From positions 1 to 36,211 of the forward strand of contig JAFAKB010000067.1 of the NCBI GenBank assembly GCA_019235885.1: 36,211 nt of DNA. The letters are read 5' to 3'. The position numbers and the translations under genes were made by a program. How positions within the stretch are numbered: the first letter of the stretch is position 1; each line of letters opens with the position of its first letter. Under the pieces are notes generated by a model. The model ran no database searches, was not told where the DNA came from, and saw nothing but the letters and a program-made list of their open reading frames with translations. Shown one piece after another: positions 1 to 36,211 of the stretch. This DNA comes from Candidatus Eremiobacterota bacterium (GTDB lineage: Bacteria; Vulcanimicrobiota; Vulcanimicrobiia; Vulcanimicrobiales; Vulcanimicrobiaceae).

Positions 1-1
1 G

Positions 2-3000
2 AGCGGCGATCTGCAGACCTGGACCGGCCTGTACGGCAACGGCTGGACGAACACGTTCGACGCGCACGTCATCCGCACGTCGCCCGGCCATTTCAGCGTC
101 TACGACATCGACGGCGCGCGGTACGACTTCGTCCCGTCCGGAACGCCGGGCCTCGTAATCGGCCCGCCGGGACAGCCTACGACGCTGCAGTGGGACGGTG
201 CATGCGGGCTGCTGTGGCAGAAGAAATCCGGGACACTGTATTACTTTTACGACGTCAACCCGGCGAAGCCGTGCTACACCGGCTCTGGCACGCTGGGCGG
301 CTATGCCGGCCGCATCCACCAGATCATCGGCCGCAACCGCAACACCTCGATCACGTTCAACTACTCCTGGGACAACGGCGACGCCTCGGCGAGCGGTAAG
401 ATCAGCGGCATCACGGCGACGACGGAGTCGGGGATGACGGCGACGTTGAGCTTCGCGGATGTGAACGGCCATCGGCTGCTGCAGCAGATAATGTTTCCCG
501 ACGGCGTGACCACCGTATCGTACGGCTACGACGGGAACGGCAATCTGACGTCGATATCGCGTCCGCCGAACAACGCGGCCGGGATCCGCCCCGGGCAGAG
601 CTTTGGGTATGTCGCGCTGGGAACCGGATTCGTCATGCAGACGGCGGGCAGCCCGCGCGTCAACGCCGCGTGCGGCACCTCCTCGGGCTGCTATAGCGAC
701 GGCGGTGGCTTCGTGTTCGGCTTTACGGGAAGCACCGTCGCGACTTCGGCGCTCTCAACGATCCAGGACTGGGGCAACGTCAACCCGACAATTGCAGACG
801 GCACGACCGCTGCCCCTATGCAGGGAACGGCGTATTCCAATTCGGTCTATGCGTACAACACCGAGTACTACACAACCGGCGTGACGACGCCGACGTTCCG
901 CGATACCGCCGGCCACATGACGAACTGGGTCGTCGACGGCCTGGGCCGCCCCACGCAGACGCAAGAGTGCACGGCGAGCACGAGTCAGGGTCAGACCTGC
1001 ACGGGAACGTGGTTGCTCAGCAACGAGACGTGGGACACGAACAACAACCGTATCGCCGACATCGACCCGCGCGGCTACGAGACCGATTACGGATATGACG
1101 CAATGGGCAACACGGTGGCGGTCGGCGAGCCGCAGACCGCGACGTCGCAGGGAACCTTCCGTCCGACGAAGCTCTTTGATTACGACGCGTACAACAACGT
1201 GACGGCGTACTGCGACGAGACCGAAACGCATAATGCCGGTGTCGTTTGGTCCGGCAGCCTGTCGGGGTCCGACTCGCTGTGCTCGACGAACGATTCGTCG
1301 GGGCAGCACTGGCGTGCGAGTTACACGTTTCCGTCGTACCAGCCGTACGGCGAGCTCGCGACCATGAGCACTCCCCTTGGGTACACGCGCCATTTCTCCT
1401 ACTCAACTGCGTATCAAGGCGGCACTGACTTTGGCCTTCCGACTTCCGTTACCGGCGACTCGTTCGTCCAGGTGGACGGCTCCTCGCTGACACCAGCGCA
1501 AACGTTCTGGTACGATGCGACCGGCAACGTCCGCTGCTCCAGCAACGGCCAAGGCATCTCAGTGCTCTCCTACGACGCCCTCGGCCGGCTTTCGAGTGCG
1601 GCCGATCCCGATGACAGTTCCGCGAATGCGGGGTCGACCTGTGGCAAAGCCGCCGGGCAGTCCGGCTGGAACACGCAGACAACCTACACGTACTTTCCGG
1701 ACGGTTCGAAGCAGACCTCGCAGAGTGCCGTCGAGCGAGCCAACGGCGTCGCGACCGGATACACGTACGACCTGGACGGCAATGAGACGAGCGAGACACA
1801 CCACTTCGGATGCGTCGCCGCGCATACGTGCACGCCGGGCGTCACGACGAAATGGTACGACGGCGCCGACCGATTGGTCGAGGTAGAACAGCCGCAAGAC
1901 CCGAGCGATTACTATCCCTACCCGTGGCTGACGCGGTATCTGTACGATCTGACGCAGAACGGGAACGTCTGGATCGCCGGCACCTCATTCCCTGCTCACG
2001 GAAGCCTGTTCAAGACGCAGGAGTGGCTGACAGGGCCGGGCGCGAGTTCGCCCTCGTGGACCGATCTGCACGGCAACGCCTTCGATGCTCTCGACCGTGC
2101 GGTCGCGAAGTACACGTTCTCGCCGAGCGCCAACACGACGCTCAGCACAGCGACGACCCTGTATGACGGCTCCTCGGCAACGCTCGGCCTGGCCACCTCG
2201 CAGACGGACCCGCTCGGGCAGACGACGACGTTTTCCTACGACGAGCTGGGCAGAACGGTAGGCCTCGGCTTCACGGGCGACGGCGGTGTGACGCCGGCCA
2301 AAGCGTTTACGTACGATCCGAACGGCCGCCAAGTGACCGCGAGCGGTGCGGTGTATGGCACGCAAACGACGAGCTACGATGCGGACGGGCGCGTGCGCGA
2401 GGTTGACGAGTCGACGAACGGAAGCGTCAGCTCGCCGGCGCGGCTGACGTACGACTACTATCCCAACGGCGACCGCAAGGACGTCAACATCGCTTCGAGC
2501 GCCTTGACGGCGGCGCCACTGCTGACCTACGCCCGCCGGATCGACGGCGCGCTCACCAAGGAGACCTTGAACTACAACGGCGCGACCAGCGCCTTTACCT
2601 GGACGTACACCGACGGTGGGCGCAAGCTGACGCAGAACGATCCGTACACGGGCACGGCGATGCCCTCGCCGCAATCGCCGGTGAACCCCGGCACGCTCTA
2701 TGCGCCGACGACCTGGTCGTACGACACGTCGGGCCAGATGGCCGGCACGGGCCTGCCGGAAACGCTCAACTACAGCCGCACGTCGGACTTCGAAGGATAC
2801 CTCGCGAGCTCGCCCGCCACCGTAACGGGCTCGTCTTCATTCGCAGGAGGGGTCTCGTTCTACAACACCTCGCGCGGCGAAAACTTCCAGCAAGTCACCA
2901 ACCCATGGCCATCAACCGCAAACGGGTTCAGCACGCGCCCTGCGAACGGCGCACTCGTTCCCGCGCTTAAGAACCGCGGTCCAGCGCCTTCGTGGGGGAG

Positions 3001-4378
3001 CGCACCTGCATTCGACCCGATCAACGCCGTCGTTCTCGGCGGTACTCTCAACGGTACGGCCGTCGATCAGATCAACGGCACCTACCCACAGTGCGGACCG
3101 CTACCGACGATCGACACCTACGATGCGGCGAGCCGCCTCGTGTCGCGGCCCTTCAACTCGATGAATCCAGATTCGAACGGAAACTGCAACATCGAAAATG
3201 ATCCGGGGTCTTATACGTGGTCATACGACGCGGAAAACCATACGATCTCGCAGTTGCAAGGCACGGCGCAGTGGGGACCAAACGGACAGCCTTATCACAT
3301 CGGTGGAAGCGGCATCAGCGACTCTCTGCACTACGACGGCGGCACGTTGTTGTTCTTCACGGATGGGCAAGGCAATCTGAGCGGCATCAGGCTCGGCGCG
3401 TTGGCCGACGTGGCGGCGAACGGCCAGATTACGGTTTGGGACCGCGACACCTCGAACATGCGCATAACCGGGCACAACAACACGTTGTACTACGGCGTAT
3501 CCTTCGGAGGCAGAAAGTTCGGTCCGTACCGAACCGGCGAAGGTCCCGGGAGCCTTGTGTCCGGCGCCTCCCCGATCATCTTCAACGGCTCGACGACCGC
3601 CCCGGTATGCACCATGCAGTCATGCGCGATCGGTGGGCGTTACGACTATTCGCGGACGGAAGGGTTCGACTGGGGCAACCTCACGATTCAAGGTGCGCGC
3701 GCGGTCGACAACGCGACGGGCCAATGGACGACGCCGGATGCGTACGCAGGCGACGTCCACGACCCGATGAGCCAGAAACCCTTCATGTGGGACCGCAATA
3801 ACCCGTACAACTATTCCGATCCATCTGGCTATACCTACACGGAAACGGCGTATGTGAACGGCGAGGCTTTGTTGTTGACTCCCTGTACCGTTACCTCGCC
3901 CAACTCGACCGCCGAAGCGTCCGGCCGTGTTGGCCAGACCGAACACGATGTAGGCGACGCCATTTTGGCGGCCGTATATAAACTCACCAATGACGGGCAT
4001 GACTCGTCGCAGCTGACATTGCCGAATCTCGTGGCGACGATAAGCGCAGATTTAACTGGAAAGGGATATGAGGTGACGGAGTCGTACACGAAAAGCGGTG
4101 GCGCGGTCTTGAAAATTCGTGATGGGACACTGGTCGGCGGTAATCCGACCGGGGGATATGTCAAATTGGGTATTTCCGCCGATGGAATGAAGATGGACAT
4201 GCATGTCTATGACGCTCGAAATGAGAACCTACTTTTTGGTGCGACGTTTGAGTGGCGGTCGAGCAGCGGCAGGCTCAGCGGTGCCCTCTTTTGGCGCGAC
4301 ATGAAGTGGTCCACCCTATGGAACTGGAGGGTATTTAACGGTTTCGGGGCGCCTCAGGTCGGCCCCGGGGTAGACTGA
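2..4378 (+). CDS. RHS/YD-repeat protein, 5' end outside window
   Basis: The reading frame is open from the first bases of the window, so the ATG at 434 is internal and at least 1458 residues are visible. YD-type repeats (YDxxGN, YDALGR, YDPNGR, YDADGR) run through most of it, as in the RHS family, whose members build a beta-cage around a C-terminal toxin. The core ends with the usual NPYNYSDPSG signature near 3800-3832. About 180 residues follow that do not look like RHS repeats and are encoded by visibly AT-richer DNA, which is typical of an exchangeable toxin tip. I do not recognise the tip fold. A small exported protein starts 8 bp after the stop. Function as a contact-dependent or secreted toxin is inferred from the family; no toxin motif was identified. 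Confidence 0.9.
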   Translation, partial: SGDLQTWTGLYGNGWTNTFDAHVIRTSPGHFSVYDIDGARYDFVPSGTPGLVIGPPGQPTTLQWDGACGLLWQKKSGTLYYFYDVNPAKPCYTGSGTLGGYAGRIHQIIGRNRNTSITFNYSWDNGDASASGKISGITATTESGMTATLSFADVNGHRLLQQIMFPDGVTTVSYGYDGNGNLTSISRPPNNAAGIRPGQSFGYVALGTGFVMQTAGSPRVNAACGTSSGCYSDGGGFVFGFTGSTVATSALSTIQDWGNVNPTIADGTTAAPMQGTAYSNSVYAYNTEYYTTGVTTPTFRDTAGHMTNWVVDGLGRPTQTQECTASTSQGQTCTGTWLLSNETWDTNNNRIADIDPRGYETDYGYDAMGNTVAVGEPQTATSQGTFRPTKLFDYDAYNNVTAYCDETETHNAGVVWSGSLSGSDSLCSTNDSSGQHWRASYTFPSYQPYGELATMSTPLGYTRHFSYSTAYQGGTDFGLPTSVTGDSFVQVDGSSLTPAQTFWYDATGNVRCSSNGQGISVLSYDALGRLSSAADPDDSSANAGSTCGKAAGQSGWNTQTTYTYFPDGSKQTSQSAVERANGVATGYTYDLDGNETSETHHFGCVAAHTCTPGVTTKWYDGADRLVEVEQPQDPSDYYPYPWLTRYLYDLTQNGNVWIAGTSFPAHGSLFKTQEWLTGPGASSPSWTDLHGNAFDALDRAVAKYTFSPSANTTLSTATTLYDGSSATLGLATSQTDPLGQTTTFSYDELGRTVGLGFTGDGGVTPAKAFTYDPNGRQVTASGAVYGTQTTSYDADGRVREVDESTNGSVSSPARLTYDYYPNGDRKDVNIASSALTAAPLLTYARRIDGALTKETLNYNGATSAFTWTYTDGGRKLTQNDPYTGTAMPSPQSPVNPGTLYAPTTWSYDTSGQMAGTGLPETLNYSRTSDFEGYLASSPATVTGSSSFAGGVSFYNTSRGENFQQVTNPWPSTANGFSTRPANGALVPALKNRGPAPSWGSAPAFDPINAVVLGGTLNGTAVDQINGTYPQCGPLPTIDTYDAASRLVSRPFNSMNPDSNGNCNIENDPGSYTWSYDAENHTISQLQGTAQWGPNGQPYHIGGSGISDSLHYDGGTLLFFTDGQGNLSGIRLGALADVAANGQITVWDRDTSNMRITGHNNTLYYGVSFGGRKFGPYRTGEGPGSLVSGASPIIFNGSTTAPVCTMQSCAIGGRYDYSRTEGFDWGNLTIQGARAVDNATGQWTTPDAYAGDVHDPMSQKPFMWDRNNPYNYSDPSGYTYTETAYVNGEALLLTPCTVTSPNSTAEASGRVGQTEHDVGDAILAAVYKLTNDGHDSSQLTLPNLVATISADLTGKGYEVTESYTKSGGAVLKIRDGTLVGGNPTGGYVKLGISADGMKMDMHVYDARNENLLFGATFEWRSSSGRLSGALFWRDMKWSTLWNWRVFNGFGAPQVGPGVD

Positions 4379-4386
4379 GGTATTGC

Positions 4387-4848
4387 ATGATGACGCGTAT
4401 GAGAATAAGTGTGGCGCTTTTGGCGGTCGTTGCGGTTGGTTGGGGCACCGTTCATAACGGTGATGCATCGTCCGATAACCCAGGAGCCCGCCTCAATTAC
4501 TTGTGGTGGCAGAAGGCGGGTGAAGATGCGCGTACCGCTTCAGTGCGGGCAACGCTGCTGGCGTCAATGTCGGGCTGGGAGCGAGGGTTCGCGGCGGCGC
4601 GGAGTGATGCTGGGCGTGCGCTTATTGACAGCAACGCGCCAAATTCAGCGGTGTCTGCGATATATCGTTCGCCTATTCAAGACGGACCCGTGTACCCTAG
4701 GTCTGTCACGTCCTACGTGCGGGCGCTCGACGCCCTGTACGCAAGGTATCCGAACGCGCGTAAGTACGAGGTCCCGGACCTGGTCTATACGTGTCTTCCT
4801 GCAAATGCGTCGACTCGGGACTGTCGTCGCATAACAAAAGGGTATTAG
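4387..4848 (+). CDS. small exported protein, candidate RHS immunity partner
   Basis: A 153-residue protein beginning 8 bp behind the RHS stop codon. The N-terminus (MMTRMRISVALLAVVAVGWG) is a basic stretch followed by a hydrophobic segment, i.e. a signal peptide or a membrane anchor. The remainder is soluble, with two late Cys residues (TCLPANASTRDC) that could pair in an oxidising compartment. Base composition matches the AT-richer RHS tip rather than the RHS core, so tip and this gene look like one transferred unit. I do not recognise the family. An immunity role is inferred from position and composition only. Two Met codons at the start (4387 and 4390) are both possible. Confidence 0.7.
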   Translation: MMTRMRISVALLAVVAVGWGTVHNGDASSDNPGARLNYLWWQKAGEDARTASVRATLLASMSGWERGFAAARSDAGRALIDSNAPNSAVSAIYRSPIQDGPVYPRSVTSYVRALDALYARYPNARKYEVPDLVYTCLPANASTRDCRRITKGY

Positions 4849-4889
4849 CAGGTTACGGTAATGAGTCAATGCGGCTGCCACCGCTCGAC

Positions 4890-5060
4890 TGAAGCTGGCC
4901 CGGTTCCGTGGAGACTTTCCGCTTGGCGGAGAAGGATTGAAGCTGGCCCGCTTTCGCGGAGTGTTCGTGATTGGAGATCAAGCCGCCTGACTAATGCGGC
5001 GTTCAAGTTTGGAGTTGACCCGGTTCCGAGGACGAAACTTTTCCGCCTGCGGAAGAAGTC
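4890..5060. repeat. three imperfect repeats, insertion-sequence-end-like debris
   Basis: A motif of the type TGAAGCTGGCCCGGTTCCG occurs at 4890-4913, again at 4938-4961 (TGAAGCTGGCCCGCTTTCG) and in diverged form at 5010-5033 (TGGAGTTGACCCGGTTCCG). Copies 1 and 3 are each followed by a small palindrome (CCGCTTGGCGG; CCGCCTGCGG). The stretch 4849-5083 has no convincing gene. Repeated short ends without a transposase suggest remnants of excised or decayed insertion sequences; the IS family is not determined. Confidence 0.4.
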
Positions 5061-5083
5061 CATCGTGGCCAAGCCACCCAGGT

Positions 5084-5471
5084 CTATCGAGCCGACTGCG
5101 TCGGCGCCTGCCACAGCTCTACTCGATTCCCTTCCGGATCCGTCACCCAGCCGAAGCGTCCGTACCCCTCGTCTTGAACCTTCTCGTCTACCGCGGCGCC
5201 GGCGGCGCGCAACGCCGCCAGCAGCGCGTCCAATCGTCCCACGCGAAAATTCACCATGAAAGACCGATCGGTCCCGAAGTAATCGCTGTCCCGCGGGAAC
5301 ATCGCAAACACCGTCGAGCCCGTATCCGCGTGAGGATCGTCGCTCCACTTCAGCAGCGCATAGCCGCCTTCGGCGAACTGAATCCCGAGGTGCTTGCTCG
5401 TACCATTTCGCCAGGGCCTCTGGATCGGCGGCTTTCAGAAACACTCCGCCCATCCCGGTGACGCGCGCCAT
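5084..5471 (-). pseudogene. VOC (glyoxalase/bleomycin-resistance fold) protein, frameshifted
   Basis: Reading from an ATG at 5471, the first ~26 residues (MARVTGMGGVFLKAADPEAL, then AKWYE) are a normal VOC N-terminus. The frame is then lost. One surplus base near 5396 explains it: dropping it restores the expected continuation (KHLGIQFAEGGYALLKWSDD) into the downstream frame. That frame carries the second half of the fold, including GWVTDPEGNRVELWQ, and ends at 5084. VOC proteins are small metalloenzymes or binding proteins of varied function, so no substrate can be named. The single shift could be a real mutation or a sequencing error; the rest of the sequence is well preserved, which argues for a recent event. 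Confidence 0.75.
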
Positions 5472-5476
5472 CGCTG

Positions 5477-5881
5477 CTACGCTTTCGAGTTGCGGTCGCC
5501 GGCGGCGTCGGCCTCTTTGCGGCAGGCGTATTCGCCCTGTTTCGTCGTGCCGTAGTAGCGCGTGCCCTTTTCGTGGTAGACGTGGCTCCTCGTGTTGAGC
5601 CAGACGACCTGATCGCTGGGGCAATGCGACTGCGCTGCGGCTTCGGTGTCGTAACCGGGCGGATTTCCCGCGCCGCCCGCGTGCGCGGCGCCGTTCATCG
5701 CTCCGCCGTTCATCGCACCGCCCGACATCGCTCCGCCGGCGGCGCCGGTCGGTGCGGGCTGCACCGGCGCTGCGGCCGACGGCGTCTGCGCGGTGGTCGT
5801 CGTCGTGGTCGTCTGGGTGTCTTTGTGGCCGCAGCTCACGGCCAGGACCAGCAGCGCGAGGACGGACAATCGAATCAGCAT
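5477..5881 (-). CDS. small lipoprotein with sunset-type C-terminal domain
   Basis: A 134-residue protein. I chose the ATG at 5881 because a GGGAGG ribosome-binding site precedes it and because the N-terminus (MLIRLSVLALLVLAVSC) is a lipoprotein signal with lipobox LAVSC. A low-complexity Thr/Ala/Pro linker and a GGAMNGGAMNG repeat (about residues 20-75) follow, probably a flexible spacer from the membrane. The last ~55 residues contain WLNTRSHVYHEKGTRYYG and TKQGEYACRKEADAAGDR, which match my memory of the short domain annotated as 'sunset' in exported bacterial proteins. Function is unknown. It is divergent from the MbnP/MbnH pair and only 5 bp from the decayed VOC gene. Confidence 0.75.
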   Translation of the reverse strand: MLIRLSVLALLVLAVSCGHKDTQTTTTTTTAQTPSAAAPVQPAPTGAAGGAMSGGAMNGGAMNGAAHAGGAGNPPGYDTEAAAQSHCPSDQVVWLNTRSHVYHEKGTRYYGTTKQGEYACRKEADAAGDRNSKA

Positions 5882-6066
5882 CGGCGAACCTCCCTTTCCG
5901 GCGCCTGTATCGCCGCGGGAACCGACCGCTCCTTGCCGCGGTAGCCACCGATTGGCACAATTTTGGCCGTCTCGCGCCCGTCCGGCGCTCGTCCCGTACA
6001 AGATGCCGTCGGGATTCCGCAGTAGACTTATCCAGAATTGGATACGCCGACGCACCAGGTGAACTG

Positions 6067-6864
6067 ATGAAGCGAGCCGCTTTTCTCATCGCCGCCGCGC
6101 TGCTGCTGGGCGCCGCGCCGGCCGAGCGCGTCAGCCTGCACTTCGCCGTCTCCGCCGCCGGCGCGCCGGTCGCGTGCGGCGCGACGCTCCCCGGCCTCGG
6201 CACCACGCGCGCGACCGCCACCCCGGAGGACCTGCGCTTCTACGTCTCCGCCGTGCGCCTGGTCCGCGCCGACGGCAGCGAGGTGCCGGTCGCGCTCGAC
6301 GACGACCGCGCGTGGCAGGCGAAGGGCGTCGCGCTGCTGAGCTGGTGCGCCGACGGCAAGAGCGACGTCCACGACGTCGTCACCGGCACCGTCCCGGCGG
6401 GCACGTACCGCGGCGTGCGCTTCGCGGTCGGCGTCCCCGACGTGCTCAACCACGCCGACGCGACCGTCGCCGACGCCCCGCTCAACGTCACCGGCATGTA
6501 CTGGAGCTGGCGCTCGGGCTACAAGTTCTTGCGCCTCGACGTGCGCACCGCGCGCGAGAACGGCGCTTCACCGTCGACCTGGCTCGTCCACGTCGGCAGC
6601 ACCGCGTGCACCACCGCGGCGACCGGAGCGTACAGCTGCCGCCATCCGAACCGCGCGGAGATCGCGTTGCAAAACTACGACTGGCATGCCAACGCGATCG
6701 TGCTCGACATCGCCAAGCTCGTCGCCGGCGCCGACCTCACCGCGCACTCGGGCGGCACGCAGTGCATGTCCGACCCGAGCGACGACGCCGACTGCTCGCC
6801 GCCGTTCGCCGCGCTCGGGCTGGCCGACACCTCGAAAGCGCAAACCGTCTTCCGCGTGCGCTGA
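6067..6864 (+). CDS. mbnP: MbnP family copper-binding periplasmic protein
   Basis: A 265-residue exported protein with a clear signal peptide (MKRAAFLIAAALLLGAAPA). Its six Cys residues fall in family-typical contexts (PVACG, SWCADG, STACTT, YSCRHPN, TQCMSD, DADCSPPF). The Trp-rich segment MYWSWRSGYKFLRLD is also typical. MbnP belongs to the 'metallo-mystery pair' families and is always found beside the di-haem enzyme MbnH. In characterised pairs MbnH oxidises a Trp of MbnP to kynurenine and MbnP then binds copper. Here MbnH begins on the very next base after the stop, so co-translation is expected. A copper acquisition or homeostasis role is inferred from the family; no methanobactin biosynthesis genes are in the window. 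Confidence 0.88.
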   Translation: MKRAAFLIAAALLLGAAPAERVSLHFAVSAAGAPVACGATLPGLGTTRATATPEDLRFYVSAVRLVRADGSEVPVALDDDRAWQAKGVALLSWCADGKSDVHDVVTGTVPAGTYRGVRFAVGVPDVLNHADATVADAPLNVTGMYWSWRSGYKFLRLDVRTARENGASPSTWLVHVGSTACTTAATGAYSCRHPNRAEIALQNYDWHANAIVLDIAKLVAGADLTAHSGGTQCMSDPSDDADCSPPFAALGLADTSKAQTVFRVR

Positions 6865-8010
6865 ATGAAGAAGCTGCTCGCCTGCGCGCTCGCCGCGATC
6901 GCCGCGCTGGTCCTCGGCGGAACGCGCGCGCACGCCGGCGACGAATACCGCTGGAACATCCCGGCGGTGATCCCGGCGCCGGTCGTCCCCGCCGACAACC
7001 CGATGACCGAGGCGAAGGTCGATCTCGGGCGCTTTCTGTTCTACGACAAGCGATTGTCGGCGAACGGAACGATCGCGTGCGCCACCTGCCACCAGCAGGC
7101 GCACGCGTTCTCCGATCCGCGCGTCGTGCCGGTCGGCGTCACCGGCCAGAAGCACCCGCGCCACGCGATGCGGCTGGTGAACGTCGCCTATCTGCCGGTG
7201 CTGACTTGGGCGAACCCGAACATGCGCGCGCTGGAGTCGCAGGCGCTGGTCCCGATGTTCGGCGAGCACCCGGTCGAGATGGGCCTGGCCGGCCGCGAGA
7301 AGCAGCTGCTCGCGATGCTCAAAGCCGACGCGCGCTACCGGCGCCTCTTCGCCGACGCGTTCCCCGACCAGCCCGAGCAGATCTCGCTGGCGACGGTGAC
7401 GCGCGCGATCGCGAGCTTCGAGCGCGCGCTGCTCTCGTTCGACTCACCGTACGACCGCTATCGCTACGGGCATCAGCCCGACGCGATCTCCGCCGCCGCG
7501 AAGCGCGGCGAGGAGCTGTTCTTCGGCGAGCGGATCGACTGCGCGCACTGCCACGGCGGAATCAACTTCACCGACAACGTCCTGCACGTCAAGCTGCGCG
7601 CGCCGGAGATCGCGTTCCACAACACTGCGCTCTACAACATCGGCGGCACGGGCGCGTACCCGCACGACAACCGCGGGATCGAGGAGATCACCGAGCGCGC
7701 CGACGACATGGGCAAGTTCCGCACGCCCTCGCTGCGCAACATCGCCGCCGGCGGCCCGTTCATGCACGACGGCAGCGTGAAGACGCTAGAGGACGCGATC
7801 GACCACTACGCCGCCGGCGGGCGCACCATCGCCTCAGGCCCGTACGCCGGCGTCGGCAGCAAGAGCCCGCTCCGCGACGTCCAGCTGCGCGGCTTCACGA
7901 TCACCCCGCAAGAGCGCAGCGACCTGGTCGCCTTCCTGCAGTCCCTCACCGACGAGAAGTTCTTGCACGACCCCCGCTTCAGCGACCCGTTCGCCGCCGA
8001 AGCGAAGTGA
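6865..8010 (+). CDS. mbnH: MbnH family di-haem cytochrome c peroxidase-like enzyme
   Basis: A 381-residue protein with a signal peptide ending near AHA|GDEYRW and two c-type haem sites, CATCH (residues 72-76) and CAHCH (226-230). This is the arrangement of the MauG/bacterial cytochrome c peroxidase superfamily. Segments such as VDLGRFLFYDKRLSANGTI, PSLRNIAAGGPFMHDGS and ITPQERSDLVAFLQSLTD are standard for it. The start codon abuts the stop of mbnP, and MbnH proteins act on MbnP by oxidising one of its Trp residues in the periplasm. The end of the gene faces the beta-propeller gene on the opposite strand with only 11 bp between the stops and no evident terminator. Confidence 0.92.
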   Translation: MKKLLACALAAIAALVLGGTRAHAGDEYRWNIPAVIPAPVVPADNPMTEAKVDLGRFLFYDKRLSANGTIACATCHQQAHAFSDPRVVPVGVTGQKHPRHAMRLVNVAYLPVLTWANPNMRALESQALVPMFGEHPVEMGLAGREKQLLAMLKADARYRRLFADAFPDQPEQISLATVTRAIASFERALLSFDSPYDRYRYGHQPDAISAAAKRGEELFFGERIDCAHCHGGINFTDNVLHVKLRAPEIAFHNTALYNIGGTGAYPHDNRGIEEITERADDMGKFRTPSLRNIAAGGPFMHDGSVKTLEDAIDHYAAGGRTIASGPYAGVGSKSPLRDVQLRGFTITPQERSDLVAFLQSLTDEKFLHDPRFSDPFAAEAK

Positions 8011-8021
8011 TCGTCGCGCGC

Positions 8022-10397
8022 TCAGCCGCCGGGAGCGAGCGTCACGTAGATCGCGTCGAACGGAACGTCGTTTCGTCCCGAGCTCGGCTTAAGGATCAGC
8101 TTGCGGAACGAGGTCTGCACGCGCAGCACGTACGGGGCGCTGCGGAAGAGTCCGCCCGGGTGCGCGAGCAGCTGCCAATCAGGCGCCAGCGGCCACGGCA
8201 CGGCCGCGGCGGGCGTCGTGTACGTCTGCGGCGCTGCAAACCGCACGGGTCCGCCGACGCTTTCAGTGCGATCGTCGTAGTCGTAAGCAAGGTCCAGCTT
8301 CGTGCTCACCCGGTGGCACGCCGCCCAGTCGCCCTTGACACATTTGAACGTCTCTCGGCCGCGCACGGCGTAGGCTGCGGTTGCGATGAGCCCGGCCGGA
8401 AGTTGGTTCACGATGCCGGGAAGCGTCATCCGCGTGCGGTACGCCGGATGCTGCGCATAGTCGGGAACGGCGTCGTTCATCGGCGCCTTCTTCATCGTCG
8501 TCGTCATCATCTCGGCTTCCCAGCGCCAGGGGTGGGGCGCGAGGGTTCGGCGTTGCGAGCGGACCTGCGCGGCCGAGAGCGAGTAGATCGAGAACCGCGA
8601 GCGCAACGCGTTCGTCGGCACGAAGACGTGCCCGTCGGCGACGGTCGGCCCGGCGAAGTGCGGCACCGCGCCGATCGGATCGTCCCACAGCAGCTTCAGT
8701 GTGTCGGCGTCGAACGCGTAGATCGCCGCGTGCGAGAAGAGATCGTACTTGGTGAGGATCGCCCAGACGATCCCCGTCCCGGGCGTCATGCCGTTCGCCG
8801 AGATCGCCAGCATTCCGCCCGGCATCGCGTTCAAGCACAGCAGCAAGTCGCACCGCGACGCGAGGACGTCAGTTTCGGTGGCGACCCACGGATACCACGG
8901 ATCCTTGACGACGAACGATCCGTTCCTCAGGTCGAACGCGTACTTCTTGAGATAGTCTTTCTCGGCCCACTCGTACACGTACGCGAGGTCGGGCGAAACC
9001 TGCCAGATCGTCGGCGAGCCGTGCAGGTGCGGCCCTTGGTTCCAAGTTCGATAGCGCAGCTTCCCGTCGGGATCCGGGGCACGATTGTTGATGCCGGCCA
9101 GCACTTGCTGCTTCATCGCCAGCGCGTCGTCGACGACGTAGAAGAAGCCCGTCTTTCCGCCTGCGATGACGCGCTTCGCGCCGTCGACCACGAGCGGCCC
9201 CGCCGAGCCGAGGTCGACGTCGTACGCTTCGTCGTCGGCGGCCTCGGGCGGGCCGAACCAGGCCGTGACGGCAAACGAATCGGCGAGGCCGGACACCACG
9301 GGGCCGCTCCGCAGCTTCACGATGCTGTCGCCGTACGAGTCGTTCGACGGATCGAAACGACCGTTGCCGATCACCGCGTAGACGTTCCCGTCGCGGTCGG
9401 CGGCGGGTCCCGCGCCGCCTTGCCAGATCCCGCCGCCCTCGCCGACGCACGCCATCGAAGAGCCGGGCGTCGTCACCCAGGGACCCCACGGCTCCAGCCT
9501 CCCGCCGGCCGGATTGTAGCAGATTGGAAACGTCGATTGCGGATTGCGCTGCGGGTGGCCGGGGCCGGTCCATTCCCAAGCGTGCGGCTCGGTGTTGAAC
9601 GCGCCGGCGTACTTCAGGCCGTCCGCGGTGTAACGCAGCATCCAGCCGTAGTACTGGGAAACGTTCTCGTTCTGCCGCGCGCTGAACGACGCGTAGATAT
9701 AGCCGTGATCGAGCAGCAGCGAGGCGGTGTCGGACTCGTCCCTGGCGGCGAACTTCAGCGGCGCCGATCCGACGCGGGCGACGGAACCCTCGAGCGCGAC
9801 GGGCCCGAGAACGATCTTCCCCGTGGCCAGGTTCAGCTTGACGAGATAGTACCGAACGTCGAGCGTCTTCTGCAGCGCGAGCTCGTCCTTGACGAAGATC
9901 GAGTTCCACGGAAACTGGTTCGCCGTGCTGAACAGGACGTCGATCGTTCCGCTTCCGGAGCTCGCGTCGTACTCGAGCACCGGCGTCGCATTGATCCCGC
10001 GCCGCCACGGCCGCGCCTTCCGGTCCGGATCGGTCAGCGTCGTCCGCCACAACAACCCGCCTTGCAGCGCCTTGCTCGTATCGTTCGCGTCGAACGCATA
10101 CACCGAATTCGAGCTGGTGGTGACGAACGCGACGTTGCGCGTGCCGCGTACGGTCTTCTGCACGCCCGGCGCGTAGAGGACCTGCGTGTTGATCGGCCCG
10201 TCGACGTACCGGTCGACGCGCTGCAGCCGGCCGACATTCGCCGGCGTGAGCTGCGTCTCGGCCGGGTTCGCGCCCGTTCGAAAGTTGTCGTTGTGCTGCG
10301 TCGGAACGACGACGCCTGCTTCGGTGACCGCGACCAGGTTGAAGAAGAATGCGAGCACGACCGCCGACGCGGCGATTCGACGAGCGAAACGATACAT
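8022..10397 (-). CDS. exported PQQ-type beta-propeller protein
   Basis: A 791-residue protein with a long hydrophobic signal sequence (FARRIAASAVVLAFFFNLVA). The body contains repeated propeller-blade strands of the PQQ-enzyme/BamB type, for example SSNSVYAFDANDTSKALQ, GGLLWRTTLTDPDRKARPW, NGRFDPSNDSYGDSIVKL, GGKTGFFYVVDDALAMKQQ and AIYAFDADTLKLLWDDP. I see no haem-binding CXXCH and cannot confirm the metal and PQQ ligands of a quinoprotein dehydrogenase, so it may be a structural or binding propeller rather than an enzyme. It lies alone on the minus strand between mbnH and pbpC. A link with the copper-dependent pair next door is possible but unproven. Confidence 0.78.
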   Translation of the reverse strand: MYRFARRIAASAVVLAFFFNLVAVTEAGVVVPTQHNDNFRTGANPAETQLTPANVGRLQRVDRYVDGPINTQVLYAPGVQKTVRGTRNVAFVTTSSNSVYAFDANDTSKALQGGLLWRTTLTDPDRKARPWRRGINATPVLEYDASSGSGTIDVLFSTANQFPWNSIFVKDELALQKTLDVRYYLVKLNLATGKIVLGPVALEGSVARVGSAPLKFAARDESDTASLLLDHGYIYASFSARQNENVSQYYGWMLRYTADGLKYAGAFNTEPHAWEWTGPGHPQRNPQSTFPICYNPAGGRLEPWGPWVTTPGSSMACVGEGGGIWQGGAGPAADRDGNVYAVIGNGRFDPSNDSYGDSIVKLRSGPVVSGLADSFAVTAWFGPPEAADDEAYDVDLGSAGPLVVDGAKRVIAGGKTGFFYVVDDALAMKQQVLAGINNRAPDPDGKLRYRTWNQGPHLHGSPTIWQVSPDLAYVYEWAEKDYLKKYAFDLRNGSFVVKDPWYPWVATETDVLASRCDLLLCLNAMPGGMLAISANGMTPGTGIVWAILTKYDLFSHAAIYAFDADTLKLLWDDPIGAVPHFAGPTVADGHVFVPTNALRSRFSIYSLSAAQVRSQRRTLAPHPWRWEAEMMTTTMKKAPMNDAVPDYAQHPAYRTRMTLPGIVNQLPAGLIATAAYAVRGRETFKCVKGDWAACHRVSTKLDLAYDYDDRTESVGGPVRFAAPQTYTTPAAAVPWPLAPDWQLLAHPGGLFRSAPYVLRVQTSFRKLILKPSSGRNDVPFDAIYVTLAPGG

Positions 10398-10472
10398 GAG
10401 CCACCCCTCGTAGAAAGTGCGCTAGCCGCTCGCTTCCCGAGCGTCCGCAGTCGACCTCCTTTGAGGGGCAGG

Positions 10473-12674
10473 CTAGCGAATCGTGAACCCGATGCGGTGT
10501 CCACGCGGCGGCGGGTCGCCGACGACGAACGTCACCGCGTCGGCGTGCGCGCCGTCGCGCGCGCGCAGCGTCCAGCGGCCGCGCGCCAGCGCCAGCGTCC
10601 AGCGCGCGTCGTGTCGCGCGAGCGCCTTGCCGTTCAATTCCCAGGCGGGGCGCGCGGTTCCGCGCGCGATCACCGGGATGCGCGTGCCGGGCGCGGCGAC
10701 GAACGCGTCGCCGTCGTGCGGGGCGACGATACGCAGCGCCTCGCCGGGCTGCGGCGGCTGTGCGGCGAGCCAGCCGTCGTAGCTGCGGTCGAGCGGGCGC
10801 GGCGGCGCATTCCACGCGCGCAGGTCGCCGGCGTCGAGCCATTCGCTCACGACGCTCTCGCACGCGCGCGTCGGCCGCACGCCGGTCGTCGCGCAGATCG
10901 GCTTGCGCGCGTAGCCGCGCGGCGGCGCGAACGCGAACTCGGTCTCGCGCTCGGCGAGCTTGCGCACGATGCGGTTCCACAGCGGCGCCGCGCCGGTTAC
11001 CCCGCTGACGCGCTGCATCGGCGCGCCGTCGAAGTTGCCGACCCATGCCGCGACGGTGTAGTCGCGCGTGAACCCGACCGTCCAGGTGTCGCGGAAATCC
11101 GACGACGTCCCCGTCTTCACCGCGCTCGGAAACGACGTGCGCAATAACGAAGAGACGCCGAACGCGCGCGCTCGCGCGTGCGCATCGGAAAGAACATCCG
11201 TCACGAGCGACCACTCCGAGACGTCGCCGACGCGCGCCGATTCGTGCGCGCCGGCGCGCGCGTCGGCGAGCGCGTGCACGCGCACCGGACGGCCGCCGTT
11301 CGCAACTGCCGCGTACGCGCCGGCGAGCTCTTCCAGCGTCACCTCGCCGTCGCCGAGCGCGAGCCCGAGCCCGTAGTGGTCGGCGCTCTTCCTCAGATGC
11401 CGGAATCCCAGCGCATGCAGCCGCTCGAGAAACGCCGGCACGCCGACACCGCTGAGCACGCGCACCGCCGGCACGTTCAGCGAATCGGCGAGCGCGATCC
11501 GCATGCGCACCGGCCCGGCGAAACGCTCGCTGTAATCGTTCGGACTGTACGATCGCAAGCCCGGGATCGCATACGTCGCCGGCACGTCGGCGAGGATCGT
11601 CGTCGGCCGCACCGCACGCCGTTCCAGCGCCAGCTCGTACAGAAACGGCTTGAGCGTCGAGCCCGGCTGCCGCAGCGCGACGACGCCGTCGTTCTTCCCC
11701 GCGCCCGCGCGCGCGAAGTAGTCCGCCGAGCCGACGTACGCCAGCACCGCGCCGTCGCGGTTGTCGATCACGACCGCCGCCGCGTCGCGCACGCGCCGCT
11801 CGCCGAGCCCGCCGACGACTTGGCGCGCCGCGTTCTCCGCGAACGCCTGCAGCTCGCCGTCGAGCGTCGTTCGCACGCGCGTCGCCGAAGCCGGAACGCT
11901 GCCCGCCAGCCGAAACAGCAGGTGCGGCGCCGCCGCGATCCCCTCGCTGCGCGGCAACACGTCGACGCGCTCCGCCGCCGCGCGCGCCGCTTCGTCCGGC
12001 GAAACCGCGCCGCCCGCGACCATCCGTGCCAGAACCGCCCGCCGCCGCGCCTCGAGCGCATCGTGGTGCGCGTACGGATCGAGCCGGACGGGATCGTTCG
12101 GCAGCGCCGCCAGCAGCGCCGCGTGCGCGAGGTCGAGCTCGCGCGCCGGCGTCCCGAAGTACGTCCGCGCGCCGGCCTCGACGCCGACGAGATCCCCGCC
12201 CATCGGCAGCCGGTTCACGTACGCTTCGAGGATCGCGGCCTTGGGCGTTCCGGCGGCGATCCGCTCGGCCAGCACGAGCTCCTCGAGCTTCCCCAGCGGC
12301 GTGCGCGGCAGCCCGAACCGCAGCCGCGCGAGCTGCATCTCGATCGTCGAGCCGCCCGAGATCACGTGGCGTGCCGCCATGATTTGCCACGCCGCGCGCG
12401 CCAGCGCGAGCCCGTCGACGCCGCCGTGCTCCGTGAACCGCGCGTCCTCCGCCGCGACGATCGCCGCTAGAAACCGCGGCGAGACGGCGCTCAGCGGAAC
12501 CCGCACCGCGTGCTCGGTGTCGCGCGCCAGCACCGTCCCCAGCACGACGCCGGAGCGGTCTTCGAAGGTGAGCGCGTTCGCGCCGCCCGCGAACGCGCGC
12601 GGCCCGATCGGCCGCGCGGCGAACGCGAGCGCGGCGAAAGCGACGAAGAGCAGCGCGATCCGGATGCGCGACAC
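10473..12674 (-). CDS. pbpC: penicillin-binding protein 1C (glycosyltransferase/transpeptidase)
   Basis: A 733-residue bifunctional peptidoglycan synthase. The GTG at 12674 is chosen because GGAGG lies 6 bp upstream and a membrane anchor (IRIALLFVAFAALAFAA) follows. The glycosyltransferase domain carries EDARFTEHGGVD (76-87). The transpeptidase domain has the serine tetrad STLK (S339-K342), SLN (398-400) and KTGT (520-523). The last ~100 residues correspond to the PBP1C C-terminal domain (RIVAPHDGDAFVAAPGTRIP onward). It acts at the periplasmic face of the inner membrane. The alpha-2-macroglobulin gene starts 92 bp away on the other strand, a pairing known from enterobacteria and others, where the two are thought to cooperate in envelope repair or defence. 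Confidence 0.93.
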   Translation of the reverse strand: MSRIRIALLFVAFAALAFAARPIGPRAFAGGANALTFEDRSGVVLGTVLARDTEHAVRVPLSAVSPRFLAAIVAAEDARFTEHGGVDGLALARAAWQIMAARHVISGGSTIEMQLARLRFGLPRTPLGKLEELVLAERIAAGTPKAAILEAYVNRLPMGGDLVGVEAGARTYFGTPARELDLAHAALLAALPNDPVRLDPYAHHDALEARRRAVLARMVAGGAVSPDEAARAAAERVDVLPRSEGIAAAPHLLFRLAGSVPASATRVRTTLDGELQAFAENAARQVVGGLGERRVRDAAAVVIDNRDGAVLAYVGSADYFARAGAGKNDGVVALRQPGSTLKPFLYELALERRAVRPTTILADVPATYAIPGLRSYSPNDYSERFAGPVRMRIALADSLNVPAVRVLSGVGVPAFLERLHALGFRHLRKSADHYGLGLALGDGEVTLEELAGAYAAVANGGRPVRVHALADARAGAHESARVGDVSEWSLVTDVLSDAHARARAFGVSSLLRTSFPSAVKTGTSSDFRDTWTVGFTRDYTVAAWVGNFDGAPMQRVSGVTGAAPLWNRIVRKLAERETEFAFAPPRGYARKPICATTGVRPTRACESVVSEWLDAGDLRAWNAPPRPLDRSYDGWLAAQPPQPGEALRIVAPHDGDAFVAAPGTRIPVIARGTARPAWELNGKALARHDARWTLALARGRWTLRARDGAHADAVTFVVGDPPPRGHRIGFTIR

Positions 12675-12766
12675 GGCGACCTCCGCGCACGTCTTTCGCT
12701 CCGGAGCCGCAGGGACCCGGCAACGGGCAAGGGAGCAGCTACCCGCAGCCGAACCAACGACGCGAC

Positions 12767-15700
12767 GTGAACAGGCATGCGCGTTGCGCGCTCGCCTTCG
12801 CCGCGCTGGCCGTCGTCTTCGCGACCGGCTGTACTTCACGCGGCCCGGCGAAGCCGCAGCCGCTCGCGACCGTCTCGCCGCTGCCCTCGCCCGCGGTGAG
12901 CGCGCCGGTCGCCGCCGTCGCGCCGACCGGCGACGTCGACACGCTCGCACAGATCCTCGTCCGCTTCAGCGACGACCTGATTCCGCTCGAGAAGCTGGAG
13001 TCGCCCGACGAAACCGCGATCCTCGCGCACTTCGCGATCGAGCCGGCGCTGCCGGGACGCTTTCGGTTCCTCACCCCGCGCATGATCGGCTTCGAAGCCG
13101 ACCGCGCGTGGCCCGCCGCGACGCGCGTGCGCGTGACGGTCACGAAGGGTGTGCAAGACGTCCACGGCCACGCGCTCGCGAGCGATCTCTCCTGGACGTT
13201 CCAAACGCCGGCGATCGAGCTCACCGATCTGCCGGCGCTCGACAAGAGCACGGAGCCGCTCGACCTGCACCCGAAGATCTCGCTGACGTCGAACGTCGCG
13301 CTCGACCGCGACTCGCTGCAATCGCACGCGTTCGCGCGCGACCACGACGACCCGCAAGGACAACCGGTGCCGCTGCGAATTCCGCCCGACACCGCGAATG
13401 CGACCGCAACGCCCGCCATCCCCGGCGCGCAAGAGCCCGAAACCGACTACAACGCCGCGCTCGACACGTGGAGCTACGTCCTCGTCCCCGCGCACGACCT
13501 CGCGAAGGGAAAACAGTACGACGTCACCATCGAGCCGGGCGTCCTCCCGCGCGACGGCAACCGCGCGAGCGAAACGCCGTTCACCGGCGCGTTCAAGACG
13601 TACGACGCGCTGCGCTTCACCGGCGTCGGCAAGCTGCCCGGAAACCGCTTCACCACCGGCGATCCGCAGCTGCAGTTCACCTCGCCCATCGACGAGAAGT
13701 CGCTCAAGGCGCTGGCGCTCTCGCCCTCGCCGCCGCCCGGCTCGACGCCGTTCGCGGCCGTCGAGAACGGCGTCGCGGTGAACACCGCGCTCCTTTCGCC
13801 GCAGACCGACTACACGGTCGCGATCGGCGCCGGCCTGCGCGACACCTTCGGACAGACGCTCGGCGCCGCGCAGACGGCGAGCTTCCACACCGGCGACTTC
13901 GCGCCCGACGTGTGGGCGCCGAGCGGGTTGAACCTGTTCCCGGCCGGCCGCGACGTGCGCTTGAACGTCGTCGCGGTGAACGCGCCCTCCGACGTGCGCG
14001 CGGTCTTTCATCCGCTCAAGCCGCAAGACGCGGTGCTCTATCCGGACGCGACCGGCGAAGGGCGCGGCGACGTGCTGCCGCTGTCAGGGGTGTGGCCGCC
14101 GTTCGACGCGCGCGCGCCGAAGAACGTTCAGCGCACGCTCGAGGTTCCGCTGCGGGCGAAGCTCGGCGCGCCCGGCGGCGCGCTCGCGTACGGCGTCTAC
14201 GCGAACTTGCCGCGCACCGATCAGCCGTTCATCGCCGCGGGCGTCGTGCAGCTCACCGACCTCGGCGTCTTCGCGCGCTGGTTCCCCGACGGCGGCAACG
14301 TCTTCGTCAACCGCATCGCCGACGGCACGCCCGCGGCCGGCGCGAGCGTCGACGTGTACGTCTCACAAGCCGACAACGAATCGAAGTCTCCGCCGAGCGC
14401 GTGCGCGAGCGGAACGACCGACGCGCACGGCGTCGCGCGCTTCGGCGGCGCGGCGTTCGCGCGCTGCCAGACGCGTTCCACCGGCACCGAAGACGCCGCG
14501 CCTTCGTTGGTCACGGTGGTGCGGCGCGGCGCCGACTGGACGTACGTGCGGACCAGCGACGGCAGCGGCGCATACTCGGGGGACTTCTACAACGGCTGGA
14601 ACTTCGCCACGCCGCTCTCGCGCGGCACGATCTTCTCCGACCGCGAGCTCTACAAGCCGGGCGAGACCGTGCAGCTCACCGGCGTCGGCTGGTTCCTGAT
14701 CGACGGCGTGCTCAAGCGCGGCACCGCGGCGTCGTACGCGCTCACGCTGCAGTTGCCGAAGGGCGACAAGCACGACCTCGGCCGCCGCGCGCTGAACGCG
14801 TTCGGCACCTTCTCGATCCCGGTCGTGCTCCCGAAAGACGCGGCGCTCGGGTACTACCAGATCACCGCGAGTTCCGGGAACGGCGAAGAGATCGACGGCA
14901 GCTTCCGCGTCGCCGAGTTCAAGCCGCCGAACTTCAAGGTCGACCTCGCGCTCGACCACGACGTCGCGGCGCGCGGCGGCACGGTCAACGCGAGCGCGAG
15001 CAACGCCTACCTGTTCGGCGCCCCGCTCGCGGGCGCGTCGACGAAGTTCACCGTCACGCGCTCGATCGCGGCGTTCACGCCGAAAGGCCGCGACGGCTAC
15101 TCTTTCGGCCGGCAGTGGTTCTGGCCCGAACAGCAGCCCGACGCGTCGACCGACGTGCTGGAGAAGACGGTCACCGTCGACGACAAAGGGAGCAGCGCGG
15201 TCGGCGTCCCGGTGGCGAGCGATCTGCCGTTCCCGATGACGTACGAGGTCGACGCGGAGACGACCGACGCCTCGAACATCGCGGTCGTGGACTCGAAGCA
15301 GTTCACCGCGCTCCCGTCCGACACGCTGATCGGTTTGAAGTCCGACGACGTCGGCATCGCCGGAACGCCGCTCACCGTGAGCGCGATCGCGACCGACCCC
15401 GCCGGCAAGGCCCGCACCGGAACGAGCGTGCACGTCGAGCTGCAGCTCGCGAACTACTCCAGCGCGACGCAGATCCTCGAAGGCGCCGAGCAGCCGGTGC
15501 AGTCGGTCTCGTACCAGACGGTCGCGAGCGCCGACGCGACCAGCGCCGACAAGCCGGTCAGCGTCTCGCTGACGCCAACAAAGCCCGGCACGTATCGCCT
15601 GCGCGCGAACGTCGCCGGCGCGAGCAGCGACGCCGGCGAGACCGACGTCCTCGTCTTCGTCGGCGGCACCGGCGAGACGGCGTGGTTCGCGCGCGATCCG

Positions 15701-18439
15701 AACCAGCTCACCGTCAAGCTCGACAAGACGACGTACAAGCCGGGCGACACTGCGACCGCGCTGGTGCAGTCGCCGTTCCCGAACGCCCAACTGCACCTGG
15801 CGGTGATCCGCCACGGCGTGCTGTGGGAGACGACGCAGCCGACGAACAGCGCCGCGCCGACGGTGCGCTTCAAAGTGACGCCGCAGATGCTGCCGAACGC
15901 CGCGGTCGAGGCGTTTCTGATCCGCCGCGGCGCACCGCCGGCGAAGAACCTCGCCGACGGCGGTAACGCGCTTGCGCGCGCCGGCTTCGCGTCGTTCAAC
16001 GTCGCGCTCGACGGCAAGTACGTCGTCGCCACGGTGCGCGCGGACGCCGCAACGCTGGAGCCGGGCGCGCAGCAGGCGGTACACGTCCACCTCGCCGACG
16101 GCGCGAAGCATCCGGTGCGCGGCCAAGTAACGCTGATGGTGGTGAACGACGCGGTGCTGCGGCTCACCGGCTATCGTCCGCCGGACTTGGTGAAGCTCGT
16201 CTACGCCGACCAGCCGATCTCGACGCGCTACGCCGACAACCGCTCCGCACTGCTGCTCAGCACGCCGCAGCGTCCGGTGGAGAAGGGATGGGGCTTTGGC
16301 GGCGGGCTGTCGGGAGAAGAAGCCGATCCGCGCGTGCGCCACAACTTCCAGCCACTGGCGTACTTCGTCGGCGCGGTGCGCACCGACGCGAACGGCGACG
16401 CGAGCGCGTGGTTCACGCTGCCCGACGACCTGACGACGTGGCGCGTGATGGTCGTCTCCTCGACCACCGACGGCCGCTTCGGCAACGGCGAGACGACGTT
16501 CAAGACGACGAAGCCGCTGATCGCGAACCCGGTCGTCCCGCAGTTCGCCCGCCCGGGCGACCGCTTCGACGCCGGTGTTTCGATCACGAACGGTACCGGC
16601 GCGAGCGGTAGCATGCACATCGACGCGTCGCTGGCCGGCCCGCTGGCATTCTTGGTGAACGAGAAGCCGGCCGCGACGACATCGACGGAAGCGCCGCTCG
16701 AGCGCATCACCAAAGCGTACCGCTTCCCCGTCCTTGCGAACGGCACGGGGGTTGCAACGGCGACCGTGCGCGTGCGCGGTGCTGGGACCGGCGATGCGTT
16801 CGCGATCCCGGTACCGGTGAACGGTCTTGATGTGAGCGAGTCGGTCGTGCAAACCGGCACGACGGAGTCGCGCGCGTCAGTCGGCCTGTCGGTTGCGCCG
16901 GACACGCCGCGCGATGCTGGCGGAATCGACGTCGCGCTGGCGTCCTCGCTGATACCGGAGATCGTCGTCGCCGCGAAGGACGCGTTGCGCGGCGACGAGC
17001 GCATCGCGATCACCTCGGCGGCCCGCTTGGCGATCGCGAGCGATCTCGTCACGCTGGCGAAGCGCAACGGCACCGACGCGCGCACGGCGCGCGACCGCGC
17101 CGAGCTGGAGCTCTCGAACCTGTTCGGCTTGCGGCGAGCCGACGGCGGCTTCGCGCCGTACTGGCGTTCCGAAAACGCCGATCCGTGGGACTCGCTCTTC
17201 GCGCTGAAATCACTGGCCCGCGCGCACGACGCCGGGATCGCGGTCGATCCGGCGATGTACGCCGGTGCGCACAGCTACGCCGCGGCCGTGCTCGGGGATC
17301 CGACCGCGCACGAGAAGTGGTGCAAGAGCGACCTCTGCAAGGCCCAGCTTCGCCTCCTCGCCCTCGACGCGCTCGCGAGCACCGGTGATCGCCGCACGAC
17401 CTTCCTCAGCGACGTCTACGCGCAGCACGACAAGCTCTGCTTCGCCGATCAAGCGCGCCTCGCGCGCCTGCTCACGCAAGCACCGGCCTACACTTCGCAA
17501 GCTGCAGCGCTCTCGAAGACGATCGAAGACCATCTCTACACGACCGGCCGCGGCGCGGTGGTGAACCTGCCCGAGCGCTACACCTGGTACGACGCACCCG
17601 TCGTCGCGCAAAGCGAAGCGCTGCGCCTGGAGCTCGTGCGCAACGCTGACGGCGAGACGCTCGACCGCCTGACCCGCTCGCTCCTCGACATGCGCCGCAA
17701 AGGATCGTTCGGCTGCGCCTGCGAAAACGCCGCCGCCCTCGGCGCCCTGGTGGATCTGGCCGCCCGCGAAAAGCCGGCAAACTTCACCGCAACCGCAACG
17801 CTTGGCAGCAAGACGATCGCGCAGCAACAGTTCACCGGCGCGCGCTCGCCGCAGCGCGAAACCCTCGTCCCGATGCGCGATATCACCCCGGGCGCGAACC
17901 CGATCACACTCACGAAGAACGGCACCGGAACGCTCCACTACGCGGTGACGTACACCTACCGCCTCGCCGGCGCGGCGCCGGGCCGCCTGAACGGCCTGCG
18001 CGTCACTCGCGTCGTGCGCGAAGCGAACACGGCCCCGGTGATTGCAACGATGGGCCTCACCACGCCGGCGTCGTCGCTCACCCTCCCGCCCGCGCACGTC
18101 TACGACGTCGAGCTGCAAATCGTCAGCGACCACCCCGTCGAACGTGTCCTGATCACCGACCCGCTTCCCGCCGGCTTCGAAGCGGTCGACACGACGTTCG
18201 CAACGGCATCGAAAGCGCTGCAATTGCCGTCAACGTCCTGGGCGATCGGCGACCAGCAAATTCGCACCGACCGCATCGAAGCCTACGCCGACCGCCTCGA
18301 CGCCGGCATCTACCGCCTCCACTACCTCGCCCGCACGGTAACGCCGGGAACGTTCTTCTGGCCCGGCGCAGACGCTCACGTCCTCGATCGCCCAGACGAG
18401 TTCGGCCGCAGCGCCACGTCGGTCGTCATCGTAAAATAG
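12767..18439 (+). CDS. bacterial alpha-2-macroglobulin lipoprotein, thioester-less
   Basis: A very large (1890-residue) lipoprotein starting at GTG. The signal ends in lipobox FATGC (acylated Cys about residue 22). The N-terminal part contains Ig-like domains of the YfhM/YfaS type (SDDLIPLEKLE; DRELYKPGETVQLTGVGWF; KTTYKPGDTATALVQSPFPN). The central A2M signature is visible (FTLPDDLTTWRVMVVSSTTD; FARPGDRFDAGVSITNGTG). Where thioester members have C-x-E-Q, this one reads ALRGDERIAITSAARLAIAS, so the reactive thioester is absent. The C-terminal alpha/alpha toroid and receptor-like domain follow (GGFAPYWRSENADPWDSLFA; ERVLITDPLPAGFEAVD). It is divergent from pbpC and presumably guards the periplasm against proteases, or has a structural role given the lost thioester. 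Confidence 0.9.
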   Translation: MNRHARCALAFAALAVVFATGCTSRGPAKPQPLATVSPLPSPAVSAPVAAVAPTGDVDTLAQILVRFSDDLIPLEKLESPDETAILAHFAIEPALPGRFRFLTPRMIGFEADRAWPAATRVRVTVTKGVQDVHGHALASDLSWTFQTPAIELTDLPALDKSTEPLDLHPKISLTSNVALDRDSLQSHAFARDHDDPQGQPVPLRIPPDTANATATPAIPGAQEPETDYNAALDTWSYVLVPAHDLAKGKQYDVTIEPGVLPRDGNRASETPFTGAFKTYDALRFTGVGKLPGNRFTTGDPQLQFTSPIDEKSLKALALSPSPPPGSTPFAAVENGVAVNTALLSPQTDYTVAIGAGLRDTFGQTLGAAQTASFHTGDFAPDVWAPSGLNLFPAGRDVRLNVVAVNAPSDVRAVFHPLKPQDAVLYPDATGEGRGDVLPLSGVWPPFDARAPKNVQRTLEVPLRAKLGAPGGALAYGVYANLPRTDQPFIAAGVVQLTDLGVFARWFPDGGNVFVNRIADGTPAAGASVDVYVSQADNESKSPPSACASGTTDAHGVARFGGAAFARCQTRSTGTEDAAPSLVTVVRRGADWTYVRTSDGSGAYSGDFYNGWNFATPLSRGTIFSDRELYKPGETVQLTGVGWFLIDGVLKRGTAASYALTLQLPKGDKHDLGRRALNAFGTFSIPVVLPKDAALGYYQITASSGNGEEIDGSFRVAEFKPPNFKVDLALDHDVAARGGTVNASASNAYLFGAPLAGASTKFTVTRSIAAFTPKGRDGYSFGRQWFWPEQQPDASTDVLEKTVTVDDKGSSAVGVPVASDLPFPMTYEVDAETTDASNIAVVDSKQFTALPSDTLIGLKSDDVGIAGTPLTVSAIATDPAGKARTGTSVHVELQLANYSSATQILEGAEQPVQSVSYQTVASADATSADKPVSVSLTPTKPGTYRLRANVAGASSDAGETDVLVFVGGTGETAWFARDPNQLTVKLDKTTYKPGDTATALVQSPFPNAQLHLAVIRHGVLWETTQPTNSAAPTVRFKVTPQMLPNAAVEAFLIRRGAPPAKNLADGGNALARAGFASFNVALDGKYVVATVRADAATLEPGAQQAVHVHLADGAKHPVRGQVTLMVVNDAVLRLTGYRPPDLVKLVYADQPISTRYADNRSALLLSTPQRPVEKGWGFGGGLSGEEADPRVRHNFQPLAYFVGAVRTDANGDASAWFTLPDDLTTWRVMVVSSTTDGRFGNGETTFKTTKPLIANPVVPQFARPGDRFDAGVSITNGTGASGSMHIDASLAGPLAFLVNEKPAATTSTEAPLERITKAYRFPVLANGTGVATATVRVRGAGTGDAFAIPVPVNGLDVSESVVQTGTTESRASVGLSVAPDTPRDAGGIDVALASSLIPEIVVAAKDALRGDERIAITSAARLAIASDLVTLAKRNGTDARTARDRAELELSNLFGLRRADGGFAPYWRSENADPWDSLFALKSLARAHDAGIAVDPAMYAGAHSYAAAVLGDPTAHEKWCKSDLCKAQLRLLALDALASTGDRRTTFLSDVYAQHDKLCFADQARLARLLTQAPAYTSQAAALSKTIEDHLYTTGRGAVVNLPERYTWYDAPVVAQSEALRLELVRNADGETLDRLTRSLLDMRRKGSFGCACENAAALGALVDLAAREKPANFTATATLGSKTIAQQQFTGARSPQRETLVPMRDITPGANPITLTKNGTGTLHYAVTYTYRLAGAAPGRLNGLRVTRVVREANTAPVIATMGLTTPASSLTLPPAHVYDVELQIVSDHPVERVLITDPLPAGFEAVDTTFATASKALQLPSTSWAIGDQQIRTDRIEAYADRLDAGIYRLHYLARTVTPGTFFWPGADAHVLDRPDEFGRSATSVVIVK

Positions 18440-18467
18440 TACTGAACACCCCGAAAGGACGTTTACA

Positions 18468-18764
18468 ATGCCCGCCGCCATGTCTCTGGTGTACATTCCG
18501 TGCGAGGTTAAGGACGGTTTGTTTTCGACAGAGTATGTAGTCACGGTTCGCGACCTGAGTGGCGAGACCATATCCTTTTTTGCCGACCGCGGCTTGGTGA
18601 AGAAAGAACAGCGCCCGCTGCTGCGGGTGCGTTTCCTCGGCCCAACTGAACCTCCGCAGACCGGAATCGTCATACTGCTACCCGCGTCCGCAATGGACGC
18701 CGAGCGACGATATCTAAACGTACGAGAGGAAGATGTCGTCCCTCTTAGCGAGTCATCCGGCTGA
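18468..18764 (+). CDS. hypothetical protein, 98 residues
   Basis: A small soluble protein preceded by AAAGGA about 12 bp before its ATG. It is predicted mostly beta (VYIPCEVKDGLFSTEYVVTV, LLRVRFLGPTEPPQTGIVIL) with a charged C-terminus. No signal peptide or membrane segment. I do not recognise it. It begins 28 bp after the A2M stop, but its base composition is lower in GC than A2M, so it marks the start of the accessory block rather than an A2M operon member. Its 3' end overlaps the end of the convergent HTH gene by 12 bp. Confidence 0.6.
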   Translation: MPAAMSLVYIPCEVKDGLFSTEYVVTVRDLSGETISFFADRGLVKKEQRPLLRVRFLGPTEPPQTGIVILLPASAMDAERRYLNVREEDVVPLSESSG

Positions 18765-19088
18765 GTAAGAGAAGAGACGCTCAAGATAGCCGTACACCGG
18801 GTCGACGCCGCGCTCGGTAATTACCGTCAGAACGCTCTTGCCCCCGAGTGCGCCGCTCGGTGTGCGCACGATCTCGGGGATACGCGCCCGGATAAACCTG
18901 CGCTCGAAGTATGTCGCGAGCTCACGGACACGGTCCACGTCGGCGCTCCGTTTGTTCGGAATCCCTGCTGAGCGCCACCGCGCGACGGTGCCTCGCGAGA
19001 CTGCGAAGAGGTCAGCGACTCCGCTGTCGGTTAAGCCGAAAATCGCCGCAATCTGATCGAGCGCATCGCTGCTCGCGCGTTCCTTCAC
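18753..19088 (-). CDS. HTH protein resembling Xre/MbcA/ParS-type antitoxins
   Basis: About 111 residues if it starts at the GTG at 19088, twelve bases after the stop of the upstream XRE gene. An open TTG start at 19199 would overlap that gene by 100 bp and is less likely. The N-terminal half is a helix-turn-helix (DALDQIAAIFGLTDSGVADL, then FAVSRGTVARWRSAGIP). The C-terminal half (IPEIVRTPSGALGGKSVLTV, then ITERGVDPVYGYLERLF) resembles the toxin-binding region of Xre/MbcA/ParS (DUF2384-like) antitoxins, in which an LGG..P/S..hL..G..D.V...L pattern recurs. No RES-domain toxin is adjacent. It may be an orphan antitoxin or simply a regulator working with the XRE protein in the same apparent operon. 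Confidence 0.6.
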   Translation of the reverse strand: MKERASSDALDQIAAIFGLTDSGVADLFAVSRGTVARWRSAGIPNKRSADVDRVRELATYFERRFIRARIPEIVRTPSGALGGKSVLTVITERGVDPVYGYLERLFSYSAG

Positions 19089-19099
19089 AAGTCGGTCCG

Positions 19100-19441
19100 T
19101 TACCGTAAGTGCCGGCGTCTCAGTGCGGCCTTTCGGCCGGCATGCGCCGCCAACGATGCGATCACGCTTGGCTTGTAAATGAGCAGCGGTGAGATGCAAG
19201 CGCGCTCGGCGCAGCTATGCTCGCCGCAGATGAGAAAACAATAGGACACGCCGAGCGCTGCGGCGAGAGCCGGCAAGACGGATTTATCCACCTGCTTCCC
19301 CGCTTCGAGTCGCCGAATCGCACCGGGCGGCACTTGCGCTAATACCGCTAGCTCATCAGCACTATACCCGCGCGCGATTCGAAGACGAAGGATACGAGCA
19401 GACAGCGGTTCCACCGGCGGACGTGAGCACTTTGATCTCAT
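19100..19441 (-). CDS. XRE-family HTH regulator
   Basis: 113 residues from an ATG at 19441 preceded by GGAGGCG at suitable spacing. Residues about 15-75 form a Cro/CI-type helix-turn-helix (RILRLRIARGYSADELAVLA, QVPPGAIRRLEAGKQVDKS, VLPALAAALGVSYCFLICG). The C-terminal ~35 residues are basic (GRKAALRRRHLR) and contain two Cys. It probably forms an operon with the second HTH gene immediately downstream. Its target is unknown; the long intergenic region upstream (19442-20192) is the natural place for its operators. Confidence 0.75.
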   Translation of the reverse strand: MRSKCSRPPVEPLSARILRLRIARGYSADELAVLAQVPPGAIRRLEAGKQVDKSVLPALAAALGVSYCFLICGEHSCAERACISPLLIYKPSVIASLAAHAGRKAALRRRHLR

Positions 19442-19816
19442 CGCTTCGCCTCCATACACCAATATGCACGTGCGTTCGAAGCAATGCACAAATAGTGTTG
19501 AAAAATATGCGCTAGCGACTTGGCCTTTCTTGTGCTTGTCGACTTCCGATAGGCACCGGCACAGCAGCAGCATCGGTGATGCATCATTCGCGATCCGCAA
19601 TTCAATGCAGTTATCAGGCCGAGAGGCAACGGCCGTTGACGAGCAGCAGCCCGCCGTTTATCGCCGGGTTCGCCGCGTGACGACGTCGCCCGAATAGCAA
19701 GAGTCGCGACTAGCTCTGATCGGCCTTATGGTCGCACTGATTCCGCATCAGCCAGCTGCCGGACGAAGGAGACACAAACGAAGCCGCTTTCGGTATCAAA
19801 CCGCTCTAAAACGGGG

Positions 19817-19836
19817 TTATCCACAGGTAATCCACA
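19817..19836. promoter_or_regulatory. two DnaA-type boxes one helical turn apart
   Basis: TTATCCACA at 19817-19825 is a perfect consensus DnaA box. TAATCCACA at 19828-19836 differs by one base and lies exactly 11 bp further on, so both sites face the same side of the helix. No replication initiator gene is nearby, so this may be a replicon remnant, a DnaA-regulated promoter, or chance. Confidence 0.45.
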
Positions 19837-19852
19837 GAAAAGTCAGTAGTAA

Positions 19853-19881
19853 CCCCGCATTTTGTGGGGAACAGACGTTCC
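19853..19881. repeat. two overlapping small hairpins
   Basis: CCCCGCA (19853-19859) pairs with TGTGGGG (19863-19869) around a TTT loop, with one G-T pair. GGAAC (19868-19872) pairs with GTTCC (19877-19881) around AGAC. The two stems share two bases, so they are mutually exclusive at the junction. Confidence 0.45.
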
Positions 19882-19927
19882 CATACACAATGTCGTAGCG
19901 TTACGATAACCGAAATTAAAGTAAAGA

Positions 19928-19953
19928 ACGGGGCCCGCGTCAACGGACCCCGT
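19928..19953. terminator. GC-rich hairpin, possible terminator
   Basis: ACGGGG at 19928-19933 pairs with CCCCGT at 19948-19953, with two further C-G pairs inside after one mismatch. There is no clear T-tract on either side, so termination is uncertain. Confidence 0.35.
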
Positions 19954-20192
19954 CCCGAACAAACGGCCCCCGACGACGGAGACACGTGAGCTCCCAACCC
20001 GCGTCTTCTCCGCCGTACGGATCAGTCCTAGTCTGACCCGAACCACAGCCTTGAAAGGGAGCGGATGACGCGAAAACGACTCAGCCGGCGCGCGGCGCCA
20101 AGTCCAACGAGTTCCTTATCGAAGATGACGCCGCAGCACTGCAGCACGCGGGCGCCGCGAAGCGTGAGACGCCTTGGAGATGTGGCGACTCC

Positions 20193-21392
20193 ATGCGTTC
20201 AGGCGACATCGTAATGCCTAAGAAACCGATACGCTATGCGACCGAGGCGACGGAGAACTTCTTCGACGTACGCGACCCGCAAAATGCACATAAGACCAGG
20301 ATCGTCGTCGACTTCTTTAAGGCATACGCGGCAATACTGCTAAGAAATGCTCCGCTTATCAACTATGTCGACCCTTTTGCAGGGCGGGGTTACTACGATC
20401 GTTGTGCTGTTGAACCGAGCCGCACGGGGCCCATTCCGGCGACGCCCCTCGAGATCCTGTCGGCAATTGACACCCCTCAATTCGCGCCGCGCACGGTAAC
20501 GTGGTTCAACGAGGGCGACCCTGATCACTTTCGCGATCTACGTGCTGCGATCGAACGCCACCCGGCCGTGCCCCGCCTCGTTCACAAGCCGAAGGTCACC
20601 AACAGTGATGTCAATGAGCGAATAACGCAGTTCTTCGCGAACCGTGTAAATGAGCCGACGTTCATGTTTGTTGACCCGTACGGATATCGCGGGTTGACTC
20701 GCCACCTTATTGCGGCCGTTCTAAAAGATTGGGGCTGCGATGTCGCGTTCTTCTTTAACTACCGTCGAGTCAATATGGCGGTCGGTCATGGGCTCTTTGA
20801 CCAGCATCTCTCAGCCATCTTTGGTGAGGAGCGTCTCGATCAGCTTCGCGAAGATTTGAAAAGCATCGAGGATCCGGACGACCGTGAAGACCTCATCTTG
20901 CACAATTTGCGCGAAGCTCTCCTGGATGTGGGCGGCCAATATTTCCTCAAGTATCGCTTCCGAACTTCAGAGGGAAGTACATCTCATCATCTCATCTTCA
21001 CGTCGAAGAAGCGGCGTGGGTTTTTGACGATGAAAGAAAAGATGTCGCAGCACAGTTGGAAGGACCCAATAGATGAAATCTCTTACTTCGAGTTCGTGCC
21101 GCAGCCGAAGCGGGCGCTTACGCTCTTTGAACCGCAGGTGATTCTGCCACCACGGAATTGGAACTACAGCGTTAAGAGTCTTGCCAACGAACTATCGCGG
21201 TGTTTCCGTGGACGCAAAGTTACCCTTGAATACTTGTATGCGGGGCATAATGATGACCTACCGTATGATTTGAAACATTATCGAGCGGCACTATGGGAAC
21301 TCAGTGACCGTGGGCTCGCGAAGCTCACCCGCGCCGATGGAAGGTCACCGCGTCGCGGGCAGTGCCCTGACGGCACAACCATTCAGTTGTGA
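20193..21392 (+). CDS. tcmP: three-Cys-motif partner protein TcmP
   Basis: A 399-residue protein (392 if it starts at the ATG at 20214, where the family-like sequence MPKKPIRYATEATENFFDVR begins). Recognisable TcmP features are NYVDPFAGRG (about residues 58-66), a Rossmann/methyltransferase-like nucleotide-binding loop, and FMFVDPYGYRGL (157-168). A winged-helix-like C-terminus follows (SVKSLANELSRCFRGRKVTL; YRAALWELSDRGLAKL). The family is defined by its neighbourhood with three-Cys-motif proteins (DUF5131, phage Gp37/Gp68), and exactly that partner lies convergent with a 10-bp overlap. The pair occurs widely in mobile and phage-related DNA. The biochemical activity is not established; a role in nucleic-acid modification is only a guess. 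Confidence 0.9.
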   Translation: MRSGDIVMPKKPIRYATEATENFFDVRDPQNAHKTRIVVDFFKAYAAILLRNAPLINYVDPFAGRGYYDRCAVEPSRTGPIPATPLEILSAIDTPQFAPRTVTWFNEGDPDHFRDLRAAIERHPAVPRLVHKPKVTNSDVNERITQFFANRVNEPTFMFVDPYGYRGLTRHLIAAVLKDWGCDVAFFFNYRRVNMAVGHGLFDQHLSAIFGEERLDQLREDLKSIEDPDDREDLILHNLREALLDVGGQYFLKYRFRTSEGSTSHHLIFTSKKRRGFLTMKEKMSQHSWKDPIDEISYFEFVPQPKRALTLFEPQVILPPRNWNYSVKSLANELSRCFRGRKVTLEYLYAGHNDDLPYDLKHYRAALWELSDRGLAKLTRADGRSPRRGQCPDGTTIQL

Positions 21393-22114
21393 CCGGCTCC
21401 TGCCGTGGCGGGCATCTCGTCCCAAGTGCGGCCGTCCAGTTCACGCCCGCTAGTGCCCTTGTGCCATTGCTTGAAAAAGAACGCGATCTTTGCGGCAACG
21501 CAGCGATCACGCAGGTCTCGCACCCAGTCGATTTCAAGCGGTCGGAACCCAGGACCTGATTCGCCGCCGGCGATCACCCAGGTAATGCCGGACAGATCAA
21601 CACGATCGGCCGGTCCGATCATCGGTTCAACGGAAAGGAAGCGAACCGGCGCATTTACGTCTCGTAGCATATCGGCGCGCCAGGCGAACTTGTCGCTCTC
21701 GACCGTTACGCCGCACCAGATGTGCGACGGGAGCTCACGGGTTTTGAAGCGTCTGCGCGCGTAGCGCCGCAATCGCTCGGGCCGCTTGGTGAGCAGTTGA
21801 TAGACGTGACGGTCGACGGTTTCCATCTGATCGAAAACCTGATCGATGTACGCGTCCGGGATGTCGACGTGAAACAGGTCGCTCATTGAGTTCACGAAGA
21901 TGAGCCGCGATCGTTTCCAAGTGGCTGGCCGCCCAAGCATCCGCGGCCGTAGTTGCACGTCGAAGCCGTTTTCGAAGTAGTTGCCCGGGACGCCGCGCCA
22001 GCGTTCTGCAAAGCGCTCAGCGTAGCAGTGGTCGCACCCGGCGGAGATCTTCGTGCAGCCTGTCGTTGGGTTCCAGGTGGAATTCGTCCACTCGATGGTG
22101 CTTTGGACGGCCAT
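21383..22114 (-). CDS. three-Cys-motif protein, DUF5131 / phage Gp37-Gp68 family
   Basis: 243 residues. The N-terminus (TIEWTNSTWNPTTGC, then SAGCDHCYAERFAER) carries the family's C-X6-C-X2-C motif (Cys20, Cys27, Cys30), probably a metal or Fe-S site. The spacing differs from the CX3CX2C of classical radical-SAM enzymes, to which the family has been compared. Other conserved segments are FVNSMSDLFHVDIPD, YQLLTKRPERLRRYA, HIWCGVTVES, RFLSVEPMIGP and WVIAGGESGPGFRP, ending with FFFKQWHKGTSGRELDG. AAGGAG lies 12 bp before the ATG at 22114. Its 3' end overlaps that of tcmP. It is transcribed from the palindromic divergent promoter at 22146-22188. Confidence 0.92.
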   Translation of the reverse strand: MAVQSTIEWTNSTWNPTTGCTKISAGCDHCYAERFAERWRGVPGNYFENGFDVQLRPRMLGRPATWKRSRLIFVNSMSDLFHVDIPDAYIDQVFDQMETVDRHVYQLLTKRPERLRRYARRRFKTRELPSHIWCGVTVESDKFAWRADMLRDVNAPVRFLSVEPMIGPADRVDLSGITWVIAGGESGPGFRPLEIDWVRDLRDRCVAAKIAFFFKQWHKGTSGRELDGRTWDEMPATAGAGHN

Positions 22115-22145
22115 GGGCGTGAATCGCTCCTTCGAACGGGTGTTC

Positions 22146-22188
22146 GTATCTATTATACAAGTATTTCAGATATGTGTATAGTAGATAC
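22146..22188. promoter_or_regulatory. palindromic divergent promoter/operator
   Basis: GTATCTATTATACA (22146-22159) and TGTATAGTAGATAC (22175-22188) are inverted copies differing at one of 14 positions. Each arm contains a -10 for outward transcription and a -35 for the other direction. Leftward, TATAAT is at 22152-22157 with TATACA 17 bp upstream (22175-22180). Rightward, TATAGT is at 22177-22182 with TATACA (22154-22159) 17 bp upstream. The arms therefore look like a dimeric-repressor operator that would shut both promoters together, controlling the DUF5131 gene (start 22114) and the recombinase-like gene (start 22193). Confidence 0.7.
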
Positions 22189-22192
22189 CTCA

Positions 22193-22801
22193 ATGGGGGC
22201 TCGGGCGCAGGACCCACCGGTAGTCGAGGCGTGGATCGCAAGCTTGGGTCGCTCGGGCAGGGCCGACCAGTATCCGGGCTTGGTGCGACGTTTCCTCCGT
22301 AAGCGCGGCTCGGACGACCTCCCTACGGTCACCGAAGAGGAGTTGATCCGCTACACCGTTACGATGGCCTCCCACGGCGTTCGCAAGAAGACCTTGAGTG
22401 CTCTGGAGTCTTTCTTTGCCTATGCGGAAAGCCGCGGACATGTAGGCCGAGACCCGGCCCGTTTCCTCTGGCAGGCGGTTCACCGCGCGCTTGAAGACCG
22501 CGCGTTGGTGAACGAACTAACGCATGCCGGCCTACCGACCGATGCCGCAGCCGACCTTTCGTGGCGCGACATCGCTTACCTCACGCTCGCGCCGCCGCCT
22601 GCGCCGGCGCATGCGCTTGAACTCAGTGCGGAACTTCACCGCCGTCTTGCAGGCATGCTGCTGAAGCAGTTGCAATCGACGACGCCGGATGATTTGGATC
22701 GCGTGCTCGAGTCGCGCGTCATCGGCGATGGGGGCACGGGATTTCGGCGCGACCGATTTGCGCGAGCCGCAAAAGCCGACAGAGACCCGGGACTCCGATG
22801 A
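22193..22801 (+). CDS. stand-alone tyrosine-recombinase-type core-binding (SAM-like) domain protein
   Basis: 202 residues from the ATG at 22193, only ~10 bp downstream of a -10 box, so the message would be leaderless or nearly so. An upstream ATG at 22171 would precede the predicted transcript start. Residues about 10-100 (VVEAWIASLGRSGRADQYPG, LVRRFLRKRGSDDLPTVTEE, YTVTMASHGVRKKTLSALES, FFAYAESRGHVGRDPA) match the N-terminal arm-binding/core-binding domain of phage-type integrases. The expected catalytic domain (R...HxxR...Y) is missing. The remainder is a helical tail with no recognised motif. It could be a truncated integrase, a recombination directionality factor, or a DNA-binding regulator acting on the adjacent palindrome; which is unknown. 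Confidence 0.65.
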   Translation: MGARAQDPPVVEAWIASLGRSGRADQYPGLVRRFLRKRGSDDLPTVTEEELIRYTVTMASHGVRKKTLSALESFFAYAESRGHVGRDPARFLWQAVHRALEDRALVNELTHAGLPTDAAADLSWRDIAYLTLAPPPAPAHALELSAELHRRLAGMLLKQLQSTTPDDLDRVLESRVIGDGGTGFRRDRFARAAKADRDPGLR

Positions 22802-22876
22802 CCGCGCAAGGCTGGGCACTGATCGGGCTGAAGCAGCCGGCCAGCCATCCCGAGCCCCGCGTGACACGCGCGGAAA

Positions 22877-23029
22877 CTAGGTCAGAGCGACGGCAGCCTT
22901 CGCCGCGGCGAGGGCCGCTTCTAGACCATTCCCATACGTCGGGTGCTCATAGAAACGTTCGATCGCGACTGCAGCACCGAGAACGGCTATAACCGTAAGC
23001 AGAACGTGATGGGCCTTGATCTTACTCAT
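22877..23029 (-). CDS. 50-residue single-span membrane protein
   Basis: A short gene with a GGAG ribosome-binding site 8 bp before its ATG at 23029. The protein begins MSKIKAHHVL, continues as a hydrophobic helix (LTVIAVLGAAVAIERF) and ends in an Ala-rich amphipathic segment (LEAALAAAKAAVALT). The positive N-terminus suggests an N-in single membrane span. It lies on the opposite strand to the recombinase-like gene and just upstream of repeat copy A. No family is recognised; small membrane proteins of this shape include type I toxins and phage holin-like peptides, but nothing here proves either. Confidence 0.5.
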   Translation of the reverse strand: MSKIKAHHVLLTVIAVLGAAVAIERFYEHPTYGNGLEAALAAAKAAVALT

Positions 23030-23324
23030 AAACAATCTCCGAAGTGCGAGCGTTGGTCTGAGCTCATTGAATCACAAGGCGATGCCAACGGGTTGGCACA
23101 CTAAATTTCTTGCACCGCCGAAATTTGCCTTACGACGGGCGTGTGCTGTTCTCAGAGGCACCCAGCTTCGACAGCGAGAGGCAAGGAAGCCATGGCCGGG
23201 CGCGGCGCACCTGGCCTGCCGCGTTGAGGTACCGTCCTACGCCGTCGGAATTTTTGGTCTGGTAGGCGATCGCGACGGACGCCGCAGGCACCAGCGAGCG
23301 TGGCGGCGCCGAGGCGAGTACCCT

Positions 23325-23392
23325 GGGTACCATCGGGACACCCGCCGTAGTCAGCGGAGCGAGAGGCGCCGAGCAATCAGCGCCCCTCCTCG
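23325..23392 (+). repeat. structured 68-bp repeat, copy A
   Basis: Matches copy B (31013-31080) over 68 bp without gaps, with 55 identical positions. It begins GGTACCATC, contains CCGCCGTAGTCAGCGG (a 4-bp stem with an 8-nt loop) and ends in a GC-rich hairpin GAGAGGCGC...GCGCCCCTC with one mismatch. Relative to copy B one stem pair changes T-A to C-G, which suggests selection on structure. Nothing else gene-like was found in 23030-23475. Confidence 0.6.
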
Positions 23393-23475
23393 TTTACCGG
23401 CCTCAGCGGGAATTAGCCCCATTGCTGGCCAAATATTTGGCGCTCTCCAAAACTCCACGGAAGGCGGGTTTCCAG

Positions 23476-24312
23476 ATGGATCTTATTTCCGCGCGCGCAA
23501 GCGTTCCTGAGCAGCGCGCCATTCTGGCACACTACGAGCGAGTCGCGCCGCTCATCGCGTCGAACTTTCCGCATGCTCCGCTCGTGTTTTCGTACTATCC
23601 GCATGGCCTCGGGACGGAGCCGGCATTTTCCAGCAACCATGATGAGCTGCCGCACTCCGTGCCGCCCGTGACGGTCACCACCTCGAGCGGCCGGCACGTC
23701 TACCCCGGCTGCGCTGTCAACACGATCCTCTACTACGTTCACATCGGCGCCGTCGGCGTCCATTCCTGGACGCCCGCGCCGAGCGATCCCGACGCCGTCG
23801 CATTCGCCCGCATTCTCCTCAAGCCGATTGCCGGCGCGACACAAGCGCAGCTCCGCGAAGCGCTCCTCGTCCTTCGCTCCGCGCTTCAACTGCCTGCCCT
23901 CGACGCGATCCCGCTCTTCGAAGGCTCGGACGCCGCGCTGTTCATTCCGTTTGCCGATGCTCCGTCGTACGAAGCGGTTCGAACGTGGCTTCACAAGGTT
24001 CTCGCGACCGCGCTCACCGAGCACCCCGAACTCCTCGTGGCGCGAGCGAAGCCTCACGAACAGCGAACGGCGCCGCGCGTCGAGGTCACCGTCAGCTCAA
24101 ATGCGCCCGGACAGCACAGCCGGCTGCCGTACTCGCTCACCGGCGAGCCCGGTCTGCCTATGGTGACGCCCTTCGATTGGGCTGAGCTCGAGACGCTTCG
24201 AAACGGCGAATTCACAGCCGCCAACGCGGACGACCGCCTCGCTCAGGGCGACCTCTTCGCGAGCCTTACCGCAAAGTTGGCCGGCCAGCGCTTCGCCGGC
24301 GTGAAGGCCTGA
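23476..24312 (+). CDS. LigD polymerase-domain (AEP fold) homologue lacking catalytic residues
   Basis: 278 residues from the ATG at 23476 (GGAAGGCGGG upstream); a TTG at 23422 is an alternative. The sequence follows the NHEJ polymerase domain of LigD end to end: HYERVAPLIASNFPHAPLVF, the SSGRHVYPG / YYVHIGAVGVHSWTP region, LFEGSDAALFIPFADAPS, and RLPYSLTGEPGLPMVTPFDW. LigD polymerases use a DLDP Asp pair, a KRxP lysine, a SGSKGLH motif and a third Asp in VFVDWSQN. Here these read AFARILLKP, FSYYPHG, EGSDAALF and VEVTVSSN, so every catalytic and nucleotide-handling residue is gone. A DNA-end-binding rather than polymerising role is inferred. The nuclease gene follows after 57 bp (30 bp to its earliest start) on the same strand, so the two likely work together. 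No Ku or ligase is in the window. Confidence 0.75.
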   Translation: MDLISARASVPEQRAILAHYERVAPLIASNFPHAPLVFSYYPHGLGTEPAFSSNHDELPHSVPPVTVTTSSGRHVYPGCAVNTILYYVHIGAVGVHSWTPAPSDPDAVAFARILLKPIAGATQAQLREALLVLRSALQLPALDAIPLFEGSDAALFIPFADAPSYEAVRTWLHKVLATALTEHPELLVARAKPHEQRTAPRVEVTVSSNAPGQHSRLPYSLTGEPGLPMVTPFDWAELETLRNGEFTAANADDRLAQGDLFASLTAKLAGQRFAGVKA

Positions 24313-24369
24313 GCGGCACCGCTCTTCTGGTTCCGAAGCGCCGTGCAAGTCGAAGAAGAGTCCTTCCGC

Positions 24370-25479
24370 ATGATCGACGCCGAGCGACTGCGACGCCTGA
24401 GCGAACGCGCTGCCGCGCCACCGCATCAGCGCGATTGGCGCGACCAGCGCGGCCACATCATCGACGCTGCGCTCGTCGTGCTGGCCGACGGCCGCCCACG
24501 CTCAGGCGATGAGATCTGGACCAACGCCCGCCGGCGTCACCTGCTGGCGCACACCCAGCAGAAGGACGTCTACATCGCGCTCGTGGGCTACATCGAGCGG
24601 CACAGCGGACAGGGCCGGTCGTGCACGATCGTCCAGGACGTGGACCGCCGCTTCCGCCTGAACCACCCTCTCGACGACTGGCCCGATCCGAAGCGCCCGC
24701 TCCCCACGCGCGGTCCCATCGCAAACTTCGAATCGCTCCGCCGCGAGCTGGAGAAGACACAGCGCGGCGCCGATGCGACGGCCTACGAGCTCGCCGTCTG
24801 CCGCAGCTTCCAGGCCGTCGGCTTCGTCGTGCAGCACGTTGGTGGAAACGGCGCGCCCGACGGCGTCCTTGACGCACCGCTCGGACCACTCGCGTACCGG
24901 GCCATGCTCGAATGCAAGCGCGCGAAGCAGCACTGGGTGCTCGACCCGGACGCCGCGGAAGCGGCGCGCTACCGCGAGCCTTACGGCGCGAAGTACTCCG
25001 CCATGGTGGGACCGGCATTCGACCAAGGCGTCAACCTGCGCGACGAGCTCATCGCTCATCGCGTGAGCTGCTGGACCACCGACGACATTATCCAATGCCT
25101 GGAAAACTCATATGACCCGGTCGAAATGGAAGTGCTCTTCGCGCCGGGCTTCGTGCGCCAGCACATCGACGACGTACTCTGGGAGCGAAGTCACGGTGCT
25201 CCGAAGCGCACCGCGGTCGTCTGCGACTTGCTCCGCGAGAACGCCGCGCGCGTCCAACTGCCGCCGCGCGCAAACCCAGCCGACGCCCCGCGCCTCGATA
25301 TCAACGCGGCGCTACTTCTGGTGGACGGCTCGCTAACCGCGCTCGGGGCGCACGTCCCATGCACGCATGCCGACATCGAGGCGGCCTTCCGTCACCTCAC
25401 CGAGCCGCTCGTAGCGGAAGCAGTCTATGTGGACACCTCACAAGACGCCATCGCCTTCCGCCACGTTGTTCAGCCCTAG
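24370..25479 (+). CDS. HARE-HTH plus PD-(D/E)XK restriction-type nuclease
   Basis: 369 residues from the ATG at 24370 with a weak GAAGAAGAG site upstream; a GTG at 24343 is possible. Residues about 25-95 (HIIDAALVVLADGRPRSGDE, then YIALVGYIERHSGQGRSC and DVDRRFRLN) look like a HARE-HTH winged helix, a module often fused to restriction endonucleases. A linker leads to a PD-(D/E)XK nuclease core: an acidic helix (ATAYELAVCRSFQAVGF), GAPDGVLD and MLECKRAKQ, providing Asp, Glu and Lys in the correct order, so the catalytic site looks intact. The last ~130 residues form an unrecognised domain that may specify target or partner. It forms a two-gene unit with the inactive LigD-polymerase-like gene. 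No methyltransferase is adjacent, so this is not an ordinary type II system. Confidence 0.75.
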   Translation: MIDAERLRRLSERAAAPPHQRDWRDQRGHIIDAALVVLADGRPRSGDEIWTNARRRHLLAHTQQKDVYIALVGYIERHSGQGRSCTIVQDVDRRFRLNHPLDDWPDPKRPLPTRGPIANFESLRRELEKTQRGADATAYELAVCRSFQAVGFVVQHVGGNGAPDGVLDAPLGPLAYRAMLECKRAKQHWVLDPDAAEAARYREPYGAKYSAMVGPAFDQGVNLRDELIAHRVSCWTTDDIIQCLENSYDPVEMEVLFAPGFVRQHIDDVLWERSHGAPKRTAVVCDLLRENAARVQLPPRANPADAPRLDINAALLLVDGSLTALGAHVPCTHADIEAAFRHLTEPLVAEAVYVDTSQDAIAFRHVVQP

Positions 25480-25563
25480 AACGTCGGAACGGGTGTTGTA
25501 TCCACAGTAAGCGCGAAGGCGCGGTCGCTGCGGTAGTGGCACGGACGCGGATTCATCGATGTG

Positions 25564-25677
25564 ATGAGCGTGCAGCGCGCCGGATATGTCAGAGTTCCGG
25601 TCGCGCGCGCGATCGCTACGGCGCCTTTCGAGCGGTTGGCGCAGCACCTCGAGCGTCTGGTGGCGGAACTCGCCTAA
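25564..25677 (+). CDS. possible 37-residue helical peptide
   Basis: ATG at 25564 opens a short frame (MSVQRAGYVRVPVARAIATA, then FERLAQHLERLVAELA) with amphipathic helix character, in the gap between the nuclease and cyclase-like genes. There is no strong ribosome-binding site. It may be the remnant of a larger gene. The rest of 25480-25757 shows nothing else I can support. Confidence 0.2.
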   Translation: MSVQRAGYVRVPVARAIATAPFERLAQHLERLVAELA

Positions 25678-25757
25678 TTCGTCGAGCGACGGAAGCCCGT
25701 CAGCGAGTTTCGCGTACGCGCAGGACTAACGCGGGACGTGGTTGGATCGGAACGCAG

Positions 25758-26528
25758 ATGCAGTCCTATACCCCGGAAATGCGGATTGTGGCCTTTATCG
25801 ACGTCCTCGGCTTTCGAGAACAGACAAAGCGGAGGCTCGGCGATCCCGCGCTCCTGAAAGCGCTGGACGGCGCGCTTATGTACACAGACCGCCTGCTCTT
25901 TGAACCCTACGATGGATACACTCCCGATGCGAGAATGTTCAGCGATTGTATCTGTGTGTCAAGCCCGTTCGAACCCGATAACGTTGTAAAGTTCACGTAC
26001 ACGATCGAGGCGCTACAAATGAACCTCGCCTGTTGCGGTGTCTTCGTGAGAGGCGGGATTGCGATTGGTCGGCATTTCGAGAATCCACGCATGATCGTCT
26101 CCGAAGCACTGATTGACGCGTACTTGTTGGAGAATGAGGCTATGTTTCCGCGGATCGTCGCTTCGCCGGCAACCGTCACCCGCTTGCTGGATATCCTTCA
26201 ATACGCGGGTCCAGACCACTGGGGCGCTGGTCCCCACGGCCTTGTCAATGCACCAACCGCCCACTTTCGTACCGATCGCGACGGTAAACCCTTCATTTCG
26301 TATCTCATGTCGCTTTACCGTATCGACCGCTCGTCTATCGTAGATGAATACATCATGCGGCACAGGGACGCCGTTGAAGCGTGGTTGTTCGAAGGACATG
26401 CTTCGAGTTTGCCTGCACACATCACCACAAAGCACCAGTGGGCACGCAATTATCACAACGACATGATGTGTGATTATTTTGGGACAGATAAGATGGATGC
26501 GACCGAATTCATTCCCGAGAGTAAGTGA
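25758..26528 (+). CDS. class III nucleotide-cyclase-like protein
   Basis: 256 residues from the ATG at 25758; the longer open frame to 25359 overlaps the nuclease gene and is not used. The order of strands and motifs fits the class III adenylate/guanylate cyclase fold: RIVAFIDVLGF with Asp15, MFSDCICVSSP with Asp63 (48 residues apart, close to the usual spacing of the two metal-binding Asp residues), then VFVRGGIAIGRHF where cyclases have a RhGIhxG strand. The phrase SEALIDAYLLENEAMFPRI recurs in a large uncharacterised family of FID(V/I/L)LGF proteins that I recall from accessory DNA. The substrate-specifying residues and transition-state Arg cannot be assigned, so activity is uncertain. Pycsar cyclases share this fold, but no effector gene adjoins it. 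Confidence 0.6.
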   Translation: MQSYTPEMRIVAFIDVLGFREQTKRRLGDPALLKALDGALMYTDRLLFEPYDGYTPDARMFSDCICVSSPFEPDNVVKFTYTIEALQMNLACCGVFVRGGIAIGRHFENPRMIVSEALIDAYLLENEAMFPRIVASPATVTRLLDILQYAGPDHWGAGPHGLVNAPTAHFRTDRDGKPFISYLMSLYRIDRSSIVDEYIMRHRDAVEAWLFEGHASSLPAHITTKHQWARNYHNDMMCDYFGTDKMDATEFIPESK

Positions 26529-26739
26529 AACGCGACCAGATGAGACAGCGGGAACAGAACCTCGGAACACTCCAAGCTGGCGCAATCGACTGGGCATTAG
26601 CGCAATGAAACGCGCGCAAGATCCCCCCCGAACCGGTCGACTAACAGAAAAAGAAACGTCAACAGCGCGCAGCCGTATGCGGTGCCGTCACGAGCGCAAT
26701 GTTGTCCGCAGGGCTATCTTCGGAACACGGTGACGCGAT

Positions 26740-26768
26740 GAAGGGGCACCGAGTACCGGTGCCCCTTC
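26740..26768. terminator. strong hairpin between convergent genes
   Basis: A 12-bp stem (GAAGGGGCACCG... paired with CGGTGCCCCTTC) with a 5-nt loop at 26752-26756. It lies between the cyclase-like gene and the end of the oppositely oriented dehydrogenase gene, so it can serve both. The remaining intergenic sequence from 26529 holds no supported gene. Confidence 0.65.
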
Positions 26769-26806
26769 GCGGTCACTTGCTCAAAAGGCGGCGAACGACA
26801 CTCGCG

Positions 26807-28015
26807 CTAGACGCCTGCCATCTGCGGCTTGAGCAGGATTTTGGTGTAGCCGTCGTCGCGCTTGTCGAATTGCGCGTACGCTTCGGGTGCTTTTTCGAGC
26901 GGCAGGCGATGGCTGACGTAGCGGCTCGGTTTGATCTTTCCGGCCAGGATCAGATCGCGCAAGTAGACGTTGTAGCGCTTGACGGGCGCTTGTCCCGTCT
27001 CGATCGTCAGCCCCTTGTTCCACGCCTCTCCCAGCGGGAGGGTGAAGCGGCCCTGCTTTTCGTCCTTGTCGACGCCGCGCGGATCCTGCTTGAAGTAGAC
27101 GCCGATCAGGCCGACGCGCCCGGTCGGGTTCGTCACGCGAACCACGTCCTCGAGGACTTGGTTCGGCGCTTGTCGCTTTCCCGGCGAGTCGTGCGCGAAC
27201 GCCTCGTAGCCGATCGCGTCGATCCCGCACATGACGCCCGGCATTTTTTCTCCTGCGTCGCCTCGCAAATCTTGAACGTTCTCGCGGTGCGGCTTGCGCA
27301 GCTCGAGAATCTGCTCGACGGGATCGCCCTCGCTGAAATCGACCGGCGTCGCCCCGAGCTCGCGCACCTTTTCCAGCCGAGCGGGAACATAGTCGACGAC
27401 GTAGATCTCCGAGGCGCCGCGAAGCTGAGCACTCAGCGCCGCCATGTAGCCGACCGGACCGGCTCCGAAGATCGCCACCGTGTCGCCGGGGCGGACCTGC
27501 ACCATCTCGGTCGCATGATAGCCGGTCGGCAAAACGTCGGCCAGCAAGACGAAGTCGTCCTCGAGCTCGTCGCCCGGCGTTCCGGGCAGCAGCAAGCAGT
27601 TGTAATCGGCATACGGCACGCGCACGAGCTCGGCCTGACCGCCGGGGTGCGGACCCAGGCCGGAATACCCGTATCCACCGCCGTGGCTTTGCGGATTCGT
27701 CGTCAGGCACGCGTTTCCGAAGCCGCGCGTGCAGTTGAAGCAGAAGCCGCATCCGATGTTGAACGGCAGCACGACGCGGTCGCCGACCTTGACCGTTCGG
27801 ACGGCGCCGCCGACCTGCTCGATCACGCCCATGTTCTCGTGCCCGAACACTTGCCCGGGCTCGATCGGCGTGCGGCCTTCGTACATGTGCAGGTCGCTGC
27901 CGCAAATCGCCGCCGTCGTCAGACGCAGGATCGCATCCGTCGGCTCCTGGAGGCGCGGTTCGTCGACTTGTTCCACGGCGACTTTATAGGGTTCTTTCCA
28001 CACAACGGCACGCAT
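26807..28015 (-). CDS. fdhA: glutathione-independent formaldehyde dehydrogenase-like zinc enzyme
   Basis: A 402-residue medium-chain alcohol dehydrogenase. Catalytic zinc ligands lie in AAICGSDLHMYEGR (Cys38) and FGHENMG, and structural zinc cysteines in GCGFCFNCTRGFGNAC. The NAD-binding loop is AIFGAGPVGYMAA followed by VVDYVPARLEKVRELGA. The long insert (HRENVQDLRGDAGEKMPGVM) and the ending (PLEKAPEAYAQFDKRDDGYT) are typical of the formaldehyde dismutase / glutathione-independent formaldehyde dehydrogenase group. These enzymes oxidise formaldehyde to formate with tightly bound or free NAD in the cytoplasm. The gene stands alone, divergent from the 51-residue gene at 28246. Exact substrate preference is not readable from sequence. 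Confidence 0.9.
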   Translation of the reverse strand: MRAVVWKEPYKVAVEQVDEPRLQEPTDAILRLTTAAICGSDLHMYEGRTPIEPGQVFGHENMGVIEQVGGAVRTVKVGDRVVLPFNIGCGFCFNCTRGFGNACLTTNPQSHGGGYGYSGLGPHPGGQAELVRVPYADYNCLLLPGTPGDELEDDFVLLADVLPTGYHATEMVQVRPGDTVAIFGAGPVGYMAALSAQLRGASEIYVVDYVPARLEKVRELGATPVDFSEGDPVEQILELRKPHRENVQDLRGDAGEKMPGVMCGIDAIGYEAFAHDSPGKRQAPNQVLEDVVRVTNPTGRVGLIGVYFKQDPRGVDKDEKQGRFTLPLGEAWNKGLTIETGQAPVKRYNVYLRDLILAGKIKPSRYVSHRLPLEKAPEAYAQFDKRDDGYTKILLKPQMAGV

Positions 28016-28245
28016 CAGGTAATGGCTCCTTCACGGATGAGATGCATGCAGATACCCCGCTGGTGAAACGGTCACGCTGCAGGGCGCCTGGTCGACCGCA
28101 TGTACGTGAACGAGCTTCAGTACGGTCGCGTACAGAAGTGCGTTGAGTGCGTCGAGCCGTTTACATGCTATCGTATGATCCGGCGACGAAGTGTTACGCA
28201 GCAGAGCGGAGGGTACCTCAGTAGCCTGGAGAGGAGCCAACGCGA

Positions 28246-28401
28246 ATGGAACGGGACGAAAGCAAGAAAGACGACCAGCGCGGACGTGATGCGATGACCA
28301 CGCCGGATTCGGTTCCGGCGCCGGTGGACCGCCACGACCAGCCGAGCTCGGTTTTTCAAGGAACCGCCACCGACAACGACGACCAGGGTAGCGGCGGCTA
28401 A
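28246..28401 (+). CDS. 51-residue hydrophilic acidic protein
   Basis: Too short for most ORF filters, but GGAGAGGAG sits about 10 bp before the ATG. The product (MERDESKKDDQRGRD... ending TATDNDDQGSGG) is rich in Asp, Gln, Arg and Gly with almost no hydrophobic residues, so it is probably disordered. It lies in the divergent interval upstream of the formaldehyde dehydrogenase-like gene. Function is unknown; small hydrophilic proteins of this type are often stress-related. Confidence 0.5.
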   Translation: MERDESKKDDQRGRDAMTTPDSVPAPVDRHDQPSSVFQGTATDNDDQGSGG

Positions 28402-28420
28402 ACCGGTCTACTGCCTCCGT

Positions 28421-28606
28421 TCAGCGGTGCTCGAACACCGCGCCCGCTAAGCCGAGCGCGATCACTCCAGCAAACGTCGCCGCGACCGCCGTGCTCGGCA
28501 GCGCGGCGCGCAGCATCACGACGGCGACGATCACTGCGACGAGCACAGCTGCCGGCGCCAGCCGGGAGTCCCCGGCGATGAAGTTCCAAACCGCAGCGAG
28601 CCTCAT
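28421..28606 (-). CDS. small two-span membrane protein coupled to the gene upstream
   Basis: 61 residues. Its ATG (28606-28604) overlaps the TGA of the preceding membrane protein in an ATGA arrangement, so translation is almost certainly coupled. Two hydrophobic stretches are visible (LAPAAVLVAVIVAVVMLRAA and TAVAATFAGVIALGLAGAVF). No known family; a partner or accessory subunit of the upstream protein is likely. Confidence 0.7.
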   Translation of the reverse strand: MRLAAVWNFIAGDSRLAPAAVLVAVIVAVVMLRAALPSTAVAATFAGVIALGLAGAVFEHR

Positions 28607-29331
28607 GCGCGTGCCTGCCGGGGGACGCGCGCCGCAGCTACGAGCACGAGCGAGACGACGAGATAGAACACGGCTAAAACCGGCAGCGAGAAATCTTCGC
28701 CCAGCCACGCAATACCGAGCCCTTCGCCTGTCCAGAACGTTCCGAACGACGTTAGCATGATGCCGACGACGAACTTCATCGTGTTCTCGGGGACGCGCGA
28801 GGCCGGCTGCTTCAAGGCGAGTCCTAGCATCGCGACGAGCACCACTGCGGCCGCGGCACCGAGCGCAGACCATCGCAGCGCGAGCGTCGATGCGGCGCCG
28901 AACGTCACGACGATGATCGCAACCTCCAAGCCTTCGAGCAACACCGACTTAAATGCCGTTATGAGCGCGATCTTATCCGCCTGAGCGTCCTCGGCCGCGC
29001 GCAAGACAGAAACCTCGCGAGCGAACGCCGCGTCCTCGTTACGCAGCGCCTTGCGGCCGGCGTAGCGCAGAATCGACTTGCGCAGCCACGAGAGCCCGAA
29101 CAGCGTCAGCACGATCCCGACCACGAGCTTCAGCTGCTCGATCGGCACCAGCCGCAGCAGCGGCCCGAACAGCACCACGATCAGCGCGAGAACGATCAGC
29201 GCATACACCGTTCCGCGCAGCGCGACCGACCAGGAGCGTGCGACCCCGACCGCCAGCACGATCGTCAACGCTTCGACCGCCTCAACCCCCGAGGCGAGAA
29301 AAGTCGTACCCGCCAGCGCCCATCCGTTCAT
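28603..29331 (-). CDS. multi-span membrane protein, COG4280-type
   Basis: 242 residues. I start it at the ATG at 29331 because a terminator for the preceding gene lies directly upstream (29344-29377); the longer frame to 29400 runs through that hairpin. The protein has about six hydrophobic spans and a duplicated motif: FLASGVEAVEALTIVLAVG in the first half and SVLLEGLEVAIIVVTFGA in the second, separated by a charged cytoplasmic loop (RKALRNEDAAFAREVSVLRA). This duplicated (E)(G)xE pattern is like predicted transporters of the COG4280 / FTR1-LysE-like type. Metal or cation transport is plausible from the acidic residues inside the helices but not shown. Confidence 0.7.
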   Translation of the reverse strand: MNGWALAGTTFLASGVEAVEALTIVLAVGVARSWSVALRGTVYALIVLALIVVLFGPLLRLVPIEQLKLVVGIVLTLFGLSWLRKSILRYAGRKALRNEDAAFAREVSVLRAAEDAQADKIALITAFKSVLLEGLEVAIIVVTFGAASTLALRWSALGAAAAVVLVAMLGLALKQPASRVPENTMKFVVGIMLTSFGTFWTGEGLGIAWLGEDFSLPVLAVFYLVVSLVLVAAARVPRQARA

Positions 29332-29343
29332 GAGACACAGAAA

Positions 29344-29377
29344 CCCGCGCGGCACTAAAACCGCTGCGCCGCGCGGG
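29344..29377 (-). terminator. intrinsic terminator
   Basis: CCCGCGCGGC (29344-29353) and GCCGCGCGGG (29368-29377) form a perfect 10-bp stem with a 14-nt loop. Read on the minus strand it is followed by TTTCTGT, a short T-tract. It ends the small exported-protein gene at 29411-29716. Confidence 0.75.
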
Positions 29378-29410
29378 CTTCGCGTGGCAGGCGACCGCAT
29401 GCCCGTCCGA

Positions 29411-29716
29411 TCAGGTGCAACTTCCGCCGAGGTTTACCGTTGCTACCCAAGTCTGTCCGTTGAAATAAATGTTGTAGTTGATGACGTACTCGTTCGAGAC
29501 ATATCCGAAGCAGTTGAGCCTCAGTCCCTGGTCGGCTTCGGAGTACGCGATGCTGTAGGCAGCGCCGGAGGTCGGAGCGTATCCGTATCCCCACGCTGAA
29601 ATCGGCACGGACTGTGCCATTGCCGGCGAAAGCGAACCGACGGCGACGGCGAGGCCGCAAATGAAACGCCTCGCCATCGCTCTGAGTGCTCTTCGACCTC
29701 TGTGGTAGCTTACCAT
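29411..29716 (-). CDS. small exported hypothetical protein
   Basis: 101 residues from the ATG at 29716, preceded by AAGGGGGA. The N-terminus is basic followed by a hydrophobic core (RRFICGLAVAVGSLSPAMA) with an AMA|Q signal-peptidase site. The mature part is ~65 residues, rich in Tyr, Ser and Gly (PISAWGYGYAPTSGAAYSIA) with two Cys that could pair. Predicted to be an extracytoplasmic beta-rich protein of unknown function. It has its own terminator. Confidence 0.7.
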   Translation of the reverse strand: MVSYHRGRRALRAMARRFICGLAVAVGSLSPAMAQSVPISAWGYGYAPTSGAAYSIAYSEADQGLRLNCFGYVSNEYVINYNIYFNGQTWVATVNLGGSCT

Positions 29717-29919
29717 GATCGATCCCCCTTGGTTGATGCGGCAGCGGCCCATTTTGATTGGGCGGTTGACGCGGTGTCGGAGGCGCTTGGCCCCGGAGAA
29801 GATGTTACACGGCTCGCCGTCTCAGCAGCGTCTCATCGATAGAGTAGCATTACTCAGGTCCGGCAAGAGCACTGCTCAGGTCGCTTGGCTGGCGCTCGCT
29901 GTTGCCGCTTTGGCGTGTG

Positions 29920-29949
29920 TTGATTTTTGTGTGGTTGGCTATCTAGAAT
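29920..29949 (+). promoter_or_regulatory. promoter of the GNAT gene
   Basis: TTGATT (29920-29925), an 18-bp spacer and TAGAAT (29944-29949) form a near-consensus sigma-70 promoter. The start codon at 29960 lies about where transcription should begin, so the message would be leaderless or have only a few leader bases. The rest of 29753-29959 holds no supported gene. Confidence 0.6.
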
Positions 29950-29959
29950 ATGGCATAGT

Positions 29960-30427
29960 ATGCCTACCGCGATTTTTCGGACGCAAAGCACGGCTCAGCT
30001 GGAGCAGTTACACGAGCTCTTGATTGAGTACGAGGAGAGCCTGCCGCCGGACTTGAGGCACGGTGCGCCGCCCGATCTGCGGAGCCTTCCGCTCGCGTAC
30101 GGCGGATCGAACGCTGCCTTTCTGGCGCTAGAGGACGATAAGGCCGCAGGTTGTATAGCGCTGACGCGTTTCGACGCTTCGACGGGAGTCATGAAAAGGC
30201 TCTACGTGAAGCCGGCGTATCGCCAATTTGGGATTGCCCGCGCGCTCGTAGCCGCGGTGATCAACTTTGCTCGCGAGCACCGCTATCGCCGAGTCGTCCT
30301 TGATACCGATCGCGAGCGACTAAACGCGGCGTATCGCCTCTACGCGTCGCTGGGTTTCAGCGACTGCGAGCCGTACGCCGCAGTCGACTACGCGAAGCCC
30401 ACGTACATGGAGCTGCGCCTGCAGTAG
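29960..30427 (+). CDS. GNAT-family N-acetyltransferase
   Basis: 155 residues from the ATG at 29960. The Gcn5 fold is clear: GGSNAAFLALEDDKAAGCIA (strands 2-3), VMKRLYVKPAYRQFGIARAL containing the acetyl-CoA pyrophosphate loop (R-x-F-G-I-A form of Q/RxxGxG/A), RRVVLDTDRERLNAAYRLYA and SLGFSDCEPY. The N-terminus resembles the group with EEYExSLPxDL that is widespread and acts on small molecules or protein N-termini. The substrate is not predictable. The start has no ribosome-binding site, consistent with the leaderless promoter upstream. Confidence 0.88.
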   Translation: MPTAIFRTQSTAQLEQLHELLIEYEESLPPDLRHGAPPDLRSLPLAYGGSNAAFLALEDDKAAGCIALTRFDASTGVMKRLYVKPAYRQFGIARALVAAVINFAREHRYRRVVLDTDRERLNAAYRLYASLGFSDCEPYAAVDYAKPTYMELRLQ

Positions 30428-30428
30428 A

Positions 30429-30796
30429 TCATGCATAACCACGCGCAGCCTGAATGCGCGTGTCGCACTGCTGACAGATCAGCCGGGTATTTTTGTCCGT
30501 ATAGCCCTTCATCGCCTGGAACGATCCAGAACTGCACCCCATTCAGGCAGCGGCTCGCCGCACTCTTGGCAGTACCCTCCTTGCGCTTTGCGCTTTGCGC
30601 TTTCGCTCCTTGAGCGCGCGCCTTGCGATGGGCTTGCTGCGCTCGTCGTACGTCAGCTCCTTCGCAAGCTTACGCCGGAGCGCCCAGTGCAGGTCCTGAT
30701 CATCCCGCGCGAGCGTAATGATTCGCGAACGCACGTCGGCGATCGCGGAGCGAATAGTTCGGAGAGTTCGGATGGAGTAAGGTTACGGTTCGGCAT
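30429..30796 (-). pseudogene. HNH endonuclease-like gene with three frameshifts
   Basis: Three frames together rebuild a small HNH protein family: MPNRNLTPSELSELFAP, then DVRSRIITLARDDQDLHWAL and KELTYDERSKPIARRALKER, then GGYCQECGEPLPEWGAVLDR, then AMKGYTDKNTRLICQQCDTR and AARGYA. The first break is two surplus bases in CCGCGATC near 30746. The second is an extra 7-bp unit in a run of three AAAGCGC repeats (about 30575-30600); deleting one unit joins KAQ to GGYC perfectly. The third is a missing base just after LDRS. The paired CxxC residues of the zinc site are still present. Three independent shifts indicate a dead gene; sequencing error could explain one but hardly all. Confidence 0.75.
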
Positions 30797-30898
30797 CCGC
30801 ACGGGCCCTCGAGCGTCGCGGCGTCATAATATAGACCTGTTTGCAGCAGAAATGCCACCCTGTTGTCACACCCTGATGCGATGATGATCGCACGGCAA

Positions 30899-30972
30899 GC
30901 GCCCGTAGCTCAACTGGATAGAGCACGCTGCTGACTACGGCGGAGATGAGGGTTCGAATCCCTTCGGGCGCG
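30899..30972 (+). tRNA. tRNA with anticodon GAC as folded (isotype uncertain)
   Basis: A full cloverleaf folds: acceptor GCGCCCG/CGGGCGC, D-arm GCTC-AACTGGATA-GAGC, anticodon stem CGCTG/CGGCG, five variable bases, T-arm GAGGG-TTCGAAT-CCCTT, discriminator G, no encoded CCA. The 7-nt loop CTGACTA gives anticodon GAC (valine), but position 37 would be T, which is highly unusual. The acceptor stem and D-loop look like arginine tRNAs. The anticodon arm contains 15 nt identical to the complement of the repeat placed 57 bp further on, so the arm may have been altered by recombination or the gene may be a degenerate or special tRNA. Confidence 0.8.
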
Positions 30973-31012
30973 ACCCGCGACGCGGTGAAACTTGACGGGA
31001 CTAGTCACCCCG

Positions 31013-31080
31013 CGGTACCATCAAGGCATCCGCCGTAGTCAGCGGCCAGAGGGGCGTCGAGCAATCGACGCCCCTCGTCG
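31013..31080 (+). repeat. structured 68-bp repeat, copy B
   Basis: The second copy of the element at 23325-23392 (55 of 68 positions identical, no gaps, same orientation). It lies 40 bp behind the tRNA. TCCGCCGTAGTCAGC (31029-31043) is the exact reverse complement of tRNA bases 30930-30944. The element ends in the perfect hairpin annotated at 31049-31076. Confidence 0.65.
31049..31076. terminator. 12-bp hairpin with GCAA tetraloop
   Basis: GAGGGGCGTCGA (31049-31060) and TCGACGCCCCTC (31065-31076) pair perfectly around GCAA, a stable GNRA-type loop. It lies between the tRNA and the convergent VOC gene and probably terminates both, though it lacks a T-tract. Confidence 0.65.
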
Positions 31081-31101
31081 TCCGGCCGCCTATCGTGAGC
31101 G

Positions 31102-31491
31102 CTAGTTGCTGCTGACGCCGACGGGGGCGGGCGAGTGCAGGCCGTGAATGTTGCCTTCGGAGTCTTTGAACATCGCCCAGCCGCCCCACGGCTCGGTGCG
31201 CGGCGGTTCCTCGAACTCGACGCCTTTCTTCGCGAGCTCGTCGTGCGTCTTGAAGACGTCGTCGGTCTCGAGGATGACGCCGCTGAAGCCGCCGACTTTC
31301 TCGGGCGACCAGCCCGGCGAACCTTTCGAGAGAGTGAACGACGTCTGCGCGTGCGACGGCGCGACGGTGACCCAGCGCGCGTCTTCACCCATCGGCACGT
31401 CCATCGTTTTCTCCCAGCCTAATTTCTGGACGTAGAAATCGGCCGCGCGGTCGACGTCGTTCACGAACAGGCTCACTACCGAGATGTACAT
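31102..31491 (-). CDS. VOC-family (glyoxalase/bleomycin-resistance fold) protein
   Basis: 129 residues from the ATG at 31491 with AAGGAG 9 bp upstream. Typical VOC layout: SLFVNDVDRAADFYVQKLGW in the first half-module and FSGVILETDDVFKTHDELAK, then GGWAMFKDSEGNIHGLHSP, in the second. The second-half Glu/His pattern suits metal binding. Members of this branch are small cytoplasmic lyases, dioxygenases or drug-binding proteins, so substrate is open. Unlike the VOC gene at 5084-5471 the frame is intact. It is divergent from the acyl-CoA synthetase gene. Confidence 0.88.
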   Translation of the reverse strand: MYISVVSLFVNDVDRAADFYVQKLGWEKTMDVPMGEDARWVTVAPSHAQTSFTLSKGSPGWSPEKVGGFSGVILETDDVFKTHDELAKKGVEFEEPPRTEPWGGWAMFKDSEGNIHGLHSPAPVGVSSN

Positions 31492-31614
31492 GCGCTCGAA
31501 CTCCTTCTGTTTGCGGCGCTGCAAAGAAGCCTCCACCGCTACGACCACCGTTCGCAGTTCTCCCGCTGCCCGCTGCGCCGGGAGCACCGCCGGGGCACTG
31601 CGAAGAGCGGTTCG

Positions 31615-33123
31615 ATGGCCGCCACGCTCCATTTCGGTGAGCTCGTGCGAGACGGCGAGAGACTGCTCGACCGCGGTCGTCGCTTGGCGGGCGGCCTGTA
31701 TCGCCTCGGCCTGCGCGAAGGCGACGTCGTCGCGGTGCTATTGCGCAACGACCCGGTGTACGCCGACGTAATGCACGCCTGCCGCGCCGCCGGCACCTAC
31801 TACTGCACGCTGAACTGGCACTTCACCGCCGCGGAGCTGGAGTTCATCCTGACCGACTGCGGCGCGCGCGTCGTCATCGGACACGCCGATTTGCTGCAAG
31901 CCGCGGCGTCCGCGCTGCCCGGCGGCACCCAGGTGTTTGCCGTCGGTTCCGGCAGCGCGTTCGCGGACTACGAGAATTGGCTCTCGGTGGCGCCGCCGTA
32001 CGACGGTCCAATCGTCGCGCCTCGCGGTCACATGGCGTACACGTCCGGCACGACGGGCCGCCCGAAGGGCGTGCGCCGCGCGCCCGTTCCGCTGGACCAG
32101 CTGCCGGCGCACCTAGCCGCGCTGCGCGCGCTCGTGCGCGCCGTGTACGGCATCGAAGACGGGTGCCGTGCGCTGCTCTCCGCGCCGCTCTACCACAGCG
32201 CGCCGGCGTCGATCGCCTCGAACGCGCTGCTGTACGGCGAACGGCTCGTCCTCGCCGAAAGGTTCGACGCCGAGCAAACCCTCGCGCTGATCGAGCGCCA
32301 TCGCATCGATGTCGCGTACCTCACGCCGACGATGTACGTGCGCATGATCCGCCTCTCCGGCGCGGTCTGGAACCGCTACGACGTCTCGTCGCTGCGCTTC
32401 ATCGCTTCGACCGGTGCGCCGTGCCCGCCAGACGTGAAGCGCGCGATCATCGAACGGCTCGGCCCGGTGATCCACGAGACATACGCCTCGACGGAAGCCG
32501 GCCTGATCACGCTGGCGTCGAGCGAAGACGCGCTGGCGCGCCCGGGTACCGCGGGCCGTCCGGTCGGAGCAGCGCAGCTGCGCATTCTCGACGACGACGG
32601 CCGCGAGTGCGCACCCGGCGAGATCGGCACGATCTACGCGCGCCAGCCCGCGTACGCCGACTTCACGTATCAGAACCTGCCCGACGCTCGTCGTGCGATC
32701 GAGCGCGACGGCCTGATCACGCTCGGCGACGTCGGCTACGTCGACGCCGACGGCTATCTGTTCGTGTGCGACCGCTCGGCGGACATGATCCTGTCCGGCG
32801 GCGTGAACATCTATCCGGCCGAGATCGAGCACGCGCTCCTGCAGCTCCCCGGCGTGCACGACTGCGCCGTCGTCGGCCTCCCCGATCCCGAATACGGCGA
32901 ACGATTGCACGCCGTGGTCCAGCCGGAACCGGGCGCGGTGCTCGATTACGCCGCGATGCAGTTCGCGCTTCGCGAAGTGCTTGCCGGATTCAAGGTCCCG
33001 CGCACCTTCTCCACCACCGGAGCGCTCCCGCGCGACGACAACGGCAAGGTCGCGCGCGCCCGCGTCCGCGCCGATCTGCTCGCAGCGCTAGGCGCCGCTA
33101 CGGCTTGCCGTAGTTCGTCGTGA
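31615..33123 (+). CDS. acyl-CoA synthetase (AMP-forming ligase family)
   Basis: A 502-residue member of the ANL superfamily, which activates carboxylic acids as acyl-AMP and transfers them to CoA. The P-loop-like motif YTSGTTGRPKGV is at residues 142-153. Further motifs are STGAPCPPDVKRA, HETYASTEAGLIT (A5), LGDVGYVDADGYLFVCDRSA (A7) and MILSGGVNIYPAEIEHAL (A8). The C-terminal catalytic lysine context is RDDNGKVARARV. Chain-length or aromatic preference is not readable. No SD-like site precedes the ATG. Its 3' end overlaps the end of sorB on the other strand by 26 bp, and no beta-oxidation gene is adjacent. Confidence 0.9.
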   Translation: MAATLHFGELVRDGERLLDRGRRLAGGLYRLGLREGDVVAVLLRNDPVYADVMHACRAAGTYYCTLNWHFTAAELEFILTDCGARVVIGHADLLQAAASALPGGTQVFAVGSGSAFADYENWLSVAPPYDGPIVAPRGHMAYTSGTTGRPKGVRRAPVPLDQLPAHLAALRALVRAVYGIEDGCRALLSAPLYHSAPASIASNALLYGERLVLAERFDAEQTLALIERHRIDVAYLTPTMYVRMIRLSGAVWNRYDVSSLRFIASTGAPCPPDVKRAIIERLGPVIHETYASTEAGLITLASSEDALARPGTAGRPVGAAQLRILDDDGRECAPGEIGTIYARQPAYADFTYQNLPDARRAIERDGLITLGDVGYVDADGYLFVCDRSADMILSGGVNIYPAEIEHALLQLPGVHDCAVVGLPDPEYGERLHAVVQPEPGAVLDYAAMQFALREVLAGFKVPRTFSTTGALPRDDNGKVARARVRADLLAALGAATACRSSS

Positions 33124-33430
33124 GGTAGTCGACGATCGCCGGGATTTGATCGTCGGCGATCGGCGCGCCGTAAACGTTTTTCATCTTGACGACCTCGGCG
33201 TTCCACTGCGCCTTGGTGAGGACCGGCTGCGTCGAGACGTAGGCCGACGAATGACACGTCAAGCAGTTCGCCTGCACGGCGCCAACGCCGGGCCCCGGCT
33301 TGAACGCCATCCCCGCATCGCCGGGGAGCGAAATCGTCGCCTTCCCCTTCGGCGGCGCGGTCGAGCCCGCGGCGATCGCGCTCGCGCTCAGCGCCGCGGT
33401 GCAAGCCAACACGATCAGCGTGCGCTTCAT
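33098..33430 (-). CDS. sorB: sulfite dehydrogenase cytochrome c subunit (SorB-like)
   Basis: 110 residues with a signal peptide (TLIVLACTAALSASAIAAG) and one c-type haem site CLTCH (56-60). A distal Met candidate lies in EVVKMKNVYG, and the end (PAIVDYLTTNYGKP) is typical of the SorB family. SorB accepts electrons from the molybdenum subunit SorA in the periplasm and passes them to cytochrome c. Its ATG shares a base with the stop codon of sorA (TGATG), so translation is coupled. The gene overlaps the convergent acyl-CoA synthetase by 26 bp. Confidence 0.85.
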   Translation of the reverse strand: MKRTLIVLACTAALSASAIAAGSTAPPKGKATISLPGDAGMAFKPGPGVGAVQANCLTCHSSAYVSTQPVLTKAQWNAEVVKMKNVYGAPIADDQIPAIVDYLTTNYGKP

Positions 33431-34647
33431 CATCCCACGGTCACCTTGTACGTCTCGACCGCATTGCGCAGATAGCCGCTGGGGTTCCAGCCCGGCGTCA
33501 TCGGCTGCGTGGAGCCGTCGTTCGCGGTCGCGCGCACCGCAAGCGTGTACGTGGACGTCCCCTGTCGAGTCGGCACCGATGCGTTCCAGCGCCGGAAGCT
33601 GTACTTGCCGTAGTCGCGCTCCAGCACCGCGTCGATCCATGTCGTACCGCCGTCGCCCGACACCTCGACGCGCTTGATACCGCTTCCGCCGTCGAACGCG
33701 ATCCCGCGCAGCTGCAGCTGCGACGGGAACGCCACATGTAGAATCGTTGCTCCATCGACGAAGTTCGTGATGAATGACCGCACCCGCATGCGGTTGATCG
33801 GAATCGTCGGATACCCGCTGCTCCCCGGCACGACGCTGTTGTCCGGCGTGTCGGGGATGCGGTACGCGGTCTTCATCCAGAAGTTGTCGTCGGCGTGGTC
33901 GAGCACGGTGATCGCCGAGAGCATCTTCACCCAGTAGGTCGCGAACCAGCCGGGGACGATCAGCCGCACCGGGTACCCGTTGAGCACCGGCAGTGCGGCG
34001 CCGTTCATCGCGTAGGCGACGATCACGTCGTCGCGGCGCGCGACGTCGACGTCCAGCGACTTCTTGAAATCCGGCGTCGTCGGCAGCGGCGGCGCGTCGA
34101 GCCCGTCGAACTGCACCTGCTTCGCGCTGGCCTTCAACCCGGCCCGATCGAGCACGTCGCGCAGCCGTACTCCGGTCCATACCGCGTTCCCCATCGCGCC
34201 GTTTCCCCACTCGCCGCCGGGGACGCGCGGCGTGAAGAGCCCGCGCGAGTTTCCCGAGCACTGGTTCACTGCGGTGACCTCGACCTGCGGCATCGCGGCG
34301 AGATCGTCCAGCGAGAGCGAGAGCGTCCGGTTCACTGCGCCCGTCACCGCGATCCGGTGCGCGCTCGCGTCGACGGATTGCGGGATGTTCGACAGATGCC
34401 AGCGCACGAAGAAAGCGTCGTTCGGCGTGTAGATCCCGTCGTCGAAGACCGCGAACGGCGTCTCGAGCTGCGGCGGCCGCGGCGTGAGCAGAATCAGCGG
34501 GCGTTTCTGCGGAAACGCGACCAGCGGGCGCTCACCGTTCGCGAACGGCAGCTGCACCGTGTCCGCCGCGGCGCGCAGCGGAAGCGCCGCAGCGCCCAGC
34601 GCCGCGCCCGCCGCGGAGAGAAAACGGCGACGATCGAGCTCGCTCAA
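33430..34647 (-). CDS. sorA: sulfite dehydrogenase molybdenum subunit (SorA-like)
   Basis: 405 residues if it starts at TTG 34647, which has GGAGG upstream and lets the product begin with a twin-arginine signal (LDRRRFLSAAGAALGAAALP). The longer open frame to 35004 is antisense to the STAS gene and is rejected. The sulfite oxidase fold shows WHLSNIP, the molybdenum-ligating Cys130 in AVNQCSGNSRG, the region VLNGYPVRLIVPGWFATYWV, and a C-terminal dimerisation domain (IAFDGGSGIKRVEVSGDGG). It oxidises sulfite to sulfate in the periplasm and hands electrons to SorB, encoded immediately downstream. Other members of the family act on different S- or N-oxides, so the sulfite assignment rests mainly on the SorB neighbour. 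Confidence 0.88.
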   Translation of the reverse strand: MSELDRRRFLSAAGAALGAAALPLRAAADTVQLPFANGERPLVAFPQKRPLILLTPRPPQLETPFAVFDDGIYTPNDAFFVRWHLSNIPQSVDASAHRIAVTGAVNRTLSLSLDDLAAMPQVEVTAVNQCSGNSRGLFTPRVPGGEWGNGAMGNAVWTGVRLRDVLDRAGLKASAKQVQFDGLDAPPLPTTPDFKKSLDVDVARRDDVIVAYAMNGAALPVLNGYPVRLIVPGWFATYWVKMLSAITVLDHADDNFWMKTAYRIPDTPDNSVVPGSSGYPTIPINRMRVRSFITNFVDGATILHVAFPSQLQLRGIAFDGGSGIKRVEVSGDGGTTWIDAVLERDYGKYSFRRWNASVPTRQGTSTYTLAVRATANDGSTQPMTPGWNPSGYLRNAVETYKVTVG

Positions 34648-34782
34648 CGGGACCTCCTCTCGGGCCAGCGGCCTGCTTCCGCGGGAGGCCCCAGTTTCCT
34701 CGACTAGCAGACGAGTGGGAGGTTTGCTGGTATGTGCGCTTTCGTACATGGAAATGTCAAGCTGAGGCAAAGCGAAGGATTC

Positions 34783-35118
34783 ATGTCGACGAGCTACCAC
34801 TTGATCCGCTTCGAGGGCTACCTCGACATCAGCCGCTATCCGGAGATCCGGGCGGCGTTCGAGGGTGCGCCCGCGGAGGTCCCGGTTCTGGTCGACCTGC
34901 TCGACGCGGTCGGCGTCGACTCGATCTTCCTCTCCGAGATGCTGATGTTCAAGCGGCGTCGGCGCCCGCTCCCGGTCGCCGTCGTGATCCCCCCGGGCGG
35001 GCACCTTGCCAAGCTGTTCGGGATCGCCAGCGTCGGCGAGAAGATGGACGTCTTCACCAACCTCAGCTCCGCGATCGACGCGCTCGGTCTCGGCGAGGAA
35101 GAGCCGGAAGCGACGTAG
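34783..35118 (+). CDS. STAS-domain protein
   Basis: 111 residues from the ATG at 34783 (GAAGGA upstream). The sequence fits an anti-sigma-factor-antagonist STAS fold: HLIRFEGYLDISRYPEIRAA, VPVLVDLLDAVGVDSIFLSE, LPVAVVIPPGGHLAKLFGIA and DVFTNLSSAIDAL. The Ser in DSIFLSEMLMF lies in the loop that is phosphorylated in SpoIIAA-type proteins. No kinase or sigma factor is next to it, so its partner is elsewhere in the genome. It is divergent from sorAB. Confidence 0.8.
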   Translation: MSTSYHLIRFEGYLDISRYPEIRAAFEGAPAEVPVLVDLLDAVGVDSIFLSEMLMFKRRRRPLPVAVVIPPGGHLAKLFGIASVGEKMDVFTNLSSAIDALGLGEEEPEAT

Positions 35119-35222
35119 CGAGCGTCAGGCCGGGAACGTGTGACGCAGGTACGCGCGTTCACCGGGTATCGTCGTTCACATCCTCTCTTCATCCAGCGAC
35201 TCGCAATCATCCGGAGGACCGA

Positions 35223-35582
35223 ATGCTCAGACGACTCGTCATGGCGGCACTCGCCGCCGGCCTGGTGGCGTCGACCGCGACCGCGGCGCTCGCCGACCGC
35301 GACGACCACCACAACCGCGGCCACAACCACGCCTACTACGGCGGGAGCAACAACAACGGCTGGCACTACGGCGTGAACCGCCGCAACAGCAACGGCAGCT
35401 GGTACAACCGCAACAACGGCAGCTGGTACAACGGCAGCCAGTACAACGGCAACAACGGCTACTACACGAACTACAACGGCTACAACTACAACGGGAACAA
35501 CGGGAACTGGAACCGCCGCCGCGGCGACGGTGACAACGATCGCGACGACCACCGCAGGCACCACAAAGGCCACGATCGCTGA
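35223..35582 (+). CDS. Asn/Tyr/Gly-rich exported low-complexity protein
   Basis: 119 residues with GGAGG directly before the ATG at 35223. A signal peptide (MLRRLVMAALAAGLVASTAT, cleavage near ALA|DRDD) is followed by a His/Asp stretch, then a run of NGSWYN / YNGNNG / YNGYNYN units, and finally a strongly charged tail (DNDRDDHRRHHKGHDR). The middle resembles low-complexity, possibly aggregation-prone or mineral/surface-binding segments; the His/Asp tails could bind metal. No family recognised. A bidirectional terminator follows. Confidence 0.75.
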   Translation: MLRRLVMAALAAGLVASTATAALADRDDHHNRGHNHAYYGGSNNNGWHYGVNRRNSNGSWYNRNNGSWYNGSQYNGNNGYYTNYNGYNYNGNNGNWNRRRGDGDNDRDDHRRHHKGHDR

Positions 35583-35609
35583 TCGCCGATCGCGGACGAG
35601 CGTGAATGA

Positions 35610-35642
35610 GAAGAGCTCCGGGGCGACGCCTCGGAGCTCTTC
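35610..35642. terminator. bidirectional terminator hairpin
   Basis: GAAGAGCTCCG (35610-35620) pairs with CGGAGCTCTTC (35632-35642), and the stem continues inward by three pairs (one G-T). It separates the exported low-complexity gene from the convergent glpX. Confidence 0.75.
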
Positions 35643-35666
35643 CACATCGTGCCGGTGGCGCGAAAA

Positions 35667-36211
35667 TCAACCGGTCGTCGAGCGCGCCTGCTCGATCGTG
35701 CCCAGCTGCAGATCGCGCGGGCGGAGCTGGTGGCGCGCGTCGATCGTGCGCACCGAGCGCGTATAGGTCGAGATGACGATCGACTGCGTGAACGCGGAGC
35801 CGCGGCGGTAGCGCACGCCGTCGAGGAACTCGCCGTCGGTGACACCGGTCGCGGCGAAGATCGCGTGGTCGCTCGCGCACAGGTCCTCGAGCGTGAGCGT
35901 CTTCCCGATGTCGTGGCCCTCGGCCGCGGCGATCGCCTCGTCGTCCGCGTTGCGCGGCCAGAGCCGGCCCTGCATCTCGCCGCCGAGCGCGCGCGCGGCG
36001 CACGCCGCGATCACGCCTTCCGGCGAGCCACCGATGCCGGCGAGGACGTCGACGTTGGCACGTTCTTCAAGGATCGCATAGACGGCGTTCGATACGTCGC
36101 CGTCGCCGAAGACCCGCACGCGCGCGCCGGCGGCGCGGACGTGTTTCATCAAGTGCTCGTTGCGCGGACGGTCGAGCAGCGCGACGGTCAAGTCGGAGAC
36201 CTCGCGTCCTT
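35667..36211 (-). CDS. glpX: class II fructose-1,6-bisphosphatase, 5' end outside window
   Basis: The C-terminal ~180 residues are visible, and the frame is open to the window edge (EVSDLTVALLDRPRNEHL), so the ATG at 36191 is internal. Family signatures are ARVRVFGDGDVSNAVYA, VLAGIGGSPEGVIAACAARA, LGGEMQGRLWP, LCASDHAIFAATGVTDGEFL and the late strand IVISTYTRSVRTIDARH. GlpX hydrolyses fructose-1,6-bisphosphate in gluconeogenesis (in some lineages sedoheptulose-1,7-bisphosphate too). Cytoplasmic, metal-dependent. It ends at the bidirectional hairpin. Confidence 0.93.
   Translation of the reverse strand, partial: GREVSDLTVALLDRPRNEHLMKHVRAAGARVRVFGDGDVSNAVYAILEERANVDVLAGIGGSPEGVIAACAARALGGEMQGRLWPRNADDEAIAAAEGHDIGKTLTLEDLCASDHAIFAATGVTDGEFLDGVRYRRGSAFTQSIVISTYTRSVRTIDARHQLRPRDLQLGTIEQARSTTG

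Follow-up and report, generated by a model that had tools for sequence, protein, structure and literature searches.

Two adjacent genes on the plus strand, at positions 23476–25479 of the window (the whole stretch of 36,211 nucleotides analysed here, from a contig of a Candidatus Eremiobacterota bacterium), pair a catalytically dead polymerase domain of the LigD type with an intact PD-(D/E)XK nuclease. The window pair is a member of a split subgroup within a family that is mostly fused, in which every catalytic position of the polymerase has been lost, the nuclease centre is complete, the linkage is conserved and both parts are under purifying selection. The reading preferred here, which we regard as an evenly balanced proposition, is that of a self-sufficient restriction-type nuclease in which the dead polymerase domain would serve as a recognition or regulatory module.

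The first gene of the pair, an open reading frame confirmed from its ATG at 23476 to its stop at 24312, carries the following features.

23476–24312, plus strand: gene 1, a catalytically dead LigD-type polymerase (PolDom/AEP) protein of 278 amino acids, from PF21686, Foldseek and VIA
23521–24255, plus strand: PolDom-like domain of gene 1, from the profile match
23815–23823, plus strand: site of the DLD metal-binding motif, now Leu-Leu-Lys, from the alignment with 11 canonical domains
23920–23940, plus strand: site of the SGSxGxH motif, now EGSDAAL, from the same 11-domain alignment
24088–24090, plus strand: site of the third catalytic Asp, now Thr, from the alignment of 32 relatives

Profile and fold both identify gene 1 as a LigD polymerase domain, in which no catalytic position has kept its residue. 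Residues 16–260 match the LigD_Prim-Pol profile PF21686 at 81 bits (E 1.3e-22; cut-off 27.4), a profile that is also matched by 29 of 29 relatives, and a profile built from 29 gene 1 relatives finds the LigD of M. tuberculosis at E 6e-29. The score against TIGR02778, a model of the active enzyme, is 53.5 bits and falls below the curated cut-off of 214.7. The predicted structure has a mean pLDDT of 55 and is confident only in its core, in blocks of 71–89 at residues 111–190; Foldseek with this model gives 16 matches at E < 1e-3, every one a polymerase domain of LigD or Prim-PolC, and VIA scores highest against 2r9l (Z 15.9). A dead LigD-polymerase homologue with the AEP fold is what the initial annotation had proposed from the sequence, and the profile, the fold and the alignment all bear this out.

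The loss of the active site is a property of the family and not of the window copy alone. When 32 dead relatives are aligned with the 11 canonical LigD polymerase domains, none keeps either Asp of the DLD pair, the position reading Leu-Leu-Lys in the window and Leu-Leu-Glu in most relatives. The SG..G.H motif reads EG..A.L in the window, with neither its Ser nor its His kept in any of the 32, and the Lys immediately preceding the motif is likewise kept in none of them. The column of the third Asp, occupied by Thr in the window, holds Asp in at most 4 of 32. Of the framework, N, G, PY and W are retained. In the canonical M. tuberculosis enzyme the 5'-phosphate pocket is formed by Asn13, Lys16 and Lys26 (PMC8656161). 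The Asn column is kept in one of the 32 dead copies and the Lys26 equivalent also in one, the segment with Lys16 is mostly absent, and the median pI is 6.5 against 8.8 in the 11 canonical domains, the former basic charge being gone. Recognition of 5'-phosphates, which had been suggested as the simplest function of the first gene, is not supported in view of these changes, and end sensing by the dead domain is possible but now without support from the sequence.

Compared with the closest relative, at a protein identity of 77–80%, the window genes have dN/dS values of 0.17 (gene 1) and 0.165 (gene 2), and both are therefore held by purifying selection. Together with the dead sites in 32 of 32 relatives, this agrees with the earlier proposal that selection acts on a non-catalytic role. 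In a tree of polymerase domains the dead copies form one group separate from the canonical ones (SH-aLRT 100), where the root was placed on the canonical group and the direction of change comes from catalysis and not from the tree.

The second gene begins 57 bases downstream of the first and on the same strand.

24370–25479, plus strand: gene 2, a nuclease of 369 amino acids from the ATG at 24370, with a GTG at 24343 as alternative start, from the open reading frame
24436–24666, plus strand: N-terminal region resembling a winged helix, with a basic charge (median pI 9.6 in the family), from VIA and charge
24709–25167, plus strand: predicted PD-(D/E)XK nuclease domain of the FokI/HindIII/Mrr type, from VIA, Foldseek and Mrr_cat matches in relatives
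24787–24789, plus strand: conserved Glu on helix 1 of the nuclease, invariant in 21 of 21
24856–24864, plus strand: PDG with the first catalytic Asp, the Asp invariant in 21 of 21
24910–24918, plus strand: ECK catalytic motif, invariant in 21 of 21
25180–25467, plus strand: C-terminal winged-helix-like domain, from VIA

The E...PDG...ECK centre of gene 2 is intact, as had been read from the letters, and its E, D, E and K are invariant in all 21 family nucleases, corresponding to Glu139, Asp163, Glu180 and Lys182 when residues are counted from the one after the Met of ATG 24370. The protein has no Pfam match of its own in a Pfam profile search; Mrr_cat (PF04471) gives weak matches in 18 of 21 relatives, with a best value of 9.1e-8 and its cut-off exceeded by one relative (L074), and none in the window protein. 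FokI is touched by the family profile at E 0.025, and a model of low to middling confidence (pLDDT 61) finds FokI in Foldseek at E 2e-5. With VIA, residues 113–275 of the model match HindIII (Z 12.0), FokI (11.2) and Nt.BspD6I (10.8), and residues 274–364 match the cullin WHB and other winged helices with Z about 9. The match of residues 24–98 to ScpB (Z 7.7) is weaker and lies on a low-confidence part of the model. Across the nuclease family, a basic N-terminal region precedes an acidic cleavage domain. On these predicted structures, gene 2 holds as a complete FokI/Mrr-type nuclease centre between two winged-helix-like regions. The initial annotation had assigned the N-terminal region to the HARE-HTH family, an assignment that did not survive, as PF05066 has no match at E ≤ 1 among the 21 members and none in the window genome; a winged-helix-like region is present at that place, with the family model unmatched.

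That the two genes form a functional unit had been proposed from this one locus, and conserved co-occurrence elsewhere, mostly as gene fusions, speaks for it. Among 149 Eremiobacterota genomes, 30 contain 44 dead-polymerase copies, with 26 in frame with a nuclease (three of which enter the nuclease only partway, at a frameshift or contig end), eight next to a nuclease on the same strand, at most 81 bases apart (for one of these the nuclease is a short fragment where the contig ends), five within 1.6 kb and five alone. Fusion or same-strand adjacency thus accounts for 34 of 44, with fusions and tight pairs found in either gene order. Of the six LigD-type domains in the window genome itself, two are canonical and four are dead; besides the window copy, the second dead copy lies directly 3' of a nuclease gene of the same family, the third is followed by two tandem nuclease genes, and the fourth lies 1 kb from a nuclease gene on the opposite strand. 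The unit is not due to chance, because it recurs as a fusion or a neighbouring pair across 30 genomes and dN/dS is 0.17 for both genes. At individual loci, a tandem nuclease copy lies behind the pair (L071, 10577–11710) and second dead-polymerase copies lie beside the first (L095 at 10797; L030, 735–1436). At L108 (8291–9523), a nuclease of the same family has another N-terminal extension in place of the polymerase domain, which suggests that front modules are exchangeable in this nuclease family.

Searches beyond the phylum returned little. In 299 genomes of Bacillota, the phylum of locus L009, the best match of 119 bits is in the range of canonical domains and the fusion was not found. A wide contig scan with a single-protein query reaches close relatives only, so that the phyla effectively covered are Eremiobacterota and Bacillota. 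In viral contigs neither the fused profile nor a canonical-domain search had a match, and the nuclease search gave a single distant nuclease match of 24% identity. In plasmid and phage collections, the best-listed matches to the fused query cover the polymerase part only, at below 60% identity, and the nuclease query gave one match at E 0.07. Across the phage, viral and plasmid collections, no relative was confirmed beyond canonical LigD and the one distant nuclease match.

Since the dead domain derives from the LigD of non-homologous end joining (NHEJ), the unit might be a DNA-repair accessory, in which the dead domain would dock on Ku or on broken ends and bring a nuclease that trims the ends for NHEJ. 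Most carrier genomes, 25 of 30, encode Ku, and in the window genome it lies beside a canonical LigD polymerase. However, Ku is missing from four genomes that are at least 95% complete and have the fusion (G035, G081, G083 and G085), and three of these (G035, G081 and G085) are also without a match to a canonical or other LigD-type polymerase. A housekeeping repair factor would not be expected to occur so patchily or in several copies per genome, and the dead domain no longer has the 5'-phosphate pocket. An obligate role in NHEJ is therefore unlikely given the four near-complete genomes without Ku, and an accessory role as a whole is doubtful.

The members that stand alone bear on another arrangement, similar to a toxin and its antidote, in which the dead polymerase domain would restrain the nuclease until a trigger frees it. 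The five copies without a nuclease on their contig all belong to genus g36. At the four of their loci that were examined (L100, L101, L103 and L104) the solo genes have common neighbours and, with a dN/dS of about 0.25, are under purifying selection, and three genomes of the genus with a solo dead polymerase have no nuclease homologue at all. Conservation in one genus is what an orphan antidote could show; the two gene orders found among fusions and tight pairs, and a dead domain without its former basic charge, would also suit such a pairing. Yet in 26 copies the nuclease is part of the same chain, and about 20 further nuclease matches, fragments among them, lack their own polymerase partner, so that the antidote would be dispensable there; restraint of this kind appears quite unlikely. 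The g36 solo genes, with their conserved order and three nuclease-free genomes, mean that the dead domain can have a use that is independent of the nuclease.

The surroundings of the window pair have changed more than the pair. DNA identity to the closest relative genome covers 23455–25460 and resumes only at 33096, several of the genes in between being located elsewhere in that genome, and the pair was thus kept while its near neighbours changed. Among 41 neighbourhoods of the family there is no conserved third gene, and no cognate methyltransferase, the trait of type II restriction-modification, was seen beside the nuclease. Models of defence genes gave about four clear matches among 140 neighbouring proteins (a type III methyltransferase, a cytosine methyltransferase, AbiEi and AbiEii) and no specific one among 130 control proteins, an enrichment that is not significant (p=0.12) and a tally that is our own reading of the match tables. 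The defence association of the family is suggestive only. With the PADLOC 2023 models, gene 1 has no match and gene 2 only REase_II at E 0.032.

Other neighbours were recorded as well. The window holds at 20193–22114 a Three-Cys-motif partner protein TcmP (TIGR04474) and a convergent DUF5131 protein, which match the candidate defence pair PDC-M30/M41, and at 25839–26525 a protein with FIDVLGF and FSDCI motifs and no Pfam match, a relative of which lies near the dead-polymerase locus L093. A gene for a thermolysin-like protease, placed by us in family M4 from its sequence, adjoins the dead polymerase gene at L072 (8807–9832), L085, L093 (7530–9113) and L105.

A direct repeat of 73 bases (23321–23393 and 31009–31081, 81% identical) flanks a stretch of 7.7 kb with the pair, and its second copy begins 37 bases past a tRNA-Val (30899–30972). 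The repeat holds CCGC-CGTAGTCA-GCGG, the loop of which is antisense to the anticodon loop of tRNA-Val, and then a GC-rich hairpin; it has no match in Rfam, and at one mismatch the genome contains only two copies besides the tRNA itself. Such a repeat would be at home around a selfish or mobile-element nuclease of a homing-like kind, in which the polymerase domain would be carried along or help in docking on DNA, and the multiple scattered copies, fragments and tandem duplications, with neighbours that differ at most loci, point the same way. Against this, selection on both parts is strongly purifying, the window pair and its closest relative lie near the same conserved block, and no transposase or integrase is found in conserved association, all of which leaves a selfish element improbable.

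Patchy distribution, multiple copies per genome, tandem copies and fragments and the lack of a conserved third gene fit a stand-alone mobile gene of the restriction type. Taken with the likeness to restriction nucleases, the patchy presence and copy number lead us to favour a role against foreign DNA. Counted for the restriction-type reading were the conserved linkage, the dead sites in 32 of 32, the live E/D/E/K in 21 of 21, the purifying selection, the fold, the DNA identity that in the nearby sequence is confined to the pair, and the TcmP/DUF5131 candidate defence pair in the window. Counted against it were the non-significant defence enrichment, the solo g36 genes, the partnerless nucleases, and the lack of confirmed phage, viral or plasmid relatives. 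The family is modular, with the dead LigD polymerase domain followed in order by a putative winged helix, the PD-(D/E)XK nuclease and a second putative winged helix. The basic N-terminal winged helix would hold double-stranded DNA and the FokI/Mrr-like domain would cut the DNA so held. The dead polymerase domain, which would add no nucleotides, may act as a module for recognition or switching, which would set the time or place of cleavage, and the most likely use would be the cutting of foreign or aberrant DNA. A more specific form, in which the dead domain recognises a DNA structure of the invader or a partner protein and licenses the fused nuclease, making this a new type of single-protein defence system in Eremiobacterota, is put forward only tentatively.

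Given the many fusions, there is little doubt that the nuclease and this dead paralogue of a repair enzyme act jointly. No description of a dead polymerase combined with a PD-(D/E)XK nuclease was found in the open-licence papers searched. To judge from sequence, the nuclease itself belongs to a known type; what appears new is its combination with a dead polymerase domain of putative regulatory role. If the defence reading is true, this is a new module for PD-(D/E)XK restriction nucleases. One protein with a dead and a live domain is also a system for asking what a non-synthesising polymerase fold senses or controls, and the family marks the poorly known phylum Eremiobacterota as a source of new putative DNA-cutting enzymes.

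Several known systems offer comparisons. Hachiman HamAB (PMC12278908) follows a similar idea, in which an effector nuclease is coupled to a protein that senses DNA integrity, but there the sensor is a helicase, with no sequence relation to the dead-polymerase unit shown. The LigD polymerase domain and Prim-PolC (PF21686; PDB 2IRU, 2R9L, 5OP0 and 6SA0) are alike in the full-length profile, the fold and the framework residues, whereas the dead family is without the DLD Asp pair, the third Asp, the SG..G.H motif and the 5'-phosphate pocket, is acidic instead of basic, lacks a segment of about 20 residues in about half of its members, and is partnered with a nuclease and not with a ligase or Ku. 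Fusion endonucleases of type IV restriction that combine a winged helix with a PD-(D/E)XK domain are already known (PMC11037411); like these and the Mrr_cat nucleases (PF04471), the unit appears to do so without a methyltransferase, but the dead polymerase domain is an addition to that plan and the window protein has no Mrr_cat match. FokI, Nt.BspD6I and HindIII have in common with gene 2 the PD-(D/E)XK cleavage fold (Z 10.8 to 12.0), and FokI has a winged-helix part ahead of its cleavage domain, as is predicted for gene 2, with VDTK where gene 2 has ECK. In contrast to these three, gene 2 adds a putative C-terminal winged helix and has no cognate methyltransferase in sight, and the polymerase domain takes the place of a known sequence-recognition module.

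What the first reader, a model, noticed from the sequence alone, without database searches (positions are those of the whole stretch)
30899..31043. tRNA with an anomalous anticodon arm that is exactly complementary to the repeat behind it
Bases 30930-30944 of the tRNA (anticodon arm) are the perfect reverse complement of 31029-31043. As folded, the tRNA has anticodon GAC with T at position 37 on an arginine-like body, which is very unusual. Either the arm was exchanged by recombination at a tRNA anticodon-loop attachment site, or the downstream element pairs with the arm in the transcript and controls or blocks the tRNA.
Basis: partly seen in the sequence, partly recalled or inferred. Interest (0 to 1): 0.6.

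Follow-up and report, generated by a model that had tools for sequence, protein, structure and literature searches.

The report
tRNA with its own antisense RNA
Beside an odd transfer RNA gene sits a tiny second RNA gene whose product looks built to stick to that tRNA's anticodon arm; matched pairs like this turn up in several unrelated bacterial groups, and we found no description of such a system.

Summary
The window tRNA (30899-30972) has an arginine-type body, anticodon GAC and U37. Eighteen nt of its anticodon arm pair (17 Watson-Crick, one G.U) with 31029-31046, the predicted 5' end of a separate short RNA with its own sigma70-like promoter (30992-31021) and a terminator-like hairpin (31049-31076).

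The same genome holds three more such units with different arms, each with its own matching antisense stretch, plus an orphan antisense gene (23318-23390). Units were seen in 16 of 149 genomes of the phylum, and by pattern search in Chloroflexota, Omnitrophota, Elusimicrobiota and Actinomycetota. In Actinomycetota the antisense gene is divergent and upstream, so pairing must act between two RNAs. Arm and antisense covary.

A search blind to the antisense gene found 15 arginine-bodied tRNAs with non-arginine anticodons in those 149 genomes; 14 clearly have an antisense stretch next door, one weakly.

Best reading: an RNA-only pair in which an antisense RNA holds a potentially misdecoding tRNA in check. 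Pairing is strongly supported; expression, charging, toxicity and purpose are inferred. The recombination idea is not supported.

The parts
30899..30972 (+). tRNA gene: arginine-like body with A20 and G73, anticodon GAC (30933-30935), U37, no encoded CCA
   Evidence: ARAGORN, Rfam RF00005 56.5 bits; body nearest to Arg tRNAs of the same genome
30927..30944 (+). part of the anticodon arm and start of the variable region that pairs with the antisense stretch
   Evidence: inverted repeat I1, 18 nt, 94% complementary; the one difference is a U.G pair
30992..31021 (+). sigma70-like promoter of the small RNA: TTGACG, 18 nt, TACCAT
   Evidence: only promoter-like site in 30700-31200, 9 of 12 matches, 0.1 expected; -10 ends 7 nt before the antisense stretch
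31028..31085 (+). predicted small antisense RNA (start inferred from the promoter, end approximate)
   Evidence: position of promoter and hairpin; no Rfam match; not shown to be transcribed
31029..31046 (+). antisense stretch at the 5' end of the small RNA, complementary to the tRNA's anticodon arm
   Evidence: 18 pairs, one G.U
31049..31076 (+). perfect 12-bp hairpin, terminator-like but without a run of U
   Evidence: inverted repeat I2; the terminator scan did not list it
23318..23390 (+). orphan copy of the small RNA gene without a tRNA: -10-like TACCAT 23328-23333, antisense stretch 23342-23357, imperfect hairpin
   Evidence: 81% identity to the downstream half of the unit; 16 pairs with the arm of the window tRNA; read

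Best explanation
This is a two-gene, RNA-only module. One gene makes an arginine-type tRNA with a non-arginine anticodon. The other makes a small RNA whose 5' end is antisense to that tRNA's anticodon arm and which, in many relatives, has a second stretch antisense to the D arm. The small RNA acts in trans: it pairs with the anticodon loop and one strand of the anticodon stem, opens the arm, and keeps the tRNA from being charged or from decoding. Most likely the tRNA is harmful or only conditionally useful (for example arginine inserted at Val, Ala or Pro codons) and is held in check by its cognate antisense RNA. Shown by comparison: the complementarity, its specificity, its independence of gene arrangement, the promoter-like site. 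Inferred: expression, charging, the blocking step, and the purpose.
For: Three further units in the same genome with different arms and matching antisense stretches. Of 176 distinct tRNAs only the odd type has the element, with one exception. A search blind to the antisense gene (arginine body with A20, position 35 not C) over 149 genomes of the phylum gave 15 tRNAs in 11 genomes: 13 have a contiguous downstream duplex of 11-20 pairs, one has 15 nt with one mismatch, one is weak. Anticodons: GAC 11, CGC 2, GGC 1, CGG 1. Of 32 (of 33) actinobacterial loci examined, 26 have the partner divergent, 81-157 nt upstream; 0 of 20000 random re-pairings of the 32 reach the cognate sum. In 27 co-directional units 0 of 20000. 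Pair table over 52 distinct rows: positions 28-32 show five or six standard pair types each, position 33 pairs in 52 of 52 by T-a, C-g or T-g, position 37 in 50 of 52 by T-a, G-c or G-t. Promoter of 9 of 12 or better before the antisense stretch in 29 of 53 units, against 1.8% of control windows. Second complementarity, to the D arm, within the best 5% of control windows in 21 of 53. A20 in 53 of 53. No ordinary tRNA of the window genome matches the five small RNAs better than 27.5, against 30.5-46.5 for the four cognate pairs.
Against: No expression or growth data. Predicted duplex energy does not discriminate in this GC-rich genome: -50.5 kcal/mol for the cognate pair against a shuffled mean of -41.2 (minimum -58.4), and two ordinary tRNAs at -53.9 and -52.9. 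17 of 53 tRNAs have C33, which argues against efficient decoding and so against a misdecoding role. C35, a main arginine identity element (recalled), is missing, so charging by ArgRS is uncertain. 14 of the 62 loci hold such a tRNA-like gene without a convincing partner (one at a contig end), among them an actinobacterial group (L116, L125, L152, L156); in three of these four genomes a genome-wide search gave, apart from the tRNA itself, no candidate with fewer than two mismatches. In the window copy the hairpin lacks a U-tract and no D-arm complement was found.
Confidence: 0.66

Rival explanations
1. The small RNA is the effector (acting on mRNAs or on ordinary tRNAs) and the tRNA-like gene is its sponge or decoy, which binds and removes it.
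For: Pairing is symmetric, so sequence cannot say which RNA is the regulator. C33 in 17 of 53 tRNAs fits a tRNA-like RNA that no longer decodes. Many small RNAs carry a D-arm complement to a sequence that ordinary arginine tRNAs share.
Against: The antisense stretch follows each tRNA's private arm, stem positions included. Ordinary tRNAs of the window genome do not match it. Antisense genes without an intact tRNA exist (window 23318-23390; second copy in L071), which fits an antitoxin or regulator left behind better than a missing decoy.
Confidence: 0.17
2. A cis element: the downstream stretch folds back on the tRNA in one precursor transcript and controls processing or termination, in the manner of an attenuator or T-box.
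For: In the window the element lies 56 nt downstream on the same strand. In several loci the tRNA's own trailer hairpin loop also holds a short complement to the anticodon loop (read by eye).
Against: A promoter stands between tRNA and element in the window and 9-of-12 or better sites precede 29 of 53 antisense stretches. In 26 actinobacterial loci the partner is on the other strand upstream. In the window the next gene downstream runs the other way, so there is nothing for a leader to control.
Confidence: 0.06
3. Recombination at a tRNA anticodon-loop attachment site left a copy of the arm behind.
For: Such sites are known in tRNA genes (recalled); the orphan copy at 23318-23390 shows that the downstream half can occur alone.
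Against: The copy is inverted, not direct; it covaries with the arm, G.U pairs included; no gene family is shared among 51 sites, so no shared integrase next to them; the arrangement differs between phyla.
Confidence: 0.02

Closest known systems
CreTA and other RNA-RNA toxin-antitoxin pairs (class 'type VIII' recalled)
   Same: Both partners are RNAs and a tRNA is involved; CreT sequesters rare tRNAs (abstract of PMC8501985).
   Different: In CreTA the small RNA is the toxin that ties up an ordinary tRNA through codons of a mini-ORF, and the antitoxin is a CRISPR-type guide (abstract). Here a dedicated tRNA is the target, pairing is direct antisense, and no protein gene is shared among sites.
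T-box riboswitch (recalled)
   Same: An RNA element reads a tRNA's anticodon loop by base pairing.
   Different: T-boxes pair three anticodon bases plus the CCA end and control a downstream gene in cis; here 11-21 pairs take in loop and stem, the RNA stands alone, and it may lie on the other strand. Rfam found no T-box in the window or in eight loci.
tRNA-linked RNA sponges, such as the 3' ETS of leuZ in E. coli (recalled)
   Same: A short RNA from the flank of a tRNA gene acts by base pairing.
   Different: That RNA pairs with unrelated small RNAs; here the short RNA fits the neighbouring tRNA and has its own promoter.
Antisense RNA control of plasmid copy number and of type I toxins (recalled)
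   Same: A short antisense RNA with its own promoter and terminator, specific for its cognate partner.
   Different: The target is a tRNA, and the antisense gene lies beside its target instead of on the opposite strand of it.

Membership tests
RNA-RNA toxin-antitoxin system | two adjacent RNA genes, no protein needed | tested here: met
   tRNA and small RNA adjacent; no ORF family shared by more than 5 of 51 sites
RNA-RNA toxin-antitoxin system | cognate pairs recognise each other specifically | tested here: met
   cognate against non-cognate scores, 0 of 20000 permutations; within the window genome C and D partly cross
RNA-RNA toxin-antitoxin system | toxin inhibits growth and antitoxin relieves it | not testable with these tools
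   needs expression in a laboratory strain
ordinary elongator tRNA-Val(GAC) | valine-type body, U33, purine 37 | tested here: not met
   arginine-like body, U37 in the window copy; in 53 units position 33 is C in 17 and position 37 is T in 36
arginine tRNA | A20 and purine discriminator | tested here: met
   A20 in 53 of 53, discriminator A or G in 43 of 53; that these are ArgRS identity elements is recalled
arginine tRNA | C35 in the anticodon | tested here: not met
   anticodon GAC in 52 and GGC in 1 of 53
T-box riboswitch | Rfam T-box match and a controlled gene downstream on the same strand | tested here: not met
   no T-box match; next gene runs the other way in the window
integrase attachment site in a tRNA gene | direct repeat of tRNA sequence with an integrase gene nearby | tested here: not met
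   the repeat is inverted with a promoter-like site in between; no shared gene family among 51 sites
CreTA | guide-type antitoxin working with CRISPR-Cas proteins | not tested
   no search for Cas genes was made; the antisense target here is the neighbouring tRNA

The most novel reading that the evidence does not exclude
A new class of RNA-only toxin-antitoxin or conditional mistranslation system: the toxin is a tRNA of arginine type with a foreign anticodon, the antitoxin is a bipartite antisense RNA against its anticodon and D arms. Pairs diversify together so that copies in one genome largely do not cross-react, they occur patchily in several phyla, and release of the tRNA would cause arginine misincorporation or tie up part of the translation machinery.
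Probability: 0.36. Interest if true: 0.95.

Novelty: categorically new. Interest (0 to 1): 0.86.

Why it matters
Antisense RNAs are known against mRNAs and plasmid primers (recalled); a dedicated antisense gene for a dedicated tRNA, conserved through covariation in several phyla and in two gene arrangements, would be a new kind of regulated tRNA. It makes direct tests possible: does a tRNA with a swapped anticodon poison or reprogram translation, and can an antisense RNA switch a tRNA off? It also warns that some tRNAs annotated as valine, alanine or proline may not be working tRNAs of those amino acids. Nothing like it appeared in the paper searches (listings only; one abstract read); this library lacks most subscription journals and all preprints.

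Tried and rejected
Duplex free energy as a test was dropped as uninformative: shuffled sequences and ordinary tRNAs reach similar values. A shared protein partner was sought and not found (188 ORFs at 51 sites). A pattern search for U37 tRNAs was of little use because the flexible gap shifted the frame. Covariance-model hits below about 80 bits are mostly ordinary Arg tRNAs: one of the 15 hits (L079) is one, and L095, L100, L101 and L102 are others. L250, an Arg-like body with anticodon GCT, has no partner. Actinomycetota drawn evenly: 2 matches in 396 genomes, one the known L114 and one a lysine-like tRNA.

Biases to know: 13 of the 27 units came from the pattern search and were chosen because their downstream score was high, so that permutation test leans in favour. 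Tests without that choice are (32 of 33 actinobacterial loci; L122 dropped because its contig begins 29 nt upstream of the tRNA). Outside the window's phylum the pattern itself required YGACKA in the loop and AGCTYAA in the D arm, so conservation of those positions there proves nothing. The pair table takes each pair in its best register, which favours pairing. Searches use only the 53 units judged paired.

Full report
Observation. The window holds one tRNA, 30899-30972, called tRNA-Val(GAC) (Rfam 56.5 bits). Its anticodon arm (30927-30944) is complementary to 31029-31046 over 18 positions, 17 Watson-Crick and one U.G. The body is closest to arginine tRNAs of the same genome. The genome also has an ordinary Val-GAC with A37 and arginine tRNAs with anticodons ACG, CCG, TCT and CCT, so this tRNA is an extra.

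The element looks like a gene of its own. The only promoter-like site in 30700-31200 is TTGACG-18-TACCAT at 30992-31021, whose -10 box ends 7 nt before the antisense stretch. A 12-bp hairpin follows (31049-31076), without a run of U. The predicted product is a 50-60 nt RNA that begins with the antisense stretch. It reaches no Rfam cut-off.

Relatives in the same genome. A DNA search returned four other places: units B and C on contig 64, D on contig 38, and an orphan small-RNA gene at window 23318-23390. Reading B, C and D shows that each tRNA has a different arm and a downstream stretch that fits that arm. Scored as contiguous pairs the cognate values are A 46.5, B 37.5, C 36.5, D 30.5. Cross values are 13-25.5, except tRNA C with the small RNA of D (28.0). 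The orphan fits only the tRNA of A, with 16 pairs.

Relatives in the phylum. A covariance model from six units and one from twelve were searched over 99 family genomes (12 of 99 with hits; 15 places, of which one is a plain Arg tRNA) and over 149 phylum genomes (29 of 149 at the cut-off used, many of them plain Arg tRNAs). Each hit that I read as a unit has the tRNA, a promoter-like site and a fitting antisense stretch. All told, units were seen in 16 of 149 genomes (G000, G007, G013, G015, G020, G027, G032, G034, G060, G068, G103, G110, G111, G116, G119, G121), all in the window's family. Records that hold the same loci are titled Candidatus Eremiobacterota, or bacterium UBP12 in one case.

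A test blind to the antisense gene. A pattern for arginine bodies with A20 and any base but C at position 35 gave 15 tRNAs in 11 of 149 genomes. Of these 15, 13 have a contiguous downstream duplex of 11-20 pairs, L257 has 15 nt with one mismatch, and L258 only 12 nt with one mismatch, a score near the 95th percentile of ordinary tRNAs. Anticodons are GAC in 11, CGC in 2, GGC in 1 and CGG in 1: the anticodon can change and the partner changes with it.

Other phyla and the other arrangement. A pattern scan of the species genomes in genome contigs gave 62 loci. Nineteen have the antisense stretch downstream on the same strand: seven Eremiobacterota and twelve others from Chloroflexota, Omnitrophota, Elusimicrobiota and one unnamed bacterium. 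In 26, all from records labelled Actinomycetota or a group within it, the partner lies on the opposite strand 81-157 nt upstream, with up to 21 pairs. Fourteen have a tRNA-like match without a convincing partner, and three do not look like tRNAs (L135 and L146, L166 by eye). Two genes transcribed away from each other cannot form a hairpin in one transcript, so a conserved pairing there must be between two RNAs.

Covariation. Over 52 distinct rows, positions 28-32 pair in 40-49 of 52 with five or six standard pair types each, position 33 in 52 of 52 through T-a, C-g or T-g, and position 37 in 50 of 52 through T-a, G-c or G-t. Re-pairing tRNAs with foreign partners never reached the cognate sum in 20000 trials, for 32 actinobacterial loci (982.5 against at most 685.0) and for 27 co-directional units (914.5 against at most 656.5; 13 of these 27 had been chosen for a high score). 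In the 27 the cognate partner ranks first, ties included, in 23.

A second contact. After the antisense stretch many small RNAs carry AGCTACC, GAGTTAC or similar, the complement of the tRNA's own GGTAGCTCAA (D arm). Against 300 random windows of the same locus the D-arm match is in the best 5% in 9 of 26 divergent and 12 of 27 co-directional units, where two or three in all would be expected. The order (anticodon arm, then D arm) is that of a true antisense. The window copy lacks it. In several loci the tRNA's own trailer hairpin loop also holds a short complement to the anticodon loop (read by eye; not tested).

What the tRNA looks like. In 53 paired units A20 is present in 53, although neither the pattern nor the choice of units asked for it; the discriminator is A or G in 43; position 33 is T in 36 and C in 17; CCA is encoded in 1. 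A20 and a purine 73 are arginine identity elements and C35 is a main one (recalled). So the body says arginine and the anticodon does not.

Mechanism. Shown by comparison: two adjacent genes, specific co-varying complementarity, independence of arrangement, a promoter-like site at the expected place (29 of 53 at 9 of 12 or better against 1.8% of windows; before the tRNA 6 of 53 against 3.0%), no shared protein neighbour, no better ordinary-tRNA target in the window genome. Inferred: the small RNA sequesters the arm and blocks charging or decoding; the tRNA would otherwise misdecode or disturb translation; the pair may behave as toxin and antitoxin. Against the last step stand C33 in a third of the tRNAs, the loss of C35, and tRNAs without a partner (14 loci; three such genomes searched whole). 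Duplex energies did not discriminate.

Known systems. T-box leaders, CreTA, tRNA-linked sponges and attachment sites were considered; each fails a defining point or could not be tested (see the membership table). Paper searches listed nothing that describes an antisense gene for a tRNA; I read one abstract and otherwise only listings.

Noticed in passing
own genome contig 37, L067:2553-5699: Dense array of 18 Rfam tRNA matches of diverse types within about 3.1 kb on a 9.4-kb contig; looks like a phage or mobile tRNA array.
   Followed up: partly
L316:4904-5100 (viral contig): tRNA with an arginine-like body and anticodon CTG, followed after about 22 nt by a 15-bp antisense stretch; possibly a viral relative of the system.
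   Followed up: partly
L132, minus strand, about 340 nt after the start of its first tRNA: A second unit in tandem; by eye its small RNA fits both halves of the arm and, in a hairpin loop between them, the D arm.
   Followed up: partly
L071, downstream of its first unit: A truncated second tRNA followed by an intact-looking antisense stretch for a different arm, like the orphan at window 23318.
   Followed up: partly
L070, L074 (also L073, L075 by the end of the reading frame): The unit lies beside a convergent gene that reads like a tRNA-dihydrouridine synthase (named by eye from the translation) in several genera; probably inherited position.
   Followed up: partly
L153, L160, L172, L142, L132, L133, L134: The hairpin right behind the tRNA carries in its loop a short complement to the tRNA's own anticodon loop, a second antisense element in cis (by eye).
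   Followed up: partly
L116, L125, L152, L156: Actinobacterial tRNAs with the same kind of loop but no antisense partner found nearby; for three of them none genome-wide with fewer than two mismatches.
   Followed up: partly
L007:1088-1280: Just after unit D there is what looks by eye like a split leucine-type tRNA with extra sequence inside; Rfam named nothing there.
   Followed up: partly
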